Assembly: GCA_016208975.1 (NCBI GenBank)
Contig: JACQXA010000004.1
Location: 2,143,736 to 2,207,735, forward strand
Direction of reading: 5' to 3'
Length of the DNA: 64,000 bases
Source of the DNA: Nitrospinota bacterium
Lineage (GTDB): Bacteria > Nitrospinota_A > UBA7883 > JACRLM01
The notes under the pieces are model-generated. The model was given only the letters and a program-made list of their open reading frames with translations, was not told the origin of the DNA and did not search any database. Numbering within the stretch: position 1 is the first letter of the stretch; the number at the start of each line of letters is the position of its first letter. The translations under genes were made by a program, and so were the position numbers. Of this stretch, positions 1 to 64,000 are shown piece after piece.

Positions 1-1024
1 ACGGCTCCCAGGCCGGGTCGGCGTCCAGCTCCATGTAATCCATGAAGGCGGGGTTGGCGCTGTCTGCGAGATATTTATACGCTCCCACGGCGGCTATCAT
101 CGCCGCGTTGTCGGCGCATAATGACACCGATGGGATAATCACCGGCAGGCCCAGCGCCGCGCCCAGCGTCCGCATCCTTTCCCGCAAGGCGCCGTTACAG
201 GCCACGCCGCCGCCCACCGAGATGGATTTGGCGCCGGACACATCCACCGCCACCTTTGTTTTCGCTATCAGCGCGTCTATCAGCGATTTCTGGAACGAGG
301 CGCAAATGTCCGCCACGGGCATCACTCCGCCAGCTTTCTCCTGGGCGCGGATGATGTTCTTCACAGCGGTCTTGGGACCGGAGAACGAAAAATCCATCGT
401 GTCGCCGGGAAGGGCCACAGGCACATGGAATTTCGCCGACCCTTGCCGGGCCATCCTTTCCACCTCCGGCCCGCCGGGGTATGCAAGGCCCAGCATCTTG
501 GCCACCTTGTCGAAAGCTTCCCCCGCCGCGTCGTCCCGGGTTCCGCCCAGCCGTTCCAGTTTGCCTATCTCCCGCACCACGAAAAGCTCCGAATGGCCGC
601 CGGACACCAGCAGGGAAACCATGGGCAAAGGCGCCTGGGGATTTTCAAGAAACGCGGCGTACACATGCCCATCCAGATGGTTCACACCAATAAGGGGGAT
701 GTTCCTGGCGTAGGCGAAAGCTTTGGCGTAGGACACGCCCACCAGTAACGCCCCCACCAGCCCCGGCCCCCGGGTGACGGATACAAGGCCGATATCTTGA
801 ATGGATACCCTGGCCTTGTCCAGCGCCTCCATCGCCAGCGGGCTTATAAGCTCCGCGTGACGGCGGGAGGCCAGTTCCGGCACCACGCCGCCGTATTTGT
901 TATGGATGTCCGTTTGCGACGCCACCACCGAGGATAGTATCTCGAACGGTCCCCGCGCCACCGACGCGGCGGTCTCGTCGCAGGAGGTCTCCAGCCCCAG
1001 TGTTAGAAGGTTATTTTCGTTCAT
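1..1024 (-). CDS. tsaD: tRNA N6-adenosine threonylcarbamoyltransferase TsaD (3' end cut by window)
   Basis: Transfers the threonylcarbamoyl group to A37 of ANN-decoding tRNAs (t6A), in complex with TsaB and TsaE in the cytoplasm. The reading frame starts MNENNLLTLGLETSCDET, the typical ASKHA/Kae1 N-terminus with its ETSCDETA phosphate loop. It continues with GGVVPELASRRH, then the metal-binding HLDGH motif (H-x3-H) and LVSGGHSEL, and ends in the window in the DNAAMIA-type region. About 341 codons are visible; the family is usually 330-350 residues, so only a few residues are missing. The ATG at 1022-1024 is the natural family start. The gene is transcribed away from the hicAB pair. Nothing looks damaged. 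Confidence 0.95.
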   Translation of the reverse strand, partial: MNENNLLTLGLETSCDETAASVARGPFEILSSVVASQTDIHNKYGGVVPELASRRHAELISPLAMEALDKARVSIQDIGLVSVTRGPGLVGALLVGVSYAKAFAYARNIPLIGVNHLDGHVYAAFLENPQAPLPMVSLLVSGGHSELFVVREIGKLERLGGTRDDAAGEAFDKVAKMLGLAYPGGPEVERMARQGSAKFHVPVALPGDTMDFSFSGPKTAVKNIIRAQEKAGGVMPVADICASFQKSLIDALIAKTKVAVDVSGAKSISVGGGVACNGALRERMRTLGAALGLPVIIPSVSLCADNAAMIAAVGAYKYLADSANPAFMDYMELDADPAWEP

Positions 1025-1283
1025 GGCATGTCAATGATACAGCAATTGTATTTGTCATGGTTCGTGGCCCGGCAAGCTGGCCATGACAGGCCCACCATGA
1101 CAAATGACACGTTGCCGTCCCGAGTTTGCCGAAGGGCGGGACCCTTCGCCTTCGTTCAGGTGGCAACTTATGCTTCACCGCGGTCGCCGACCACGGGTCT
1201 GGAGAACAAAAGAGAAGCCAGGGCCGGGCGACGCCGGGGAAGCCAAATGATTCTTCAAACATTATCCGTGATAAAATTTTCTG
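1025..1283. repeat. Intergenic region with degenerate short palindromes
   Basis: No convincing gene lies between tsaD and hicA. The stretch contains an inverted copy of the CCGTGGTCG palindrome family at 1172-1196 (revcomp form ending in GAAGC) and a degenerate direct copy near 1219-1242 (ggcgacgccggggaagcc). A third degenerate copy follows hicB at about 1711-1735. The same family occurs cleaner at 25.5 kb and 54.6 kb. A minus-strand reading frame through here encodes only the repeat sequence and has no family resemblance. Confidence 0.45.
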
Positions 1284-1502
1284 ATGAAAGTGAAGGAACT
1301 TGCGCGTCTAATAGAAAAAGATGGCTGGTTTATGGTTCGGCAAAGAGGTAGCCACATGCAATTTCATCACAGCCAGAAAAAGGGGACGGTTACAATCGCC
1401 GGAAAGCCGTCAGCCGATGTTCATCCATTCGTAGTAAACAGTGTTCTAAAACAGGCGGATATTAAAACACCCGGCGCGGGCGGCGGAGGCCAGAATGAAT
1501 AA
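1284..1502 (+). CDS. hicA: HicA-type toxin (mRNA interferase)
   Basis: Type II toxin of the HicA family: a small double-stranded-RNA-binding-fold ribonuclease that cleaves mRNA when free of HicB. The 72-residue protein has the family layout, a first helix with KELARLIEKDGW, then RQRGSHMQF, whose His is the catalytic residue of the family, then a strand with TVTIAG and a C-terminal helix. The ATG has almost no Shine-Dalgarno sequence, so translation may be weak; such limits on toxin synthesis are common in these pairs. It overlaps hicB by 8 nt. The pair sits between repeat-rich spacers and next to a MITE-like element, as expected of a mobile accessory module. Confidence 0.9.
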   Translation: MKVKELARLIEKDGWFMVRQRGSHMQFHHSQKKGTVTIAGKPSADVHPFVVNSVLKQADIKTPGAGGGGQNE

Positions 1503-1704
1503 ATACCTTATCTTTATTGAAAAATACGGTGACAGCTTTTCAGCTTTCGCGCCGGATTTGCCAGGGTGCGTAGCCGTTGGTGAGACAATTGAGGAAACGG
1601 AAGAATTAATGCGCCAGGCCATTCATATGCATCTTGAGGATATGAAGCAAACGGGGGAATCTATTCCATCCCCCTCGGCGGTGTTCCGATATGTGGAAGT
1701 GTAA
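1495..1704 (+). CDS. hicB: HicB-type antitoxin
   Basis: Partner antitoxin that blocks HicA. The 69 residues carry the HicB fold: an N-terminal strand with YLIFIEKYGDSFSAF, then APDLPGCVAVGETIEE and a helix with EELMRQAIHMHLEDM. It ends in a short VFRYVEV strand. It lacks the C-terminal ribbon-helix-helix or HTH extension that many HicB proteins use to repress their promoter, so autoregulation by this protein alone is doubtful. The start ATG is preceded, inside hicA, by GGCGGAGG at 1482-1489, which supports coupled and stronger translation of the antitoxin. The gene ends about 60 bp before the MITE-like element at 1764. Confidence 0.88.
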   Translation: MNKYLIFIEKYGDSFSAFAPDLPGCVAVGETIEETEELMRQAIHMHLEDMKQTGESIPSPSAVFRYVEV

Positions 1705-1763
1705 GAAGCCTGCGCCGTGCGACGCCGGGGAAGCGGGATGTGGGGGCGAGGGATAAAAATCCG

Positions 1764-1912
1764 GTAGTGTCTCAGTTTGAAAGTACGGGGGAGATTCTTC
1801 GCTTACGCCCGGAATGACAATATAAAAGCCGTTGATAACATTGTCATCCTGAGCGAAGCGCAAGCGAAGTGAAGGATCTGTCTGTTATTTGAGATTCAAA
1901 CTGAGACACCAC
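1764..1912. mobile_element. 149-bp MITE-like element, copy 1
   Basis: Begins GTAGTGTCTCAGTTTGAA and ends with the inverted sequence TTCAAACTGAGACACCAC; 17 of 18 terminal positions match. The interior also folds back (GAATGACAAT against ATTGTCAT) and holds the GTCATCCTGAGCGAAGCG segment. No reading frame of note. Two more copies of exactly 149 bp lie at 22962-23110 and 54716-54864, all between genes. The length, terminal inverted repeats and absence of coding capacity fit a miniature inverted-repeat transposable element or a folded extragenic repeat. Confidence 0.75.
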
Positions 1913-2009
1913 GAAAAAACTCTCCCTGTTGTTTTTTTTCTCCGCCGCTGGTAATATGCGCCATCAAGTTCATGGGGCTATGCCCGTTTATTACCCGGAA
2001 AACAGCAAA

Positions 2010-2450
2010 ATGCGATTTATAACCGCCATAGTTTTCGCGCTACCCTTGTGGCTTTTCGTGGCCGCCCCGCAGGCCGAGGCCCGCGACGCGGAGGCGATAA
2101 TAGCCGAAGTGGGGCTGGCGGACGTCATTTGCGGGCTTAGCCACGGGCAGGTGGAAACTTCGCGGGGCGCCATGGCCGCTGAAGGCGCAAGCGCATCGCC
2201 CGCATCACACAAACATGGCGGCAAATGCCACGGCGCGCCGCTGGTGGTAGCGGCGGTCGATGAATGTTGCCATTCCATGTGCGGCCCTGGCGACGCCATT
2301 GCCAGTTACGATCCTGGCAAGATTTTTCACATGATCACGTACCAGGCGGCAAAGCCTTTGCCCCTGTATGAAGGCGCTCAGCCTGTTACCGGGCGCATCG
2401 TCCCCCATTTTAGAACCGACGAACCCAACCCAAGACCTCCCACAGCCTAA
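2010..2450 (+). CDS. Secreted Cys/His-rich small protein
   Basis: Not assigned to a family with confidence. From the ATG at 2010 it has a clear signal peptide (MRFITAIVFALPLWLFVAAP, cleavage after PQAEA), leaving about 120 residues in the periplasm. The mature part has clustered thiols and imidazoles: VICGLSHG, SHKHGGKCHG and DECCHSMCG, i.e. five Cys and several His, suggestive of metal binding. An upstream in-frame start at 1929 would put non-signal residues ahead of the signal peptide and is less likely. It is the first gene of a run whose downstream members encode a lipoprotein, a barrel, a thioredoxin-fold lipoprotein and a cytochrome c, separated from the next by 140 bp. Metal binding is inference from composition. 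Confidence 0.65.
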   Translation: MRFITAIVFALPLWLFVAAPQAEARDAEAIIAEVGLADVICGLSHGQVETSRGAMAAEGASASPASHKHGGKCHGAPLVVAAVDECCHSMCGPGDAIASYDPGKIFHMITYQAAKPLPLYEGAQPVTGRIVPHFRTDEPNPRPPTA

Positions 2451-2590
2451 GTTCCCGTCACGCTTTTGCCGTTCCGGCGTTACGGCCGGATATCTATCCG
2501 CGTGTCCGGGTTTTCCGGGCGGTTGAATCCAATTAACAATCCGGCGCCGGGGTATTTATACCCATTGGCGCATAACTTGAGGTTTGGGCA

Positions 2591-3511
2591 GTGAAACTGT
2601 TATCCACTTTTAAAGCCATGGCGCGCATGCTGGCGGCGCCCGCCCTGTTCCTTTTCTCCATTGTGGCGTTGAGCGCCTGTGGCTCTTCCTCCGGTACGCC
2701 CGGTTACGATGTGGAGCTTGTTCCAGGTTCCATGGCCACGGGCAAAAGCTCGTTCCAGCTTAAGGTGACCAGGAAAAGCGACGGCTCCCCGGCCACCGGC
2801 CTGGCCGGGAACATAGAGCTTGCGCCTTTGATGAACATGGGGACATTCGTCCATTCCACCGCTATTCCCGCGGACGCGGTTTCGGAGTCATCCACCCCGG
2901 GCACTTACGACTGTACGCTCTTTTTCGTGATGGGTGGCGACTGGACCGTGGACGTGACCATAGGATCCGAGACCACCACCCACGCGATGACGGTTGGAAT
3001 GGGCATGGGGTCGGACACTTCGGTGGTCAGGATGAAGAACGCCAGCGACATGTATATGTCCATGGACGGCGCCATGGGCATGAGGAACTACTATCTGTTC
3101 ACCGATAGCCTCGTGCCCGGGGAAACCCACGGTAGCGCGCTCACCGTGTTCGTGGCCACCCTGCAAGAGGGGCTGATGAGTTTCCCGCCGCTTACCGCCG
3201 GGCTTCAGCTTATGGGTATGGATGGATCTGTCCAGAAGACCATAGACAACTTCACGCTTGAAATCTCCGGCGACGGAGTGGAGTGGGACGCCATGACCTG
3301 TGACGGGAATTCCCGGTGCGAGGGGCATCTCCATCACGCATACGCCGCCGGTGAGCAAGGCACGGCCTATCTGCGGTTGACGGTGAACGGCGATGTTTAC
3401 ACCACCGACGGCGCGGCGGCCAACAACTCCGCCGATCCGGCCAGCAACAACGCCAACGCGGTTTTTACGGTCACCATGGGCGGCAGTGACATGTCCAGTG
3501 GCGGCATGTAA
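2591..3511 (+). CDS. Lipoprotein with YtkA-like beta-sandwich domain
   Basis: A 306-residue outer-membrane or periplasmic lipoprotein starting at GTG. The lipobox LSAC places the lipidated Cys at about residue 30, followed by GSSSG. Residues about 40-140 resemble the YtkA/FixH-like immunoglobulin fold seen in copper and redox accessory proteins: paired KVTRKSDGSP, a MNMGTF stretch and PGTYDCTLFFVMGGDWTV. A Met-rich middle (VGMGMG, DMYMSMDGAMGM) and a second beta-rich half of about 130 residues follow. The stop overlaps the start of the next gene by 1 nt, so they are surely cotranscribed. The Met-rich loops would suit Cu(I) contact, but this is inferred from composition, and the domain call is moderate. 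Confidence 0.65.
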   Translation: MKLLSTFKAMARMLAAPALFLFSIVALSACGSSSGTPGYDVELVPGSMATGKSSFQLKVTRKSDGSPATGLAGNIELAPLMNMGTFVHSTAIPADAVSESSTPGTYDCTLFFVMGGDWTVDVTIGSETTTHAMTVGMGMGSDTSVVRMKNASDMYMSMDGAMGMRNYYLFTDSLVPGETHGSALTVFVATLQEGLMSFPPLTAGLQLMGMDGSVQKTIDNFTLEISGDGVEWDAMTCDGNSRCEGHLHHAYAAGEQGTAYLRLTVNGDVYTTDGAAANNSADPASNNANAVFTVTMGGSDMSSGGM

Positions 3512-4497
3512 TGCGCTCTTTTAGCCATTCTTTCCTCATCTCCCTTTGCGCGGCGGCCCTTTTCCTCGGGGCCGCCGCCCCTATGGACGCATGGGCCGCG
3601 TCATGTTGCGGGGGCGGTTCCGCATCGTCGCTTGTCATGCCCAAATTCTCCCAGGGGATGCTGGACGTTTCGCTGGACATGGAAAAATACGACGGTTACT
3701 GGAACGCCGACGGAAAATACCTGCCAGACCCTCCCGGCTCCAGCCTGAACCAATACCGGTTGAACCTGGCCGGAGCAAAACGCCTTGCTCCCCGGTGGCA
3801 GGCTTATATTTCGCTACCGCTGGTGTGGAACGACAACCGGTATTCCGCCGTGAAGTCGGACACCCGGGGGGTAGGGGACGTTTCCTTGGGCTTCTGGTAC
3901 GAGGCGTTCGACAACATCATGTGCGTGTGGAAAGTGCGGGAAATAGCGGATATGAAGCCCGCCGTTTACCTGGGCGCCTCCCTTACGGCGCCTACTGGCG
4001 CATCGGCATACGATGATGTGAAAAGCAGTTTCGACGTGACCGGGCGGGGCTTTTACAGGCTGGACGCCAACCTCCTGCTGGAAAAGACCATCTTTCCGTG
4101 GAGCGTGTCGTTCCAGTATTCATACGGGGTTCATCTGGAACGCCCCATCAACCGGGAGTATGGCGAGTATGTCAATCCATATCATAAAAAACTGGGGGAC
4201 AGGAGGCTGTGGTCGGTCTCCGGCGGATACACCCATTTCATGGAGAGCATGAACTCCCTGAGCGCGGGCCTTTCGTACTCGGACCTGCTGGAGTCCGGCG
4301 GAACCATAGACGGTATGGGCGACCCGACATCGGGGATGAAAAAGCGCTCTGTGGCGGGCACATTGGCTCTGGCCAGCGACGACCGGGACTGGGTGTTGAA
4401 ATTCAGTTTAAGCCACACATTCAAGCAAGACGGTTTCGGGGCCAACTTTCCCGCCACGGACATCTATACCATAGGGGTAAGCCATGTATTACGCTAG
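3511..4497 (+). CDS. Outer-membrane beta-barrel protein
   Basis: A 328-residue exported protein. The N-terminus is a signal peptide ending AWAA, and the mature protein begins SCCGGGSASS, an unusual vicinal-Cys head. The rest is rich in alternating aromatic and polar strands (YRLNLAGAKRLAPRWQAYIS, VGDVSLGFWYEAF, FQYSYGVHL, SVSGGYTHF) and ends in a barrel-like strand with a terminal VLR. The pattern fits a transporter-like or DUF-type porin of 10-14 strands; I do not recognise a named family. It overlaps its neighbours by 1 nt upstream and 14 nt downstream. In this operon it could be the outer-membrane partner of the periplasmic redox proteins. Confidence 0.6.
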   Translation: MRSFSHSFLISLCAAALFLGAAAPMDAWAASCCGGGSASSLVMPKFSQGMLDVSLDMEKYDGYWNADGKYLPDPPGSSLNQYRLNLAGAKRLAPRWQAYISLPLVWNDNRYSAVKSDTRGVGDVSLGFWYEAFDNIMCVWKVREIADMKPAVYLGASLTAPTGASAYDDVKSSFDVTGRGFYRLDANLLLEKTIFPWSVSFQYSYGVHLERPINREYGEYVNPYHKKLGDRRLWSVSGGYTHFMESMNSLSAGLSYSDLLESGGTIDGMGDPTSGMKKRSVAGTLALASDDRDWVLKFSLSHTFKQDGFGANFPATDIYTIGVSHVLR

Positions 4498-5023
4498 ACT
4501 GGCGCTGATATTGCTCGCGGGTTTTTTAGCCTCCTGCGGGGACATGAAGAACGACCTGCTCCCTTCCGGCGAAGACCGCTCGGCCTCGGCCCAAACGGAG
4601 GAAACGGTGGTGGAAACGGTGGCCGATTTCACGTTGCCGGACACCCTGAACAGGTCCGTATCGCTGTATGAAACCCTGGCCGGTTACGATGGGGTGGTAC
4701 TTTATTTCACCATGTGGTGCCCCGTATGCTCGGCGCACATGGACCATATGCTGGCCAACGTGACGCCGCTTTACCCCAATGTGAAGTTCTTTTTGGTGGA
4801 TTACGTTTCCGGCTCGGTGGAGGCGGCCCGCACGGCGGAGGTATCCAACGGTTACGCCATCTCGGCGTTTACAACCCTGGTGGACGTAAATGACGACCTA
4901 TTAAAAACCTTCGGCGCCACCATGGGGACAACCGTGGTGATAGACAGTTCCGGAGCCATTGCAATGAAAGAAGACTACAAGGATGGAACAGCCCTGAAAG
5001 CGGCGCTGGAGGGGTTGAAATGA
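4484..5023 (+). CDS. Thioredoxin-fold (TlpA/AhpC-type) lipoprotein
   Basis: A 179-residue redoxin anchored by a lipid. The lipobox FLASC puts the lipidated Cys at residue 18, followed by Gly-Asp, so its sorting may differ from typical outer-membrane lipoproteins. The thioredoxin-like domain starts near residue 50 (VADFTLPDTLNRSVSLYE) and carries the active-site motif WCPVC, with Cys79 and Cys82. The cis-Pro loop is not obvious: TMGTTVVIDSSG replaces the usual GVPTTFLID, which may alter thiol chemistry. It overlaps the barrel gene by 14 nt and the cytochrome gene by 4 nt. A role in reducing cysteines or delivering metal for the neighbouring Cys-rich and heme proteins is plausible but inferred. 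Confidence 0.78.
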   Translation: MYYARLALILLAGFLASCGDMKNDLLPSGEDRSASAQTEETVVETVADFTLPDTLNRSVSLYETLAGYDGVVLYFTMWCPVCSAHMDHMLANVTPLYPNVKFFLVDYVSGSVEAARTAEVSNGYAISAFTTLVDVNDDLLKTFGATMGTTVVIDSSGAIAMKEDYKDGTALKAALEGLK

Positions 5024-5301
5024 GGCGGCTTCCGTTCGCGTTCTTTTTGACCGTGGCCTTTGCCGTTCCGTTATGGGCCGCCGCTGAAAATGAGGGATAC
5101 ATCGCCGGGGAGCGGCTGTTTAATTCCCGGTGTGGCCTGTGTCATCAGCTTCCAGACCCCAAATCCTTAAGCCGCGCCCAATGGCAGGTGGCCCTTAAGA
5201 CCATGAACAAGCGGCTTGAACGCAACGGCATGGAGCCCCTTACAGATGTGGAGAACCAGGCTTTACGGGCGTATTTTGAGGCTGTCGGGGCGGGGAATTG
5301 A
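5020..5301 (+). CDS. Small periplasmic monoheme cytochrome c
   Basis: A 93-residue exported protein with a signal peptide (first ~21 residues) and one heme c attachment motif, CGLCH, at residues 38-42. A WQVALKTMNKRLERNGMEPL stretch offers Met as the distal ligand, and LTDVENQALRAYFEA is the usual C-terminal helix of class I cytochromes. It resembles the short cytochromes that accept electrons from periplasmic dehydrogenases. Its ATG overlaps the stop of the redoxin gene (ATGA). It is the last gene of the operon; a hairpin follows at 5319. Confidence 0.85.
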   Translation: MRRLPFAFFLTVAFAVPLWAAAENEGYIAGERLFNSRCGLCHQLPDPKSLSRAQWQVALKTMNKRLERNGMEPLTDVENQALRAYFEAVGAGN

Positions 5302-5318
5302 CCAATCACTCCTTAACG

Positions 5319-5342
5319 GCCCATTCATTAAAGTGAATGGGC
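5319..5342 (+). terminator. Hairpin after the cytochrome gene
   Basis: Stem GCCCATTCA/TGAATGGGC (9 bp) with a 6-nt loop, placed 17 bp after the cytochrome stop codon. There is no T run behind it, so it is a weak candidate for intrinsic termination and may only stabilise the 3' end. Confidence 0.4.
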
Positions 5343-5407
5343 AAAGCTTGGTCCCTCCCCCTTCCTTGCGCCCCAAACCATAAACTTTCCGCTAACGATA
5401 ATTGAAA

Positions 5408-5435
5408 TTGAATTAGTTCCAGAAGGTGATATATT
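5408..5435 (+). promoter_or_regulatory. Candidate sigma-70 promoter for cheW-mcp
   Basis: TTGAAT and TATATT separated by 16 bp in an AT-rich patch about 105 bp before cheW; 4/6 and 5/6 matches to the consensus. It is the best housekeeping-type promoter in the spacer. A TAAACTTT upstream looks like half of a sigma-28 site, but its spacing to CGATAA is wrong. Confidence 0.4.
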
Positions 5436-5541
5436 TTTAATTGTAGAAATCAGGGGGGCCTGAGGTCATAAATTTGGTATCGCTCACCGCAGTATAGGAG
5501 CGGAACCTTCGGTAAAACCACTCCATCTTCCGGGAGGGAAT

Positions 5542-6057
5542 ATGAGCGACGCTGTAACGGCTGAAACGGGCGTCAAACCGGGCCAGCAAGGGCGGGGTAA
5601 AGAGGGCAAATACCTCACCTTCGTCCTGGGCGAAGAAGAATACGGCCTGGACATCACCAAGGTCAAAGAAATCATAGGGGTAATGGAGATAACCCACATC
5701 CCCCGCACGCCTCCTTTCATAAAGGGCGTTATCAACCTCCGCGGCAAAGTCATCCCGGTGATAGACCTCCGCCTCAAGTTCGGCATGGAAGAGGCGGAAT
5801 ACACCAGGGAAACGGTGTTCATCGTGGTGGAGGAGTCGGGCATACTCATGGGCATCGTGGTGGACACGGTGCGGGAGGTGCTGGACATCCACGAGGCGGA
5901 CATCGAGCCGCCCCCTCAATTCGGCACCCGTCTGAATACCGATTTCATACTCGGCATGGGCAAGATTCAAGGCAAAGTGAAGATCCTTCTGGACATAGAG
6001 AAGGTGCTTTCCGCCGAGGAAGCCGCCATGCTTACCGGTTTGGCTAAGGAAGACTGA
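5542..6057 (+). CDS. cheW: Chemotaxis scaffold protein CheW
   Basis: Couples CheA to the signalling tips of MCPs at the membrane. The 171-residue protein is a single CheW (SH3-like) domain: KYLTFVLGEEEYGLDITKV near residue 27, IPRTPPFIKGVINLRGKVIP and VIDLRLKFG in the middle, then VDTVREVLDI. These are the canonical CheW signatures, including the NLRG-type loop that contacts the receptor. A short disordered N-terminus of about 22 residues precedes the domain. A GGGAGG site lies just before the ATG. An MCP follows 66 bp downstream and is probably its partner, while CheA and CheY of the window are 26 kb away. Confidence 0.95.
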   Translation: MSDAVTAETGVKPGQQGRGKEGKYLTFVLGEEEYGLDITKVKEIIGVMEITHIPRTPPFIKGVINLRGKVIPVIDLRLKFGMEEAEYTRETVFIVVEESGILMGIVVDTVREVLDIHEADIEPPPQFGTRLNTDFILGMGKIQGKVKILLDIEKVLSAEEAAMLTGLAKED

Positions 6058-6123
6058 GAGGCTTTTTCATAAATTTCCATAGGGCGGCGCGATGGCCCGA
6101 AATGGATTAGGGGAGGTCCCGTC

Positions 6124-8145
6124 ATGAACTTCAAGAACATGAAACTCGGAACCAAAATCATCAGCGGTTTTCTGGCCATCCTCGTGATAGCCCTCGCCTT
6201 GGGCGGTTTGGCCGTTTGGAACATGTTGAACGTCAAGACTGATACAACCCAACTTGCTGAAGAATATATCCCTGAAGTGGAAATCGCCATGGAGGTGGAG
6301 CGTTACGCACTGAAAAGCGTGATAGACATGCGGAGCTACGGTTACACAGGGGACGCCAAACAGCTCGAAAGCGGCCGGAAGAACATGGGTGAAATCAGGA
6401 AGCACCTGAAGGAGGCCGACGAGCTGGCGGACCGGGCCGAAAACCTGGTGAAGCTAAAGGGCGCCATGGCGGACGTGTCCAAGATACTTGCCGAATGGGA
6501 GGCGCTTGTAAACGAGACCGAAAAACAGAACAAGGAGCTGGATACCCACCGGGTTGAGATGACCGAAACCGCCAAGGTTTTTGTGGACAATGTGAACACC
6601 TATCTTGCCGATCAGGACGGGAAGATAAAGGCGGAGATAAAGGCCAAGGCCCCGGCGGATAAAGTGGCCTCCAGGGTAATGAAGATAAAGCTGATCAACG
6701 ACGTGGTTGATTTTGGGAACGCCATCAGGGTTGCGTCCTGGCAATCCCAGGCCCTTCGGGATCCCGCCATTCTGGATCCTGTCATGAAGAATTTCGACGA
6801 GATAGACAGGATAGTAAGTGAAGTGCTGGCTACAACAAGCCAGGAGGCCAACGTACAGCAACTTACGGCCATCAAGGAATCCGCCGCCAATTACAAGCAG
6901 ATTTTGGCGGATATGAACGAGATAGCCAAGAAACTGCAAGAGATCGGCGTAAAACGGCAAGCCGCGGCAAATACGACCGCTGAAAAGGCCAGGGGCGTGG
7001 CTGATGATGGCATGGCGACCACCGTAAGGCTGGCTGATGAAGCTGAACTGATGCTCAACACCGCCTCATGGGTGATGATCATCGGCCTTGGCGTGGCGGT
7101 GGTATTGGGGCTGGGGCTGGCGTTCATAATTACTCGCGGAATAACCGGCCCAATGAACCGGATCATCGAGGGGCTTTCGGAAAGTTCCGACCAGGTGGCG
7201 GCGGCGGCGGGGCAGATCTCGTCCTCCAGCCAGTCTTTGGCGGAAGGCGCCACGGAGCAGGCCTCCTCGCTGGAGGAAACCTCGTCGGCGCTTGAGGAAG
7301 TGTCCGGCATGACACGGCAGAACGCCGACAACGCCAACCAGGCCAGTTCCCTTGCGCGGGACACCCGCGCCGAGGCGGAAAAGGGGAACCAGGCCATGGG
7401 CGACATGATCAACTCAATGAAGGCCATCAACAAGTCTTCAGAGGAGATAGCCAAGATCATAAAGGTGATCGAGGAGATAGCGTTCCAGACGAACCTCCTG
7501 GCCCTCAATGCCGCGGTGGAGGCCGCCCGGGCGGGCGAGCACGGCAAAGGTTTCGCCGTGGTGGCCGAAGAGGTTAGGAACCTGGCCCAGCGTTCGGCCA
7601 CGGCGGCCAAGGATACCGCCGCGCTCATAGAAGAGGCGGTGAAACGGGCATCCGAAGGGTCGGACATGGCCAACCGGGCCGGTGAAGTGCTCCACATCAT
7701 AGTGGAGAGCGTAAAGAAAGTAACCGACCTGGTGGCGGAAATAGCCGCCGCCTCCAACGAGCAGGCGCAGGGGGTGGACCAGGTGAACACCGCCGTGTCG
7801 CAGATGGACAAGGTGACCCAGCAGAACGCCGCTGGCGCCGAGGAAACCGCGGCCGCGTCCGAAGAGCTGAACGCCCAGGCCGAGCGGCTTAAAGACATGG
7901 TGGGAGAGATGGTTGCCATGGTGGAGGGTTCGTCGTCAGGGCGGTTTCGCGGCGCCCAGGCTGGCGCGGTTAAAAAGGTGAAACCCAAAGGGGCGCTGAA
8001 AGCCCCGGAGCTTCACGCTTCAAAGGAGAAAGCCGCGCCGCGGCGCATGGGGGCTAAAGAGCCGCAGAATCCTAAAGAGCCTTCCGGCGGCAAAGGCAAG
8101 GCGGATGACATAATCCCTCTGGATGACGATTTTAAAGACTTCTAG
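6124..8145 (+). CDS. Methyl-accepting chemotaxis protein with helical periplasmic domain
   Basis: Transmembrane chemoreceptor of 673 residues. TM1 is about residues 13-33 and TM2 about 315-337. The ~280-residue periplasmic part is nearly all helical, like four-helix or HBM-type sensor domains ([27 protein letters not shown]). After TM2 there is TRGITGP and then straight coiled coil; the second half of a HAMP domain is not visible. The signalling hairpin with [20 protein letters not shown] and [18 protein letters not shown] is near residues 448-485. Q/E-rich methylation helices flank it. The tail has a basic Pro/Lys linker and ends PLDDDFKDF instead of a classical NWETF pentapeptide. The ligand is unknown. 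It follows cheW and is closed by a strong terminator. Confidence 0.95.
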
Positions 8146-8177
8146 AGCGACGTTATCCCGGCAAGGCGTTTAAACGG

Positions 8178-8206
8178 CCCTCCGCTGTAAAGGCGGAGGG
8201 TTTTTT
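8178..8206 (+). terminator. Rho-independent terminator after the MCP
   Basis: Perfect 8-bp stem CCCTCCGC/GCGGAGGG with a 7-nt loop, then TTTTTT. It lies 32 bp after the MCP stop and isolates the cheW-mcp unit from the cassette that follows. Confidence 0.9.
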
Positions 8207-8304
8207 ATGACCGTGGCGTGACCTTTCCCGGCCTCCCGCTTACCTTGCAGGCCGTTCTTGTCAATATTCCCCCCTGGTAAGCATCCAGCGGCCGTAAAAA
8301 TAGT

Positions 8305-8331
8305 TTGCAAGGAGCGTGAAATTATTATACT
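8305..8331 (+). promoter_or_regulatory. Candidate promoter of the small-protein/protease cassette
   Basis: TTGCAA and TATACT spaced 15 bp apart in an AT-rich island between the MCP terminator and the small gene at 8372. The spacing is shorter than the ideal 17 bp, so it is only a candidate, but no better one is visible and the cassette needs its own start after the terminator. Confidence 0.35.
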
Positions 8332-8371
8332 AATAATCAAAGTATATTTTCATATTACAGGAGGCGGGCTC

Positions 8372-8560
8372 ATGGTTGACGGAGGCGGGAAGCTGAGCGG
8401 CGCGGCTAAAAGCATGCTTAATGAAAGAAAGAAGCTGTTGACCGCGTTGAACAAAAAGAGCAAGGAAACGCTGGATCTTCAGATGAAGCTTACGGAGCTT
8501 CATGGGGAGCTGGTCAAGGAGGGGGTTTACCTTGATACGAACGCAATCATGTGCTGGTGA
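8372..8560 (+). CDS. 62-residue small protein heading the protease/radical SAM cassette
   Basis: Not recognised. The ATG at 8372 follows a perfect AGGAGG at 8359-8364 with 7-nt spacing; an in-frame upstream start at 8258 has no such site. The protein begins MVDGGGKLSGAAKSMLNERK and is mostly a charged, Lys-rich helix with heptad-like hydrophobics (residues about 12-50). It then changes to a short uncharged tail, GVYLDTNAIMCW, with a single Tyr, a single Cys and a terminal Trp. No signal peptide or membrane segment. It lies 20 bp before the caspase-like gene, then come a sulfotransferase, a radical SAM protein and an aldo/keto reductase. The leader-plus-tail architecture and context suggest a precursor peptide or a substrate of the modifying enzymes; an accessory subunit is the alternative. 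Confidence 0.6.
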   Translation: MVDGGGKLSGAAKSMLNERKKLLTALNKKSKETLDLQMKLTELHGELVKEGVYLDTNAIMCW

Positions 8561-8580
8561 ACTAAAAGGTCTAAAGGGGC

Positions 8581-10419
8581 ATGCCTTGGGGCCGCGTTCC
8601 ATACGCGTTTACCGGTGATGACGTTTTCCTGGTGGACAGCCGGGGTGGGCCGGTGTGGCCCCTCCGGTCTGAAACCGAGCTTATTGCCCTTCAAGCGCTG
8701 GCGCGTATCTTCGGCGGGGAGCTTTTTGAGACCCATGGGGTTGCCGGGCCGCCGGCCGCAGGGAGGGAAACCGTCGCAGTCTATGGGGAGGTGGATGAAT
8801 ACTCCGCCCGTCTTTACGCGCATCTCACAGGCCGCAGGTTTTTGAGGGCGGAGGCTTTGCGGGACATATCACAAGCCCCAGGCCTGTCGGTATTGATTAC
8901 TGACGGCGGATCTCTTACGGGGAAAACCCTTCAGGCCATAAATAATAACCCAGTCTCACGGTTCCAGGTTCCCGGCGTAATCTGCGGTTATCACCCGGAC
9001 CAGTTCCGGCTTCTTGCCATTTTAAAGACCGCTTCCGCGCGCTTTGTTACCGCCGGTTATGGGGATGTGGTGGAGATAGCGCCAGAACTGCCCTTTGCCG
9101 GCGCCGAGACTGAAGGGATTTCGCGGTTTGGCGGAAAGGCCAAAGTGGGCATGTTGAGGAACGCCTTGGGAAAAGGGAGCGATCAGGTTTTGATCCACTC
9201 CCATTCGGACGGAGTGGATGTTTCCCTGGGCCCGGGTGGTGTTTTGTGCCCTGTGACGGCCAAGATGAAGCCCACCGGTGCATTAACGCCGGATTGCATG
9301 GAAACAAAAAACTGTTTCAGGCTGGAGACGCCCATCATCCGGGCGCAACGGAACAAGGTTTTGATACGGCCAGAGGAGGTGAGGTGCCGGGTACTCACAC
9401 TCAGCGCCTGCTCGGCCCTTTTGCCGCCGGATTGGCATGTGGATCAGCGTATGGGGATAGCGCCAAGACTGCATGTTTCGCCATTCGTAGGCGCGATGAT
9501 AATAACCTGCGGGCTTTCACACACAAGCTTGCGGTTTATGGAGAAACTGGCCGGATTAATCGGGCAGGGGGTTCCTGTGGGGAAAGCATTGGCGAAGTTC
9601 CGGAAGATGGACATGATGAACGGAGGTGGCCGGAACCTCTATTTGATGGGGGATCCCCGCGTGGCGATACCCCCGGCCGGGCGCCGGGCTAAAACGCCTG
9701 TGGCTAAAATACCGGGCGGCAGAAGAAAAAGAGTGTTAATTGGGCGCGCAGGGGCGCAGGGGAGGCTGGCTTTTTTAAGGCTTACGCTGATGTCTGTGAT
9801 AAGCGGGGGGAAAAAATCTTCCATAGCTGGAGAGGCGCAGGAGGCGCTGAACGCGCTTCTTGCGATGGAATATGCCCTGTCGCAGAATTGCCCACCCAAA
9901 GCCGTAAACTTTTGCGCGCTCCAGTCCAGGGTTATAAGACTTCTTCTTCAAACCCTCAGGTTTTACGATGATTGGCATAAGTTTTCGGAGCCGGTTGGAG
10001 AGTCCTTGCCGCATGGCGTTTGCCCGCGGTGCGGCGGCCTGGCCGAAATGCCCCGGCTCAAGCTCCGGATAGAGGGGGCGCCCAGCCGCCGCAAAACCCT
10101 ATGCGCATATTGTGGCGTGCTGGAGGACACCTCGGCGGACTCAACCTTTTACCTTGACGCCACCCCGGAAGGCCGTTTGAAACTTATGGGGGAAAAGCCC
10201 ACGGCGCCATGCGAGGGGGGCGCGCTGGCCCATGAAGTGGGCACGGGGGGAAAGCTGTATTTCCCGTGGCCGAAAACCGGCGCTGGAAAACTTGCCGCAT
10301 ATATGGATACCGGCAAAAGGTTCAGACCGGGCAGGTATTGTTTCCACTTCATGGCGATGTATGGGCTGGACATACATTACTCCATGCTTTTCTACCGCCC
10401 GGCGGCCAGCAAACGCTGA
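8581..10419 (+). CDS. Caspase-like (CHAT/C25-type) cysteine peptidase with C-terminal zinc ribbon
   Basis: A 612-residue cytoplasmic protein. Residues about 195-365 show the caspase-hemoglobinase pattern: hydrophobic strand then IHSHSDG (His206/His208), later LTLSACSALLP with Cys277 as the candidate nucleophile, and a closing YLMGDPRVAI (Gly357-Asp-Pro), as in CHAT and gingipain-type peptidases. The first ~190 residues look like an alpha/beta pseudo-domain (SVLITDGGSLTGKTLQAI), resembling the N-terminal half of C25 enzymes. Residues 390-470 are helical. A zinc ribbon follows with C481-P-R-C484 and C508-A-Y-C511, then a beta-rich C-terminus (HYSMLFYRP). No export signal. The stop overlaps the sulfotransferase start (TGATG). 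Whether it is an active protease and what it cuts are unknown; the upstream small protein is the first candidate. Confidence 0.65.
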   Translation: MPWGRVPYAFTGDDVFLVDSRGGPVWPLRSETELIALQALARIFGGELFETHGVAGPPAAGRETVAVYGEVDEYSARLYAHLTGRRFLRAEALRDISQAPGLSVLITDGGSLTGKTLQAINNNPVSRFQVPGVICGYHPDQFRLLAILKTASARFVTAGYGDVVEIAPELPFAGAETEGISRFGGKAKVGMLRNALGKGSDQVLIHSHSDGVDVSLGPGGVLCPVTAKMKPTGALTPDCMETKNCFRLETPIIRAQRNKVLIRPEEVRCRVLTLSACSALLPPDWHVDQRMGIAPRLHVSPFVGAMIITCGLSHTSLRFMEKLAGLIGQGVPVGKALAKFRKMDMMNGGGRNLYLMGDPRVAIPPAGRRAKTPVAKIPGGRRKRVLIGRAGAQGRLAFLRLTLMSVISGGKKSSIAGEAQEALNALLAMEYALSQNCPPKAVNFCALQSRVIRLLLQTLRFYDDWHKFSEPVGESLPHGVCPRCGGLAEMPRLKLRIEGAPSRRKTLCAYCGVLEDTSADSTFYLDATPEGRLKLMGEKPTAPCEGGALAHEVGTGGKLYFPWPKTGAGKLAAYMDTGKRFRPGRYCFHFMAMYGLDIHYSMLFYRPAASKR

Positions 10420-11252
10420 TGGCGCGCGGCAAAAAGGGCGAAGCCGGGGAAAGGGTGAAAGAGCGGCCCGTTTTCATCTTCGCTTCCGGCCAGCGTACTG
10501 GAAGCACTTTGTTACAGCGACTGTTGAACACTCACCGGGACATACATATTTGGGGTGAGCATTCCGGGGGGCTTGAACCAGGGCTGGCGCGAAATTTACG
10601 CATGGCGCGGCAGGGATTAGAGATAGCCGCCACCCGGGACGGCGGCGCGGAACAGTTCGAAAGTTACCGGAAAAACCGGGCCGACCAGTGGATGGCGGCC
10701 ATGACCCCGCCCGGGCCGTGGGATGACGTGTTCCGCGATGTTTTTATAGATCTTTACGCCGGCGCGGCCAGGGATATTTTCGGAAAACGCCGGTGGGGTT
10801 TCAAGGAAACCCTGTATGACGCCGCGGACGCGCGGTTTCTTGCAGGCCTGTTTCCATCGTGCCGGATAATATTCCTGTTCCGTGATGTCCAAGAAACATA
10901 CCGCTCCATGCGCCGGAACAGCGCCATATCACCTTTTTTTTCCATAGACACATTCGTGGGCCAATGGGTCCGCATAGTCACCTCATTTCTTGAAAACGCA
11001 GGAGACAAGCCGAACGTGACGATGGCGCCTTTCTCGCAACTTATAAAAGACCCTCGCGAGGCGATGGAGATGGTGGCCGGGTTTCTTGAGGTGGACGCTG
11101 ATGGATTTGACATGGGCATTATTAAAAACGTGATTCCCGGGGCGCCGGAAATTAACTGCCCTGCGCCTAACGAAGAGGAGCTGGAGTTTATCGAGCGGGT
11201 GGCTGGTGAGACCCGGCGGGAGCTGAAGAAGCGTTTCGGAACGGCTGGATAA
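10419..11252 (+). CDS. PAPS-dependent sulfotransferase
   Basis: A 277-residue cytosolic sulfotransferase, predicted to move a sulfuryl group from 3'-phosphoadenosine 5'-phosphosulfate to a hydroxyl or phenol. The 5'-phosphosulfate loop FASGQRTGSTLLQRLL lies at residues 21-36, close to the RTGST loop of tyrosylprotein, RaxST and NodH-like enzymes, followed by IWGEHSGG. The 3'-phosphate-binding part is seen as IIFLFRDVQETYRSMRRNS near residues 148-166. The ATG at 10419 shares a base with the preceding stop, so translation is coupled; an upstream in-frame start at 10266 would lie inside the protease gene. In this cassette the acceptor could be the lone Tyr of the small protein, but a small-molecule or glycan acceptor cannot be excluded. 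Confidence 0.82.
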   Translation: MARGKKGEAGERVKERPVFIFASGQRTGSTLLQRLLNTHRDIHIWGEHSGGLEPGLARNLRMARQGLEIAATRDGGAEQFESYRKNRADQWMAAMTPPGPWDDVFRDVFIDLYAGAARDIFGKRRWGFKETLYDAADARFLAGLFPSCRIIFLFRDVQETYRSMRRNSAISPFFSIDTFVGQWVRIVTSFLENAGDKPNVTMAPFSQLIKDPREAMEMVAGFLEVDADGFDMGIIKNVIPGAPEINCPAPNEEELEFIERVAGETRRELKKRFGTAG

Positions 11253-11281
11253 AGAATTGTTGAATTAATTCGGGGGGGGCG

Positions 11282-12181
11282 ATGGCTCTTAAATATTTCG
11301 GGTGGGAGATAACCCACGCATGCAACTTAAGATGCCTGCATTGCGTCAATAAAACCGGCGCCCGAAGGAAGAACGAGCTTACGTGGGACGAGATGCTTTC
11401 CATGATAGGCAAGATAAGGGAAGCGGGCGTTACAACGGTGTTCTTTTCAGACGGGGAGCCGCTAATGTCGCCGCTGTTCATGCCGCTGGCGCGGAGGCTG
11501 AGGCAAGAGGGGTTCGGGCTGGCGCTGGTTACCAACGGCACGCTGATGACTTGGGAGATGGCGCGGGAGATAGCCGAGTTAAAGTTCGATGTGGTTGGTA
11601 TAAGCCTTGACGGGCCGGAGCCGGTTCACAACCATGTGCGCGGGCCGGCGGCGTTCGGGAAGGCGGCACAGGCGGCGCGATGGCTGAAAGAAGGGGGTAT
11701 AAGGCTTAGCGTTACTACATGCGTGAACAACGTTACGGTGGACACCCTGCCGGAATTCGCCGGGATGGTGAATGACCTGGGCGCCGATGAGTGGCAGTTG
11801 CTCACTTTGGTAAAAAGCGGCGATTTATCCGGGGATGTTGTTTATTTCGACAAGGTTGTGGCTGACAAGATGGACAGTTTCGTGATGAGGGTCAAAAACG
11901 GGAACGGCTACGGTTTCAATCTGCGGGTGATGAACTGCCTGGACCAGTTGCCGGTGAGCGTGGGGGAAAATCCGTTCAACAACCGGTGCGAGGCGGGAAC
12001 GACTTTTCTTTGCATGGCCGCCGACGGTCTGGTGAAACCATGTTTCGCCCAGCCGGACGATTATTTCCTGGGGGACATGAGGGTTGAGTCGCTTGCGGAC
12101 ATATATGGAAGGCTTGCCGATCCGGCGCATCCTTACTGGAGCCGGAAATATTGCAAGGGTTTTTGCAACACCATAATTTGA
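11282..12181 (+). CDS. Radical SAM protein with SPASM-like C-terminus
   Basis: A 299-residue radical SAM enzyme. The cluster-binding motif CNLRCLHC (Cys14, Cys18, Cys21) starts the barrel; FSDGEPLMSP is the GGE-like SAM-contact motif and VGISLDGPEPVHNHVRG is the usual strand-6 signature of peptide-modifying members. The C-terminal third carries five more cysteines (236, 244, 254, 291, 295) in the order NRCEAG, CMAADGLVKPC, YCKGFC, the arrangement of a SPASM domain that holds one or two auxiliary [4Fe-4S] clusters. SPASM proteins usually modify peptides. The gene lies 29 bp after the sulfotransferase and 6 bp before the aldo/keto reductase. The reaction (crosslink, epimerisation, thioether or other) cannot be told from sequence. 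Confidence 0.88.
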   Translation: MALKYFGWEITHACNLRCLHCVNKTGARRKNELTWDEMLSMIGKIREAGVTTVFFSDGEPLMSPLFMPLARRLRQEGFGLALVTNGTLMTWEMAREIAELKFDVVGISLDGPEPVHNHVRGPAAFGKAAQAARWLKEGGIRLSVTTCVNNVTVDTLPEFAGMVNDLGADEWQLLTLVKSGDLSGDVVYFDKVVADKMDSFVMRVKNGNGYGFNLRVMNCLDQLPVSVGENPFNNRCEAGTTFLCMAADGLVKPCFAQPDDYFLGDMRVESLADIYGRLADPAHPYWSRKYCKGFCNTII

Positions 12182-12187
12182 CACCCA

Positions 12188-13222
12188 ATGAGCCATGTCA
12201 AGTTCCGCCCGCTGGGCGCCACGGGGTTGAAGGTCTCCATCCCCTGTTTTGGCGGCCTGCACCTGGCCACAAAGCTTGGCCCGCGTGAGGCTGAAAAGCT
12301 GGTCCGTTACGCCGTGGAGCGGGGCATAAACCTGTTCGACACCTCCCGCGCCTATATGGACAGCGAGGAAAAAATAGGCCGCGGGCTGGAAAATATCAGG
12401 GGCGATATCCTGTACTGCACCAAGAGCATGCGGCGCGACGGGACGATCGTGGAAGAACTGGATGCGTCGCTGATGGCGTTGAGGACCGGTTATGTGGACA
12501 TTTACATGTTTCACAGCGTGGACCGGGAGGAGGATTACAGGAGCGTTATCCGGCGGGCCCTGCCAGCCGTGGAACGCGCAAGGCAGGCGGGCAAGATAGG
12601 GCTATTGGGCCTGTCCACCCACTCCCGGCGGATTCTGGAACTTTCAGCGCGGGAGGGGGTTTTCGATTGCCTGCAATTCCCCTTTAACCATGCGCACCGC
12701 GCCGGGCTTGCCGATGGGCTTGGAGATGAGATAGCCGGAAAAGGCATTGGCATATTGGCCATGAAACCCTTTGCCGGAGGGGTTTTGAACGATCCGGAGC
12801 TGGCCGTAAGTTTCATTGCGCAATACCCATGGGCCGTTCCCCTGGTAGGTTTTGAGAAAAAAGGGGAGATAGACCAGATAATAAGCCTGTTCGAAAATCC
12901 GCCCCCTTTCGATGAAAGGATGCGCGCCAGGGCCGACGCGGCAGTGGCCCGGACCGGGAGCGGATTTTGTTGCGGGTGCGAGTATTGCCAGCCCTGTCCC
13001 CAGGGCATTTCCGTGGCGGCTATCATGTATTACCCCGTGATAGAGCGGCAATATGGGCGGGAGAAGATGGACGCGGTGACGCTCCAGCGCCACTTTGAGC
13101 GGTTTGAAAACGATTGCGACCAGTGCCGCCAGTGCGAAAGCAAATGCCCATTCAGCCTGCCCATACTGGAAATGGCGCCCAGGCATCACCGGCGTTTTGT
13201 GAAACTGATGAATGGCGGTTGA
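12188..13222 (+). CDS. Aldo/keto reductase with two [4Fe-4S] clusters (COG1453 type)
   Basis: A 344-residue oxidoreductase. Residues 1-250 are an aldo/keto reductase barrel with the full catalytic tetrad in sequence: Asp51, Tyr56 (FDTSRAY), Lys79 (CTKSM) and His109 (MFHSVD). The C-terminal ferredoxin part has two Cys sets: C261-x2-C264-x2-C267-x2-C270-P and C310-x2-C313-x2-C316-x3-C320-P, each enough for a [4Fe-4S] cluster. The start ATG is 6 bp after the radical SAM stop. This family is common near radical SAM enzymes, where it could supply or take electrons; it may also reduce a carbonyl formed on the product. The gene ends 8 bp before a convergent histidine kinase gene. Confidence 0.88.
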   Translation: MSHVKFRPLGATGLKVSIPCFGGLHLATKLGPREAEKLVRYAVERGINLFDTSRAYMDSEEKIGRGLENIRGDILYCTKSMRRDGTIVEELDASLMALRTGYVDIYMFHSVDREEDYRSVIRRALPAVERARQAGKIGLLGLSTHSRRILELSAREGVFDCLQFPFNHAHRAGLADGLGDEIAGKGIGILAMKPFAGGVLNDPELAVSFIAQYPWAVPLVGFEKKGEIDQIISLFENPPPFDERMRARADAAVARTGSGFCCGCEYCQPCPQGISVAAIMYYPVIERQYGREKMDAVTLQRHFERFENDCDQCRQCESKCPFSLPILEMAPRHHRRFVKLMNGG

Positions 13223-13230
13223 GGCGCGGC

Positions 13231-15702
13231 CTAGTAGATGAACCTGCGGACGCGGGGAATGAAATCGGCGGGCTCCATGAGTTTTGAGATGAAATCGTTG
13301 GCGCCCAGCCGGAAGGCTTTCTCACGGGTTTCCATGTTGGAGTCGGACGTGACCACGATTACCGGGACGTTCTTGGTTTTGGGGGCGCCGCGCAGGCGCG
13401 TAAGCAGGTCGAACCCGCCCATCACCGGCATGAAGATGTCCATTATCACCAGGTCCGGGATAACGCTATCCATCATGTCCAGAGCCTCCTCGCCGTCGCC
13501 GGCCTCCTCGATTACCGCGTCTATCTTTTCCAGGTAGCGGCGGTAAACGGCGCGGACTATTTTCTCGTCCTCCACCAGCAGGATAAGCGGCTTTTTCACC
13601 GGGAGCGACGCTATAAACACGCTTCCCTTCCCTTTTTCCGACTCCACCGCTATGGAGCCGCCGTGGGCTTTCATGATGTCGTCGCAGTATGGAAGGCCAA
13701 GGCCGGTGCCTTTTTCGCCAGCGGTGCCAAGGGTGGAGGTCTTTATTTCATGACGGAACAGGTCGGGCGCGATCTCCGGGTTTATCCCTATGCCATTGTC
13801 CCTCACCGCCACAGATCCCGGCTTACCCTTGGGCTGGAAAAGCTCGACAACGGATCCGGCGGGCGAAAACTTTATGGCGTTGGCGATGAGGTTTAGAAGC
13901 ACCTGCGAGAAAAGCTCCGGGTCGGCGTAAATCCGCGAGCCGGGGGCCACGTTGTTGCGGATATTGATGGTTTTCTCCTCGGCCACGTATTTCATCGCCG
14001 ACATGGCCGATTCAGCCAGGATGTGGGCGTCCTGGAATCTAGGCTGGGGGGTAATGGCGCCGGTCTTCAAACGGCTTATGTCCAGCAGTTCGTTGATCAT
14101 CTGTATGATCCGCTCGCCGCTCTTGCCTATGTGCCACAGCATCTCCCGGTGTTTTACCATAAGGTTCTGGCCCGCCTCGCGGTTGATGAGGTTTAGCAGG
14201 CCCACCATGGAGGTGAGGGGCGACTTCAGGTCGTGCGCCACAAGCGACACGAACTTGTCTTTCAACCGGGTGGCTTCCTCCGCCGTTTCCTTGGCCTTTA
14301 TAAGCTCTTCCTCCGAGGCTTTCCGCTGGTTGATGTCAATCATCGCGCCGCGCAATGACACGGGCTTGCCCTCCACGCGGGTGACGGTGACGATGTCCCG
14401 GAACCAGACGGGCTGGCCGTTGGAGTTCATGAAACGGTACTCCAGGTCGTGGTCGAGCCCCTTGCCGGCGGCGGTCATGGAATATTCCACGGCGCGGGCC
14501 CTGTCGTCCGGATGGATATGGTTTTTCCAGAAATCCAGCTCGCTCCATTTTTTTATGGGATAGCCCAGGATCTCCACGGCCTGGTTGCTGACGAAGGTGA
14601 ACTGCCTGGATTGAGGATCCGCCTCCCAGGAGATAAGGCGCACTCCTTCCACCAGGAGCTTGTAGCGTTCCTGGCTTTTTAACAGCGCCTCCTGGGCCAC
14701 GGCCCGTTCCCTGGCCTCAAGCTTCAGCCTCTGGTTGGCGCTCATAAGTTCCGAAGTGCGGCTGGTTACGCGGGTTTCCATCTCAGCCTGGGCGTTGGCC
14801 AGTTCCATTTCCGCTTCCTTCAGCTGGGTGATGTCCACCGCGAAGGCAATGACCCCTTTTATGATGCCCTCCCTGTCTTTGTAGGGGACCTTGTCTATCT
14901 TCACCCACCGGGAGCGCCCCTCTTTGCGGATGGTGGTGATGATGTTAGTCTTCGGCTGGCCGGTTATCATCACCTCCAGGTCGTCCAGGCGGAACCTCTC
15001 GGCGTCTTCCGGCGGGAAAATATCGAAGGATGTTTTTTGTAACACCTGGGCCCGGCCGGCGCCGATGAAATCCAGGAACGCCTTGTTGGCGCGCACTATC
15101 CGGTTTTCCCTGTCCTTGAATATCACCATGGCGGGGATGGCGTTGAGTATTGTCTCCAGCTGTTCTTCCTGCGCCTGCCACAATTCCTCGGCGGCGCGTT
15201 TGGCGGCCAGGGCCGTATTTCGTTCGGTAATGTCCCTGGCGATGGAAATAACTGTTTGCTTTCCATCCATGTCAAAAATATGGGAGCTTACCTCAACGGG
15301 TATTTTGCGGCCGCTTTTCGCCTTGTGGATCCATTCGATCCTGAGGGACTTTTTCTCCATGAATTCGGCCATTACCGTTTTCAGGTTTACGGTTGGCGAG
15401 TCCATCCCGGAGATGTCCGCCACGGTCAGGCCCATAAACTCGCCGCGGCTGTATTCAAGCCTGTGGACGGCCACGTCGTTTACGTCTATGAATGGGCCGG
15501 GGGAACCGTCTTCTAAAAGGTGATAGACGAAGATGGCGTCGTTGACGCTGTTGAACAGGAGGCGGTACCAGTCATCGCCCGCCAAAGCTTCCTTTGGTGG
15601 CTCTTGCCCGGCGCCTTTGAAAGCCGGTTTGGATATCTGGTCCAGTCCGTTCATTAAAAGCCGCTTACCCCAGAGTTTGCCCTGTAAATTTGGATGCGAC
15701 AA
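13231..15702 (-). CDS. Hybrid sensor histidine kinase (three PAS, HisKA, HATPase, receiver)
   Basis: Predicted cytoplasmic kinase of 823 residues without membrane segments. PAS domains lie at about 45-165, 175-290 and 345-460, separated by a coiled coil near 290-340. The dimerisation helix carries LVAHDLKSPL with the phospho-acceptor His490, followed by N-box INLIANAIKFSP-type and G-box DNGIGI motifs. A C-terminal receiver has LVIMDIFMPV with Asp755, T/S in VVTSDS and the Lys switch FISKL. The longest frame starts at TTG (15702); an ATG 16 codons inside (15654) is equally possible and neither has a strong ribosome site. The gene is convergent to the aldo/keto reductase and divergent to the amidohydrolase. 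Its target regulator is not in the window. Confidence 0.92.
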   Translation of the reverse strand: MSHPNLQGKLWGKRLLMNGLDQISKPAFKGAGQEPPKEALAGDDWYRLLFNSVNDAIFVYHLLEDGSPGPFIDVNDVAVHRLEYSRGEFMGLTVADISGMDSPTVNLKTVMAEFMEKKSLRIEWIHKAKSGRKIPVEVSSHIFDMDGKQTVISIARDITERNTALAAKRAAEELWQAQEEQLETILNAIPAMVIFKDRENRIVRANKAFLDFIGAGRAQVLQKTSFDIFPPEDAERFRLDDLEVMITGQPKTNIITTIRKEGRSRWVKIDKVPYKDREGIIKGVIAFAVDITQLKEAEMELANAQAEMETRVTSRTSELMSANQRLKLEARERAVAQEALLKSQERYKLLVEGVRLISWEADPQSRQFTFVSNQAVEILGYPIKKWSELDFWKNHIHPDDRARAVEYSMTAAGKGLDHDLEYRFMNSNGQPVWFRDIVTVTRVEGKPVSLRGAMIDINQRKASEEELIKAKETAEEATRLKDKFVSLVAHDLKSPLTSMVGLLNLINREAGQNLMVKHREMLWHIGKSGERIIQMINELLDISRLKTGAITPQPRFQDAHILAESAMSAMKYVAEEKTINIRNNVAPGSRIYADPELFSQVLLNLIANAIKFSPAGSVVELFQPKGKPGSVAVRDNGIGINPEIAPDLFRHEIKTSTLGTAGEKGTGLGLPYCDDIMKAHGGSIAVESEKGKGSVFIASLPVKKPLILLVEDEKIVRAVYRRYLEKIDAVIEEAGDGEEALDMMDSVIPDLVIMDIFMPVMGGFDLLTRLRGAPKTKNVPVIVVTSDSNMETREKAFRLGANDFISKLMEPADFIPRVRRFIY

Positions 15703-15839
15703 TGGAAAACCGCTTCCTTAATTATAGTCCAATTTCCGTAGTTTTACCGGGGCTGGCGCATGTATGTTTTGACGGATGGGAGGTTGGGGGTTTTTACAAT
15801 ATAATTGGTGGTGTATTAAACAGGAAAGCCGGGAGGAAA

Positions 15840-16748
15840 ATGATAATAGACGCCCACGTCCATCTGGTAACCATGTCCATGATCCTTTCCGCCCAAAAAA
15901 AATGGGACAGGGTGAAGCCGGGCATCATGGAGAGGGCCATCGCCCATGGCAGGGCGTTGATCAAGCGGGAAACGCTGACGTTCCTCAAGTCGGTCTCCAT
16001 CCCGGCCCTCGCCCATATGTGGCTGGAACAAATGGACAAGAACGGGGTGGATAAGGCGCTGTTCCTGCCCATCAGGGGCGAAGGCTTATCGGAGCTGGAT
16101 GAATTCATAAGCCTGGCGCCTGACAGGTTTAAAGGTTATGTCTTCCTGGACGACCCGGTAAAGAAGAGCTCCCAGGCGGTTCTGCGCCGGTGGCTTGCGA
16201 CTGGCCGGTTCCGGGGGCTGAAACTTTATCCATCCCTGCAAATGATTTCGGCGGCGGACAAACGGCTGTTCCCGCTGTACGATATTTGCGCGGAATATTC
16301 CGCTCCTGTCTTGATGCATTTTGGTATCACACACGCGCCGGTGTCCGACTACCGGTTCACAAACCCCCTGGACATCCAGTATCCTTCCAAGCTCTTTCCG
16401 GACACCCAGTTTATGATCGCCCATTTCGGAGCCGGGTTTTTCCGGGAGATACTTCTGCTGGGGTTCCATTCGGAGAATATCCATCTGGACACCTCCGGAA
16501 CCAACAACTGGCGGTTGTTTCTTCCTTCGGTGATGGGGCTGGACGGGATTTTCAAACGGGCTATCGAGGTTTATGGCTGTCAAAGGATCCTTTTCGGCAC
16601 CGACAGCGTTTTGAACGGCGTGGCGGGATACCGTCAATTCGTGCTGGATGAGCAGGCGAAGGTTTTGAAAGCCATAAAGCTTAAGAAAAACGACCAGGCG
16701 CTTATCATGGGCGGTAACGCCCAACGGCTTTTCAACCTGGACAAGTGA
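15840..16748 (+). CDS. Amidohydrolase-2 family metal-dependent hydrolase
   Basis: A 302-residue TIM-barrel hydrolase of the ACMSD/amidohydrolase-2 group. It begins MIIDAHVHLV, the metal-binding HxH motif, and has LMHFGITHAP and MIAHFGAGFF (later metal ligand His residues) and ILFGTDSVLNG with the terminal metal Asp. Members decarboxylate or hydrolyse small carboxylates; the substrate here is unknown. ATG 15840 follows GGGAGG at 15831-15836 with short spacing and agrees with the family N-terminus; an earlier in-frame start at 15690 would add 50 unrelated residues. The DUF255 protein gene begins 8 bp downstream and is probably cotranscribed. Confidence 0.85.
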   Translation: MIIDAHVHLVTMSMILSAQKKWDRVKPGIMERAIAHGRALIKRETLTFLKSVSIPALAHMWLEQMDKNGVDKALFLPIRGEGLSELDEFISLAPDRFKGYVFLDDPVKKSSQAVLRRWLATGRFRGLKLYPSLQMISAADKRLFPLYDICAEYSAPVLMHFGITHAPVSDYRFTNPLDIQYPSKLFPDTQFMIAHFGAGFFREILLLGFHSENIHLDTSGTNNWRLFLPSVMGLDGIFKRAIEVYGCQRILFGTDSVLNGVAGYRQFVLDEQAKVLKAIKLKKNDQALIMGGNAQRLFNLDK

Positions 16749-16755
16749 CGCGCAC

Positions 16756-18816
16756 TTGAAAAAAACACTAATACTGGCGCTGGCCATGGCCATTACGGCC
16801 AATCCGGCTCCGGCCCGGGCCGGGCAGGATGGCCCGGCGGGCGCGTTCTACACAAAAGCCGTTACTTACGGCTCCATAAAGTGGTATCCATGGGATGGCG
16901 ATACTTTCAAAGCCGCCCGCGCCGTTGGGAAACCCTTGCTTATATATATCGGCCAATACTCATGCGAAACCTGCCTGGATACCATTGTCAAACTATCAGG
17001 CGAACCGGAGTTCGCCCAGCTTGTTAATGGGAGCTTTACTCCGGTACTGGTAGATAGCCTTGAACAGCCCCACGTAACCCAGTTTTACCTGCAATATTTC
17101 CAGATAACGCTTCGGGAGAGCGGTTGGCCCATGCTGGTGTTCGCCACGCCGGATGGGACGCCGTTCATGGGGTCTGGTTCCTCTTTTGCGCCCCCCGGCG
17201 CCATGCATATGGACATGGCCCGAAAAGCCTTGGTCGTTTTTAACGAGGACAAACGCAAGATAAACGGTAATACCGCCGTGCTCCGGGAAGCCTATCAGCG
17301 GTTGAACGGGATATCGGCTATCCACGCCAAACCTGGCGCCGTGAAACCGGATATCCTGGAGGAGACCCGCGCCCGGCATGACGCTACATGGGGCGGGTTC
17401 GGCCAGGGCGTAAAATTCCCGCAAGCTGTTCTTCTCCGCCATATCCTGTCCAATCCGGACAGCGCGCCGGAAGACATCCTGATGGTAAAAAGCGATGTGG
17501 ACGCCATGCTTTCATCTCCTTTGCGGGACCCCATTGGCGGCGGTTTTTTCCGTTACGCCAGGACCCGGGAGTGGGACTGGCCGGAACCGGAAAAGAACAT
17601 GGCCCTCAACGCTGGGATGGTTAACCTGTTACTGGATGTTTACCGCGTCACAAAGGACAATGTATATCTGGCTTTCGCGGTGGAGACGGCCCAGTTCATG
17701 CTCCGGGAGTCCTACCGCCCCGGTGGAGGTTTCCGGGCGTCCCAACATTCCGCCGGAGGGGCGTATTACAAATGGACAGCAGACGGGCTGTTAAACGCCC
17801 TGGGCGGGGCGGATGGCCCATGGGCCGTAGATATGTTCGGGATGAGCGGCGCTGAAGGGCCGGCCTATCCACGCTTCGCTTCATGGAAAAGCGGGGAAGA
17901 GAATGATCCGGCGCAAAGGATGGAACGCGTTAAAAGCGTCTTGCTGGCCAAAAGAGGTCAAACCCTGGCGCCGGACATTGAACATGTAATGGTAACTTCA
18001 TGGTCGGCGCTGGCCGCGTCGGCGCTGGTCAACATGTACACGGCCACAAGCGCCGAAAAATATTTGATTCCGGCGGTCCGCACCTATGAGTCCATCGAAA
18101 GCCATATGAAAAGCGGAGCCATTTTGCCCCATCTGGTGGACGACAAGGGGAAGAGTGGCGGTGGCGCGTTCTTAGAAGATTATTCAGCGTTCATGGCTCT
18201 GGCGCTGGATTTATATGAGGCCACGGGTGGAAAGGCATATCTGGCCATGGCGCGGAAAATGGCAATGGAAAGCGAGAAACTGTTCTTGGCGGATGGGGGA
18301 GGGTTGTTGATAGCCGCAGTGGACGCGGATGTTCCACTCACCCGGCAAAAAAGCTTTCTGGATGGGGCCGCTCCGGCCCCGGGGGGGCTTATGGCCCAGA
18401 ATTACGCACGGCTTTACGGGTTCACAGGCCTGGTAAAATATTCCGAAAAAGCCGCCAGCGCCTCGGCGGATGGACTTAGGCTGTACGGCCTGGCCCCGCT
18501 GGCCGTGGCATCTTACGCCCAAGGGGCCATGATGGCCAAAGAAGGCGCAATGCTTTCAATCAGCTTGTCGGGCTCAGTTAACGACCCCGAATATTGGGCC
18601 GTGTTGGGGGAATTGCGGCAGGCGCCCATATTCAACAAGGTCATCATGACATCACCCAAACAAAGCGGGCCGGTGACGATGGAGGCCAGGCGCGCCGGAA
18701 ACATAAAAACGATCACGGGCCCGCAAGCCATCCGTGAAATGGTAGAATCGGAAACGTTAAAATTTAAACAATTCGAAAAGTTATGGACAGCGACAAAGGA
18801 CTCTCCGTTGAAATAG
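16756..18816 (+). CDS. Exported DUF255 (thioredoxin + six-hairpin) protein
   Basis: A 686-residue relative of the YyaL/SPATA20 group: an N-terminal DsbH-like thioredoxin fold (about 35-160) and an alpha/alpha toroid similar to six-hairpin glycosidases and epimerases (about 200-600). KAVTYGSIKWYPWDGDTF matches the family opening, but the redox motif is C70-E-T-C73 rather than CHWC, and a signal peptide (residues 1-22) would take the protein to the periplasm, while most relatives are cytoplasmic. The start is TTG at 16756. Its end overlaps apaG by 34 nt. The function of the family is not settled; thiol redox linked to sugar binding is the usual guess. Confidence 0.82.
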   Translation: MKKTLILALAMAITANPAPARAGQDGPAGAFYTKAVTYGSIKWYPWDGDTFKAARAVGKPLLIYIGQYSCETCLDTIVKLSGEPEFAQLVNGSFTPVLVDSLEQPHVTQFYLQYFQITLRESGWPMLVFATPDGTPFMGSGSSFAPPGAMHMDMARKALVVFNEDKRKINGNTAVLREAYQRLNGISAIHAKPGAVKPDILEETRARHDATWGGFGQGVKFPQAVLLRHILSNPDSAPEDILMVKSDVDAMLSSPLRDPIGGGFFRYARTREWDWPEPEKNMALNAGMVNLLLDVYRVTKDNVYLAFAVETAQFMLRESYRPGGGFRASQHSAGGAYYKWTADGLLNALGGADGPWAVDMFGMSGAEGPAYPRFASWKSGEENDPAQRMERVKSVLLAKRGQTLAPDIEHVMVTSWSALAASALVNMYTATSAEKYLIPAVRTYESIESHMKSGAILPHLVDDKGKSGGGAFLEDYSAFMALALDLYEATGGKAYLAMARKMAMESEKLFLADGGGLLIAAVDADVPLTRQKSFLDGAAPAPGGLMAQNYARLYGFTGLVKYSEKAASASADGLRLYGLAPLAVASYAQGAMMAKEGAMLSISLSGSVNDPEYWAVLGELRQAPIFNKVIMTSPKQSGPVTMEARRAGNIKTITGPQAIREMVESETLKFKQFEKLWTATKDSPLK

Positions 18817-19196
18817 TAAAGCTTGAAAAGCTTCCCGACGACCGGGTTCCCGCTCCTTACAAGGGCGGATTCGCCTATACCATAAAGATCATCAACAAGA
18901 GCGGCGTTACGGTCCAGCTTCTGGGCCGGAAATGGATGATAAAGCAGGCCGACGGTTCGGTGGAGACAGTGGAGGGGGACGGCGTGGTGGGCGCCCAGCC
19001 TGTGATCGCGCATAACGGGGAGCATGTTTACACCAGCTATTGCCTCCTGCACGGTACGCACGGGGCCATGTGGGGGTTTTATTTCGGGCGTGACCTGGAG
19101 GACAATCCCGTGATGTGGCGGATACCGAAATTCGAGATGCGGATGGAGGCCCGAAGCGGATTCGGCCCGGAAGACGGGCTGGACGAAGCCCCATAG
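18783..19196 (+). CDS. apaG: ApaG domain protein
   Basis: A 137-residue cytoplasmic protein of the ApaG/DUF525 fold, a fibronectin-like beta sandwich. Diagnostic segments are FAYTIKIINKSGVTVQLLGR, KWMIKQADG and VEGDGVVGAQPVIAHNGEHVYTSYC. In enterobacteria ApaG affects Mg/Co tolerance, but its molecular role is unclear. The gene starts inside the end of the DUF255 gene (34-nt overlap), which suggests translational coupling. The GWG-type loop is replaced by AMWGFY, within family range. It is followed by a 112-bp spacer before eno. Confidence 0.9.
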   Translation: MDSDKGLSVEIVKLEKLPDDRVPAPYKGGFAYTIKIINKSGVTVQLLGRKWMIKQADGSVETVEGDGVVGAQPVIAHNGEHVYTSYCLLHGTHGAMWGFYFGRDLEDNPVMWRIPKFEMRMEARSGFGPEDGLDEAP

Positions 19197-19224
19197 CATC
19201 GCGCATGGCTACTTTTATTAATGA

Positions 19225-20595
<1,371 letters not shown>

Positions 20596-20613
20596 TAGGG
20601 TGGTTCTTTAAGG

Positions 20614-20955
20614 ATGATGGACAGGAAACCCTGGTTTCTTTTCGCAGTATCGGTGGTGTATTTCCTTTTGGTTACGATAGCCGCCCGGTACAAAGAGAAC
20701 GGGTTTAATGACATAAACCGCTTATCCACCGCCATAGCGGAGGTTAGGGAAAAGATAACCGGGGTCACCGAAGAAAACGGCCTTTATGTTAAAGAGCTGG
20801 CCCAGATAACCGCCAGCGACGAATATGTTGAGGCCATCGCCCGGGAAAGCCTGGGGGTGGTAAAGCCCGGCGAGGTGGTTTACGAATTCGTGGATATTGA
20901 GAAGATAGCAGGCCACCAGCCGGTAAATGAGACGGCGGGGGAACCGTCTGAATAA
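20614..20955 (+). CDS. ftsB: Septum formation initiator FtsB/DivIC
   Basis: Small bitopic division protein of 113 residues that forms the FtsQLB bridge. A short cytoplasmic head (MMDRKPW) precedes one membrane helix (about 7-23, FLFAVSVVYFLLVTIA). A coiled coil follows (INRLSTAIAEVREKI, EENGLYVKELAQI), then the DivIC-type motif YVEAIARESLGVVKPGEVVYEF. Its position directly after eno strongly supports the call. The C-terminal 20 residues are a Glu/Pro tail. Confidence 0.9.
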   Translation: MMDRKPWFLFAVSVVYFLLVTIAARYKENGFNDINRLSTAIAEVREKITGVTEENGLYVKELAQITASDEYVEAIARESLGVVKPGEVVYEFVDIEKIAGHQPVNETAGEPSE

Positions 20956-21208
20956 CGCCCGGCTTTAAGTGGCGGTCCATTCTCTGGCCTGTAGCGAGGG
21001 AAACGTAAAGCGGCCCGGCCTTTTACGGGAAAAAGGCTATTTTGTGCCATGGGCGCGAAAAAACTACCGGTTTCAGTGGAAATAAGTAATAATCAGGTTC
21101 CATAGTCTGTGGCTACTTGGGAACCTTTCCGCATTTCCGCGCCTGATTCCCGGCGCCATTTTTTCGTTCATGGGCGTTTTCGTTCTTTATTTTTGCGACT
21201 TTGAATAA
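20956..21208. other. Spacer before the heme MCP, with one inverted repeat
   Basis: No gene seen. It holds an inverted repeat AGGTTCC/GGAACCT around 21094-21126 with a 20-nt loop (catagtctgtggctacttgg side), about 85 bp before the next start codon. This could be a protein-binding site or an mRNA fold; no known riboswitch consensus was recognised. Confidence 0.3.
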
Positions 21209-22930
21209 ATGAAGGAATTGCTGAAGAACCTGCTGGCGCTAAAAGCCCATACTTTAAGCGTAAAGCTTTCCATCCTGATGGGCATCCTTTTCCTCATTTT
21301 CTCCCTTTTTAACATATTAACCTACGCGTACAAGCAAAAAGAGCAGGCTATTTTCGAAGCCGAAACCAACGCCAGATCCATCGCAAATACGGTATTAAGC
21401 TCCCTCAACTCCATGATGGAGCAGGGGAGCATAGACCAGCGGGGGCTTTTCATAGACCTTCTGAAGAAAACCAGTGAAGGGTTGGATGAAATAAGGGTTT
21501 TCCGGAGCCACTCTGTGGTGAAGCAATTCGGCGAAGGACTGCCCGGCGAGGCGCCGGTTGACGAGATTGACCGGAGGGTGCTTGAGACCGGCAAACCGGA
21601 ATTCCATTTGGTCGGGGAAATGGGCCACATGAAACTGAGGGCCGTGGTGCCATTTCTGATAACCGACAACCGTGGCGGGATTAACTGCCTTAACTGCCAT
21701 GATGGCAGGGCCGGGGACGTTAACGGAGCCATAAGCATGGTGATAAGCCTGGAAGAGGCGGAAAAGCTTGGATTGTCGGATATCATAAAGACATCTTTCT
21801 TCCACCTGATCGAGCTTATCATCCTGCTTACGATGGTGCTATATATCATATACAGGGTTGTGCTTACGCCTTTGGGCAAGATAACCCATATGATAGAAGA
21901 GCTGGGCCGGGGCAACCTGCACGACAGGCTGGACATCAACAGGAAAGACGAGATGGGCCAGATGGCCAAGGTTATGAACCAGTTCGCCGACAATTTAAAA
22001 CACGAGGTGGTGGCGGCGTTCGACAAGCTGGCGGAGGGGGATTTCACCTTCGAGGCCAAAGGCGTTATCCGCGACGGGCTAAGGGTGACCAACGAAAACC
22101 TGAACCGCCTGATCGCTCAGATTAACGCCGCCGGGGAGAAGATAGCATTCTCGTCGGTGCAGGTGCTGTCTTCCAGCGAATCGCTGGCCTCCGGCGCGCA
22201 GGAGCAGGCCGGCTCCATAGAGCAGATAACCCATATCATGGAGCAGATGCGTTCCAAGATCGGCATAACGGCGGAAAACGCCATGGAAGCCAACAGGCTT
22301 ATGACCACAGCCAAAGAAGCCGCTGTGAACGGCAACCGCCAGATGGAAGAAATGGTGGGCGCCATGGCGCGCATTGTGGAGTCTGGCCAGAGCATATCCA
22401 AGATCATCAAGGTGATAGACGAAATAGCGTTCCAGACAAACCTTCTGGCGCTCAACGCGGCGGTGGAAGCGGCCCGGGCCGGAAGGCACGGCAAGGGCTT
22501 CGCCGTGGTGGCAGAGCAAGTGCGAAACCTGGCCGCCAGGAGCGCCAAGGCCGCCAAGGAGACCGAGGAGCTTATCGAAAGCTCCGTTGCCAACTCCAGG
22601 AATGGCGCTCAGATAGCTTCCAAGACCGCAGGCGCTCTCAACGAGATCGTGGAGTCGGTAGGGAAAGTCACCGGCTTGGTGGAAAACATCGCCCACGCCT
22701 CCGGCGAACAGGCCGAAGGGATAAACGTGGCCAACGAAGGGGTTACACGGATAGACCGGGTGACCCAGCAAAACGCATCCATCGCCAGCGAAACCACCGA
22801 GGAGGCCGAAAAACTGGCGGCCCAGGTGGTGGAGCTGAGGAAGATGCTCTCCCGCTTCAGGCTTAAGAGCTTGCCCCACGGCCAGCCTGGCAATCAACAG
22901 CAGGTTAGAAGGCTCCCTCCGGCCCGCTAA
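21209..22930 (+). CDS. Methyl-accepting chemotaxis protein with periplasmic c-type heme motif
   Basis: Chemoreceptor of 573 residues. TM1 is about 19-42 and TM2 about 195-216. The ~150-residue periplasmic domain carries C160-L-N-C163-H164 within [11 protein letters not shown], a c-heme attachment site, and looks like the DUF3365/Tll0287-type or PAS-like heme sensor domains of Geobacter chemoreceptors. A HAMP follows TM2 ([32 protein letters not shown]), with a second HAMP-like stretch ([16 protein letters not shown]). The signalling tip with [20 protein letters not shown] and [20 protein letters not shown] is near 405-440. No pentapeptide tether. By analogy it senses redox potential, O2, NO or CO. 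The gene stands alone, with a MITE copy after it. Confidence 0.93.
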
Positions 22931-22961
22931 AGGCGGAGTTACCCTCCATTCTTAAAGTGGG

Positions 22962-23110
22962 GTAGTGTCTCAGTTTGAAAGTACAGGGGAGATTCTTCAC
23001 TTACGCTCAGAATGACAATATAACAGCCGTTGATAACATTGTCATCCTGAGCGAAGCGCAAGCGAAGTGAAGGATCTGTCTATTATTTGAGATTCAAACT
23101 GGGACACCAC
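22962..23110. mobile_element. 149-bp MITE-like element, copy 2
   Basis: Same element as at 1764: starts GTAGTGTCTCAGTTTGAA and ends TTCAAACTGGGACACCAC, 149 bp, non-coding. It differs from copy 1 at a few scattered positions (for example acagggg for acggggg, and GGGACACC for GAGACACC). It sits between the heme MCP and a small hypothetical gene, 24 bp before the latter. Confidence 0.75.
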
Positions 23111-23134
23111 CTAAAATGGACTATGCTGTAAGGT

Positions 23135-23491
23135 ATGGAAGACATATTCTCGAAATTGCGGCAGGAAGCCATCCAAAAAGCGGAAGAGCGAACCAAGGCC
23201 TCTCCAGCCAATGAAGGCTCAAAGCCATTTGACGATGAGCGGATTGTCCGCCAGGTAGCGGAATTCACCGGCCTATCGGTGGATGAAGTGGCCTATTGTT
23301 GCGGGAACATCTGCCCCCATTGCGAAACTTTTCTGGACAAGGCCATAGCCCTGGTGGAGCTTGGATATGGGCATCACCTGTTTATGAATCCCATGCAGGA
23401 AGACTATTTTACCGATGCGCTGGACACTTTCCGGCGGGATCGGCGGGAATACGAACTGAAAAAACAGGATCTTATGGACAGGATGCGGTAA
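23135..23491 (+). CDS. Hypothetical protein with CGNICPHC motif
   Basis: Not recognised. The 118-residue cytoplasmic protein has a charged helical N-terminus (MEDIFSKLRQEAIQKAEERT), a middle that reads like a small alpha domain (FDDERIVRQVAEFTGLSVDE), and CCGNICPHCETF near residues 54-65 with four cysteines. A Tyr/Phe-rich region (ELGYGHHLFMNPMQEDYF) and a charged C-terminal helix follow. C-x4-C-x2-C spacing could bind zinc or iron. No strong ribosome site precedes the ATG. It lies just behind MITE copy 2, and its promoter, if any, may overlap the element. Codon usage resembles neighbouring genes. Confidence 0.55.
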   Translation: MEDIFSKLRQEAIQKAEERTKASPANEGSKPFDDERIVRQVAEFTGLSVDEVAYCCGNICPHCETFLDKAIALVELGYGHHLFMNPMQEDYFTDALDTFRRDRREYELKKQDLMDRMR

Positions 23492-23637
23492 CCCCCCCAT
23501 TGTTTACGGTGGGGCGGAGCGGGGTTGGTTTTTTGTCTGGGGTCATTCCTTTCCCTATAGTTAAGCAAGCCCGGAAAAATATTTTTAACATATTATTAAA
23601 GTATTGATAAAACAAATAGTTGCAGGTTAAAATAATT

Positions 23638-23665
23638 TAAAGTTTATCTTTTTGGAAACCGATAT
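23638..23665 (+). promoter_or_regulatory. Predicted sigma-28 (FliA) promoter of flgM
   Basis: TAAAGTTT at 23638-23645, then 12 bp, then ACCGATAT at 23658-23665. The E. coli consensus is TAAAGTTT-N11-GCCGATAA, so the -35 is perfect, the -10 core CCGATA is intact and the spacing is one longer. It lies 74 bp before flgM, a gene known to be transcribed by sigma-28. Confidence 0.7.
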
Positions 23666-23739
23666 ATACATTGAGAACCGGGAATGGGACTGAGCGCCAG
23701 ACCATTCCATGCTCTATAAACTGAAGGGAGGTGAGGGAA

Positions 23740-24063
23740 TTGAAAGTATTCGGCGCGGATCCTAACTATAACCAGGCAAGGGTTGAGGATCTAAAAAAGC
23801 GGGATCAGGCGGCGGCGGCCAAGTCGGCAAAGTATGAAAGCGGCGGGGCGGCATCGGCTGAATCCAAAACATCGGCCACAGTAGCCGTATCGGGTTTCGC
23901 CAAAGAAGTGTCCAAGGCTGGAACCGAGGTGCGCAACACCCCAGACATCCGCCGGGAGAAGGTGGAAGCCATAAAAGAGAAAATCTCTAAAGGGGAATAC
24001 TACGTAAGTAGCGAGAAGATAGCCGGGAAGATAATAGACGACATAGTGAAACAGGCCAAGTGA
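23740..24063 (+). CDS. flgM: Anti-sigma-28 factor FlgM
   Basis: Binds and inhibits the flagellar sigma factor FliA until it is exported through the finished hook-basal body. The 107-residue protein has a flexible Ala/Lys/Ser N-terminal half, and the C-terminal sigma-binding helices are seen as DIRREKVEAIKEKISKGEYYVSSEKIAGKIIDDIV, read in two pieces. The likely start is TTG at 23740, 5 nt after GGAGGTGA; a GTG at 23731 sits directly on the ribosome site and is a poorer choice. A FliA-type promoter precedes it. No other flagellar structural gene is in the window. Confidence 0.85.
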   Translation: MKVFGADPNYNQARVEDLKKRDQAAAAKSAKYESGGAASAESKTSATVAVSGFAKEVSKAGTEVRNTPDIRREKVEAIKEKISKGEYYVSSEKIAGKIIDDIVKQAK

Positions 24064-24094
24064 CGGAAGTGACGTTATTAAACCACTTGGCCTG
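24052..24094 (+). terminator. Hairpin spanning the flgM stop codon
   Basis: Perfect 11-bp inverted repeat CAGGCCAAGTG/CACTTGGCCTG with a 21-nt loop. Its left arm contains the last FlgM codons and the stop. There is no T run after it, so it may act as an mRNA 3' stabiliser or a factor-assisted terminator. Confidence 0.45.
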
Positions 24095-24347
24095 CAAGCT
24101 ATAAAACCGGTTCGTTGCCCTCTTCGCCCGCATTGGGCATCATATTGAAATAAGAGCGGCAGTTCTTATAACCCGCCACGCATTCCAGACAAGACCTTTT
24201 AAATCAGTTTGAGTGATCCAAATAAATCTTAGGTTGGGGCAGATCTGCGCGTATGCCCGGTTTGTGATGGTTGCTTCATAAATATGGCTGGATAGGGGCT
24301 CCCGCCTGGTGTGGAACGCTAAAAAATTCGAGTCCTGGCCCATACCC

Positions 24348-24376
24348 TGTAACCTTTTATAAATGGATGCGTCATA
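24348..24376 (+). promoter_or_regulatory. Candidate ECF-sigma promoter
   Basis: TGTAACC and CGTCATA separated by 15 bp, the AAC...CGTC pattern typical of ECF promoters, 62 bp before a three-gene unit whose last member is an ECF sigma factor. This fits positive autoregulation, which is common in the group. No second copy with correct spacing was found elsewhere in the window. Confidence 0.45.
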
Positions 24377-24383
24377 CGGGGAA

Positions 24384-24407
24384 AGGCAGGATGGTTGCGT
24401 CCTGCCT
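24384..24407 (+). promoter_or_regulatory. Stem-loop in the leader of the Cys-rich operon
   Basis: AGGCAGGA/TCCTGCCT, 8 bp perfect, 8-nt loop, in the presumed 5' untranslated region and ending 16 bp before the AAGGAG ribosome site. It could affect translation or decay of the mRNA; no T run follows. Confidence 0.4.
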
Positions 24408-24438
24408 GCGCACAGGAGATTTAAAGGAGATGATGGAA

Positions 24439-24627
24439 ATGAAGGCGTATATGGAAAAGCTCATGAAAGGCTGTTGTGGCGATGATGGAGCGACGGCGAT
24501 GGAAAATATGCGGCGGATGATGAAAGAGCGCGGTTGCGCGTGCGGGTCTGGTCCGGCGGAGGGCGAGGACAAAAAACCTGAAACCGGCGAAGTGGATTGT
24601 AAAAAAGATAAAACCTGTTGCGCCTAA
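24439..24627 (+). CDS. Small Cys-rich cytoplasmic protein (62 aa)
   Basis: Not recognised by name. From the ATG at 24439 (AAGGAG 9 nt upstream; in-frame ATGs at 24430 and 24433 lie on the ribosome site) the protein is MKAYMEKLMKGCCGDDG, then a Met-rich helix (AMENMRRMMKERG), CACGSG, an acidic linker and DCKKDKTCCA at the end. Seven Cys in 62 residues as three pairs and a single suggest soft-metal binding, for example copper, zinc or arsenic. It is the first gene of a unit with a tiny Cys-containing membrane protein and an ECF sigma factor, so it may be part of a metal or thiol stress response. Confidence 0.6.
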   Translation: MKAYMEKLMKGCCGDDGATAMENMRRMMKERGCACGSGPAEGEDKKPETGEVDCKKDKTCCA

Positions 24628-24654
24628 AGTGGCCGGTTAAAGGGGGGTATAATT

Positions 24655-24789
24655 ATGTTTGGAACATGCGTTGCGGCCTGTGGTTCCTTTTGGTGGGTTC
24701 CACTGCTTATATTCGGCCTTATGGCTCTGGCCTGCTTCTTTATGATGAGAAGCGGCAAAATGTGCTGTATGGGCAGGAAGCCCGATTAG
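24655..24789 (+). CDS. 44-residue membrane protein with Cys at both ends
   Basis: A very short gene with good support: AAGGGGGG ribosome site, ATG at 24655, 27 bp after the previous stop. The product starts MFGTCVAACGSFWW, has one hydrophobic helix (WVPLLIFGLMALACFFMM, about residues 14-32) and ends RSGKMCCMGRKPD. Cys5 and Cys9 lie before the helix, and a CC pair lies after it. Similar two-ended Cys mini-proteins occur near metal-response genes, but I know no named family. Between a Cys-rich soluble protein and a sigma factor, it could be a membrane metal or thiol sensor, perhaps acting as the anti-sigma component. That role is inference. Confidence 0.55.
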   Translation: MFGTCVAACGSFWWVPLLIFGLMALACFFMMRSGKMCCMGRKPD

Positions 24790-24821
24790 CTCTTCTCCAC
24801 CCGGTAACAGGGGGTTCTGCG

Positions 24822-25403
24822 GTGACTCGATTAATTGAAGGGCTTAGCCTGGATGACGCGCTTGGCATTTACAAGCCAAGGGTGGCCGGTTTTCTTTCCA
24901 AACTGGCGAGCGACCAGGCCGACGTGGACGACCTGACCCAGGAGACTATGCTACGGCTCTCCCGTGGATGGGATAACTTTCGCGGCGATGGCAAGTTGTC
25001 CTCCTGGATATTACAGATAGCCTCCAATGTGAGTATCGATTTTTACCGTCGAAGGTCTGTCAGGCCGGTTAACTCGTTGCTGGATGTTGAACTGCTTTCA
25101 CAGGATGGCGCCGATTTCGTGGAGGCGCCGGTAGAAAAGCGGCAGATGTCCGACTGTGTGATGGCGATGATGGATACTTTGCCGGAGAGCTACGCCAGGG
25201 TGTTGGTCCAGCATGACATGGAGGGGTTTAAGTTAAGGGAAATAGCCCAAGGGGAGGGGAGTAGCGTTAACGCCGTTAAGGTTCGGCTTCTTCGAGCGCG
25301 AAAACGGTTCAGGAAAATCCTTGAATCCGCCTGTGATTTTTCTAAAAACCGCGACAACGTTTTACTGTGTGAGCCTAAGGAAAAATGCAATTGCGGCGGG
25401 TGA
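24822..25403 (+). CDS. ECF-type RNA polymerase sigma factor with C-terminal Cys motif (SigZ-like)
   Basis: A 193-residue sigma-70 family protein with only regions 2 and 4. Region 2 is at about 15-85: KPRVAGFLSKLASDQADVDDLTQETMLRLSR, where DDLTQETML is the core-binding signature, then WILQIASNVSIDFYRRR. Region 4 is at about 120-175: LPESYARVLVQHDMEGFKLREIA and VNAVKVRLLRARKRFR, an HTH. The tail ends LLCEPKEKCNCGG, a Cys cluster like that of SigZ-type sigma factors, possibly metal- or redox-sensing. The start is GTG 24822 after AGGGGGT; the longer frame reading through the 44-residue gene is unlikely. No conventional anti-sigma gene is adjacent. Confidence 0.85.
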   Translation: MTRLIEGLSLDDALGIYKPRVAGFLSKLASDQADVDDLTQETMLRLSRGWDNFRGDGKLSSWILQIASNVSIDFYRRRSVRPVNSLLDVELLSQDGADFVEAPVEKRQMSDCVMAMMDTLPESYARVLVQHDMEGFKLREIAQGEGSSVNAVKVRLLRARKRFRKILESACDFSKNRDNVLLCEPKEKCNCGG

Positions 25404-25458
25404 GCGCCGAGAGGAAAAATCAATATTCAAAGCCTTACCATAATCCCCCATTTTATAG

Positions 25459-25686
25459 CGCTTCCCCGGGTCGCCCGACCCCGGTTTTCATTTATGGTTA
25501 ACGTTACTCAATTTTCACCGGAACGCCTAGCCTGGCCCACTTTCATTGATCCATGAGTAAACACCAGGAATCCGTGGTCGGGCGACCACGGGGAAGCGAT
25601 ATGCACCCCGGGTCTGTCGAAATGTCACCACGAGCTTGTCGAGGGGTGAAGCGCAGGAATCCGTGGTCCGGCGATCACGGGAAGCG
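25459..25686. repeat. Cluster of three CCGTGGTCG palindromic repeat units
   Basis: The spacer from 25404 to 25960 has no convincing gene. It holds three units of a palindromic repeat: an inverted one at 25459-25484, a perfect one at 25572-25598 (CCGTGGTCG-GG-CGACCACGG then GGAAGCG) and a variant at 25661-25686. Each can form a 9-bp GC hairpin followed by GGAAGC. The same unit is duplicated in tandem at 54587-54660. Between units, fragments such as cacgagcttgtcgaggggtgaagcg recall other widespread intergenic repeats. Confidence 0.65.
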
Positions 25687-25845
25687 GCAGAAAAGATTTA
25701 GATGCTCAACGTAGCCTTCCCTTCAACTCCTGTCCGTAAAACAGTCGGTACAACTGTACGCATTTAAGGCACACACCGGTTTTTGGCTCTGGACAATTGT
25801 CCTGGAGGTTGTGGTAATAGCATGTAAATAAAGAAGATGCAGTTT

Positions 25846-25860
25846 TGGCACGCTTGTTGT
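25846..25860 (+). promoter_or_regulatory. Candidate sigma-54 promoter
   Basis: TGGCACG-N4-TTGT at 25846-25860. The consensus is TGGCACG-N4-TTGCW: the -24 element is perfect and the GG-to-GT spacing is correct, with T instead of C at -12. It lies 100 bp before the small membrane-protein gene at 25961 in an otherwise gene-free stretch. Confidence 0.5.
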
Positions 25861-25960
25861 ATTTAATTGGGGCGTGGCCGGATGGAAAGGCGGAAAGGCC
25901 GCCCGGCGGATTAGAAAAAAGATAAACGCTACACGATAGCGGATAAAAAGGAGACGAAAA

Positions 25961-26266
25961 ATGGAACACGCAATATACTTCCTGTCATACGCCGCTTTCA
26001 TAACTGTGTCAGGCGTGGCGATGGCCGTTGCGTATTACATCCGGCACAAGAACGAAGGCGCCCCGATAAACTACAAGCTACTGGCGTATGTGGCCGGTGT
26101 CGGCCACCTGATGTGGACCTGCGCCGCCGTCACCGTGTTCGTGTACGAACCGAGCGGGGCCGCCGCCGGGTTCATGACCCTGGCGGTTTCCATATGGCTC
26201 AGCGCTGGTCTGGTATGGCAGATGAAGCCGTATCTGAAAGGCATGGAAGAGTCCAGGGCGCTGTAA
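25961..26266 (+). CDS. Small three-helix membrane protein (101 aa)
   Basis: Not recognised. The protein has three hydrophobic helices at about 3-26 (YFLSYAAFITVSGVAMAVAY), 40-61 (KLLAYVAGVGHLMWTCAAVT) and 66-87 (GAAAGFMTLAVSIWLSAGLV), with charged loops and a Lys/Glu C-terminus. AAAGGAG precedes the ATG. A sigma-54-like site lies upstream and a strong terminator downstream, so the gene is an independent transcription unit. Its small size and aromatic-rich helices would suit a subunit of a respiratory or transport complex, but nothing specific can be claimed. Confidence 0.7.
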   Translation: MEHAIYFLSYAAFITVSGVAMAVAYYIRHKNEGAPINYKLLAYVAGVGHLMWTCAAVTVFVYEPSGAAAGFMTLAVSIWLSAGLVWQMKPYLKGMEESRAL

Positions 26267-26285
26267 TCCGAATAGCTTCATAATC

Positions 26286-26322
26286 AACCGGGGGGGGTGT
26301 TTATCCCCCGCCGGTTTTTTTT
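26286..26322 (+). terminator. Rho-independent terminator after the small membrane protein
   Basis: GC-rich inverted repeat AACCGG..GGGGG/CCCCC..GCCGGTT with loop TGTTTAT, then eight T residues. It lies 20 bp after the stop codon at 26266. Behind it, up to thrC, only an unsupported short frame exists. Confidence 0.85.
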
Positions 26323-26488
26323 GTTGGAGGGCCCGAGGTGAAACACACCGCGGACAGCAGGGCGCCAGTTGGATACTATCTCGGCACTGCATGTGTCACG
26401 CGGCCCTGGAAGGAGCGCATGGGCGCAGGGGGCATTAAATTAGGGCGATGCGGCGATCCGCCCCGCCACGAATTTAATCCGGTCTTCG

Positions 26489-27820
26489 CTACCCCGCCAG
26501 GCGCGCGTCCAGTGCGCGGCGCACGGCGTCCACGTCCGGCGGAAGGTTGATGGGCAGGTTGGAGTGGACGCTTTCCACGTCCGGCAGGCTCCGTTCGTGG
26601 TAATCCAGCTTGAATTTCGAGAACTTTAAACCGTGGGCGGTGGACACCACCACCACCTTGTGTTTATTGGTGATAACGCCCTTTTTCACCAGCTTGAATA
26701 ACGCCGCAAGCGCCACGCCGGTGTGTGGGCAGGTGTACATGCCGGTCCTGTCTCCCCGGGCGCACGCGTCCGCCAGTTCCTGCTCGCTGGCCTGCTCCAC
26801 TATGCCGTTAAACTGTTTCAATATGTCCACCGCCTTGTGGAGGGAGACTGGCGCGCCTATCTGTATGGCCGATGCGTAGGTTTTTTTGGCCTGGATGGGC
26901 TCGTAATTCGTGTAACCGGACTGGTAATACCGGTAAAGCGGATTGGCCATTTCCGCCTGGGCGCAAACTATCCTGGGGCGTTTGGTTATAATGCCCAGCT
27001 GTTCCATCAGCAAAAAGCCTTTGCCCAGCGCCGAAACGTTGCCCAGGTTGCCGCCGGGGATTATCACCACGTCGGGCGCCTCCCAGTCAAACTGCTGGGT
27101 CATTTCGATGGCAACGGTCTTCTGCCCCTCTATGCGAAGGGAGTTCTTGGAATTGGCCAGGTATATGGTCGGGTCTTTGGCCACCTCCTGCACCACCTTC
27201 ATGCACCCGTCGAAATCTGTCTCCAGCGAAAGCACCAGCGCCCCGTTGGCGATGGGCTGGATAAGCTGTTCGTTGGAAACCTTGCCCCGGGGCAGGAAAA
27301 CGATGGACTGGATGCCCGCCGCCGCGCAATAGGCCGCCAGAGCCGCCGAAGTGTCCCCCGTGGAGGCGCAGGCCACGGCGCGGATCTGTTTGCCGTGGTT
27401 TATCATGTGCTTGACCATGGAGACCAGCACCGTCATCCCCAGGTCTTTAAACGAGCCGGTATGGCTGTTGCCGCAAAGTTTTATCCAAAGGTCGGGGATG
27501 CCTATTTCGGCCCCCAGCCGTTCGGCCCAGAAAAGGTTGCTCTCCCCCTCGTACATGGAGACGATGTCGTTGTTCTCCACCGTGGGGCAAACCCATTCCT
27601 TCATCCGCCACACGCCTGAGCCATAGGGCCATTGGCTCCGGCTCCGGCGCTCGTCGAAAATCCTCATCCACTGGGCGGCGGAGGTTTTCGAAAGCTCGTC
27701 CATGTCGTGGACAACCTGCAGGAGCGAGCCGCATACCTCACAGTTGTAGATTACGTCGGTAAGATGGTATTTCTTCCGGCACTTGTCGTTAAAACATTCG
27801 AACCACGCGCTATAAGCCAC
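26489..27820 (-). CDS. thrC: Threonine synthase
   Basis: PLP enzyme that turns O-phospho-L-homoserine into threonine. The 443-residue protein has an N-terminal zinc-ribbon-like head, C9-x4-C14 and C27-x2-C30, common in this subgroup. [13 protein letters not shown] then holds the PLP-binding Lys, and [20 protein letters not shown] is the phosphate loop. [36 protein letters not shown] and the C-terminal [11 protein letters not shown] complete the fold II pattern. The start is GTG at 27820 behind GGAAGTGA. It is divergent from priA, leaving a 60-bp shared promoter region. Confidence 0.95.
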
Positions 27821-27880
27821 GTTATCACTTCCAAATTATGAGGTGGTTTTTGATACAGCTTTGAATTATATTTATCTGTC

Positions 27881-30130
27881 TTGGTCATTGTCAATTTCGC
27901 CGGGCGTGTGGAAACCAAATATATTACTGGATTTTTCGCCGAAGTAATGGTTCCGCGCCCTGTGCGCTCGCTGTTTACCTACTCCGTACCAGCCAGCGTT
28001 CAAAGCAAAATAGGGCCCGGCAAGCGGGTTTTGGTTCCGTTTGGAAAACGAAACCTTATAGGCCTTGTGGCTCGCATGACGGATAAAACCCGGGTGACGG
28101 GCATAAAACCCATCCTTGACGTTTTGGACGAAACGCCCGTTGCGGGCGCAAACCTTTTAAACCTGGCCATGTGGACCGCCGCCCATTATTACGCCCCGCC
28201 GGGCGACATTTTGCCCCTAATAACCCCCAGGGGCGACATGACCGTGGACACCTTCGTGGAGATAGCCGAAGGCTCCACCCCGCCGGAAAGCGATGGGAAA
28301 GCCAGCGAGATATACGCCATCCTCAAGGCGCGGGGGGGCGGCAGAAAAGTCCACTTGCTGGCCAAAGACGCGGGCGTCACCGTAACCGGGCTTAAAAAAA
28401 TTCTTGGCGGCTCCCATGCCCGGCAATGGGTGAAGTTTACCCAAGGGGCCAGAACCTATGGCAAAAGAGCCCGGCAAACCCATGTGGAGCAGGATAAAGA
28501 TTCCGGGCTGGTGGAACTGACCCCCCAGCAGAAACACGCTGTTGAGGAAGTCTGGAAAGATGTTTCCGCTGGCCGGTTTTTCGTGAGCCTAATCCATGGA
28601 GTCACGGGTTCCGGCAAGACCGAGGTTTACGCCCATCTGGCGCGGAGGACGCTGGCCATGGGCGGGTCGGTTCTGGTTCTGGCGCCGGAGATAGCCCTGG
28701 CGGACATGCTGGCCGAACGGCTGGAGAGAAGGCTGGGCGTAAAACCAGTGATTATCCATTCAGACATGGCGCCGGGCGAGCGGGACGCGCGGCTGGAGTC
28801 GTTGTCCCGCATGGAGGCGGCGCTGGTGGTGGGGGCGCGGAGCGCCGTGTTCGCCCCGGTGAGAAATTTGCGGCTAATCATCGTGGACGAGGAGCACGAC
28901 CCGTCATACAAACAAGAGAACTCCCCCCGGTATAACGGGCGGGACGTGGCCATAAAGCGCGCCTCGCTGGAAGGGGCGGCGGTGGCGCTTGGGTCGGCCA
29001 CGCCATCGCTGGAGAGCTATTATCACGCGGTGAATGGCAAATACGGCCTGCTGGAGCTTTCACAACGGATAGACGGGCGGCCCATGCCCAAGGTGGAGAT
29101 TGTGGAGCCTGCGCCCGGCGCGGCCATGGGGGAGCGGTTGCTGACGGAAATAGGGGAGAGGCTCGCCAAAGGGGAACAATCGCTACTGTTCATCAACCGG
29201 CGCGGTTTTTCAAGATATGTCCAATGCCAGCAGTGCGGCCACGTGTATGAGTGCAAGAACTGTTCGGTGAGCCTTGTGCATCACGGCAAGGCGGGCAAAC
29301 TGGCCTGCCACACCTGCGGATACGAGGAGCCAGCGCCGGACACCTGCGAAAAATGCGGCTCGCCATCGTTCTACCTGGGCGGGCCCGGCTCCGAACGGGT
29401 GGAAAAAGATCTGGCCGCGCTATTCCCCACCGCCAGGATAGCCCGGATGGACAGGGACACCACCACAAAAAGACGCGCCGGGGCCGGGATATTGAAAGCC
29501 GTGGAAGCAGGGGAGGTGGACATACTCATAGGCACCCAGATGGTAACCAAAGGGCATGATTACCCGTCCATAACCCTGGTGGGCGCCGTGAGCGCGGAGG
29601 ACACCCTGCGCCTGCCGGATTTCCGCGCGGCGGAACGGACGTTCCAGCTTATCACCCAGGCGGCGGGCCGGGCGGGGCGCGGTGAGAAACCGGGGCTTGT
29701 GCTGGTTCAGGCCCATGGTAAACCGGGCCATGCCCTTCTTTGCGCGGCGGAGCACGATTACGCCGCTTTTCTGAACGCCGAGACGCCCTTGCGGCAGATT
29801 GTGGGGTATCCCCCATTCGCCCGGATCGCTTTTATAAAAATAGACGCTTCCGGCGAAAGGCGCGGGCTGGAATATCTGGCGAAAATGGCGCAGGTTTTGG
29901 AGCGTATTGGCGGGAAAATAGGGGGCATAACAGTGTGGGGCCCGGCCGAATCGGTGATCTTCAAAACCAGGAACCGTTTCAACTGGCGGATCATGTTGAA
30001 AGCGCCGAACCACGCCATATTATACGCCGCGCTGGAAATGTATTTCGAGGGGGAGAAAAAGCTGTTCGGCGGAACCGGCGCGGCGGGCGTGAGCGTTACG
30101 GTGGACATGGATCCTGTAAGCGCTATGTGA
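27881..30130 (+). CDS. priA: Primosomal helicase PriA
   Basis: 3'-5' DNA helicase that restarts collapsed replication forks. The 749-residue protein has the N-terminal fork-binding domain (FFAEVMVPRPVRSLFTYSVP), then Walker A GVTGSGKTE with Lys246, the Walker B DEEH at 336-339, GSATPSLESY (motif III) and QAAGRAGRGEKPG (motif VI). The PriA zinc module, CQQCG, CKNC, CHTCG and CEKCG (eight Cys), is between the RecA lobes. The longest frame starts at TTG 27881; GTG 27908 would also keep the conserved FAEV strand. The final stop precedes an AT-rich spacer before the HTH gene. Confidence 0.96.
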   Translation: MVIVNFAGRVETKYITGFFAEVMVPRPVRSLFTYSVPASVQSKIGPGKRVLVPFGKRNLIGLVARMTDKTRVTGIKPILDVLDETPVAGANLLNLAMWTAAHYYAPPGDILPLITPRGDMTVDTFVEIAEGSTPPESDGKASEIYAILKARGGGRKVHLLAKDAGVTVTGLKKILGGSHARQWVKFTQGARTYGKRARQTHVEQDKDSGLVELTPQQKHAVEEVWKDVSAGRFFVSLIHGVTGSGKTEVYAHLARRTLAMGGSVLVLAPEIALADMLAERLERRLGVKPVIIHSDMAPGERDARLESLSRMEAALVVGARSAVFAPVRNLRLIIVDEEHDPSYKQENSPRYNGRDVAIKRASLEGAAVALGSATPSLESYYHAVNGKYGLLELSQRIDGRPMPKVEIVEPAPGAAMGERLLTEIGERLAKGEQSLLFINRRGFSRYVQCQQCGHVYECKNCSVSLVHHGKAGKLACHTCGYEEPAPDTCEKCGSPSFYLGGPGSERVEKDLAALFPTARIARMDRDTTTKRRAGAGILKAVEAGEVDILIGTQMVTKGHDYPSITLVGAVSAEDTLRLPDFRAAERTFQLITQAAGRAGRGEKPGLVLVQAHGKPGHALLCAAEHDYAAFLNAETPLRQIVGYPPFARIAFIKIDASGERRGLEYLAKMAQVLERIGGKIGGITVWGPAESVIFKTRNRFNWRIMLKAPNHAILYAALEMYFEGEKKLFGGTGAAGVSVTVDMDPVSAM

Positions 30131-30229
30131 TGGATTAATATAATTTTATTTGTTTGAAGGAAAATTATTACAAAATGTGTTAGGATTTTCTTAGAAGCCC
30201 CGGTAATACATTTGAAAAGGGGGTATGTG

Positions 30230-30610
30230 ATGAACACTGTCAAGCCCGCCATACGGTCCGCCAAACTGAAAACCTTCAAAGAGCGCCTGCAATACCTCAT
30301 CGGAGACACCAAGCCTTACGCCTGGTGCAAGCAGGTTGGTATCGAGAAGGGCCTGTTCCAGTATTACTGGCAGAAGGGGAAAATCCCCAAGTACGAAAAT
30401 CTGCTCAAGATCCGCAACCATACCGGTTGTTCGCTGGATTGGCTCATGTCCGGCGATGGGGACCCTTACCCGGACCGGGTGGAGGATATGGAAGCGGCGG
30501 TTAAAAAGCTGACCGGCCATATAGACGATCAGATAGACCGGCTGGAGCGGATGATAGACCGGCTGGCGAAGCTCAAATCCAAAGCGGAAGGGTTGAGGAA
30601 ACGGCGCTGA
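30230..30610 (+). CDS. Phage CI-repressor-type HTH protein with coiled-coil tail
   Basis: A 126-residue putative transcription regulator. Residues about 12-78 resemble the N-terminal DNA-binding domain of phage CI repressors: FKERLQYLIGDTKPYAWCKQVGIEKGLFQYYW, read as helices 1-3, then KIPKYENLLKIRNHTGCSLDWLMSG, the typical SLDWL ending. The tail (about 85-122) is a heptad coiled coil (HIDDQIDRLERMIDRLAKL) that may oligomerise; there is no peptidase or sensing domain. ATG 30230 follows AAAGGGGG. It is monocistronic with its own terminator. Its targets are unknown; it could be a domesticated phage regulator. Confidence 0.75.
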   Translation: MNTVKPAIRSAKLKTFKERLQYLIGDTKPYAWCKQVGIEKGLFQYYWQKGKIPKYENLLKIRNHTGCSLDWLMSGDGDPYPDRVEDMEAAVKKLTGHIDDQIDRLERMIDRLAKLKSKAEGLRKRR

Positions 30611-30637
30611 AACAGCCTCGCATTGCGGGCTTTAGGG

Positions 30638-30665
30638 CCGGGCTTGGCTTATAAAGCCCGGTTTT
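30638..30665 (+). terminator. Rho-independent terminator after the HTH gene
   Basis: Stem CCGGGCTT/AAGCCCGG (8 bp), 8-nt loop, then TTTT. It ends at the stop of the convergent minus-strand gene. Confidence 0.75.
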
Positions 30666-31584
30666 AGAGAACCAGGATACCCAAGAGGATTTTTGCGATC
30701 ATCCCCTGCACGTTTTCCGTATCGCCGGGTTTTATAACGCAATCGTCCACCATGGTTTCGGGGGAGAGGATGAAGTCCATCTTGTCCTCATGGGCGGTAA
30801 GTATCACAAAATATACCTGCGGATAGCCTTTTTTGCCTTTAACCTCTTTGGCCAGTTCCACGCCGGAAATGCCGGGCAACTCCAGGTCGGACACCACGAT
30901 GTCCGGCTTCCATTCCTTTATGCCGCCGATGGCGTCCTCGGCGCTGTTGGCGCCCTGGACGGTGAAGCCCAGCTTGCTGAATATCTCCTCCAGCATGTTG
31001 CGCTGATAAGTGGAATCCGAAACGAAGAGTATCTTCACCGCCTTTGGCTTGAACCCCTTGTCGGAAAGCAGGAAATACACGAACCGCTCCATCTTGTCGA
31101 TTATGTCCTGGGCGCGGCCCATTTCCCGCTCCAGCCGGTCCGTCTTCACTTTCATGGCTTCATTCAGCGTCACCAGCTCCCGGTTGCGCTCCGCCTCGTC
31201 CATATCCCACTTGGAGCGTTTCACCGCCTGCTTTACCAGGTAATAGGCCGACTCCGGCGAGAGCGGCTCCGGTAACAGGCCATAGGCGCCCTCGTTGAAA
31301 ATCAGGGTCAACAGCGGCGCGGAAAGCTCTTTGCCGGTGATAAAAATGAAACGAAGGGAAGGTTTCTTTATCCGTATGGCCTGCATGGCCTTGATGGAGG
31401 CCAGGTCCCCCTCATGGAACCGGGAGATTACCACCCCGCTGGAAAGCTCCGCCATTTTGTCCTGGAAACCGGGGTCGGTTATCTCCACATCAAGCCTGTT
31501 TACGGCCTCGCCCCTGCCGGTCAGGATTTTCTCCAGCCCGCCGAAGCTTTCCCCGGGGTCACCGGCCAGAATCACGTCAGACAT
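30664..31584 (-). CDS. Two-receiver response regulator (N-terminal receiver degenerate)
   Basis: A 306-residue cytoplasmic protein with no output domain. Residues 1-125 have receiver topology (MSDVILAGDPGESFGGLEKI, LRFIFITGKEL, EGAYGLLPEPLSPES), but the usual acidic pocket and phospho-Asp are missing. A coiled coil follows (about 130-175, NEAMKVKTDRLEREMGRAQ). The C-terminal receiver (about 183-300) has ILFVSDSTYQRNMLEE, phospho-Asp in VVSDLELPGISG, FVILTAHED and a Lys near CVIKPGD. It is the last gene of the cheY-cheA operon, 41 bp after the permuted CheA. It may be a phosphate sink or an adaptor, with the degenerate half used for protein contact. Confidence 0.82.
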   Translation of the reverse strand: MSDVILAGDPGESFGGLEKILTGRGEAVNRLDVEITDPGFQDKMAELSSGVVISRFHEGDLASIKAMQAIRIKKPSLRFIFITGKELSAPLLTLIFNEGAYGLLPEPLSPESAYYLVKQAVKRSKWDMDEAERNRELVTLNEAMKVKTDRLEREMGRAQDIIDKMERFVYFLLSDKGFKPKAVKILFVSDSTYQRNMLEEIFSKLGFTVQGANSAEDAIGGIKEWKPDIVVSDLELPGISGVELAKEVKGKKGYPQVYFVILTAHEDKMDFILSPETMVDDCVIKPGDTENVQGMIAKILLGILVL

Positions 31585-31625
31585 TTTTTTACGCTCCCGA
31601 TTGTGCAGGCCGCATGGGCGGCTTT

Positions 31626-33770
31626 TTAAGTGCGCAGAAGCTCGTATTCCACCACGTCGTAATATTTCATCAGCTTGTCTTCGATGAACTTTTTGACCTT
31701 TTCTTCATCCAGAGACGAGGAGAACATCACTTTCAGCTGGTCTGAAATCCCCTGGTTCTCTATTTCCTCGGCGGTGGGCACCGCGCCGAAAATGTGGCCA
31801 ATCTTGGCTATCCTTTTGAGTATTAGCAGAGCCACCAGGAACGGTTGCTGGTATTTCGGCTTGAACGAAAGGAACACCTGGTAAAGCTGTTTTTCCTCAT
31901 ACCTGTGGGCGAACAGGTTTATCTTCTCCAGCGAGCCTATGTGGAACGTGCGCTGGTGCACGTCCACCGGCTCTTCCACTTTCTTTTCCCTGGGTTTCTT
32001 GTATTTGTCTATGTTCTTCAGCAGGGCTTTGTCTATGGCCGGGGCGCGCCCCTCGGCCAGCGCCTGCTTGGCGTTTTTTATGGCGTCGGTGGCGTCGAAC
32101 AAAATATCTATTATGTCTTCTGATATTTCAAGGGCGCCGGACCGGGCCTGGTCCAGCACCACTTCAACCTCGTGGATGAAGCCGCCCAGCTCCTGAAGGC
32201 CCACCATCATCAGGTTTCCCTTCATGGAGTGGAAGTCCCGGAATATCCTGTTGACTATCTCCATGTCGCCGGGATTGCTCTCCAGGGCCAGGATCTGCTC
32301 GTCGGCGTCCTTTATCATGTCCTCCAGCTCCACGAAGAACTCTTCGCGGTGGGTGATCTCGCGCCCGATGTCCGACGATAATACCAGCGCGCCGCCCATG
32401 GCCACGGTTTCGCCTTCGTGGGGCTCTTCCCCGCCAGCGGCTCTGGATGGGACGGAAACCGGCTCTTCCTCCAGTTGGCGCGCCATGGCCTTTTCCACCT
32501 GGATGGCCTCCACCCCGCCGGGCGAGATGCCCCGGGTGCGGTTGATAAGCTCCACCACGTCCACTATCATCCCCATCTTGTTTCCGGACAGGGTGGTGGT
32601 GCCGGATATTCCCTGCACGTCGAAAACCTTTGAAAGAGGGGTGAACACCAGTTTCTCCGGCATTAACAGGTCGCTGACCCTCAACGCCATCCGGCCGTTC
32701 TTGCCTTCCACAATGACAACGGTTATGTTCTCTTCCGGAGGCAGGGGCGGGTCGTCCAGCAGGTCGTTAAGGTCGAAGAGCGTGACCAGGCTGCCAAGAT
32801 AGGTTATGGTGCGCGCCCGCTGGAGAGTGGAGTTTGTGCTGGTGAAGGGTATCCTCAGGGTGGATATCACGTTCAGGATGGGTATGGCGAACAGGTTGTT
32901 GCCAGCCCTCACGGTGAGACAGTCCAGTATGTTCACCGCCGTGACCTGGGGTATCCGGTAAATGAAGGTGGTTCCAGCGCCCACCTTGGTGTCTATTATC
33001 ACCTCGCCACCCAGCTCTTCGATGTTGCTCTTCACAACATCCATCCCCACCCCCCGGCCCGATATTTTACTGGCGGAGGTTTTGGTGGAAAGGCCCGGAT
33101 GGAAAATTAGCGCCAGTTTCTCGTCGCGGGAAAGCGCAGACGAGGCGGATTCCTCCAGCAGACCGCGCCGGACAGCGGCGGCCGCCACCGCTTCCGGGTC
33201 TATCCCGCGCCCATCGTCTTTTATCTCCAGAAATATATTGTTCTCTTTCTGGTAGGCCTTCAGCGTAACCTTGGCCATCACCGGCTTGCCCATACGCTGG
33301 CGCTCCAGCGGGTCTTCAACGCCGTGGTCTATGCTGTTCCTTATCTGGTGGTTCAACGGGTCGTAAAGTTTTTCGGCGATGGTCTTGTCCACCAGTGTTT
33401 CCTCGCCGAAGGTGAGAAAGTCCACCTGCTTGCCGGCGTCCTTGGCCATGTCGCGCACGGGGCGGCGGAACCGCTGGAAGGTGGAGCGGATCTCCACCAT
33501 GCGGATGTCCATCACCAGGCTGTGCAGGTCCGACGAGGCGCGGCTGGAGGCCACCTCGGTCATCTTGAGCATGTCCATGGAGGTTTTGTCCATCGGCTTG
33601 GCCCGGTCGTAGAAATCCTGCAGGCGCCGGTTGGTGGTGGAAATGTTGTTGGAGGTGATTATTACCTCGCCGACAAGGTTTAAGAGGGTGTCCAGATGGC
33701 TTATCTTGACCATCATCCGGTCAACAACGCCCTTTTTCCCGCCTGTTTCCGCCGTCTCTTTAGTATCCAT
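31626..33770 (-). CDS. Circularly permuted CheA (P3-P4-P5-P1-P2)
   Basis: A 714-residue chemotaxis-type histidine kinase with an unusual order. It starts with the dimerisation helices (about 15-90, MVKISHLDTLLNLVGEVIIT), then the kinase domain (PLNHQIRNSIDHGVE N-box near 140-150, DDGRGID, GRGVGMDVVK), then the CheW-like P5 (about 275-400, FAIPILNVISTLRI). Only after these come the Hpt domain (about 460-580) with RDFHSMKGN and phospho-acceptor His514, and a C-terminal alpha/beta domain (about 605-712) resembling P2. Canonical CheA has P1-P2 at the N-terminus. cheY overlaps its start by 11 nt. All key motifs are intact, so it is probably active. Confidence 0.88.
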   Translation of the reverse strand: MDTKETAETGGKKGVVDRMMVKISHLDTLLNLVGEVIITSNNISTTNRRLQDFYDRAKPMDKTSMDMLKMTEVASSRASSDLHSLVMDIRMVEIRSTFQRFRRPVRDMAKDAGKQVDFLTFGEETLVDKTIAEKLYDPLNHQIRNSIDHGVEDPLERQRMGKPVMAKVTLKAYQKENNIFLEIKDDGRGIDPEAVAAAAVRRGLLEESASSALSRDEKLALIFHPGLSTKTSASKISGRGVGMDVVKSNIEELGGEVIIDTKVGAGTTFIYRIPQVTAVNILDCLTVRAGNNLFAIPILNVISTLRIPFTSTNSTLQRARTITYLGSLVTLFDLNDLLDDPPLPPEENITVVIVEGKNGRMALRVSDLLMPEKLVFTPLSKVFDVQGISGTTTLSGNKMGMIVDVVELINRTRGISPGGVEAIQVEKAMARQLEEEPVSVPSRAAGGEEPHEGETVAMGGALVLSSDIGREITHREEFFVELEDMIKDADEQILALESNPGDMEIVNRIFRDFHSMKGNLMMVGLQELGGFIHEVEVVLDQARSGALEISEDIIDILFDATDAIKNAKQALAEGRAPAIDKALLKNIDKYKKPREKKVEEPVDVHQRTFHIGSLEKINLFAHRYEEKQLYQVFLSFKPKYQQPFLVALLILKRIAKIGHIFGAVPTAEEIENQGISDQLKVMFSSSLDEEKVKKFIEDKLMKYYDVVEYELLRT

Positions 33771-34149
33771 CGGTAAGCCTTGTCACCACTTTTTGTAATA
33801 GGGCCCGCTCGATTGGTTTGGGTACATAATCGTCGGCGCCCATGCTGATGGCCTTTACAAGATATGTGGCGTCGGTATGGGTGGAAAGCACCACCACGGG
33901 GATTTTATTGAGAGTGGGGTGGGTTTTTATCTCGTTGCAAAGCTCCAGCCCGTCCATCACCGGCATTACGATGTCGGTAAAGATAAGGTTGTACTTTTTG
34001 CCCTTGGCTTTTTCAAGCCCCTCCAGGCCGTTCTCCGCTTCTTCCACGGCGAACCCAAGCTCTTCCAACAGCTCTCTTAACGTAACGCGCATGCTGTGGT
34101 AGTCGTCCACCACCAGCGCGAGCGGTTTTTGCGAGGGCGCGTCACTCAT
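33760..34149 (-). CDS. CheY-type single-domain response regulator
   Basis: A 129-residue stand-alone receiver. LALVVDDYHSMR gives the acidic pair, LIFTDIVMPVMDG the phospho-acceptor Asp, VVVLSTHTD the switch Ser/Thr, and YVPKPIERA the conserved Lys-Pro. It is the first gene of the chemosensory operon and overlaps the permuted CheA by 11 nt, so it is the likely phosphate acceptor. Whether it controls the flagellar motor or another output cannot be told. Candidate promoter sequence lies in the 34150-34286 spacer, shared with the divergent permease. Confidence 0.92.
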   Translation of the reverse strand: MSDAPSQKPLALVVDDYHSMRVTLRELLEELGFAVEEAENGLEGLEKAKGKKYNLIFTDIVMPVMDGLELCNEIKTHPTLNKIPVVVLSTHTDATYLVKAISMGADDYVPKPIERALLQKVVTRLTDGY

Positions 34150-34346
34150 GGGTCATCAAATCTCCGAAGAGGGAAGCTTGCCGCCAGATAAGTTCCATTC
34201 CCAATATACCTCCAGGACACAGGGCCACAGGCAGGAAATTTAAACGCCCCTTATAATTTAGAGCTATTATAGTTACGCTTGATGCGTTGTGTCCAAATTT
34301 ATTTCCGCCTTTCGCCACGGCGCGGGGAGGCGGCGGGAACCATAAA

Positions 34347-35081
34347 TTGAACGGCTGGTACGCGGTTTATTACCGGGAGGTCCTTCTGCTCAAAAGGAAA
34401 CTCCCGAAGCAGTTGGCATCCATGTCGGTTATGCCGGTCCTTTACGCCGTGGCCTTCGGCTATGGCATGGGCAAGGGCGTGGCGGTGGACGGCCACAGCT
34501 ACATGGAATTTCTGATGCCCGGGCTTGTGGCCATGGCCAGCATGAACCATTCTTTCGCCATGGCCGGGGAGATAAACATATCCAGGTTCTACTGGAAAAT
34601 ATTCGAGGAGTTCCAGGCCGCCCCCATCAGGAACATAGCCTATGTTGCCGGGGAAGTGGCGGGAGGGGTGACCAGGGGCCTGCTTTCGGCGCTGGTGATA
34701 CTGGTGATATCGTATCTTTTCGGTGTTCCGCTTTCATGCGGCCCGTGGTTCTGGCTGGCGGTGGCGCTGAACGCTTTTGTGTTCGCCTCGGTGGCGGTGT
34801 TCGCCGCCATGACCGTCAGATCCCATTCAGACCAGTCGCTTCTCACAAGTTTTCTCATCACCCCCATGGCTTTCCTCGGGGGCACGGTTTTCCCCATGGA
34901 CCACCTGCCGGGATGGGCGGGATCCATACTGTCCCTGCTCCCGCTGACCCACGCCTCCAGCGCCATAAGGGCCGCCGCTTTCGGTTTGGGGCCGGAAATA
35001 AAATCGCTGGCCCTCATGGCGATATTCGGCGCCGTTTTCTTCGCCATGGCCTTTAAAACCGTGGACAAGGCCCGGCTGTAA
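34347..35081 (+). CDS. ABC-2 type transporter permease
   Basis: Inner-membrane subunit of an ABC exporter, 244 residues with about six helices (MPVLYAVAFGYGMG, FLMPGLVAMASMNHSFAMA, GGVTRGLLSALVILVISYLFG, NAFVFASVAVFAAM, LTSFLITPMAFLGGTVFPMDHLP in parts, ALMAIFGAVFFAMAF). FLGGTVFPMDHLPGW is the typical ABC-2 signature before the last helix. The start is uncertain: TTG 34347 gives the usual REVLLLKRK head, while a TTG at 34287 would add 20 low-complexity residues. No ATP-binding subunit is adjacent, although these permeases normally follow one; the partner must be encoded elsewhere. Substrate unknown (lipid, polysaccharide or drug). Confidence 0.8.
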   Translation: MNGWYAVYYREVLLLKRKLPKQLASMSVMPVLYAVAFGYGMGKGVAVDGHSYMEFLMPGLVAMASMNHSFAMAGEINISRFYWKIFEEFQAAPIRNIAYVAGEVAGGVTRGLLSALVILVISYLFGVPLSCGPWFWLAVALNAFVFASVAVFAAMTVRSHSDQSLLTSFLITPMAFLGGTVFPMDHLPGWAGSILSLLPLTHASSAIRAAAFGLGPEIKSLALMAIFGAVFFAMAFKTVDKARL

Positions 35082-35225
35082 CCGGCATCCTTTTTTAACA
35101 GGGCTTTAATTCGCCCATGGGCGGTTTCCGGATATAGTAAAATGGCTATTTATGCGGCATGGGCCGCCGCGCGGTATTTCCGGTAAAGGCCCGGGTTTGC
35201 AACCATAATTCATGAGCGGTTTTGA

Positions 35226-37370
35226 ATGAAGCCAGTTAATCTCCTCATAGGCATACACAACCACCAGCCGGTAGGCAACTTTGGCCACGTTTTCGAAGAG
35301 GCTCACGACACTTGCTACCAGCCCCAGCTAAAAGTATTGGCGGAGCACCACGGCATACGCATAGCCATACACCACTCCGGCCCACTGCTGGAGTGGCTGG
35401 AAACCCACAGGCCAAAATATTTCGACCTGCTGGGCAAACTTGTGGACCGGGGCCAGGTGGAGATACTCTCCGGCGGGTTTTACGAGCCGATACTGTCCTC
35501 CATCCCTGAAGGGGACGCGGTTGGACAGATAGAAATGATGAACGACTACATCAAGCGCCGCTTCGGGTTCGAGCCCAAGGGCATGTGGACCGCCGAAAGG
35601 ATATGGGACCCGTACCTGCCCCGGATCATTTCTTCCGCCGGGCTCAAGTTCACATTGCTGGACGACACCCATTTTTATTACGCCGGGCTCACCGCCAGCG
35701 ACATGCACGGCTACTATGTCACCGAAAAACACGGCGCCTCCGTGGCGGTGTTCCCCATAGACAAGACATTGCGTTACAGCATTCCCTTCCGCCTGCCCCA
35801 CGAGACCATAGACCATATAAAGCGGCTTCGGGAACAGGGCGGCGTAACCGGCGTAACCTATGGCGACGACGGGGAGAAGTTCGGCCTTTGGCCCGAAACA
35901 TACAAATGGGTGTATGAAGAACGGTGGCTACACAATTTCTACGAGACACTGGAGAAACATCAGGATGTGGTGAACACCTCCTTCTTCTCCCAATATCTGG
36001 AGACCCACAAGGCCAGGGGGAGGATTTACCTGCCGCTGGCCTCTTACGAGGAGATGATGGAATGGTCTTTGCCGGTGGAGGCGGGGCTGAAGTTCGAGAG
36101 GGTTCTCCACGACCTGGCCGAATCGGGCAAAAAAGAGGAGTGGAAACCGTTCATCCGCGGCGGGTTGTGGGACAACTTTTTGTCCAAATACGACGAGTCG
36201 AACCGGATGCACAAGAAAATGATATACGTGTCCGGCAAGGTCGCCGCCGCCATGAAGGGGCTTTCCGGGAAGAAGAAAGACGAGGCCCGAAGGGAACTTT
36301 ACCAGGGCCAGTGCAACTGCGCTTACTGGCACGGGCTTTTCGGCGGGCTGTACCTTAACTATCTGCGCCATGCTGTTTACCATCACCTGATAAACGCCGA
36401 GAGAATAGCGGACGAGGCGCTCCATGGGGATAAAAGCTGGTTACATGTTGAAACCCTGGATTATGATACCGACGGGGCTCCGGAGATAGCTGTTGAGAAC
36501 CAGCGGATAAGCGCTGTTATAGACCCTGACATGGGCGGGACATTACTGGAGTTTGATTACCGTCCGGCCTCATTCGCCTTGAGCAACACGTTCACCCGGC
36601 GGCGGGAGGCGTATCACGAGAAGATAAAAAGCCACGCGGGCGGCTCCGGTGAAAATGCGGACAAGCCGGTGTCCATCCATGACATTGTGCGGTTAAAAGA
36701 GCCGGGCCTGGCCGACGCCCTGCATTACGATCCTTCGCCCCGGAGGATTTTTGCCGACCATTTCCTTTCGCCGGAAGTGGGGCTGGAGGATTTCATGCGG
36801 GGCCTTTACCAGCCGCTGGGCGATTTCGCCGGGATAGCATACGAGCCCGAAGTTTCCAAGAGCCGGTCGGAGGCCGAAGTGACGCTTACGGGCAATGCCG
36901 TTATAACGGTGAAGGGGGAACATGTCCCGGTGACGGTGGTTAAAAAGCTGTCCTTCAACTCGAAGGACGCGGCTATTGACGTTGAGTATGTCGTTAAGAA
37001 CAAGGGTGGCGCCGCGCTGGATATCATTTTCGGCGTGGAACTTAACCTTACCCTTCTGGCCGGAGACGCCGATGACCGCTACTGGGTGGCCGAAGGGTTA
37101 AAGTCTAAACCCAGGCTCAAGGACATCATGAGCCATACCGGCGCCACCATGGCGGGCATGAGGGACGACTGGGCCGGATTCACGGTTTACGCCGAATCGA
37201 AAAACCCTTTCGATGTGTGGTGTTTTCCGGTGGAGACTGTATCCCAGTCTGAAGGAGGGTTTGAGCGCACTTATCAGGGGTCGTGCTTGTTCATCCATCA
37301 CAGGATGGCTATAAAGCCCGGCGGCCGGAGCGGTTTTTCGTTCTCATTAAAGGTGGATGGGGGTAAATGA
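35226..37370 (+). CDS. GH57 4-alpha-glucanotransferase / alpha-amylase
   Basis: A 714-residue enzyme of glycoside hydrolase family 57, likely acting on glycogen or maltodextrins in the cytoplasm (no signal peptide). The N-terminal (beta/alpha)7 barrel starts NLLIGIHNHQPVGNF and holds the nucleophile Glu124 in GMWTAERIWDP and the acid/base Asp214 in YGDDGEKFG, the same positions as in the Thermococcus litoralis enzyme. A helical DUF1925-like part follows (about 300-400) and then a beta-sandwich DUF1926-like domain (about 420-712). This domain set is that of 4-alpha-glucanotransferases. Its stop overlaps the hisD start (ATGA), but the functional link to histidine synthesis is not obvious. Confidence 0.9.
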   Translation: MKPVNLLIGIHNHQPVGNFGHVFEEAHDTCYQPQLKVLAEHHGIRIAIHHSGPLLEWLETHRPKYFDLLGKLVDRGQVEILSGGFYEPILSSIPEGDAVGQIEMMNDYIKRRFGFEPKGMWTAERIWDPYLPRIISSAGLKFTLLDDTHFYYAGLTASDMHGYYVTEKHGASVAVFPIDKTLRYSIPFRLPHETIDHIKRLREQGGVTGVTYGDDGEKFGLWPETYKWVYEERWLHNFYETLEKHQDVVNTSFFSQYLETHKARGRIYLPLASYEEMMEWSLPVEAGLKFERVLHDLAESGKKEEWKPFIRGGLWDNFLSKYDESNRMHKKMIYVSGKVAAAMKGLSGKKKDEARRELYQGQCNCAYWHGLFGGLYLNYLRHAVYHHLINAERIADEALHGDKSWLHVETLDYDTDGAPEIAVENQRISAVIDPDMGGTLLEFDYRPASFALSNTFTRRREAYHEKIKSHAGGSGENADKPVSIHDIVRLKEPGLADALHYDPSPRRIFADHFLSPEVGLEDFMRGLYQPLGDFAGIAYEPEVSKSRSEAEVTLTGNAVITVKGEHVPVTVVKKLSFNSKDAAIDVEYVVKNKGGAALDIIFGVELNLTLLAGDADDRYWVAEGLKSKPRLKDIMSHTGATMAGMRDDWAGFTVYAESKNPFDVWCFPVETVSQSEGGFERTYQGSCLFIHHRMAIKPGGRSGFSFSLKVDGGK

Positions 37371-38656
37371 AGATAATTAAGGCCTCGGGCCCGACATTTG
37401 AACGGGCCATGGCGAAGCTGGACGACAGGTTGAACGGAGGCTCGTCCGCCATTGGGGACACGGTATCGGCCATAATCGCGGAGGTGCGGAGGAGGGGAGA
37501 CGCCGCCCTTGTCGCTTTCAGCAAAAGGTTCGACGGCTCCAATGTAACCCCCACCTCGTTGCGGGTGCTGGAAAAAGAGATGGGCAACGCCACCAGAGTG
37601 GCCAACCCGGCGGTGGTAAAAGCCCTCAACGCCGCCGCCAAACGGATAAAGAGCTTCCACCAAAAGCAGGTGGAAAAATCGTGGTCCGTAAACGAAAAGG
37701 GTTGTGTGACCGGCCAGGTGATAACGCCGCTTGAATCGGTGGGGGTGTATGTCCCCGGCGGCAAGGCTTGCTACCCCAGCTCGGTTCTGATGAACGTTAT
37801 TCCCGCCAGGATAGCCGGGGTGAAAAGGGTGGTAATGGTGACCCCGGCCCCGAGAGGCTATTTGAACCCCCACGTGCTGGTGGCGGCGGGAATCGCCGGG
37901 GTGGACGAGGTGTGGAAGATAGGCGGGGCGCAAGCGGTGGCGGCGCTGGCCTACGGCACCAAATCCATCAAGCCGGTGGACAAGATAGTGGGGCCCGGCA
38001 ACGCCTACGTGGCCGAGGCCAAGCGGCAGGTGTTCGGCAAGGTGGATATAGACATGATCGCAGGCCCCAGCGAGATACTGGCGCTGGCCGACGACACGGC
38101 CAATCCGGTTCTCGTGGCGGCGGACCTTCTTTCCCAGGCGGAGCATGACGAGAACGCCTATCCCATATTGGTCACAACGTCTGAAAAACTGGCCAAGACC
38201 GTGGATAACGAACTTAAAAAACAGGCCGCCAGGCTGGACCGTTCGGCGATAATCGCAAAATGCCTGGCCAGCAACTGTTACGCGTTCGTGGCGAAAAACC
38301 TTAACGAGGCTTTCGAAATAAGCAACAGGATAGCGCCGGAACATTTCGAGCTGTTGATAAAAGACGCGGAAAAACACGCGGGCAAGGTGAAAAACGCCGG
38401 GGCCATTTTCGTGGGTCCGTGGACGCCGGAAGCTTTAGGCGATTATATGGCCGGGCCCAACCATGTGCTTCCCACGGGCGGGGCGGCGCGGTTCCAGTCG
38501 CCGCTGGGCGTGTACGATTTCGTGAAACGCACCAGCCTGCTCAACTTTACGCGAAAGGGATTCGAGGCTTTGGCCCGGGACGTGGTGGCCCTGGCCGAGG
38601 AGGAGGGGCTTGGCGCCCACGCCAATGCCGTCAGGCTTCGGATGGAGAGCAAATAA
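37367..38656 (+). CDS. hisD: Histidinol dehydrogenase
   Basis: Catalyses the last two steps of histidine synthesis, histidinol to histidine, with NAD and zinc. The 429 residues are the normal family length. Signature segments: VYVPGGKACYPSSVLMN, GVDEVWKIGGAQAVAALAYGT, VDKIVGPGNAYVAEAKR, DMIAGPSEILALAD, DLLSQAEHDE (zinc ligand and catalytic His region), and MAGPNHVLPTGGAARFQSPL near the C-terminus. ATG 37367 overlaps the GH57 stop by 4 nt. hisC follows after 30 bp, forming a partial his operon; other his genes are outside the window. Confidence 0.97.
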   Translation: MKIIKASGPTFERAMAKLDDRLNGGSSAIGDTVSAIIAEVRRRGDAALVAFSKRFDGSNVTPTSLRVLEKEMGNATRVANPAVVKALNAAAKRIKSFHQKQVEKSWSVNEKGCVTGQVITPLESVGVYVPGGKACYPSSVLMNVIPARIAGVKRVVMVTPAPRGYLNPHVLVAAGIAGVDEVWKIGGAQAVAALAYGTKSIKPVDKIVGPGNAYVAEAKRQVFGKVDIDMIAGPSEILALADDTANPVLVAADLLSQAEHDENAYPILVTTSEKLAKTVDNELKKQAARLDRSAIIAKCLASNCYAFVAKNLNEAFEISNRIAPEHFELLIKDAEKHAGKVKNAGAIFVGPWTPEALGDYMAGPNHVLPTGGAARFQSPLGVYDFVKRTSLLNFTRKGFEALARDVVALAEEEGLGAHANAVRLRMESK

Positions 38657-38686
38657 CCTTAAAGCCGGTGTGCTAAACTTTTCCCC

Positions 38687-39766
38687 ATGACAACAAGAAA
38701 AGAGACCGTCAACCCCGAAGAGCTCATCCGGCCAAGGATAGCCTCCATCGGCGCATACCATGTGGAGCCCTACCCGTGCGAGGTGGCGCTGGACGCCAAC
38801 GAGTCCCCATACGCCCCGCCGCCGAAACTGGCGGAGCGGATACACAGGGCTATGGGCGCCGTGGCGCTCAACCGCTATCCGGACATGCTGGCCCAAAACC
38901 TGAGGGACGCTATCGCCGCCAAGGAAGGGGTGGAGGCGGAGGAAATCCTGTTGGGCAACGGTTCCGATGAGGTTATCCAATGTCTTTGCGCCGCCACGCT
39001 GGAGCCGGGGGAAACAGTGTTGGTTCCGTCGCCCACATTCTCCATGTACCGGCAGATAGCCGGATATTTCGGGGCGGACACCGTGGAGGCGCCCCTGCGG
39101 GAAGATTGGTCGCTGGACCTGGAGCGCATGCTGGACCTGATGAAAGACCGCGCCCCAAAGATCATTTTCCTGGCCACACCCAATAATCCCACGGGAACCC
39201 GGTTCGCCAGGGCGGAGGTGGAGACTGTTATAGAAAACGCGCCCGGTCTTGTGGTTGTGGACGAGGCGTACGTGGATTTCGCGGACTGGTCTTTCGGCCC
39301 TCTTTTCCGGCAGGCGCCCAACGTGGTGGTGTTAAAAACCCTCTCCAAGGTGGGGTTTGCGGCATTGCGGCTGGGCTACATGATGGCCGACCACAGGCTT
39401 TCCGCGGGCGTTAACAAAACGCGTCTGCCTTATAACATAAACTCCATAACCCAGGCCGTGGCGCGGGAGGTGGTGGAGCATTGGGATTGGCTGAAGCCCC
39501 TTTTCGGCATGGTGAAAAAGGAACGCGAAAAAATGTCCGCCGCCCTTAAAAAAACCGGGTGGCTTGCGCCGTATCCGTCGGAGGCCAATTTCATCCTCAT
39601 GCGTGTGGACAAAGACCCGCAGACGGTTTTTAGCGGATTGCTTACCGATGGGGTGCGTGTCCGGTGGTTCAAGGACTCTTCCAGGCTGTCGGATCATTTC
39701 CGAGTGACCGTGGGGACGCCGGAGGAAAACGCGCGGTTCCTTAAGTCGGTGGATGGGATTCGGTGA
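38687..39766 (+). CDS. hisC: Histidinol-phosphate aminotransferase
   Basis: PLP-dependent fold I aminotransferase of 359 residues that converts imidazole-acetol phosphate to L-histidinol phosphate. It shows [14 protein letters not shown] (substrate head), [54 protein letters not shown] and the PLP-Lys motif [18 protein letters not shown]. The related aromatic aminotransferases cannot be fully excluded, but the neighbouring hisD decides the call. The ATG at 38687 has a weak ribosome site. It overlaps the Nudix gene by 4 nt. Confidence 0.95.
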
Positions 39767-40203
39767 AGCTTGAAATAAAATGTCCCCAGTGCGGCCATGG
39801 GGTGGCGGTGCGGCAAAATCCGTATCTTACGGTGGACATCATCATCGAAGTGGGGGAGAAGATCGTCCTTATCGAGCGGCGCGGCGGCCCGGAAGGGTTC
39901 GCCCTGCCCGGCGGGTATGTGGATTACGGCGAAACGGTGGAACAGGCCGCCGCGCGCGAGGCCAAAGAGGAGACCGGGCTGGACGTGACGCTCACCCGCC
40001 AGTTCCATGTTTATTCCGACCCGGCCCGGGATCCCCGCCGGCACAACGCCTCGGTGGTGTTCATAGGCAACGCCCAGGGCGTTCCGGTAGGCAGTGACGA
40101 CGCCAAGAGCGCCGCGCTGTTCTCAAAAGCGGAGATACCACTGGAAAAGCTGGTGTTCGACCATTCGAAGATAATGGGGGATTATCTGGGCGGCAGGTAT
40201 TAG
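39763..40203 (+). CDS. Nudix hydrolase
   Basis: A 146-residue pyrophosphohydrolase of the ADP-ribose/NADH pyrophosphatase-like group. The Nudix box is complete: [18 protein letters not shown] followed by KEETGLDV. A short head [19 protein letters not shown] precedes it, with one C-x2-C pair that is half of the zinc ribbon of NudC-like proteins. The start is GTG 39763, overlapping hisC (GTGA). Coupling with hisDC may reflect removal of a damaged nucleotide or a phosphoribosyl intermediate, but the substrate is unknown. It converges on nifS, with 43 bp between the ends. Confidence 0.88.
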
Positions 40204-40246
40204 CGCCTGCCCGCGCAGGGGAAGGTTTTAACCTGCCCTGCGACAA

Positions 40247-41476
40247 TCAATGCCCCAGCTTGGCGCCGCCGCTGACCTCTTCCAACGTAAGGACCTTCTG
40301 GTTCTTTGGATCCCACAAAGGCGATATCTCGCGGATGGTGTTTATTATCCTCGGCAGGTGGGTCATCACGTAATCCACGTCGTCCATGGTGTTCTCATGC
40401 CCGAAGGAGAACCGCAGGCTTCCATGCACTATCTCGTGGGGAATGCCCATGGAGGTCAGCACGTGGGAAGGCTCCAGCGAGCCGGAACTGCAAGCCGAGC
40501 CGGTGGAGATGGATATTCCGGCCATGTCCAGGTTGATTAAAAGCGCCTCTCCCTCCACGCATTCGAAACTCATGTTCAGCGTGCCGGGTGTCCTTTTTTC
40601 CCTGTGGCCGTTCACCTTGGTGAAAGGTATGGTCTCCAGAATCCGCCTTTCCAGTTCGTCCCGCAGGATTTTCACGTGGGCGGCGGTTTTCTCCAGCTCC
40701 GCCTTGCCTATCCGCACGGCCTCGCCAAAGCTCACGATACCCGCCACGTTCTCCGTACCGGCCCGGATGCCCCGCTCGTGATGCCCGCCATGGGCCAGGG
40801 CGTGCATCTTGGTCCCCTTGCGGATATACAAAGCCCCCACGCCTTTTAAGGCGTTCACCTTGTGGCCCGACACCGATAGCAGGTCCACCCCCAATTCGTC
40901 CACCGTGAAGGGCACTTTCAGGAAGCTTTGCACCGCGTCGGTGTGCATGGCCACCCCTTTTTCCCTGGCGATTTTGGCGATCTCCGCCACCGGCTGAATG
41001 GAGCCAACCTCGTTGTTGGCGCTCATGATGGAAACCAGGATGGTGCTTTCAGTAATGGCTTCCCGGACAGACTCGGGGTTCACCAAGGCCTCGGCGTCCA
41101 CCGGAACCCGGGTCACCTCATAACCGTTCTTCGAAAGGTATTTGCAAGGCTCCAGCACCGCCGGGTGCTCGATGGTGGAAGTGATTATGTGCCCGCCGCC
41201 ATGTTTCCGGTTGGCCCACGCGTATCCTTTAACGGCCAGGTTGTCCGACTCGGTGCCGCCGGAGGTGAAAAATATCTCGGATGGCGAGGCGCCCATGGCC
41301 CCGGCGACTATCTCGCGGGCTTCCGATATTTTGGCCCGGGCCGCCCGGCCCTGGCTGTGGGCCGACGACGGGTTGCCGAAATTATCCCTTAAGTATGGAA
41401 GGATGGCCTCTATCGCCTTCGGATAGACGGGCGTGGTGGCGTTGTTGTCCAGGTAAACCCTGCGAAGACCGCTCAT
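40247..41476 (-). CDS. Cysteine desulfurase (NifS/IscS type)
   Basis: PLP enzyme of 409 residues that releases sulfur from cysteine as a persulfide. The N-terminus VYLDNNATTPVYPKAIEA is diagnostic. LTSGGTESDN-type (FTSGGTESDNLAVKG) and TSTIEHPAVLEPCKYL follow, then SVSGHKVNALKGVGALY with the PLP-Lys and STGSACSSGSLEPSHVL with the active-site Cys on its mobile loop, in the NifS/IscS (class I) sequence. The C-terminal tail is about 20 residues longer than that of IscS. It is the last gene of the minus-strand mfd operon, 36 bp after a ThiI-like PP-loop protein that is its likely sulfur acceptor. No iscU or iscR is adjacent. Confidence 0.93.
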   Translation of the reverse strand: MSGLRRVYLDNNATTPVYPKAIEAILPYLRDNFGNPSSAHSQGRAARAKISEAREIVAGAMGASPSEIFFTSGGTESDNLAVKGYAWANRKHGGGHIITSTIEHPAVLEPCKYLSKNGYEVTRVPVDAEALVNPESVREAITESTILVSIMSANNEVGSIQPVAEIAKIAREKGVAMHTDAVQSFLKVPFTVDELGVDLLSVSGHKVNALKGVGALYIRKGTKMHALAHGGHHERGIRAGTENVAGIVSFGEAVRIGKAELEKTAAHVKILRDELERRILETIPFTKVNGHREKRTPGTLNMSFECVEGEALLINLDMAGISISTGSACSSGSLEPSHVLTSMGIPHEIVHGSLRFSFGHENTMDDVDYVMTHLPRIINTIREISPLWDPKNQKVLTLEEVSGGAKLGH

Positions 41477-41512
41477 ATCATGCTTCTCCAGCTCAATAAC
41501 GCTTTGGGGTGT

Positions 41513-42592
41513 TCACACCCGGAGCGATTTTAAAGTTTCATCATCGGCGGCGGCGCATAAAACGGTCCAAGCGCTTTCGCCCCCTTTTTTCCTGTAGTTT
41601 ATCTTTGTCTCTTTGTCCCGGGTGTCGCAATACCGGGCCGTTATCCTTCCGGCCATCCCTATAACCTCGCGGTCCAGACCGCCTTTGACCACCGTAAGCG
41701 GGCCCCGGCCCTCGGCGGAGTAGAACAGGAAGTCCTCGTCGCCAGCCATGCGCATGAGTTTTTCGTTTTCTTCCTCATCGCGGCCAACAATTACCTTGCA
41801 ACCGGCGGAGAGCCTGAAATGGCGGCCCATGCGCAACAGCCGGGCGTCTTTCACCCCGGCGGACGCGTCGTGGTCCAGCAAGTCCCGCATCCTGTCGGCG
41901 AAATGGGGGTCTGTAAGAAGACAGCCGCCGGAGGAGCAGAGGTTCTCGGTCATCCCGAACTCCTCTTTGGCGATGCGCACCTGCTCTTTCCTGCTTCTTC
42001 CATGGATGTCCAGCATCAATTCGCGGTCTATCACCCCGTCAAGCTCCGGTTTGGTGGGTGGTAAAAGCTTTGCGCTCAACGGGCGCACCACCAGCCCTGA
42101 AAGGCCCGCCTCTTTTTCTATTTGCCGGAGCCTGTCAAACTTCTGGGACATCATCCTCTGGCCCACAACCTCGCCGGTGAAGATGAAAGCGGCGCCTATC
42201 TCCTCCATTACCTCTTTGGCCCTGCGGAATATCAATATCCGGCAGTCCACGCACGGGTTGATGTTTTTGCCGTACCCGTGTTTGGGGTTCCGCACCAGGT
42301 CTATATACTCCTGCCCCATAAACTCCACCCGCACGGGCATGTTAAGCTCTTCGGCCAGGCGTTTAGCCTCGTTCTTGCATCCGTGGTCTTTCCTGGTGCA
42401 GGTGCAGAAAGGGCTCATGAAGTTGAGCACCGTCACCTCGAACCCCAGCTTTTTCATTATGCGCGCGGCCAGTGTGCTGTCCAGCCCACCGGACACCAGC
42501 CCCACGGCTTTAACGGCTGTCCCCGCGCCTTGCTCCACCATGGCTGGGGCGCCTGATGCAATCTCCATATCCATATAGCCTGGGCCTTTCAA
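41513..42592 (-). CDS. PP-loop (ThiI/MnmA-like) tRNA thiolation-type protein
   Basis: A 359-residue adenylating enzyme. The PP-loop VGLVSGGLDSTLAARIMKKL activates a substrate with ATP. Further segments are FCTCTRKDHGCKNEAKRLAEEL, INPCVDCRILIFRRA, FIFTGEVVGQRMMSQ and LCSSGGCLLTDPHF; paired cysteines may carry persulfide or bind a cluster. The arrangement matches the ThiI/TtuA-related group used for 2- or 4-thiouridine. The THUMP domain of ThiI is absent, and a C-terminal DUF814-like stretch follows. The start is TTG at 42592 overlapping the chaperone stop, or ATG 42574. Cysteine desulfurase is next in the operon, supporting a sulfur-transfer role. Confidence 0.78.
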   Translation of the reverse strand: MKGPGYMDMEIASGAPAMVEQGAGTAVKAVGLVSGGLDSTLAARIMKKLGFEVTVLNFMSPFCTCTRKDHGCKNEAKRLAEELNMPVRVEFMGQEYIDLVRNPKHGYGKNINPCVDCRILIFRRAKEVMEEIGAAFIFTGEVVGQRMMSQKFDRLRQIEKEAGLSGLVVRPLSAKLLPPTKPELDGVIDRELMLDIHGRSRKEQVRIAKEEFGMTENLCSSGGCLLTDPHFADRMRDLLDHDASAGVKDARLLRMGRHFRLSAGCKVIVGRDEEENEKLMRMAGDEDFLFYSAEGRGPLTVVKGGLDREVIGMAGRITARYCDTRDKETKINYRKKGGESAWTVLCAAADDETLKSLRV

Positions 42593-43584
42593 TACATCGC
42601 TTCTATATACGCCTGCTGGCGGAGCCGTTCTATCCAGGTGTTCCGTTTCCGCGCGAAAGTCTCACCCATCAGTTTTTCGCGGATTTCGTTTTCCACTTTT
42701 TCAAACGCCACGGGTATGGGCTCTTCCTTGTCCGTCACCATGATGATATGCACGCCGAACTGTGTTCGGATAGGCCCGCCAACTTCACCTTTTTTCAACG
42801 AAAAGGCGGTTTCCTCGAACACTTGCAGCATCTTCCCCTTGGTGAACCAGCCCAGGTCGCCGCCATTGGCCGCCGCGCCGTCCTCGGAGAGCCGCTTGGC
42901 CAGCTCGGCGAAGCTGGCGCCACCCTTCACCTCTTTCAATATGGAGCGGATCTTGAGCTCGGCGTCGGCGGCCTTCTCCGGCGCGGCCTCTTCCGGGGCC
43001 AGCGATACTATATGGGAAAGCCTCACCCGCCCAGGCTCTAAAAACTGGCCTTGGTTCCGGCGGTAGTAGCCCAGCGTCTCGTCGTCGGAGATGTTCACGC
43101 CGCCGATTTCCATGCCCGTGACCCGCTGGATGAGCATCTGGTTCTTCAGCTTTTCACGGTACTGGGGCATGCTCATCCCCTGGCCCTTTAGCATCTCTTC
43201 CAGGAACTCGCTGGTGATGCGGTTGGTGGCCTTTATCTGCTCGATGGTCTGGTCAACCTCGCTTTCCTTTATGACGATGTTGTTCTCTTTGGCGTAGTGG
43301 GCGATTATCTTGTCGTCTATCATGCGCCTGAGCAGTTCCGGCTCGGTGATCTTCTCGTCGGCGGCGAAAGGGCCCTGGCCCTTGAAGGATTTGATAAGGG
43401 CCATCTGCGCCCGCACGTCGGATAGCAGGATTATCTCGCCGTTGACGTTGGCCACAATCCTGTCCACAGTCTCGGCGCCGGCCGTAACCGGCGTCAATAG
43501 CGCAAGCGCCGCAAGGGCTAGCGCGGCGCCAAAGCCTCGGGATATACCGTGACCTGCGCGTTTTTCTTTACGTTCGCCAGCCAA
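42589..43584 (-). CDS. SurA-like periplasmic chaperone / peptidyl-prolyl isomerase
   Basis: A 331-residue exported foldase. Signal peptide (about 17-37) with VTAGAETVDRIVANVNGEIILLSDV, the usual SurA_N opening. The N-terminal chaperone domain spans about 38-165 (KITEPELLRRMIDDKIIAHYAKE), and one parvulin domain spans about 180-290 (VRLSHIV, GASFAELAKRLSEDGAAANGGDLGWF, IRTQFGVHIIMV). SurA of E. coli has two parvulin domains; one is common outside enterics. The start is TTG (43584) and overlaps the preceding gene by 67 nt, so a later start cannot be excluded. It helps outer-membrane proteins fold, and the window encodes at least two barrels. Confidence 0.88.
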   Translation of the reverse strand: MAGERKEKRAGHGISRGFGAALALAALALLTPVTAGAETVDRIVANVNGEIILLSDVRAQMALIKSFKGQGPFAADEKITEPELLRRMIDDKIIAHYAKENNIVIKESEVDQTIEQIKATNRITSEFLEEMLKGQGMSMPQYREKLKNQMLIQRVTGMEIGGVNISDDETLGYYRRNQGQFLEPGRVRLSHIVSLAPEEAAPEKAADAELKIRSILKEVKGGASFAELAKRLSEDGAAANGGDLGWFTKGKMLQVFEETAFSLKKGEVGGPIRTQFGVHIIMVTDKEEPIPVAFEKVENEIREKLMGETFARKRNTWIERLRQQAYIEAMY

Positions 43585-44474
43585 TTCGCAAACTCCTCGC
43601 CCCGCTTGAGGGACTTAATCATGTCCATTGCTCTTTCCCGCGACTCCGCGTAGCTCATGGCGCGGGGTTTCTCCCTTTTTGCCACCTTGAATATGTGATA
43701 ACCGTAGGTGGACTTGATAACTTCGGAAATCTCGCCTTCCTTCAGGCCGAACACGGCGCTTTCAAACTCCGGCGGAAGCTGGCCGCGGGAATAATATCCC
43801 AGATCGCCCCCCTTCTCCGCATCGGGGCTTTGGGAGCGCTCCTTGGCCATTTTAGCAAAATCGGCGTTCCTTAACAGTTCGTTCCTTATTTCCACAGCCT
43901 CCGGCTCGGTCTGGGCCAGTATCTGGTAAACCCTTGCCCGCTCGGGCCACTTGAAGTCGTCAGAATTCTGGTTGAAAAATTCCTTTATCTCCGCCTCGTC
44001 CAAGGATATCTTGTCGTCCACTTCCTGCTTGATCAGCTTCATGATCCGCATGCTTTTCTTTAGCCGGTCTTTCCACTCGTCCAGGGTCAGCTTGTTCCCC
44101 TCAAGAATCTTGCCCAGGGAATTATCGTCGTATTCGCCGATGAGGGACTTTACCTCCTCGTCCAGCTCGCCACCGCTAACGTCTATACCCTGCCTGTCGG
44201 CCTCCCATTCCAGCGCCTGGTCGTCCACAAGATGGTTGAGCAGTGATTTTCTCAGATGGTCCATCTTCTCCTTCGCCTCGTGGCTGTCCAGCCGTAAAAT
44301 GGCGGAGTAGCGCGCGATCTCGGCGTCCAGCTGGACGGTGGTAATGATCCGGTCGCCAACCCTGGCCACGGGCAACGAGTTTTCGCGGGAGCCGGACTCT
44401 TTGGAGTCCGAGCCGGAGCATGCGGCCATGGCACTGGCCATTACCGCCGCAAATAGGATAGTTTTTGTTCGCAT
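43518..44474 (-). CDS. PpiC-type peptidyl-prolyl isomerase lipoprotein
   Basis: A 318-residue periplasmic lipoprotein. MRTKTILFAAVMASAMAAC gives a lipobox with Cys19 followed by Ser-Gly. A SurA_N-like helical region (LPVARVGDRIITTVQLDAEI, about 34-160) precedes a single parvulin domain (about 180-275: ARVYQILAQTE, AKERSQSPDAEKGGDLGYYSRG, VIKSTYGYHIFKV). The pair with the next SurA-like protein looks like an old duplication with one member lipidated, as in PrsA-like foldases. It overlaps the glycosyltransferase stop by 34 nt and the next gene by 67 nt, which indicates tight coupling. Confidence 0.88.
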   Translation of the reverse strand: MRTKTILFAAVMASAMAACSGSDSKESGSRENSLPVARVGDRIITTVQLDAEIARYSAILRLDSHEAKEKMDHLRKSLLNHLVDDQALEWEADRQGIDVSGGELDEEVKSLIGEYDDNSLGKILEGNKLTLDEWKDRLKKSMRIMKLIKQEVDDKISLDEAEIKEFFNQNSDDFKWPERARVYQILAQTEPEAVEIRNELLRNADFAKMAKERSQSPDAEKGGDLGYYSRGQLPPEFESAVFGLKEGEISEVIKSTYGYHIFKVAKREKPRAMSYAESRERAMDMIKSLKRGEEFANWLANVKKNAQVTVYPEALAPR

Positions 44475-45940
44475 AATTTGTTTCCGGGGTCGCGCTTTAG
44501 CGCCTCTTCATAAAGGGCGCGGGCGGCCGTTAAATCCTGTCTGTACACTTCCTTCAGCTGGGCCAGGTTGATCCTGGCGTCGTTCCTTTCCGGGTCTTTG
44601 CCGATGGCCTCGCTCAACAACCGTTCGGCCTCATGAACATTGCCAAGGCTTAAATGCGCCGCGCCGAGGGCCGAATAAACCGCCGGATTATCCATATCCG
44701 CCGCCAAGGGGCCCAATGCCTCCACGGCCAGGCTGTACCGGCCCGTCATTACAAAACGTTCCGCCGCCTGGCCCAGCATTACGGCCAGCTCGCGGCCCGG
44801 AACTTTAAATTTTATCACGCTGTCGGTTGCCAGGCTAACGTTTCCGGATAAAACCAGCGATTGCCAAAGGCCGAACGCCGCCGGGGCGTAACCGGGCATA
44901 AGCTGTACAGCCTCCGAAAAATCCTGGGCCGCCTCGGCGTGGCGCCCCATGGAAGAAAGTAGGGCGCCCCGGTTGAACCGGGCCCCGAAATGGCCTGGAA
45001 CCGCCAATATGACCCGGCTGTAAAGCTCGATGGCCTGTTCATGCCTTCCAGCGTCCCGCTCCAGCGCCGCCATGCTTACCAGCCCGTCGGCATGGCCGGG
45101 AACCAGCGCCAGAAACCGGGCCAGATATCCGGCCGCCTCATCTTTCCTTCCCAGCTTGTAGCAGGCGTTACCAGCGTAATAAAGGGAATCGGCGTAGGCG
45201 TTGTCCAGCCTGAAGGCCTGCAGGAAAGGTTTTACGCAGTCTTCCCACCTCCCTAATTCATGAAGCTGAATCCCCAACTCGTACTGCGCCTTGGCGTCTT
45301 CCGGCATTTCCAGCGCCTTGCGGGCGGTAAGCTCAAGGTAGAATTCCTTTTTGGCGCGTAACGCCCCGGGTTCGGCCACCTTGCCGTAGTGATGAATGAC
45401 CACCCAGGCGATTCCCACGGCCCACCGCGCCTCCGGGTCGTGGCAAATCACGTTTTCATGGATACGCCCCTCCCACCTCACATCGGGCCGGTTGCGGAAC
45501 AGCCGCAGGGCGAAGTTGTCGGCGTAGCTGTTGTAACCTTTTTCCATTTCGGGATACTGGCCGCTGACGGGGAGCATGTTGTCGTAACCAGGGCCGGGCA
45601 GGTAGTGGCGCTGGATGAGCATGTAACCGTCGTTGCGCCCGTTGTCCACGAGGCCGCGGATGGCGTTGAAGTCCGTTTCCGAAATCCGCTCATCGGCGTC
45701 CAATGATAAAACCCAGTCCGCCGTCACGTTTTCCAGCGCCAAATTACGCGCCTCGGAAAAATCGTCGTTCCAGGGGATGTGCGCCACCTTTGCCCCGAGG
45801 CTTTCGGCCATCCCCGCCGTGCCATCGGTGGAGCCGGTGTCGGCCACCACTATCTCGTCCACCAGGGGCCGGACAGTTTCGATAAGCTCCCGGATGTTCT
45901 GGGACTCGTTTTTCACGATCATGCAAAGCGCCAGGCTCAT
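44441..45940 (-). CDS. Family 2 glycosyltransferase fused to TPR repeats
   Basis: A 499-residue cytoplasmic protein. The N-terminal GT-A domain (about 1-225) begins MSLALCMIVKNESQNIREL and has VVADTGSTDGTAGMAESLGA and LSLDADERIS, whose DAD motif binds the metal-nucleotide sugar. This is the SunS-like, TPR-linked group. About eight TPR-type repeats fill 230-495 (AKAQYELGIQLHELGRWEDC, ALYEEALKRDPGNKL). The ATG at 45940 overlaps the mfd stop (ATGA); an earlier frame start lies inside mfd. The acceptor is unknown; TPRs suggest a protein or peptide acceptor. Confidence 0.87.
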   Translation of the reverse strand: MSLALCMIVKNESQNIRELIETVRPLVDEIVVADTGSTDGTAGMAESLGAKVAHIPWNDDFSEARNLALENVTADWVLSLDADERISETDFNAIRGLVDNGRNDGYMLIQRHYLPGPGYDNMLPVSGQYPEMEKGYNSYADNFALRLFRNRPDVRWEGRIHENVICHDPEARWAVGIAWVVIHHYGKVAEPGALRAKKEFYLELTARKALEMPEDAKAQYELGIQLHELGRWEDCVKPFLQAFRLDNAYADSLYYAGNACYKLGRKDEAAGYLARFLALVPGHADGLVSMAALERDAGRHEQAIELYSRVILAVPGHFGARFNRGALLSSMGRHAEAAQDFSEAVQLMPGYAPAAFGLWQSLVLSGNVSLATDSVIKFKVPGRELAVMLGQAAERFVMTGRYSLAVEALGPLAADMDNPAVYSALGAAHLSLGNVHEAERLLSEAIGKDPERNDARINLAQLKEVYRQDLTAARALYEEALKRDPGNKLCEQKLSYLRR

Positions 45941-48900
45941 ACGGAACTCTCCAGCATGAACAGCAGGAAATCCATTATAGAGGCGAACCGGTTTTTCCAC
46001 CCGGTCCCGGACAAAACACATTCGGCGGAGGTTTCCGAGGTGAACCGGAACTTGCGTCCACCCTTATACGCGGCGGTGGCCAGTTTTACGGGATCCAGTT
46101 TTGTGGATGGGTCGAACACCAGGTACAGCTTGTCCCGGATGAGGTCCACCTTCAACACTTTCAACGTGGCGCAAAGGGCTTTAATGCGCGAGACCGCCAG
46201 CAGTTTCTCCACCTCTTCGGGGACGGGGCCGAACCGGTCCGCCAGCTCCACCGCCAGTTCCCGCGCCTGTTCCAGCGACGTGATGGCGTGGATCCTGTTA
46301 TATACCTCTATCCTGTGGGCAAGGGCGGGGATATATTCCGGAGGAACCCTTCCGGCGACGTTTATGTTCAGGTTCACGTCGAACCTTTCTTCGGAGACCA
46401 CCCCCTTAAGCTCGTTGATGGCATCCTCCAGCATTTCGCAGTATGTTTCAAACCCTACTGCGTCTATGTTGCCGGACTGTTCCGGGCCCAGAAGGTTCCC
46501 CGCTCCGCGAATCTCCATGTCCCGCGCGGCCAGCTTGAACCCGCTCCCCAGTTCCGAAAGCTCCTCTATGGCTTTAAGCCGTTTCTTGGCGATGTCTGTT
46601 ATCCCTGCCAGCCCCGGGGCCAGGAAATAGGCGAAGGCCCGGTGGCGCGCCCGGCCCACCCGGCCCCGCAACTGGTAAAGCTGGGCCAGCCCGAAATGGT
46701 CTGCCCGGTTGATGATGATGGTGTTGGCCGAAGGGATGTCCAGCCCGGACTCGATTATGGTGGTGGCCAGCAATATGTCGAACTGCTTCGCCACGAAGCC
46801 CATCATCACCTGTTCCAGCTCGTTTTCGTTCATCTGGCCGTGGGCCACGGCGGTCCTGGCCTCGGGCACGATGCTCCGGAGGTGCTTTTCGAGGCTGTGG
46901 ATGGATTTCACCTTGTTGTGCACGAAAAACACCTGCCCGCCCCGGTCCATCTCCCTTATCACCGCCTCGCGGATCACAGTGTCCGAGAATTTCACGATGA
47001 ATGTCTGGATGGACTGCCGGTCCGCCGGGGGGGTCTGTATAACCGAAAGGTCGCGGATGCCCAGCATAGCGGTATGCAATGTGCGGGGTATGGGCGTTGC
47101 GGTGAGGGTCAGGGTGTCCACCCCCGAAAAGGCCGAGCGCAGTTTCTCCTTGTGGGCCACGCCAAACCGTTGCTCCTCGTCCACTATCACAAGCCCCAGT
47201 TTTTTGAACTTCACGTCCTTTTGCAGTATCCGGTGGGTGCCTATGACGATATCCACCTCGCCCGCCTCCACCTTTTCCAGTATCTCCTTTTGCTCCTTGC
47301 GGGACTTGAACCGGCTTAGCGCCTCCACCTTCACCGGGAAGCTTTTAAGACGCTCAGAGAAAGTCTGGAAATGCTGTTGGGTGAGCAGGGTGGTGGGGGC
47401 CAGCACGGCCACCTGCCTGCCGTCGTAAACGGCCTTGAAGGCGGCGCGCATGGCCACCTCTGTTTTTCCATAACCCACGTCGCCGCACACCAGCCGGTCC
47501 ATGGGTTTCTTCTTCTCCATGTCCTCGGCCACGTCGGCGATGGCGGAAAGCTGGTCTTCGGTTTCCTCGTATTCGAACGTGTCGGCGAATTCTTTGTGGA
47601 AGTTGTTGTCGTTTGAGAAGGCGAACCCCTCGGAAAGCTCCCGGGCGGCCTGGATCTTGAGCAGTTTTTCGGCCATGTCCATCATGGCCTTTTTCACCTT
47701 GGCGCGGGTCTTTTTCCAGGTTGTCCCGCCCATGCGGTCCAAAGGAGGCCTGCCCTCGCCGCCCCCGCTTATATACTTTTTCAGCAGGTGGGAGCCGGCG
47801 ATGGGAAGCAGGAGCCGCTGGTTTTCGGCGTACTCTATCTCCATGTACTCGTCTTTAACGTCGGCTATCATCTCCTCGCGGGAGCCTATGTACCGGCCCA
47901 CGCCGTGGTTCTTGTGCACAACGTAATCGCCGGGTTTTATGTCCGCCAGGCCCGCTATGAAGGCTTTCCGGGCCGGGGCGGAGCGCCGTTTTACCTTGAT
48001 GACCTTGCCGAAAATCTCGTCGTCGGTGACCAGCGCCCATTTGTCGGAAGGGATAATGAAGCCTTCCGGCGCAACCCCGGCGGTGATGAACAGGTTCCCC
48101 TCGAACAACGACCGTTGTGGCTCCATGATGTGGGCCACCAGGTTTTCCAGCCCCTCCGGATCCAACCGGCTGGCGCCCATGTCCTCTTCTTTCAAGAGAC
48201 GGGCCAGCCGCTCCACCCCTCCCGTGGTGGCGGCGGAGATCACCACCGAAAAGCCCTCTGAAAGCATTTTTTTCAGGTCGCCGATGAAATCTTCCACCTT
48301 GCCCCGGTACCTTTCCGGAGCACGGGTGGAAACGATGAAAGCGTTTTCCCCTTCTTCGGTCATGGCCAATTCGCCAAGGCTTAGCGCGGCGTTGGCGGTG
48401 ATCTCTCCATGGAAACCATCTTTGCTTATGAAAAGCGCCTCGGGCTCTAACGCTATGTCGTTGCGGGCGGAGGCCTGGGCGCGTTCCTCTTCGATAAGGG
48501 TGTAAAACGCCTCGATATGGGCCTCTATGGCCGAAGGCTCGTCCAGCGCGAAAAGGATGTTTTCCGGCAGGTAGTCCAATACCGTGGCGCTTTCGGGATA
48601 GAACAGCGGTAATAGCCGCTCCATCCCGGCGAAAAATTTCCCCTGCGTGAGCGCTTCGCCTATTGCCGCGGCCCGGCCCTGGGACATGCCCCACTGGCGG
48701 GCCCGGGCCATGAACACTTCCGATAGCCCCTGCTTGTCCAGCCCCTCGTAGAACACCTCCCGGAAGGGGAACAGGGTTACGCTTTCCAGCTGTTTTATGG
48801 AGCGCTGGTTCTCCACGCTGAAATTGCGGATGGAGTCCACCTCGTCTCCGAAAAACTCCAGCCGGGCCGGGTAGGCGCCATGCCCAGGGAATACGTCCAC

Positions 48901-49428
48901 CACCCCGCCCCGCACCGAGTATTCACCACGGTTTTCCACCATGGCCGACCGTTCGTAACCGTAAGCGGAAAGATGGGCCACGAGAAGCTCCAGGTCCATG
49001 GAGTCTTTAACGTCTATTCGCAGGACCGCTTTTTTCAAAGCCGCCGGGGGCAAGGTCTTCCTGGCCATGGCTTCCACGGTGGTAACCAATATGGCGCCTT
49101 TTGGGTTGCCCATCAGCCGGGCCAGGGTGGAGAGCCTGGCTCCGGACACCTCCGGGTGGGGTGACATTTCCTCGTAGGGGAGTATTTCCCATGGCGGGAA
49201 GAGCAGAAGCCCTTCCTCTTGGGGAAGGAAGAACCGCAAAATGTCGAAAAGCTCCTCGGCCCTGGCCGCCTTATCGGCCAACAATACGATGGGCCGTTGG
49301 AGCTTTTTGGCCAAGGAGGCGATAAAAAGCCCTTTGGCCGACCGGGTAAGGCCGTTACAGGAAACCAGCCCCCTGTCTCCGGCGGCCAGTTTTTCCAGCA
49401 CCGATTCGAGGCCGTAAAGGGAGATCAT
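45937..49428 (-). CDS. mfd: Transcription-repair coupling factor Mfd
   Basis: ATP-driven translocase that removes stalled RNA polymerase and recruits UvrA. The 1163-residue protein has the UvrB-like N-terminal domains (about 1-450; LFPPWEILPYEEMSPHPE), the polymerase-interaction domain (GDYVVHKNHGVGRYIG near 515), and the RecG-like motor with Walker A CGDVGYGKTEVAMRAAF, VIVDEEQRFGV (DEEQ box), LTATPIPRTLH and QLRGRVGRARHRAFAYF. The C-terminal UvrA-masking domain (VAGRVPPEYIPALAHRIEVY) is present. Length is normal. It heads the six-gene minus-strand operon. Confidence 0.97.
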   Translation of the reverse strand: MISLYGLESVLEKLAAGDRGLVSCNGLTRSAKGLFIASLAKKLQRPIVLLADKAARAEELFDILRFFLPQEEGLLLFPPWEILPYEEMSPHPEVSGARLSTLARLMGNPKGAILVTTVEAMARKTLPPAALKKAVLRIDVKDSMDLELLVAHLSAYGYERSAMVENRGEYSVRGGVVDVFPGHGAYPARLEFFGDEVDSIRNFSVENQRSIKQLESVTLFPFREVFYEGLDKQGLSEVFMARARQWGMSQGRAAAIGEALTQGKFFAGMERLLPLFYPESATVLDYLPENILFALDEPSAIEAHIEAFYTLIEEERAQASARNDIALEPEALFISKDGFHGEITANAALSLGELAMTEEGENAFIVSTRAPERYRGKVEDFIGDLKKMLSEGFSVVISAATTGGVERLARLLKEEDMGASRLDPEGLENLVAHIMEPQRSLFEGNLFITAGVAPEGFIIPSDKWALVTDDEIFGKVIKVKRRSAPARKAFIAGLADIKPGDYVVHKNHGVGRYIGSREEMIADVKDEYMEIEYAENQRLLLPIAGSHLLKKYISGGGEGRPPLDRMGGTTWKKTRAKVKKAMMDMAEKLLKIQAARELSEGFAFSNDNNFHKEFADTFEYEETEDQLSAIADVAEDMEKKKPMDRLVCGDVGYGKTEVAMRAAFKAVYDGRQVAVLAPTTLLTQQHFQTFSERLKSFPVKVEALSRFKSRKEQKEILEKVEAGEVDIVIGTHRILQKDVKFKKLGLVIVDEEQRFGVAHKEKLRSAFSGVDTLTLTATPIPRTLHTAMLGIRDLSVIQTPPADRQSIQTFIVKFSDTVIREAVIREMDRGGQVFFVHNKVKSIHSLEKHLRSIVPEARTAVAHGQMNENELEQVMMGFVAKQFDILLATTIIESGLDIPSANTIIINRADHFGLAQLYQLRGRVGRARHRAFAYFLAPGLAGITDIAKKRLKAIEELSELGSGFKLAARDMEIRGAGNLLGPEQSGNIDAVGFETYCEMLEDAINELKGVVSEERFDVNLNINVAGRVPPEYIPALAHRIEVYNRIHAITSLEQARELAVELADRFGPVPEEVEKLLAVSRIKALCATLKVLKVDLIRDKLYLVFDPSTKLDPVKLATAAYKGGRKFRFTSETSAECVLSGTGWKNRFASIMDFLLFMLESSV

Positions 49429-49490
49429 CTAGAACCGTTCGTTCGAGGTTATCAAGAATTTATCATGGCCGGGCGCGAACCCGGTTTAAA

Positions 49491-49524
49491 ACAAAACGCC
49501 GGCCCCGGATAAACGGAGCCGGCG
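49491..49524 (-). terminator. Terminator of the leuCD operon
   Basis: On the minus strand CGCCGGC..CGG / CCG..GCCGGCG forms a GC stem with one mismatch, followed by GTTTTGTTTT. It lies just after the leuD stop and before mfd. Confidence 0.7.
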
Positions 49525-49548
49525 CGTAATGCGGATTGGAAGCCGCGC

Positions 49549-50049
49549 TTAACTGGCCTTGCCGATCTTGTTCCGGGTGTAATTGATAAGCCCACCGGCG
49601 GAGATAAGCTCCTGCATGAACGGGGGGATTGGCGTGGCCTGGTAGCTTTTGCCCTTGGTGGCGTTCCTGATTACGCCGGTGGAGAAGTCCACCGAAAGCT
49701 CGTCGCCCGTGGCCGCTTCCCGCGCCGCCTCTTCGCACTCCAGTATGGGAAGCCCCATGTTGAAGGCGTTGCGGTAAAAGATGCGCGCGAAGAACGGGGC
49801 TACCACGCAGGCCACGCCCGCCGCCTTTATGGCTATGGGGGCGTGTTCCCGCGAGGAGCCGCAACCGAAGTTGTCTCCCGCCACGATTATCTCGCCGGGC
49901 TTCACCTGTTTGGCGAACTCCGGATCCGCGTCTTCCATGACGTGCTTTGCCAGCTCCGCCGGGTCGGAAGTGTTCAGGTAACGCGCTGGTATGATCAGGT
50001 CTGTGTCTATGTTGTCGCCGAATTTCCAGCACTTGCCGGTAACGCTCAT
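49549..50049 (-). CDS. leuD: 3-isopropylmalate dehydratase small subunit
   Basis: Small, swivelling subunit of isopropylmalate isomerase in leucine synthesis. The 166 residues are the short type found in archaea and many deep-branching bacteria (E. coli LeuD is about 200). It shows [21 protein letters not shown], then [20 protein letters not shown], the substrate-binding GSSREHA loop, and [19 protein letters not shown]. Related homoaconitase small subunits are the alternative; the synteny with a matching large subunit does not settle this, but leucine synthesis is the commoner role. The start is ATG 50049, 19 bp after leuC. Confidence 0.93.
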
Positions 50050-50068
50050 CGTTTAGTCTCCCTTAGCC

Positions 50069-51343
50069 TTACTCGACCTCTGTGGGGCCGGTGATGGTTC
50101 CTGTTAAGGCCGAAGCGGCGGCCACCGCCGGCGAGGCCAGATACACCTCCGATTTGGGATGCCCCATCCTTCCCACAAAGTTGCGGTTCGTTGTGGCCAG
50201 GCATTTTTCACCCTCGGCCAGGATACCCATGTGGCCCCCAAGGCATGGCCCGCAAGTGGGGGTTGAAACCACCGCGCCCGCGTCTATGAATATCTCCAGA
50301 AGGCCGCTCTTCATGGCCTTTTTGTAGATGTTCTGCGTGGCGGGGATGATTATCATCCTCAAACCTTTGGCGATCTTCCTGCCTTTAAGCAGGCCCGCCA
50401 CCATCTGCAGGTCGGCGTAGCGGCCGTTGGTGCAGGAGCCCACCACCACCTGGTCCAGTTTTATTCCTTTGGCCTCGCCCACGGGCCTGGCGTTTTCCGG
50501 AAGATGGGGGAAGGCCACCTGCATATCTATGTCCGCCCCGTCAAACTCCATCACGCTGTGATAGGCCGCGTCCGGATCCGACTCGTACACCTTGAACTCG
50601 CGCACGGGTTTTGTCTCCTGGGCGTTGATGAAGTCCATGGTCTTCTTGTCGGCCTTTATGATGCCGTTCTTGGCCCCGGCTTCCACCGCCATGTTGGCCA
50701 TGGAGAACCGGTCGTCCATGCCAAACTCCTCTATCATTGGGCCGGTGAACTCCATGGCGCGGTAAAGCGCGCCGGACACGCCGATCTTGCCGATGGTGTA
50801 GAGGATCAGGTCTTTCCCGGAGATCCATTTGTTCTTCGGCTTGCCATTGAAGACAAACTTCATGGTCTCTGGCACTTTAAACCATATCTTGCCAGTCACC
50901 ATGGTGGACGCCAGGTCGGTAGAGCCGATGCCAGTGGCGAACGCCCCCAGCGCGCCGTAGGTGCAGGTGTGGCTGTCCGCCCCGATGATAACGTCGCCGG
51001 GCAGGGTAAGGTTGCGTTCCGGCAGAAGCGCGTGCTCCACCCCCATCTCGCCCACTTCGAAATAGTTCTCTATATCGTGTTCACGGGCGAAGACCCTCAT
51101 GGCCTTGGTCTGCTGGGCCGAGGCTATGTCTTTATTTGGCGCGAAATGGTCCGGCACCAGCACCACCCGCCTTTTATCGAATACGTCGCTTGCGCCCGCC
51201 TTCTCGAACTCCTTGATGGCGATGGGGGCGGTAATGTCGTTGCCCAGCGCTATGTCCACCCGGCAGTCCAGAATGTCGCCCGGCTTGACGGAGTCAACGC
51301 CTGCGTGGGCCGCCAGTATCTTTTCGGTAATCGTCATTCCCAT
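50069..51343 (-). CDS. leuC: 3-isopropylmalate dehydratase large subunit
   Basis: [4Fe-4S] aconitase-superfamily subunit of 424 residues, again the short (HacA-like) type. Iron-sulfur ligands are seen in [14 protein letters not shown] (first Cys) and [13 protein letters not shown] (the C-x2-C pair); [23 protein letters not shown] holds the substrate-contact residues. ATG 51343 or the ATG two codons later may be used; AAAGGA is 9 nt upstream. It is the first gene of leuCD with an AT-rich leader on the minus strand. No leucine leader peptide or T-box was recognised upstream. Confidence 0.95.
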
Positions 51344-51446
51344 TAGTGAAAATCCTTTTTTAAATACCGTTTCATCTATGATGAAGTAATTTTTTATGAT
51401 GACAAATCCGGGCCTATAAAATCAACTTATTTTGGTGAATTCGATT

Positions 51447-51477
51447 AAAAAGGGCCGGCATTTTCCAATACCGGCCC
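51447..51477 (-). terminator. Terminator of the His-rich barrel gene
   Basis: Stem GGGCCGG/CCGGCCC (7 bp, partly extended), 12-nt loop, followed on the minus strand by TTTTT. It is 30 bp beyond the stop of the gene at 51508-52494. Confidence 0.75.
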
Positions 51478-51507
51478 CGAAAGAGCGCCCGCGATATTAC
51501 GCGGAAA

Positions 51508-52494
51508 TCAGAAAGTCAGGCTGGCTTCAAGCCCGACCATGGTGATGGCGCTGGTCTTGCCGTCGAAACTCCTGGCCTCCAGGTCCTTTTTCGCGTCGTC
51601 GGAAAGGGGATTTACAGCCCGGGCGAATCCGGTAACCGTCAGTCCGTGAAGGTGGTGGGGCGAATAGTCCAGCGCCAGCTCGATGGAAGAGTTATGGAGC
51701 CCGGAGAAGCTGGCTCCGGTCTCTGTCGAGGTTTCCGCTCCGGCGGTTTGCGTTAAACCGGCGGCCAAACCTTCGCGCGCCTCATGGGAGGAACCTTCGG
51801 TATCGGCGGTGGCGGTTTCTTCGGATGTTCCGGCTTCATGCGAACCCCCATGGGAGGAAACGATGCCGCTGGTGTTCAGATAATTGGCCATGGCCTTGAA
51901 CCGGAGCCCAAGTTGCCCGCCAAGAGGACGCTGGTACGAAACTCCCGCGCCATGGTATGAGCGTTTTTCGCGGTCGAGCTCCCAGTTCAGGAGCAGGTCG
52001 AGCGTTAAATGGTGTGTCAATTTGTATCCGGCGGTAAGTTGCGCCTCGGTGGTGGTGAAGTTGTGGTTCGTGTGCTCCACCGAATTATATGCGGCGGAGA
52101 TGTCCAGGCGGTGGCCATGCCAGCCAATATGGGGGCTTACCTCCCGCTCCACCTGCTCTTTGGATGTGGATACCATCATTCCGTGGATTCCGGCGTGCAA
52201 ACCCCCACCCATCGAAAATCCAAGGCCCACAAAACCCTTGCTGGCTGTCTCATCGGTTACTATGACGCCGTATCGCTCATAACCGGACGACAGGCCGCCG
52301 CCCGCCTCTACATGAAACCCGGAATGATGTTCTTCTCGGCGCATTTCGCCATGTCCCTCGCCATGACCGGCCGGATGGGCCATAGCTTCAGCGCCATGAT
52401 GTTCCGGGTGATCCGACGCCATGGCCATTGCGGGAGCCACGATCATGCTTAAAGCGGTCAACGCGCCAAACAATATTCCCCTCGTTGCAAACAT
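51508..52494 (-). CDS. Outer-membrane barrel-like protein with His-rich N-terminus
   Basis: Not assigned to a named family. The 328-residue protein has a signal peptide ending AMAMA, then a mature head extremely rich in His (SDHPEHHGAEAMAHPAGHGE, then GHGEMRREEHHSGFH), suggesting metal binding. The rest consists of alternating amphipathic strands (GVGLGFSMGGGL-like, YHGAGVSYQRPLGGQLGLRF, SSIELALDYSPHHL) ending in VGLEASLTF, a typical barrel terminus with final Phe. A Ser/Thr/Glu-rich insert (about 210-260) may be a surface loop. AGGGGG precedes the ATG. It is a single-gene unit with its own terminator. A metal-related role is inference from the His head. Confidence 0.6.
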   Translation of the reverse strand: MFATRGILFGALTALSMIVAPAMAMASDHPEHHGAEAMAHPAGHGEGHGEMRREEHHSGFHVEAGGGLSSGYERYGVIVTDETASKGFVGLGFSMGGGLHAGIHGMMVSTSKEQVEREVSPHIGWHGHRLDISAAYNSVEHTNHNFTTTEAQLTAGYKLTHHLTLDLLLNWELDREKRSYHGAGVSYQRPLGGQLGLRFKAMANYLNTSGIVSSHGGSHEAGTSEETATADTEGSSHEAREGLAAGLTQTAGAETSTETGASFSGLHNSSIELALDYSPHHLHGLTVTGFARAVNPLSDDAKKDLEARSFDGKTSAITMVGLEASLTF

Positions 52495-52813
52495 TCTTTT
52501 CCCCCTATTATGAGCCCTGATAAAAAATTGTTTTTTGCAGTTCCATCCAGTTTGAAACTCGGTAATCCCCCGGCATTTGTCGCGCCAAAGAATTACGGAA
52601 TGACTGGAAGAGACGTAAGAAACGCCGGTGACACCCGGCTGGAGCGCATATTTTTACCAGCGTGTTTTCCATGTGTCCAGAGTAAAATACATATTTATAG
52701 CGTCTTTTATACGATTGAAAAATGTTGTCACTTCAGCGCCGATGGATGAAAATCCGCATCTAATAGCCGGAATAAACGGCCCCACGGCAAAATGGAGGAG
52801 TCTAGTTCACATC
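52495..52813. other. Divergent regulatory region without a gene
   Basis: Separates the His-rich barrel (minus) from the HmuY-type gene (plus). It is AT-richer than its surroundings, especially 52680-52735 with several TATA-like words (tttatag, ttatacg), but no promoter stands out. In-frame ATGs at 52742 and earlier would lengthen the HmuY gene. No Fur-box-like 19-bp palindrome was found. Confidence 0.35.
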
Positions 52814-53773
52814 ATGACAGAAACCCGGGAACTTACGATCTACGCCCTGGAGGGGCTTGTGGCCGGTGGGGACATCAAAGGGGAGACCTTACGATGTCTC
52901 AATCTTGAAACCGGTAAGATAACCAATATCCCCGAGACCCAGGCCAGGCAGGACACTTCCTGGGATATGGCGTTCAAAAGGTCGGTCATCTACCTGAACA
53001 GCGGTCCCGCGGGCCCGGGGGACGTTCAGGGAGCTTTGATAGACCCCCCGGTGGACGTTTCCCGGGAAGATTTTGTGAAGATTACCGCCGACGACCTGAA
53101 ACGCAAGTTCGATTCTGTCACCACCGTTCCACCCGGCGCGCAATTCAGGGGGGAAGATGTGGAGCCGGCCATATTCGACTGGCGGGTATTGAAAGATGGC
53201 AGATACACCCACAATTCCGTTAAAGGCTGGAAATTGAGACTGGCCGACGGCGCAAGATACGCCAAGATGCGAATGAAAAGGCTCGAAGCCGATTGTAAGG
53301 CCATAACCATACAGTACGCATATCAGCCCGGCAAAGACGCGCCTTTGGATGAGGAGCGGATGGCCACCATAAACCCCGGTGAATGTTTTAATTTCAAGAC
53401 GGGCTCCATTGCGCCTGAAAGCGGCATGGAGTGGGATATTAAACATGACGGCTCAAGATTGCTCATCAACAGCTCCGTCAGCGGGCCGGGCCGGGCCGGG
53501 GCGCTGGGCTCAAATAAATATGGCGCGACGTGGAAAAACGTGGAGAACCCATCGGATTCCATCGCCTATTTCATGGACGAGTTCGGCGCGGTGTTCAGGA
53601 ACCCAAAGTGGTACCGTTACAACATAGACGGCAAACATAACCTTCATCCCAACGGCGCCGTTTACGCCATAAAGACGCTAGCGGGTGTATATAAATTACA
53701 GGTGTATGAGTATTTCGAGCATAAAGGCTCCGACTTGGGCAATTTCAGGATCCGCTACGCCCGCCTGGCTTGA
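52814..53773 (+). CDS. Tandem HmuY-fold protein
   Basis: A 319-residue protein with two copies of the HmuY-like beta fold. Copy 1: DTSWDMAFKRSVIYLNSGPA, then GWKLRLADGARYAKMRM. Copy 2: GMEWDIKHDGSRLLINSSVS, then AVYAIKTLAGVYKLQVYEYF and GNFRIRYARL. HmuY in Porphyromonas is a secreted heme-binding lipoprotein; here no signal peptide or lipobox precedes MTETRELTIYALEG, so location is unclear. The chosen ATG (52814) has GGAGGAG 13 nt upstream; an in-frame ATG at 52742 gives 24 more residues, still without a signal. Next is a TusA-like gene 10 bp on. Heme binding is not certain, since ligand residues vary in this family. Confidence 0.68.
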   Translation: MTETRELTIYALEGLVAGGDIKGETLRCLNLETGKITNIPETQARQDTSWDMAFKRSVIYLNSGPAGPGDVQGALIDPPVDVSREDFVKITADDLKRKFDSVTTVPPGAQFRGEDVEPAIFDWRVLKDGRYTHNSVKGWKLRLADGARYAKMRMKRLEADCKAITIQYAYQPGKDAPLDEERMATINPGECFNFKTGSIAPESGMEWDIKHDGSRLLINSSVSGPGRAGALGSNKYGATWKNVENPSDSIAYFMDEFGAVFRNPKWYRYNIDGKHNLHPNGAVYAIKTLAGVYKLQVYEYFEHKGSDLGNFRIRYARLA

Positions 53774-53783
53774 TGGAGGCTAG

Positions 53784-54071
53784 ATGAAACCTGAGGTAGT
53801 AACGTTGGACTGCCGGGAGAACCCCGGCAACAAGGTGTTCGACCAATTGCGGGACCTTTTGCTGAGTAAAAGGCTGGACGTGGCGTTCGTGGTAGTGGTG
53901 GCGCCAACTAAAAAGTTCGCCCGTAAAGTGGAGACCTTCGCCAACCTCACCCGCCTGCAGGTGTTCACGGAGCAGGTGGAAAACTACTGGAAAGTCACCG
54001 TTTCCCCTTCTTCCTGCGCTGTAAAAGGCGCGGTCCCGGTTCCGTTTATGGGTACGCTTGATGTAAAATGA
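53784..54071 (+). CDS. Small TusA-like protein
   Basis: A 95-residue cytoplasmic protein. MKPEVVTLDCRENPGNKVFDQLRDLL recalls the TusA/SirA start (LDxRGxxCPxP), and VAFVVVVAPTKKFARKVETF followed by YWKVTVSP fits its beta-alpha-beta-alpha-beta-beta fold. The usual CPxP active site reads NPGN, so the sulfur-carrying Cys is missing; Cys10 in LDCRE is the only thiol nearby, plus one near the C-terminus. GGAGG lies 4 nt before the ATG. Between a HmuY-like gene and a rhodanese, a sulfur-related or regulatory role is possible. The family assignment is tentative. Confidence 0.5.
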   Translation: MKPEVVTLDCRENPGNKVFDQLRDLLLSKRLDVAFVVVVAPTKKFARKVETFANLTRLQVFTEQVENYWKVTVSPSSCAVKGAVPVPFMGTLDVK

Positions 54072-54134
54072 ATTGAATCATTTGGGCTTTTCCCGCATCT
54101 AACCCATAAACGTAATTTGCAAGGAGTTATATAA

Positions 54135-54497
54135 GTGTTCAACGTTTTGTCGAGCCTGTTTCACGCCAATATCGAGGGTGCGGAGTTTGTTACCCCAGAC
54201 GCGGCCAAAGAAGCCATGGAATCAGGGGCGATACAAACGCTAATAGACGTTCGCACTCCTGGTGAATTTCAGCAGGCGCGCATACCCGGCGCCATCCACA
54301 TACCGCTGGACAAGCTGGCTTCTAAAATGGACAGCCTGAAGAACCGCCGCGAGGAGTCCATACTGCTTTATTGCAGAACCCATAACCGCTCGGCTATGGC
54401 GGCCAAATATCTTTCCGGCGAGGGTTTTAAGAACCTGAAAATCCTCAACGGGGGTATCACAAGCTGGGCCAGCCAGGGTCTCCCGCTGGAAAACTGA
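54135..54497 (+). CDS. Single-domain rhodanese sulfurtransferase
   Basis: A 120-residue rhodanese. LIDVRTPGEFQQARIPGAIH is the CH2A motif, and LLYCRTHNRSAMAAKYL has the active Cys80 at the head of the six-residue loop CRTHNRS. LNGGITSWASQGLPLE ends the domain. Such proteins bind persulfide and pass sulfane sulfur to acceptors such as TusA-type carriers, thiosulfate or cyanide. No signal peptide, although the first 15 residues are mildly hydrophobic (MFNVLSSLFHANIEG). The start is GTG with AAGGAG 8 nt upstream. It ends with a strong terminator and probably shares a transcript with the TusA-like gene 63 bp upstream. Confidence 0.9.
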   Translation: MFNVLSSLFHANIEGAEFVTPDAAKEAMESGAIQTLIDVRTPGEFQQARIPGAIHIPLDKLASKMDSLKNRREESILLYCRTHNRSAMAAKYLSGEGFKNLKILNGGITSWASQGLPLEN

Positions 54498-54513
54498 ACT
54501 GTTTCGACAGACA

Positions 54514-54542
54514 AGCGGGGCTATTAACGCCCCGCTTTTTTT
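54514..54542 (+). terminator. Rho-independent terminator after the rhodanese gene
   Basis: AGCGGGG/CCCCGCT stem (7 bp), 9-nt loop, then a run of seven T. It is 17 bp beyond the stop codon; the surrounding GACA/TGTC extends the stem. Confidence 0.88.
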
Positions 54543-54586
54543 GTCGAGTACAAGTGGTGGGCCGGTTTGAAAAAATGGTGAAGAGT

Positions 54587-54660
54587 CCGTGGTCTGGCGA
54601 CCACGGGGAAGCTGATCCCCTTTCCGTGGTCGGGCGACCACGGGGAAACTGACCCCCTTT
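54587..54660. repeat. Two tandem 37-bp palindromic repeat units
   Basis: Units 54587-54623 and 54624-54660 are direct copies with four mismatches. Each starts with CCGTGGTC(T/G)GGCGACCACGG, a hairpin, and ends in GGGGAA(G/A)CTGA(T/C)CCCCTTT. They belong to the same family as the units at 25.5 kb and near hicAB. The region lies between the rhodanese terminator and MITE copy 3. Confidence 0.8.
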
Positions 54661-54715
54661 GGTGACGCGCTTTCCACCCTATATCATATGGCTCCGGTAA
54701 ATATATCCACGCCCG

Positions 54716-54864
54716 GTAGTGTCCCAGTTTGAAAGTACAGGAGAGATCCTTCACTTACGCTCAGAATGACAATATAAAAGCCGTTGATAACATTGTCATC
54801 CTGGGCGAAGCGCAAGCGAAGTGAAGGATCTGTCTATTATTTGAGATTCAAACTGGGACACCAC
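54716..54864. mobile_element. 149-bp MITE-like element, copy 3
   Basis: Starts GTAGTGTCCCAGTTTGAA and ends TTCAAACTGGGACACCAC; the inner T-to-C change on the left end is matched by A-to-G on the right, so the inverted repeat is kept. CCACGCCC lies just outside both ends (54707-54714 and 54866-54873), a possible 8-bp target duplication, not shared with the other copies. It is 86 bp before the redoxin gene. Confidence 0.75.
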
Positions 54865-54950
54865 CCCACGCCCTTTCTGGTTGAACCACAGGACGCTGGA
54901 GGTTAAACTCTCAAAGACAATATTTACATTTAGCAGGCGGTTTTGTCCGG

Positions 54951-55568
54951 ATGGATAACTCGGTTGATTCAAGCAGGATAAGGTGGGCGCCATTTTACGC
55001 GCTTTTAGTAATAACGGTCATAGCTTCCGGTTTCTGGAAGCTGGAGAAAAGCAGGGAAGAGCCTTTAAAGCCCATGGAGCTGGAGGCGCCGCAGGCGGCA
55101 AGGCCCGCTCCTTCACCCATGGAGGGCAAACCCGCGCCGCAGTTCTCCCTCACCACCATTGATGGAAAACCCATGCGCCTGGCGGATTACCGTGGCAAGG
55201 TGGTTTTCCTGAACATCTGGGCCACCTGGTGCCCCCCTTGCAAGCAGGAAATGCCTTCCATGCAAGCGCTTTACGAGCATTTCAAGGGTAAAGACTTCGC
55301 CATGCTCACCATAAGCATAGACGAAAAGAAGGAAGACGTGCCCCCATTCATGAAAGAGTTGGGCTTAACCTTCCCGGTGGCTGTGGATCCGGAGCAGAAA
55401 GTTGTTTCCCAGTATGGTATTACCGGCGTGCCTGAGACTTATATAATAGACAAGGAAGGCGTAATCACCCATCACATAGTGGGCCCGGGTGAATGGAACA
55501 ACCCCGGCATAATAAACGCTTTTGAGGGATTGGTAAGCAGACCGGCCAAGGCGGGACAGGGCGCTTAA
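54951..55568 (+). CDS. TlpA/ResA-type membrane-anchored thiol-disulfide oxidoreductase
   Basis: A 205-residue periplasmic reductant with a single N-terminal anchor (about 12-28, WAPFYALLVITVIASGFW). A Pro/Ala linker leads to the thioredoxin domain starting near 58 (GKPAPQFSLTTIDGKPMRL). The active site is WATWCPPCKQEMP, Cys94 and Cys97, and the cis-Pro loop GITGVPETYIIDKEG is intact. ResA, CcmG and TlpA keep apocytochrome cysteines reduced; the c-type heme proteins in this window would need such an activity, though no ccm gene is here. It converges on the GT2 gene with a 4-bp overlap. Confidence 0.92.
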   Translation: MDNSVDSSRIRWAPFYALLVITVIASGFWKLEKSREEPLKPMELEAPQAARPAPSPMEGKPAPQFSLTTIDGKPMRLADYRGKVVFLNIWATWCPPCKQEMPSMQALYEHFKGKDFAMLTISIDEKKEDVPPFMKELGLTFPVAVDPEQKVVSQYGITGVPETYIIDKEGVITHHIVGPGEWNNPGIINAFEGLVSRPAKAGQGA

Positions 55569-56230
55569 TAATAATCCGCCAGCTTTTGCGGGCTCACCCC
55601 CAGCTGGTGGAGGGTGATGAGCGCCAGGTTTTTCGTTACCCGGCGCCATACCCCTTCCCGTTCCCATCGCCGGGCGGAGGTTCTGGCGGCGTCGCTTAAA
55701 ATAACCACCTTGCCCCTGCGTTTCATGGCGGTAATCAGCCGCACATCCTCCATGAGGGGCACGTCTTCATAACCGCCTATCCCGTCAAACACCGTTTTTC
55801 TTACGAAAATGGCCTGGTCGCCATAGGGCATTTTGAGAAACCGTGACCTTAAGTTGGCTCCCGCCTCCACCAATTTTAACGTATGCTTTGGCGAATCTAT
55901 GGCCAGCCGGTATGCTCCTCCTGCAACGTCTTGACGGGCCATAGCCTCTCGAACGGAATTTAAGGATCCAGGTTCTATTGATGTGTCGGCATGGAGGAAC
56001 AGCAGTACATCTCCCCGCGCTTCCCTGGCGCCGGAGTTCATTTGAACCGCCCGGCCTTTGGCGCCTTCAACGACCTTGAGCCGGGGCAGTTTGGGCCTTA
56101 CGGTTTGAGTGTCTTCCAGGCATAGGGAAATAATCACCTCCACCTTTGGCAGGTCCATAAATCTTTTCGCAAGTTCTCCAGGCGCGGAACCCTCCCGCCA
56201 GGCGGGGATGATTATGGATATAAGCTCCAT
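55565..56230 (-). CDS. Family 2 glycosyltransferase (rSAM/selenodomain-associated type)
   Basis: A 221-residue GT-A glycosyltransferase. MELISIIIPAWREGS is the strand-1 motif, LFLHADTSIEPG the metal-binding DxD-like site, GGAYRLAIDSP and FKMPYGDQAIFVRKTVFDGIGGY (read as two pieces) follow, and LMEDVRL carries the catalytic base ED. The short length and GDQAIFVR segment match the TIGR04283-type group, often found near radical SAM or selenium-related proteins. It is the last gene of trxB-cya-GT2. The substrate is unknown. Confidence 0.85.
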   Translation of the reverse strand: MELISIIIPAWREGSAPGELAKRFMDLPKVEVIISLCLEDTQTVRPKLPRLKVVEGAKGRAVQMNSGAREARGDVLLFLHADTSIEPGSLNSVREAMARQDVAGGAYRLAIDSPKHTLKLVEAGANLRSRFLKMPYGDQAIFVRKTVFDGIGGYEDVPLMEDVRLITAMKRRGKVVILSDAARTSARRWEREGVWRRVTKNLALITLHQLGVSPQKLADYY

Positions 56231-56251
56231 AAGGGAATTGCCGAGGTTGCG

Positions 56252-58246
56252 TTATTTAAGAAGCGCCCTGCGTTTCATGGGAGTGTATTTCTGGGTTATG
56301 AAATCCATAACCTGCTTTTTAAGCCTCACCTGGTTTTCCCCGGCAGGCACGAATATGTCGAACATTGATGGGTTGTTGAGTGAAAAATCGTTCCCGGCGT
56401 TTTCCAGCGCCTCCAGCGCCTTTTGCATCCCATCGGCAAAGCCCGCCGGATGGCAAAACGCCTCTCCCCAGCTGTTGGAGTAAAGCAAATGGATCATTTC
56501 CGGCTCCCGTTTCCACCGGTCGGACAATAAATTGACCACCACCAGTATTTTCAAAGTCCTGGCTTTGGCCAGAAGATCGTCAATCTTGAGGTCCGCCATC
56601 GCCACGTAATGGAACAGGGTGTATATCCGTTCCAGCAGTTGCTGGATATCCTTGAGGGACACCGGCGTGGGATTTGGAATGAAATACATGAACGACTTGG
56701 GGGAATAGATACGGTTCTGCGCCAGCCACATCAACAGCTCTACCGGATCCGGCCCGCGGTTGATGGCCAGGTGGTCCACCGGCGTCCCCTTGGCCAGCGC
56801 ACTGGCGATGTTGTCCCGGTATATCGTCCATACCGGTTTCACCTTTGGCTTGATCAGCCCGGTGAAACAGATGGTTTCCAGCGCTTCCGCCTCGTCTTTT
56901 ACCCGTTTTAGGTACTCAACTTTTCCAGGCTTCTTGGAATATATGGTAAACAGTTTCCTGCCGAGGACCGTAAGGTCTTTATCGGTGATGAAGTTCTTTA
57001 CGTCGGGAAGGGTGGACACCTGGTCTGTAAGGTTTTTGTAAACCTCCAGCATGAATCCGTGGAGGGATGTGGCCAGCTTGGAGAGCCCCTTGAAATCCCA
57101 GCTTCTAAAGCCGTTCATCCTGGCCAGGCGCCCTTCGTCCCATCCCCATCGGCCAAGCACCCGGCGCAGGGCCTTTTCCTTGTATGTAAGCCCCTGCTCC
57201 ATTTGCAAAGAACCCACCGTCCCATCCACGCACTTTATGAAAAAGCATTTTTCCAGGATGTTCAGCGCAGTGTTTCTGTCTTTGCCTTTGTAGAAACGAT
57301 GGATGAAGTCCATCATCACAAGGTAGGGGTCCGCCTCTTCCAGCCCGTCCTTGTTCTCGTGCGCCATTCTTTTAAGCTCGTCGCAAAGAAGCGGCGCTCC
57401 GCTCCCGGCCATGATGTAGCTTTCCATCAGCGCCATTTTCAGGGCGGACTTGTGCGGGCTGACCATGGCTTTGTTGAACTGCCAAAGCAGGGCGCCGAAC
57501 AGCTCCCCTGGCGGGATGGGCTCTGTGGGGCCAAGATCCACCACCTCACGGCTGTCTATCTCGGCCTCCATCATCATCATCTCTTTGTGTCTGGCGTACT
57601 CCTGCTTGCCAAGGCCCGCCGGAAATAGCCACCATAGCGGGTCTTTGCCCGCCACAAGGATGGCGGTCCGGTAGAACTCCTCCTTCAACAGATACGCCTG
57701 GGACGACCCGGACGATTCCTTGTCCGTGGCGCCAAAATCGTTGGCCTGGGCTTTTTCCACTTCGGTGATGAAAAAGTGGGCCTCCATCTTTTGGTCTGAA
57801 AGCCATTTTTCCACCGCCGCAAGCTTTGTCTTGAGCGCTTCAAGCTCCATGGGCGCCAGCTTTTTTCCGTCAACCACCACCCAATAGTCGTAGTCCGATT
57901 TTTTGCCGTGGGCCACCGTGCCGATGGAACCCATGATCATGACCGATTCGATCATGAACCGGTTCACGTTTCTCCGGCTTTCGGCCAGCTTGAAATCGAA
58001 ATTGGGAAAATAACGGCGGATGGCTTTCTCCACGTTTTCAACGGGAGTGTAGAGGTATATTCCGGAGGCGAACGACTCTCCCTGGACATAGCCCGGCAGG
58101 TCCGGATGGTTTGTATGTAAAAGATATGGCGTAACGTGGAAAGCCAGCCTTGCTTGATCCGGGCTGACCTCGGCGGCTCTCAACATCCGCCGGCTGTTAT
58201 AGCTCCGCCAGGCGTCGCGGTTTCTTGCGTATTGTGATTGCGCCAC
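56252..58246 (-). CDS. Class I adenylate cyclase-like protein
   Basis: A 664-residue cytoplasmic protein of the CyaA class I family. The nucleotidyltransferase core shows MGSIGTVAHGKKSDYDYW, Gly106-Ser107 and the metal Asp118/Asp120, matching the GS..SDxDxW signature. LLKEEFYRTAILVAGKDPLW, AGSGAPLLCDELK and KCVDGTVGSLQ are further family segments. E. coli CyaA is about 850 residues; this one ends soon after the catalytic and helical region, so the glucose-responsive C-terminal domain is missing or reduced. It lies 10 bp after trxB and 22 bp before GT2. It presumably makes cAMP; no CRP homolog is in the window. Confidence 0.85.
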   Translation of the reverse strand: MAQSQYARNRDAWRSYNSRRMLRAAEVSPDQARLAFHVTPYLLHTNHPDLPGYVQGESFASGIYLYTPVENVEKAIRRYFPNFDFKLAESRRNVNRFMIESVMIMGSIGTVAHGKKSDYDYWVVVDGKKLAPMELEALKTKLAAVEKWLSDQKMEAHFFITEVEKAQANDFGATDKESSGSSQAYLLKEEFYRTAILVAGKDPLWWLFPAGLGKQEYARHKEMMMMEAEIDSREVVDLGPTEPIPPGELFGALLWQFNKAMVSPHKSALKMALMESYIMAGSGAPLLCDELKRMAHENKDGLEEADPYLVMMDFIHRFYKGKDRNTALNILEKCFFIKCVDGTVGSLQMEQGLTYKEKALRRVLGRWGWDEGRLARMNGFRSWDFKGLSKLATSLHGFMLEVYKNLTDQVSTLPDVKNFITDKDLTVLGRKLFTIYSKKPGKVEYLKRVKDEAEALETICFTGLIKPKVKPVWTIYRDNIASALAKGTPVDHLAINRGPDPVELLMWLAQNRIYSPKSFMYFIPNPTPVSLKDIQQLLERIYTLFHYVAMADLKIDDLLAKARTLKILVVVNLLSDRWKREPEMIHLLYSNSWGEAFCHPAGFADGMQKALEALENAGNDFSLNNPSMFDIFVPAGENQVRLKKQVMDFITQKYTPMKRRALLK

Positions 58247-58255
58247 TACAAAACC

Positions 58256-59191
58256 TTATTTTGGAGCGGAAGGGTAAGCTCTTCCTTCCATTTCCGATAT
58301 GTACTCTTCGGCTTTGGCGGCGGCGATGGCCCCGTCGCCCACGGCGGTGGACACCTGGCGTAACGGGGTGTCCCGGCAGTCTCCCGCGGCGAAAATCCCG
58401 GGGTTGGACGTGGTCATGTCCGCCCCGGTGATTATGAAACCCTGCGGATCCTTGTCGCACTCCACAAAGCCGGTGCTGGGCGTTATCCCGATGAACACAA
58501 AAATGCCGTCCACCTTTATATCCCTCGCCTCGCCGCTGTCGGCGTTTTTCACGCGGATACCGGTAACTCCGGAATCGTCCCCAAGGGCGGCTTCCACGCT
58601 GGAGCGCCAGAGGATTTCCACGTTCTCCCTGGCCAGCAGACGCTCCTGCAGGATCTTCTCGGCCCGGAACCGGTCTCGCCTGTGGATGTGGTAAACCTTG
58701 CTGGCCAGCCGCGACAGGTAGATGGATTCTTTAACCGCCGTGTCCCCCCCGCCGATGACGGCGATGGGTTTGTTGCGGTAGAAAGGCCCGTCGCACGTGC
58801 CGCAGGTGGAAATGCCTTTTCCCAAAAACTCCTGCTCGCCTGGGAACCCGAGCCTTTTAGGCTCCGCCCCGGTGGCGATTATCACCGCCTTGGTCTCCAG
58901 CGGGCCGTCGGCGGTGCGCACGGTTTTGTATGGGCCGTTTTGATCTATCCCGAGGACCTCGGTGAATTTCGTCTGCATTCCCACAGCGCGGGCGTGATCC
59001 TCGAAGTGTTTCATCAAGTCGCCCCCGGAGAGGCTGGGGAACCCCGGGTAGTTTTCGATAATATCGGAAAGGGCTATTTGCCCTCCAACCCCCAGTTTTT
59101 CTATTACCAGGGTGTTTAGCCGGGCCCGCAGGGCATATATGGCCGCCGTAAGGCCCGCCGGGCCGCCGCCGATTATCACAAGATCGTACAT
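58256..59191 (-). CDS. trxB: Thioredoxin reductase
   Basis: NADPH:thioredoxin oxidoreductase of 311 residues. The FAD site GGGPAG lies at 8-13, GGQIALSDIIENYPGFP follows, then the redox motif STCGTCDGPF (Cys130, Cys133; usually CATC), the NADPH site VIGGGDTAVKESIYLSRL and IFAAGDCRDTPLRQVSTAVGDG. The start is ATG 59191 (MYDLVIIGGG); 23 upstream in-frame residues lack family character. It heads the operon with adenylate cyclase and GT2, and can reduce the cytoplasmic partners of the several thioredoxin-like proteins here. Confidence 0.95.
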   Translation of the reverse strand: MYDLVIIGGGPAGLTAAIYALRARLNTLVIEKLGVGGQIALSDIIENYPGFPSLSGGDLMKHFEDHARAVGMQTKFTEVLGIDQNGPYKTVRTADGPLETKAVIIATGAEPKRLGFPGEQEFLGKGISTCGTCDGPFYRNKPIAVIGGGDTAVKESIYLSRLASKVYHIHRRDRFRAEKILQERLLARENVEILWRSSVEAALGDDSGVTGIRVKNADSGEARDIKVDGIFVFIGITPSTGFVECDKDPQGFIITGADMTTSNPGIFAAGDCRDTPLRQVSTAVGDGAIAAAKAEEYISEMEGRAYPSAPK

Positions 59192-59565
59192 CATCCGCAT
59201 CCATTCAACCGCAGAAGGCCCTATTGCCGGTGTTAAGCCTGGAAAAGGGCGCTTCATCACCTGTTAAGAACTGAAACGCTGGCCGACTGTCAAAGCATAC
59301 AGTCATGGAGCCGTCGTAGGCAACGGTAAACAGCGCCCCGGGGCCATAAAAATAGCCCTGAGCGCCGGTGGTTTTCAAGGGGAGGAGGGCTGATAACAAA
59401 GCGTTTTCTCAACCATCCATCTTTAAATAAATGCCTGCGCAGGAAAGAATTGTAACACACAGCCATGGAGCCCGGCGCCGGGGACTAAAGTTCCAAAAAA
59501 TGGCTTGTTTTAGAGTGGGCGGGTGATACACTTTAGCCAAGGTCAAAAATCACATCGGGTGGGTC
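59192..59565. other. Divergent spacer between trxB and a secreted protein gene
   Basis: 374 bp without a credible gene; a short minus-strand frame at 59205-59399 has no ribosome site or family features. A candidate extended -10 promoter for the plus-strand gene lies at 59505-59532: TTGTTT, 16 bp, then TACACT with TG one base before it. The trxB promoter must lie at the left end but is not clear. Confidence 0.4.
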
Positions 59566-59985
59566 ATGCTCAAGATAATCATCCTAAGTTTCGTGGCCAT
59601 TTTTCCGTTCGCGCCGCTTACCTCCCATGCGGGCAGTCTTTCCACTGTAAAGGTGAGCTTCAAAACCCTTTCCTGCGACGGGACCAAGGGCCTGGCGTCG
59701 GTGGACGCCGACCGGATAGTGAAGATACAGAGCATAAAATGCGACCCAGGCTCTGCGGTTAACGAGGTTTACCAGGTGCTGGTGAGCGGCGAGCCCGGGT
59801 CTGGCCTCACATACCGGGTGTTCGAAACCACAGAAAAAGAGGCCGAAAGGCTCCAGCGGGAAGTGGACGCTTATCAACATTCCAAAGAGCGTAGCCTTGA
59901 GCGGTCGGACAGGTTGATAATCGAACACGATGAACATCGGGGCGGTACTTACGGCAATCAGCCTGGAAATAAATACGGCAAATAG
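59566..59985 (+). CDS. Secreted hypothetical protein (139 aa)
   Basis: Not recognised. It has a signal peptide (MLKIIILSFVAIFPFAPLTS, cleavage near HAG), then a small beta-rich domain of about 65 residues (STVKVSFKTLSC, VNEVYQVLVSGEPGSGLTYRVF) with two Cys, at about 37 and 59, that could pair in the periplasm. A charged helix follows (TEKEAERLQREVDAYQHSKE) and a Gly/Asn tail. ATG 59566 has only a GGGTGGG-type site. It lies 15 bp before a CheX-like gene, so the two may share a transcript, though their functions are not obviously linked. Confidence 0.65.
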   Translation: MLKIIILSFVAIFPFAPLTSHAGSLSTVKVSFKTLSCDGTKGLASVDADRIVKIQSIKCDPGSAVNEVYQVLVSGEPGSGLTYRVFETTEKEAERLQREVDAYQHSKERSLERSDRLIIEHDEHRGGTYGNQPGNKYGK

Positions 59986-60000
59986 AGGTTTGCGGCCCTC

Positions 60001-60567
60001 ATGATCACCTCACAGGCCAGCCCAAGCCATGAAAATGGCAACCTGCAACGGTCCGAGGTGGCCAAAATAGTGAAAAATTTCATCGAGGCCGTGGAACAGG
60101 TGGTGGCCACCACCGCCCAGACCCGGGTAACCGCCCGCACAAAGGCGGCCACCCTTGCGGAGTACTCCTCCATCGAGGGGGACGCCGCTGGCGCCCTGGC
60201 GTTCATAGGGGATTTTGGCGGCCAGTTCATCATTGTGTTCACCAAAGAGGCGATCTGCGAAATAACAACTAATATGCTTTACGCCTCCACCCCTTATAAA
60301 AACCACCGGGATCCGGATGTGGAGGGGGCCATAGGGGAGCTTACGAACCAGATCGGCGGCCAGGCCCGGAAAGGCATAAACGAGCGCACGGGATGGAAAG
60401 CCACCAACGGCATACCCAGCGTTATAGTAGGGGAGAGCATCCGGTGGACCATATATGGCTCCGGCGCCATCATTGTCCGCGTGCCGTTCACCACCCCGGA
60501 ACTCCACGAGTTTTACCTGGAAGTGGCCGTGTCCCACCACCCGGCCGCGGGCGGAATGGTGATCTAG
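60001..60567 (+). CDS. CheX/CheC-like chemotaxis phosphatase domain protein
   Basis: A 188-residue cytoplasmic protein with one CheX-type domain (about 15-170). The phosphatase signature E-x2-N is present once in GAIGELTNQIGGQARKGI, where Glu and Asn act on CheY-P. AGALAFIGDFGGQFIIVFTK and VRVPFTTPELHEFYLEVAV are the paired strands of the fold. CheX proteins dephosphorylate CheY; this would complement the cheY-cheA operon 26 kb away. Related domains also serve as non-catalytic adaptors. The gene is 58 bp before the promoter of the ribosomal operon. Confidence 0.82.
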   Translation: MITSQASPSHENGNLQRSEVAKIVKNFIEAVEQVVATTAQTRVTARTKAATLAEYSSIEGDAAGALAFIGDFGGQFIIVFTKEAICEITTNMLYASTPYKNHRDPDVEGAIGELTNQIGGQARKGINERTGWKATNGIPSVIVGESIRWTIYGSGAIIVRVPFTTPELHEFYLEVAVSHHPAAGGMVI

Positions 60568-60624
60568 AATCGGGCTAACTGGCGGGCGCATTGGCCGCTC
60601 CATGAAAAATTCTTCCCCTAACTA

Positions 60625-60653
60625 TTGACAACAGTTGGGCCTTTATATAAACT
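60625..60653 (+). promoter_or_regulatory. Promoter of the str operon
   Basis: Perfect -35 TTGACA at 60625-60630. The -10 is TATAAA with 15-bp spacing or TAAACT with 17-bp spacing; both overlap an AT-rich patch. It lies about 100 bp before rpsL, with a leader that may bind a ribosomal protein (S7 in enterics). Confidence 0.65.
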
Positions 60654-60750
60654 TTTCCTTTTCTTGAGCGCGGCAAAGGTTCTGCCGCCACAGCCTGTTA
60701 TTGGACAATCGGCTGTTATAAAGAGAAGGCTTTACGAAGGAGACTTTGAG

Positions 60751-61182
60751 TTGCCGACGATAAATCAGTTGGTGAGAAAAGGGCGGGCCAACCTGGCCAG
60801 GAAGACGAAGAGCCCGGCGCTCACTTCATGCCCGCAAAGACGCGGGGTTTGCGTGAGGGTTTACACCTCCACGCCCAAGAAGCCGAACTCGGCTCTGAGG
60901 AAGGTGGCCAGGGTGCGGCTCACCAACGGTTACGAGGTGACTTCCTACATACCCGGCGAAGGGCATAACCTGCAGGAGCACGCCATAGTGCTCATCCGTG
61001 GCGGCAGGGTGAAAGACCTTCCGGGCGTCAGATACCACATAATCCGCGGCGCTCTGGACACGCTTGGCGTGGAAGCGCGGCGGCAGGGCCGTTCCAAATA
61101 TGGCGCAAAGAGGCCGAAGGCCGGTCAACCGGCGGGCGGCAAAGGCGCCAAGGGCGCGCCGGCTAAAGGCGGCAAGAAATAA
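60751..61182 (+). CDS. rpsL: 30S ribosomal protein S12
   Basis: Decoding-centre protein of the small subunit. The 143-residue product starts at TTG (GAAGGAGA 7 nt upstream) with [11 protein letters not shown], then [47 protein letters not shown] in parts, the [17 protein letters not shown] loop and [10 protein letters not shown]. Lys43-type and Lys88-type streptomycin sites look wild type ([19 protein letters not shown]). A Gly/Ala/Lys tail of about 20 residues ([18 protein letters not shown]) exceeds the usual 123-125. Longer in-frame starts upstream are not supported. First gene of the str operon. Confidence 0.97.
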
Positions 61183-61205
61183 TTAACCGGATGTTTGAGT
61201 GATTT

Positions 61206-61676
61206 ATGCCTAGACGCAGAGTTATAGTAAAAAGGGCTGTGATGCCCGATCCGGTGTATAACGACACGCTCGTTAGCCGGTTCATGAACGTTGTTATGAA
61301 ATGCGGCAAGAAGAGCACGGCCGAGAGGCTCTTCTATGGCGCTATGGACAAGGTCGCCGAGAAAACCAAGAAAAACGCGATAGAGGTTTTCCGCCAGGCG
61401 GTTGATAACGTGAAGCCTTTCCTGGAGGTTAAATCCCGCCGGGTGGGCGGCTCCACCTATCAGGTTCCCGTGGAAGTGAAGCACGACAGGCGCATAGCCC
61501 TGGCCATCCGCTGGATAATAGACAACGCCAGGAACAGGGGTGAGCGCGGCTTCGTTAACCAGCTTGCCGCCGAAATCATGGACGCCGCCAACAACACCGG
61601 CTCCGCTATCAAGAAAAAAGAAGACACCCACAAGATGGCGGAGGCCAACAAGGCCTTCTCCCACTATAAGTGGTAG
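61206..61676 (+). CDS. rpsG: 30S ribosomal protein S7
   Basis: Primary 16S rRNA binder at the 3' major domain. The 156-residue protein is of normal length: [79 protein letters not shown] and the C-terminal [15 protein letters not shown]. It follows rpsL by 23 bp and fusA comes 21 bp later. In enterics free S7 represses the operon by binding the S12-S7 intergenic region; here that spacer is too short for the known fold, so regulation may differ. Confidence 0.98.
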
Positions 61677-61697
61677 TGGAAATAGGGAGACATAAAA

Positions 61698-63803
61698 GTG
61701 GCTCGTAAAGTCCCCCTGGAGCGCACCAGGAACATCGGCATCATGGCGCACATTGACGCCGGCAAAACCACCACCACAGAGCGGGTGCTGTTTTATACCG
61801 GCATCACCCACAAAATAGGTGAAGTGCACGAGGGCACCGCTGTGATGGACTACATGGTCCAGGAACAGGAGCGGGGTATCACCATAACCTCCGCGGCCAC
61901 AACCGCCTCCTGGAAAAACCACACCATCAACATAATAGACACTCCCGGCCATGTGGATTTCACCATGGAGGTGGAGCGGTCCCTTCGCGTTCTGGACGGC
62001 GCCGTTGGCGTGTTCTGCGCTGTGGGCGGAGTGGAGCCCCAGTCTGAAACCGTGTGGCGCCAGGCGGACAAATACGGCGTTCCCCGTATAGCCTTTGTCA
62101 ACAAGATGGACAGGATCGGGGCGGATTATTTTGAGGTTTTAAAACAGGTCCGCGAAAGGCTCGGCCATAACGCCGTAACGCTCCATGTCCCAATCGGGGC
62201 GGAGGATCAGTTTACCGGCTTTGTGGACCTGCTCACCATGAAGGGGGTCATATACACCTCCGACGACGTGCTGGGCTCCACTTTTAAAGATGTGGAAATT
62301 CCATCGGACCTGGCCGGTGTGTCCGCCGAATACCGTGAAAAACTCATCGAGGCCCTTGCCGACCTGGATGAGTCCATCATGGAGGCTTACCTCGGCGGCG
62401 AGGAAGTTCCGGTTGAAAAACTGAAGGCCGCCATCCGCAAGGGCACCTGCTCCATGAAGCTTATTCCCGTGCTTTGCGGCGCCTCGTTCAAGAACAAGGG
62501 GGTCCAGGCTTTGCTGGACGCTGTGGTGGATTATCTGCCGTCGCCGCTGGACATTCCGTCCGTTACCGGCGCAATACCCGGAAGCGATGAGGAAGCCGCC
62601 AGGAAAGCCAGCGATGACGAGCCGTTCTCGGCCCTGGCGTTCAAGATAATTACCGACCCGTTCGTGGGCCAGCTGGCGTTCTTCCGCGTTTACTCCGGCG
62701 TGATGGAGGCCGGCTCCTATGTATATAACTCCACCAAAGACAAGAAAGAGCGCGTTGGCCGTTTGCTGAAAATGCACGCCAACAAGCGCGAAGACATAAA
62801 AGAAGTGCGCGCGGGCGATATCGCCGCGGCGGTGGGCCTGAAAAGCACCACCACCGGCGACACGCTGTGTGTGGACTCCAGTCCGGTGATTCTCGAATCC
62901 ATGGATTTCCCGGAACCGGTTATCTCCGTGGCCATCGAGCCGAAGACCAAGGCTGAGCAGGAGAAGCTTGGCGAAGGGCTTTCCAAGCTCACCAGGGAAG
63001 ACCCGACGTTCCGCGTGAATACCGATCCGGAGACGGGGCAGACCCTTATTTCCGGCATGGGTGAGCTTCACCTGGAAATCATCGTGGACAGGCTACGCCG
63101 GGAATTCTCGGTGGACGCGCATGTGTCCAAGCCCATGGTCGCTTACAGGGAGACCATCAAGTCCAAGGTGCGCATCGAGGGCAAGTTCGTGCGGCAGACC
63201 GGCGGCCGGGGCCAGTTCGGCCACGTTTGGCTGGAGCTTGAGCCGCAGGAGCCGGGAAAAGGTTTCGAGTTCGCAAACAAGATCGTCGGCGGCGTGGTTC
63301 CAAGGGAATACGTGCCTGCCGTGCAGAAAGGCATCGAAGAGGCCATGAACTCCGGCGTGCTGGCCGGTTTCCCGGTGGTGGATTTCAAGGCCGCCCTGGT
63401 GGACGGCTCCTACCACGAGGTGGACTCTTCGGAAATGGCGTTCAAGATCGCCGCCTCCATGGCGTTCAAAGACGGCGTCCGCAAGGCCAATCCGGCCCTG
63501 CTGGAGCCGATCATGTCCGTCGAGGTGGTGACTCCTGACACTTACATGGGCGATATCGTGGGCGACCTGTCGTCGCGCCGCGGCAAGATACAGGAAATGG
63601 GCGAGCGGGCCCGGGCCAAGGTTATCCGCGCCAACGTGCCGCTTTCCGGCATGTTCGGCTACGCCACGGACGTGCGCTCCATGTCGCAGGGCAGGGCCAC
63701 GTACACCATGCAGTTCTCCCATTACGAGGAGACGCCCAGGACGATTGCGGACGAAATAATAGCGAAGAGCTCCGGCAAGGGCGCGGAGAAGGTCGCTTCA
63801 TAA
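61698..63803 (+). CDS. fusA: Translation elongation factor G
   Basis: GTPase that drives tRNA-mRNA translocation. The 701-residue protein starts at GTG with [20 protein letters not shown] (G1), [12 protein letters not shown] (G2), [20 protein letters not shown] (G3) and [12 protein letters not shown] (G4). Domains II-V follow: [56 protein letters not shown] and [13 protein letters not shown] near the C-terminus. Length and motifs match canonical EF-G1. It is separated from tuf by 56 bp. Confidence 0.98.
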
Positions 63804-63859
63804 AGAAATTTCTACGTAAACACAAACACACCGAGACTCGGGAGGGTTCGTAAGAGAGT

Positions 63860-64000
63860 ATGGCTAAAGAGGTATTCAAGCGGGACAAGCCGCACGTGAA
63901 CGTTGGTACGATAGGGCACGTGGACCACGGCAAGACTACGTTGACCGCGGCGATCACCGAGGTGTTGAGCAAGAAGGGCTGGGCGGAGTACATACCGTTC
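63860..64000 (+). CDS. tuf: Elongation factor Tu (3' part beyond window)
   Basis: Delivers aminoacyl-tRNA to the ribosome. Only the first 47 codons are present: [20 protein letters not shown], then the P-loop [15 protein letters not shown] and a [13 protein letters not shown]-type loop. GGGAGG lies 13 nt before the ATG. Its position after fusA completes the str order rpsL-rpsG-fusA-tuf. The window ends inside the switch I region. Confidence 0.96.

Follow-up and report, generated by a model that had tools for sequence, protein, structure and literature searches.

A five-gene cassette of a Nitrospinota bacterium encodes a divergent member of a predicted CHAT-fold, zinc-ribbon family found mostly in actinomycete antibiotic clusters

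Introduction

What might be made by a cassette in which genes for a small protein, a caspase-like enzyme, a sulfotransferase, a radical SAM protein and an aldo/keto reductase follow one another on a single strand? This combination lies in a 64,000-nucleotide stretch of DNA from a Nitrospinota bacterium, the whole of which is referred to here as the window. The original prediction held that a ribosomally made peptide would be modified, sulfated and cut, with the caspase-like enzyme serving as leader protease. It also held that no described pathway joins the five parts, and indeed nothing matching was found in our literature search, in which no paper joined CHAT, radical SAM and sulfotransferase proteins.

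Results

An operon-like unit of five genes

The cassette (8372-13222, + strand) and its boundaries comprise the following features.

8176-8202, + strand: Rho-independent-terminator-like hairpin at the end of the upstream MCP gene (11-pair stem with seven G-C pairs, T-run)
8304-8331, + strand: weak sigma-70-like promoter match 5' of the cassette (9 of 12 matches; terminator-like and promoter-like matches in the window were both close to the number expected from shuffling)
8372-8560, + strand: 62-aa protein with a charged amphipathic helix (about 8-48) and the C-terminal tail GVYLDTNAIMCW; may serve as a ribosomal substrate or scaffold
8581-10419, + strand: BlsK-like, predicted CHAT-fold protein with a C-terminal zinc ribbon, 612 aa (profile and alignment)
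10419-11252, + strand: PAPS-dependent sulfotransferase (Sulfotransfer_3, PF13469), 277 aa, with an RTGST loop and the 3'-phosphate motif RDVQETYRS
11282-12181, + strand: radical SAM protein, 299 aa, with a CNLRCLHC site and a truncated or atypical SPASM-like C-terminus containing six cysteines
12188-13222, + strand: aldo/keto reductase (PF00248) fused to a dicluster-ferredoxin-like C-terminus, 344 aa
13231-15702, - strand: convergent hybrid histidine kinase (translation read by eye), a boundary outside the cassette

The ORFs, the hairpin and the kinase gene bear out the predicted arrangement. Five same-strand genes, spaced by 20, -1, 29 and 6 bp, are preceded by a strong terminator-like hairpin and followed by a convergent gene, which ends 8 bp past the last cassette stop. 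That these genes constitute one operon-like biosynthetic unit is supported. The unit encodes no A-T, ATP-grasp or nucleoside enzymes and no transporter, none of its five proteins matched an RRE/PqqD leader-binding domain in Pfam or NCBIfam, and genes of nucleoside or amino-acid antibiotic clusters were found neither within nor beside 8372-13222.

The first ORF has a Shine-Dalgarno sequence (GGAGG) at a normal distance, and its codon score in its own frame was 0.386 bits per codon; the window contains 145 further ORFs of 50-75 aa, none of which exceeded 0.299. The encoded protein matched no family in Pfam or NCBIfam and contains no DSL-type carrier motif, and relatives of the ORF were absent both from 72,556 plasmids and from the ten actinomycete loci compared below. 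A match in Rhizobium was attributable to chance, as it falls inside a 637-aa ORF.

The large protein belongs to a divergent family

As a single sequence, the 612-aa protein had no significant match in Pfam, NCBIfam or PADLOC, and PDB sequence searches, including one with a two-sequence profile, returned no relative. Peptide patterns detected no close homologs in 84,980 species, and neither two-sequence nor eight-sequence profiles detected any relative in 385 genomes drawn as relatives, which comprised all 24 genomes of the phylum (23 besides the source) and about 360 other non-actinomycete genomes. The first family member came from a plasmid of Rhodococcus opacus, matched by tblastn at E 7e-16. 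When actinomycete genomes were searched by profile, in two draws of about 390, further members appeared in the genomes G393, G590 and G651, then G676, and plasmid searches added those of Streptomyces, Kitasatospora and Embleya. A nine-member profile built without the window recovered it at 4e-24, the best of 500 shuffles reaching 0.29. Comparisons of profiles between clades gave E-values of 7e-14, 5e-13 and 2e-5 (scores of 113, 107 and 50), against a maximum score of 21.5 in 30 column-shuffled controls. These profile comparisons show the large protein to be a divergent member of a family that is predicted to be CHAT-fold, cysteine-dependent and zinc-ribbon-containing. The identity between the large protein and the blasticidin-type member is only about 14%, and hence their functions may differ.

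Several further candidates were set aside during these searches. A DNA pattern for the zinc ribbon gave ten matches in viral contigs, all of which were noise by profile, and none in genome contigs; patterns from the family profile were likewise not confirmed in any viral contig, and a later profile contained none of sufficient conservation. Weak matches to the A4 profile were false in G527 and G680, and not confirmed in G519.

A caspase-superfamily active-site layout

The following features, all within the large protein, were aligned across 14 family members.

9202-9204, + strand: His208, the predicted CHAT dyad histidine (HSHSDG); histidine in 11 of 14 members and replaced in the other three
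9247-9315, + strand: Cys223, Cys239 and Cys245, a cysteine triad specific to the family; present in all 14 members
9409-9411, + strand: Cys277, in register with the CHAT nucleophile; present in all 14 members
10021-10113, + strand: zinc ribbon CPRC...CAYC (Cys481, Cys484, Cys508 and Cys511), in which all 14 members share Cys484, Cys508 and Cys511

When compared with an alignment of 28 Pfam-CHAT domains, the family profile scored 44.6 (E 5.6e-5) and was in register at the nucleophile cysteine, whereas the maximum score of 40 controls was 14.9. In this register the cysteine of the dyad is placed by the profile comparison, and the histidine by the family alignment only. The caspase-fold signal is significant with the family profile and not with the single sequence, which fell below the cut-off of the Pfam CHAT model (PF12770) and for which single-sequence AlphaFold2 models had pLDDT values of 34 and 29. 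The prediction of a His/Cys caspase fold was therefore right in kind, and a caspase-superfamily (CHAT) layout of the active site is supported at the level of sequence. The CHAT relation itself suggests peptidase chemistry.

Family members sit mostly in antibiotic clusters

Most of the family genes found belong to actinomycete antibiotic clusters. One of them lies on a Kitasatospora plasmid, as part of a blasticidin-S-type cluster (cytosylglucuronate synthase, blsE, blsF, blsG, DegT aminotransferase, ATP-grasp ligase, MFS, family gene, methyltransferase, nucleoside 2-deoxyribosyltransferase, M1 peptidase), where it falls between the MFS gene (blsJ) and the BlsL-type methyltransferase gene (blsL), and is therefore BlsK by position. 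Arginomycin-type clusters (two) contain the gene in G676, where BlsE scored 632 bits and the beta-methylarginine genes were above cut-off, and in Streptomyces NBC_00467. It also occurs on Streptomyces plasmids in 7-deazaguanine/A-T/HAD clusters, ordered QueD-QueE-FolE-(A-T)-HAD-family gene-PRTase-QueC; in S. clavuligerus and NBC_01244, in clusters ordered TauD-SHMT-aminotransferase-(A-T)-HAD-family gene; and in Streptomyces NBC_00557, in the order NRPS-TauD-ATP-grasp-family gene-MFS. The contexts in G590 and G651 are not clearly biosynthetic, and most contexts have no visible precursor peptide. In the ten actinomycete loci compared, there were no homologs of the window's sulfotransferase or reductase, and the one match to its radical SAM protein was the BlsE of G676.

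In G393, the family gene begins 6 bp after the gene for a protein with a haem-oxygenase-like domain. The N-termini of this protein, and of a second such protein upstream, look PqqD/RRE-like by eye.

The putative tailoring enzymes belong to recognisable classes

The predicted PAPS sulfotransferase with an RTGST loop was confirmed by a PF13469 match (1e-16) and the retention of both PAPS motifs, and a PDB sequence search returned no relative of it. Equally, the predicted Fe-S aldo/keto reductase stood, with a PF00248 match of 1e-25 and two C-terminal cysteine clusters. The radical SAM assignment held in its core (PF04055, 6e-28), while its predicted SPASM cysteines did so only in part: the SPASM match of 18.4 bits is below the Pfam cut-off of 21.5, and there are six C-terminal cysteines (219, 236, 244, 254, 291 and 295), such that the protein is best called SPASM-like rather than canonical. 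Among curated families it comes closest to GDL, Nif11-3 and NirJ, with scores far short of the cut-off in each case, and its best match within the phylum has about 35% identity. Against the BlsE family it scored 54 of 400 bits, far below cut-off. Among solved structures, the best match was to a BlsE-type cytosylglucuronate decarboxylase, and SkfB covers the protein nearly end to end. Weak pVip matches were also present.

Conserved synteny and a conserved small ORF had been set as the test of the peptide pathway. Yet no second locus with the cassette's gene set was found among the genomes and plasmids searched, the neighbourhoods of GDL, Nif11 and other plasmid radical SAM genes contained no CHAT, sulfotransferase or reductase partner, and the small ORF had no relatives. 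Because the cassette is an orphan, this neither shows nor refutes the logic of a peptide that is modified, sulfated and cut, and failing the test is weak evidence, representing a lack of support rather than disproof of a ribosomal substrate.

Discussion

The large protein may be an enzyme that adds amino acids and not one that cleaves proteins, by analogy with its family, which sits in antibiotic clusters that include the blasticidin type. Aminoacyl transfer from tRNA is the sole function suggested for such genes, namely MilH, likened to the large protein by description only, and BlsK, the candidate tRNA-dependent leucyltransferase of blasticidin S. Leucylation of demethylblasticidin S is required in that pathway, and the enzyme had not been identified as of 2017 (PMC5572114); in the mildiomycin pathway, a putative role as tRNA-dependent aminoacyltransferase has been given to MilH, and one as carrier protein to MilI (PMC11784345). 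The recurrence of a predicted cysteine-dependent, CHAT-fold enzyme in pathways forming amide bonds with amino acids, mostly with no visible precursor, is more easily explained by an acyl- or aminoacyltransferase than by a leader peptidase. Hence the predicted role of leader protease is unsupported by the family's distribution.

Our leading interpretation, which we hold tentatively, is that the cassette is biosynthetic, with the BlsK-like enzyme acylating (or cleaving) a substrate, probably the 62-aa protein, and the radical SAM, PAPS-dependent and reductase proteins tailoring it. Cys277 would form an acyl-enzyme, from which an aminoacyl group, originating from aminoacyl-tRNA or another donor, would be passed to an amine, instead of or before hydrolysis of a peptide bond. 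The acceptor would most likely be the small helical protein of 62 aa, or the tail at its C-terminus, since the cassette encodes no other enzyme for making a scaffold. The radical SAM enzyme might then modify a residue of this scaffold, or of the added amino acid, while the sulfotransferase would transfer sulfate to a hydroxyl, and a reduction or electrons would come from the Fe-S aldo/keto reductase.

There are two main alternatives. The cassette could encode a RiPP, in which the 62-aa protein is a precursor with its tail modified by the radical SAM protein and sulfotransferase, and the CHAT-like enzyme removes the leader. A well-coded small ORF standing first in the operon, a radical SAM protein nearest to GDL/Nif11-type peptide maturases and spanned by SkfB, the peptidase nature of the CHAT fold, and the haem-oxygenase-like proteins preceding the G393 relative, with their apparently PqqD/RRE-like N-termini, would all fit such a pathway. 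However, this small ORF was not conserved anywhere searched, the cassette has neither an RRE gene nor a transporter, most family contexts are peptidyl-nucleoside or NRPS-like and without a precursor peptide, and clan CD and caspase-type enzymes go unmentioned in a 2023 review of the leader proteases of RiPP pathways (PMC10885120), leaving this explanation doubtful. The same family contexts could instead point to a small-molecule pathway, in which the enzymes act on a metabolite of the host, be it an amino sugar, an amino acid or a nucleoside, and the 62-aa protein serves as an accessory or carrier subunit rather than as the substrate. The BlsE-type structural match of the radical SAM protein is consistent with this, as is the pairing of MilH with the small, carrier-like MilI (PMC11784345), although the operon has no scaffold-forming enzyme, the 62-aa protein has no carrier motif of the DSL type, and the BlsE-family score is well short of the cut-off; we regard this as unlikely.

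More remote again is a defensive role, in which a CHAT protease with cell proteins as its targets would be regulated or fed by the small protein and the radical SAM product. Actinobacterial conflict systems do contain caspase-like peptidases together with radical-SAM-modified FxSxx peptides (PMC7159879), and the pVip matches could be read in this light. However, the cassette has no NTPase, sensor or effector gene, PADLOC matched nothing in it except a generic radical SAM, its sulfotransferase and reductase suit biosynthesis, and the relatives of its large protein are in antibiotic clusters, making this very improbable.

Returning to the aminoacyl-transfer interpretation, its counterpart among known systems is the BlsK-type gene of blasticidin-S-type clusters, with which the large protein shares a CHAT-like core, predicted cysteine nucleophile, cysteine triad and zinc ribbon, and in both settings a radical SAM gene lies close by; the window differs in having no cytosylglucuronate genes, amino-acid-activating enzyme or transporter. 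CHAT peptidases (PF12770, clan CD) share the register of the nucleophile region, but the large protein is distinguished from them by being missed by the Pfam model, and by its additional cysteine triad, zinc ribbon and biosynthetic family contexts. The PQQ, mycofactocin and GDL/Nif11 radical SAM-SPASM RiPP systems resemble the cassette in placing a small ORF beside a SPASM-like radical SAM gene and an oxidoreductase gene, with generic similarity of 25-35%, whereas the cassette is far below the cut-offs of these families, has no RRE/PqqD gene, and has another type of candidate peptidase.

In PEARL (peptide aminoacyl-tRNA ligase) pathways, a scaffold peptide gains an amino acid and is then modified. 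If aminoacyl transfer is indeed the function, the cassette would be analogous in extending and then modifying a scaffold peptide, although the enzyme folds are unrelated and the cassette has no LanB-like gene. The most specific version of this idea, in which the CHAT-fold enzyme extends the ribosomal 62-aa scaffold by aminoacyl-tRNA-dependent transfer, and the added residue is then rearranged and sulfated, would represent a PEARL-parallel pathway outside the actinomycetes with a protease fold turned transferase; we consider it quite unlikely. RaxX and RaxST offer a further likeness, as a protein of about 60 aa adjoins a PAPS sulfotransferase in both cases (PMC6637879). Yet Rax includes the RaxAB secretion complex, in which RaxB removes a double-glycine leader, and has no radical SAM, CHAT or reductase gene, whereas the RaxA/RaxB exporter and peptidase are absent from the cassette.

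The family already occurs, without a name, in antibiotic clusters of known types, and what appear new are its predicted CHAT nature and its setting with a small ORF, a sulfotransferase and a SPASM-like radical SAM protein. This ties the gene at the BlsK position, which may encode the leucylating enzyme that was undemonstrated in 2017, to the caspase/CHAT superfamily, and extends the settings of the family to one in which the substrate may be ribosomal. Should the family transfer aminoacyl groups, a protease fold would have been recruited to form amide bonds in antibiotic, and perhaps peptide, pathways.

The cassette was probably acquired horizontally. The codon scores of its four enzymes were 0.09-0.25, while most of the 16 genes of the window used as a reference scored 0.3-0.6. 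Taken with the cassette's absence elsewhere in the phylum, this is consistent with, rather than proof of, recent acquisition. The genes flanking the cassette are ordinary ones, encoding CheW, an MCP, the kinase, a DUF255 protein and enolase.

Family members in other gene neighbourhoods

Relatives of the window protein, a BlsK-like CHAT-fold protein, and associated features lie at the following loci:

L119:7956-9836, Kitasatospora NBC_00039 plasmid: CHAT-like protein, labelled 'hypothetical protein', in a blasticidin-S-type cluster
L088:5096-10573, actinomycete genome G393: two haem-oxygenase-like proteins, with N-termini PqqD/RRE-like by eye
L032:7758-9404, Rhodococcus opacus plasmid: nearest relative of the window protein, without annotation in the PLSDB table
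L118:6101-7543, Bombilactobacillus folatiphilus plasmid: family relative apparently in pieces, as several short ORFs
L096:1314-9590, Streptosporangium plasmid: fragment resembling the family C-terminus

The Kitasatospora gene is flanked by MFS and BlsL-type methyltransferase genes, and its product is a candidate for the leucyl transferase (LDBS synthetase) of blasticidin S. On three Streptomyces linear plasmids (L091, L092 and L093), the order QueD-QueE-FolE-(A-T)-HAD-CHAT-like-PRTase-QueC-epimerase is conserved; this cluster seems to encode a pathway to a 7-deazaguanine aminoacyl nucleoside that has not been described. In G393, a family member lies directly 3' of the second haem-oxygenase-like gene, and this locus may be a RiPP-type cluster.

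The Rhodococcus relative lacks the dyad histidine, and its gene adjoins fragmented NRPS genes. Being apparently split over several short ORFs, the family gene on the 15 kb lactobacillus plasmid (listed source, Tetragonula carbonaria) looks broken. The Streptosporangium region, where a radical SAM gene, thymidylate kinases, a HAD gene and a PurC-like gene lie near the fragment, is possibly a decayed nucleoside cluster.

Radical SAM matches elsewhere in the source genome

Outside the window, a dense region of contig C1 (about 208-260 kb) in the source genome holds approximately eight radical SAM matches in 52 kb.
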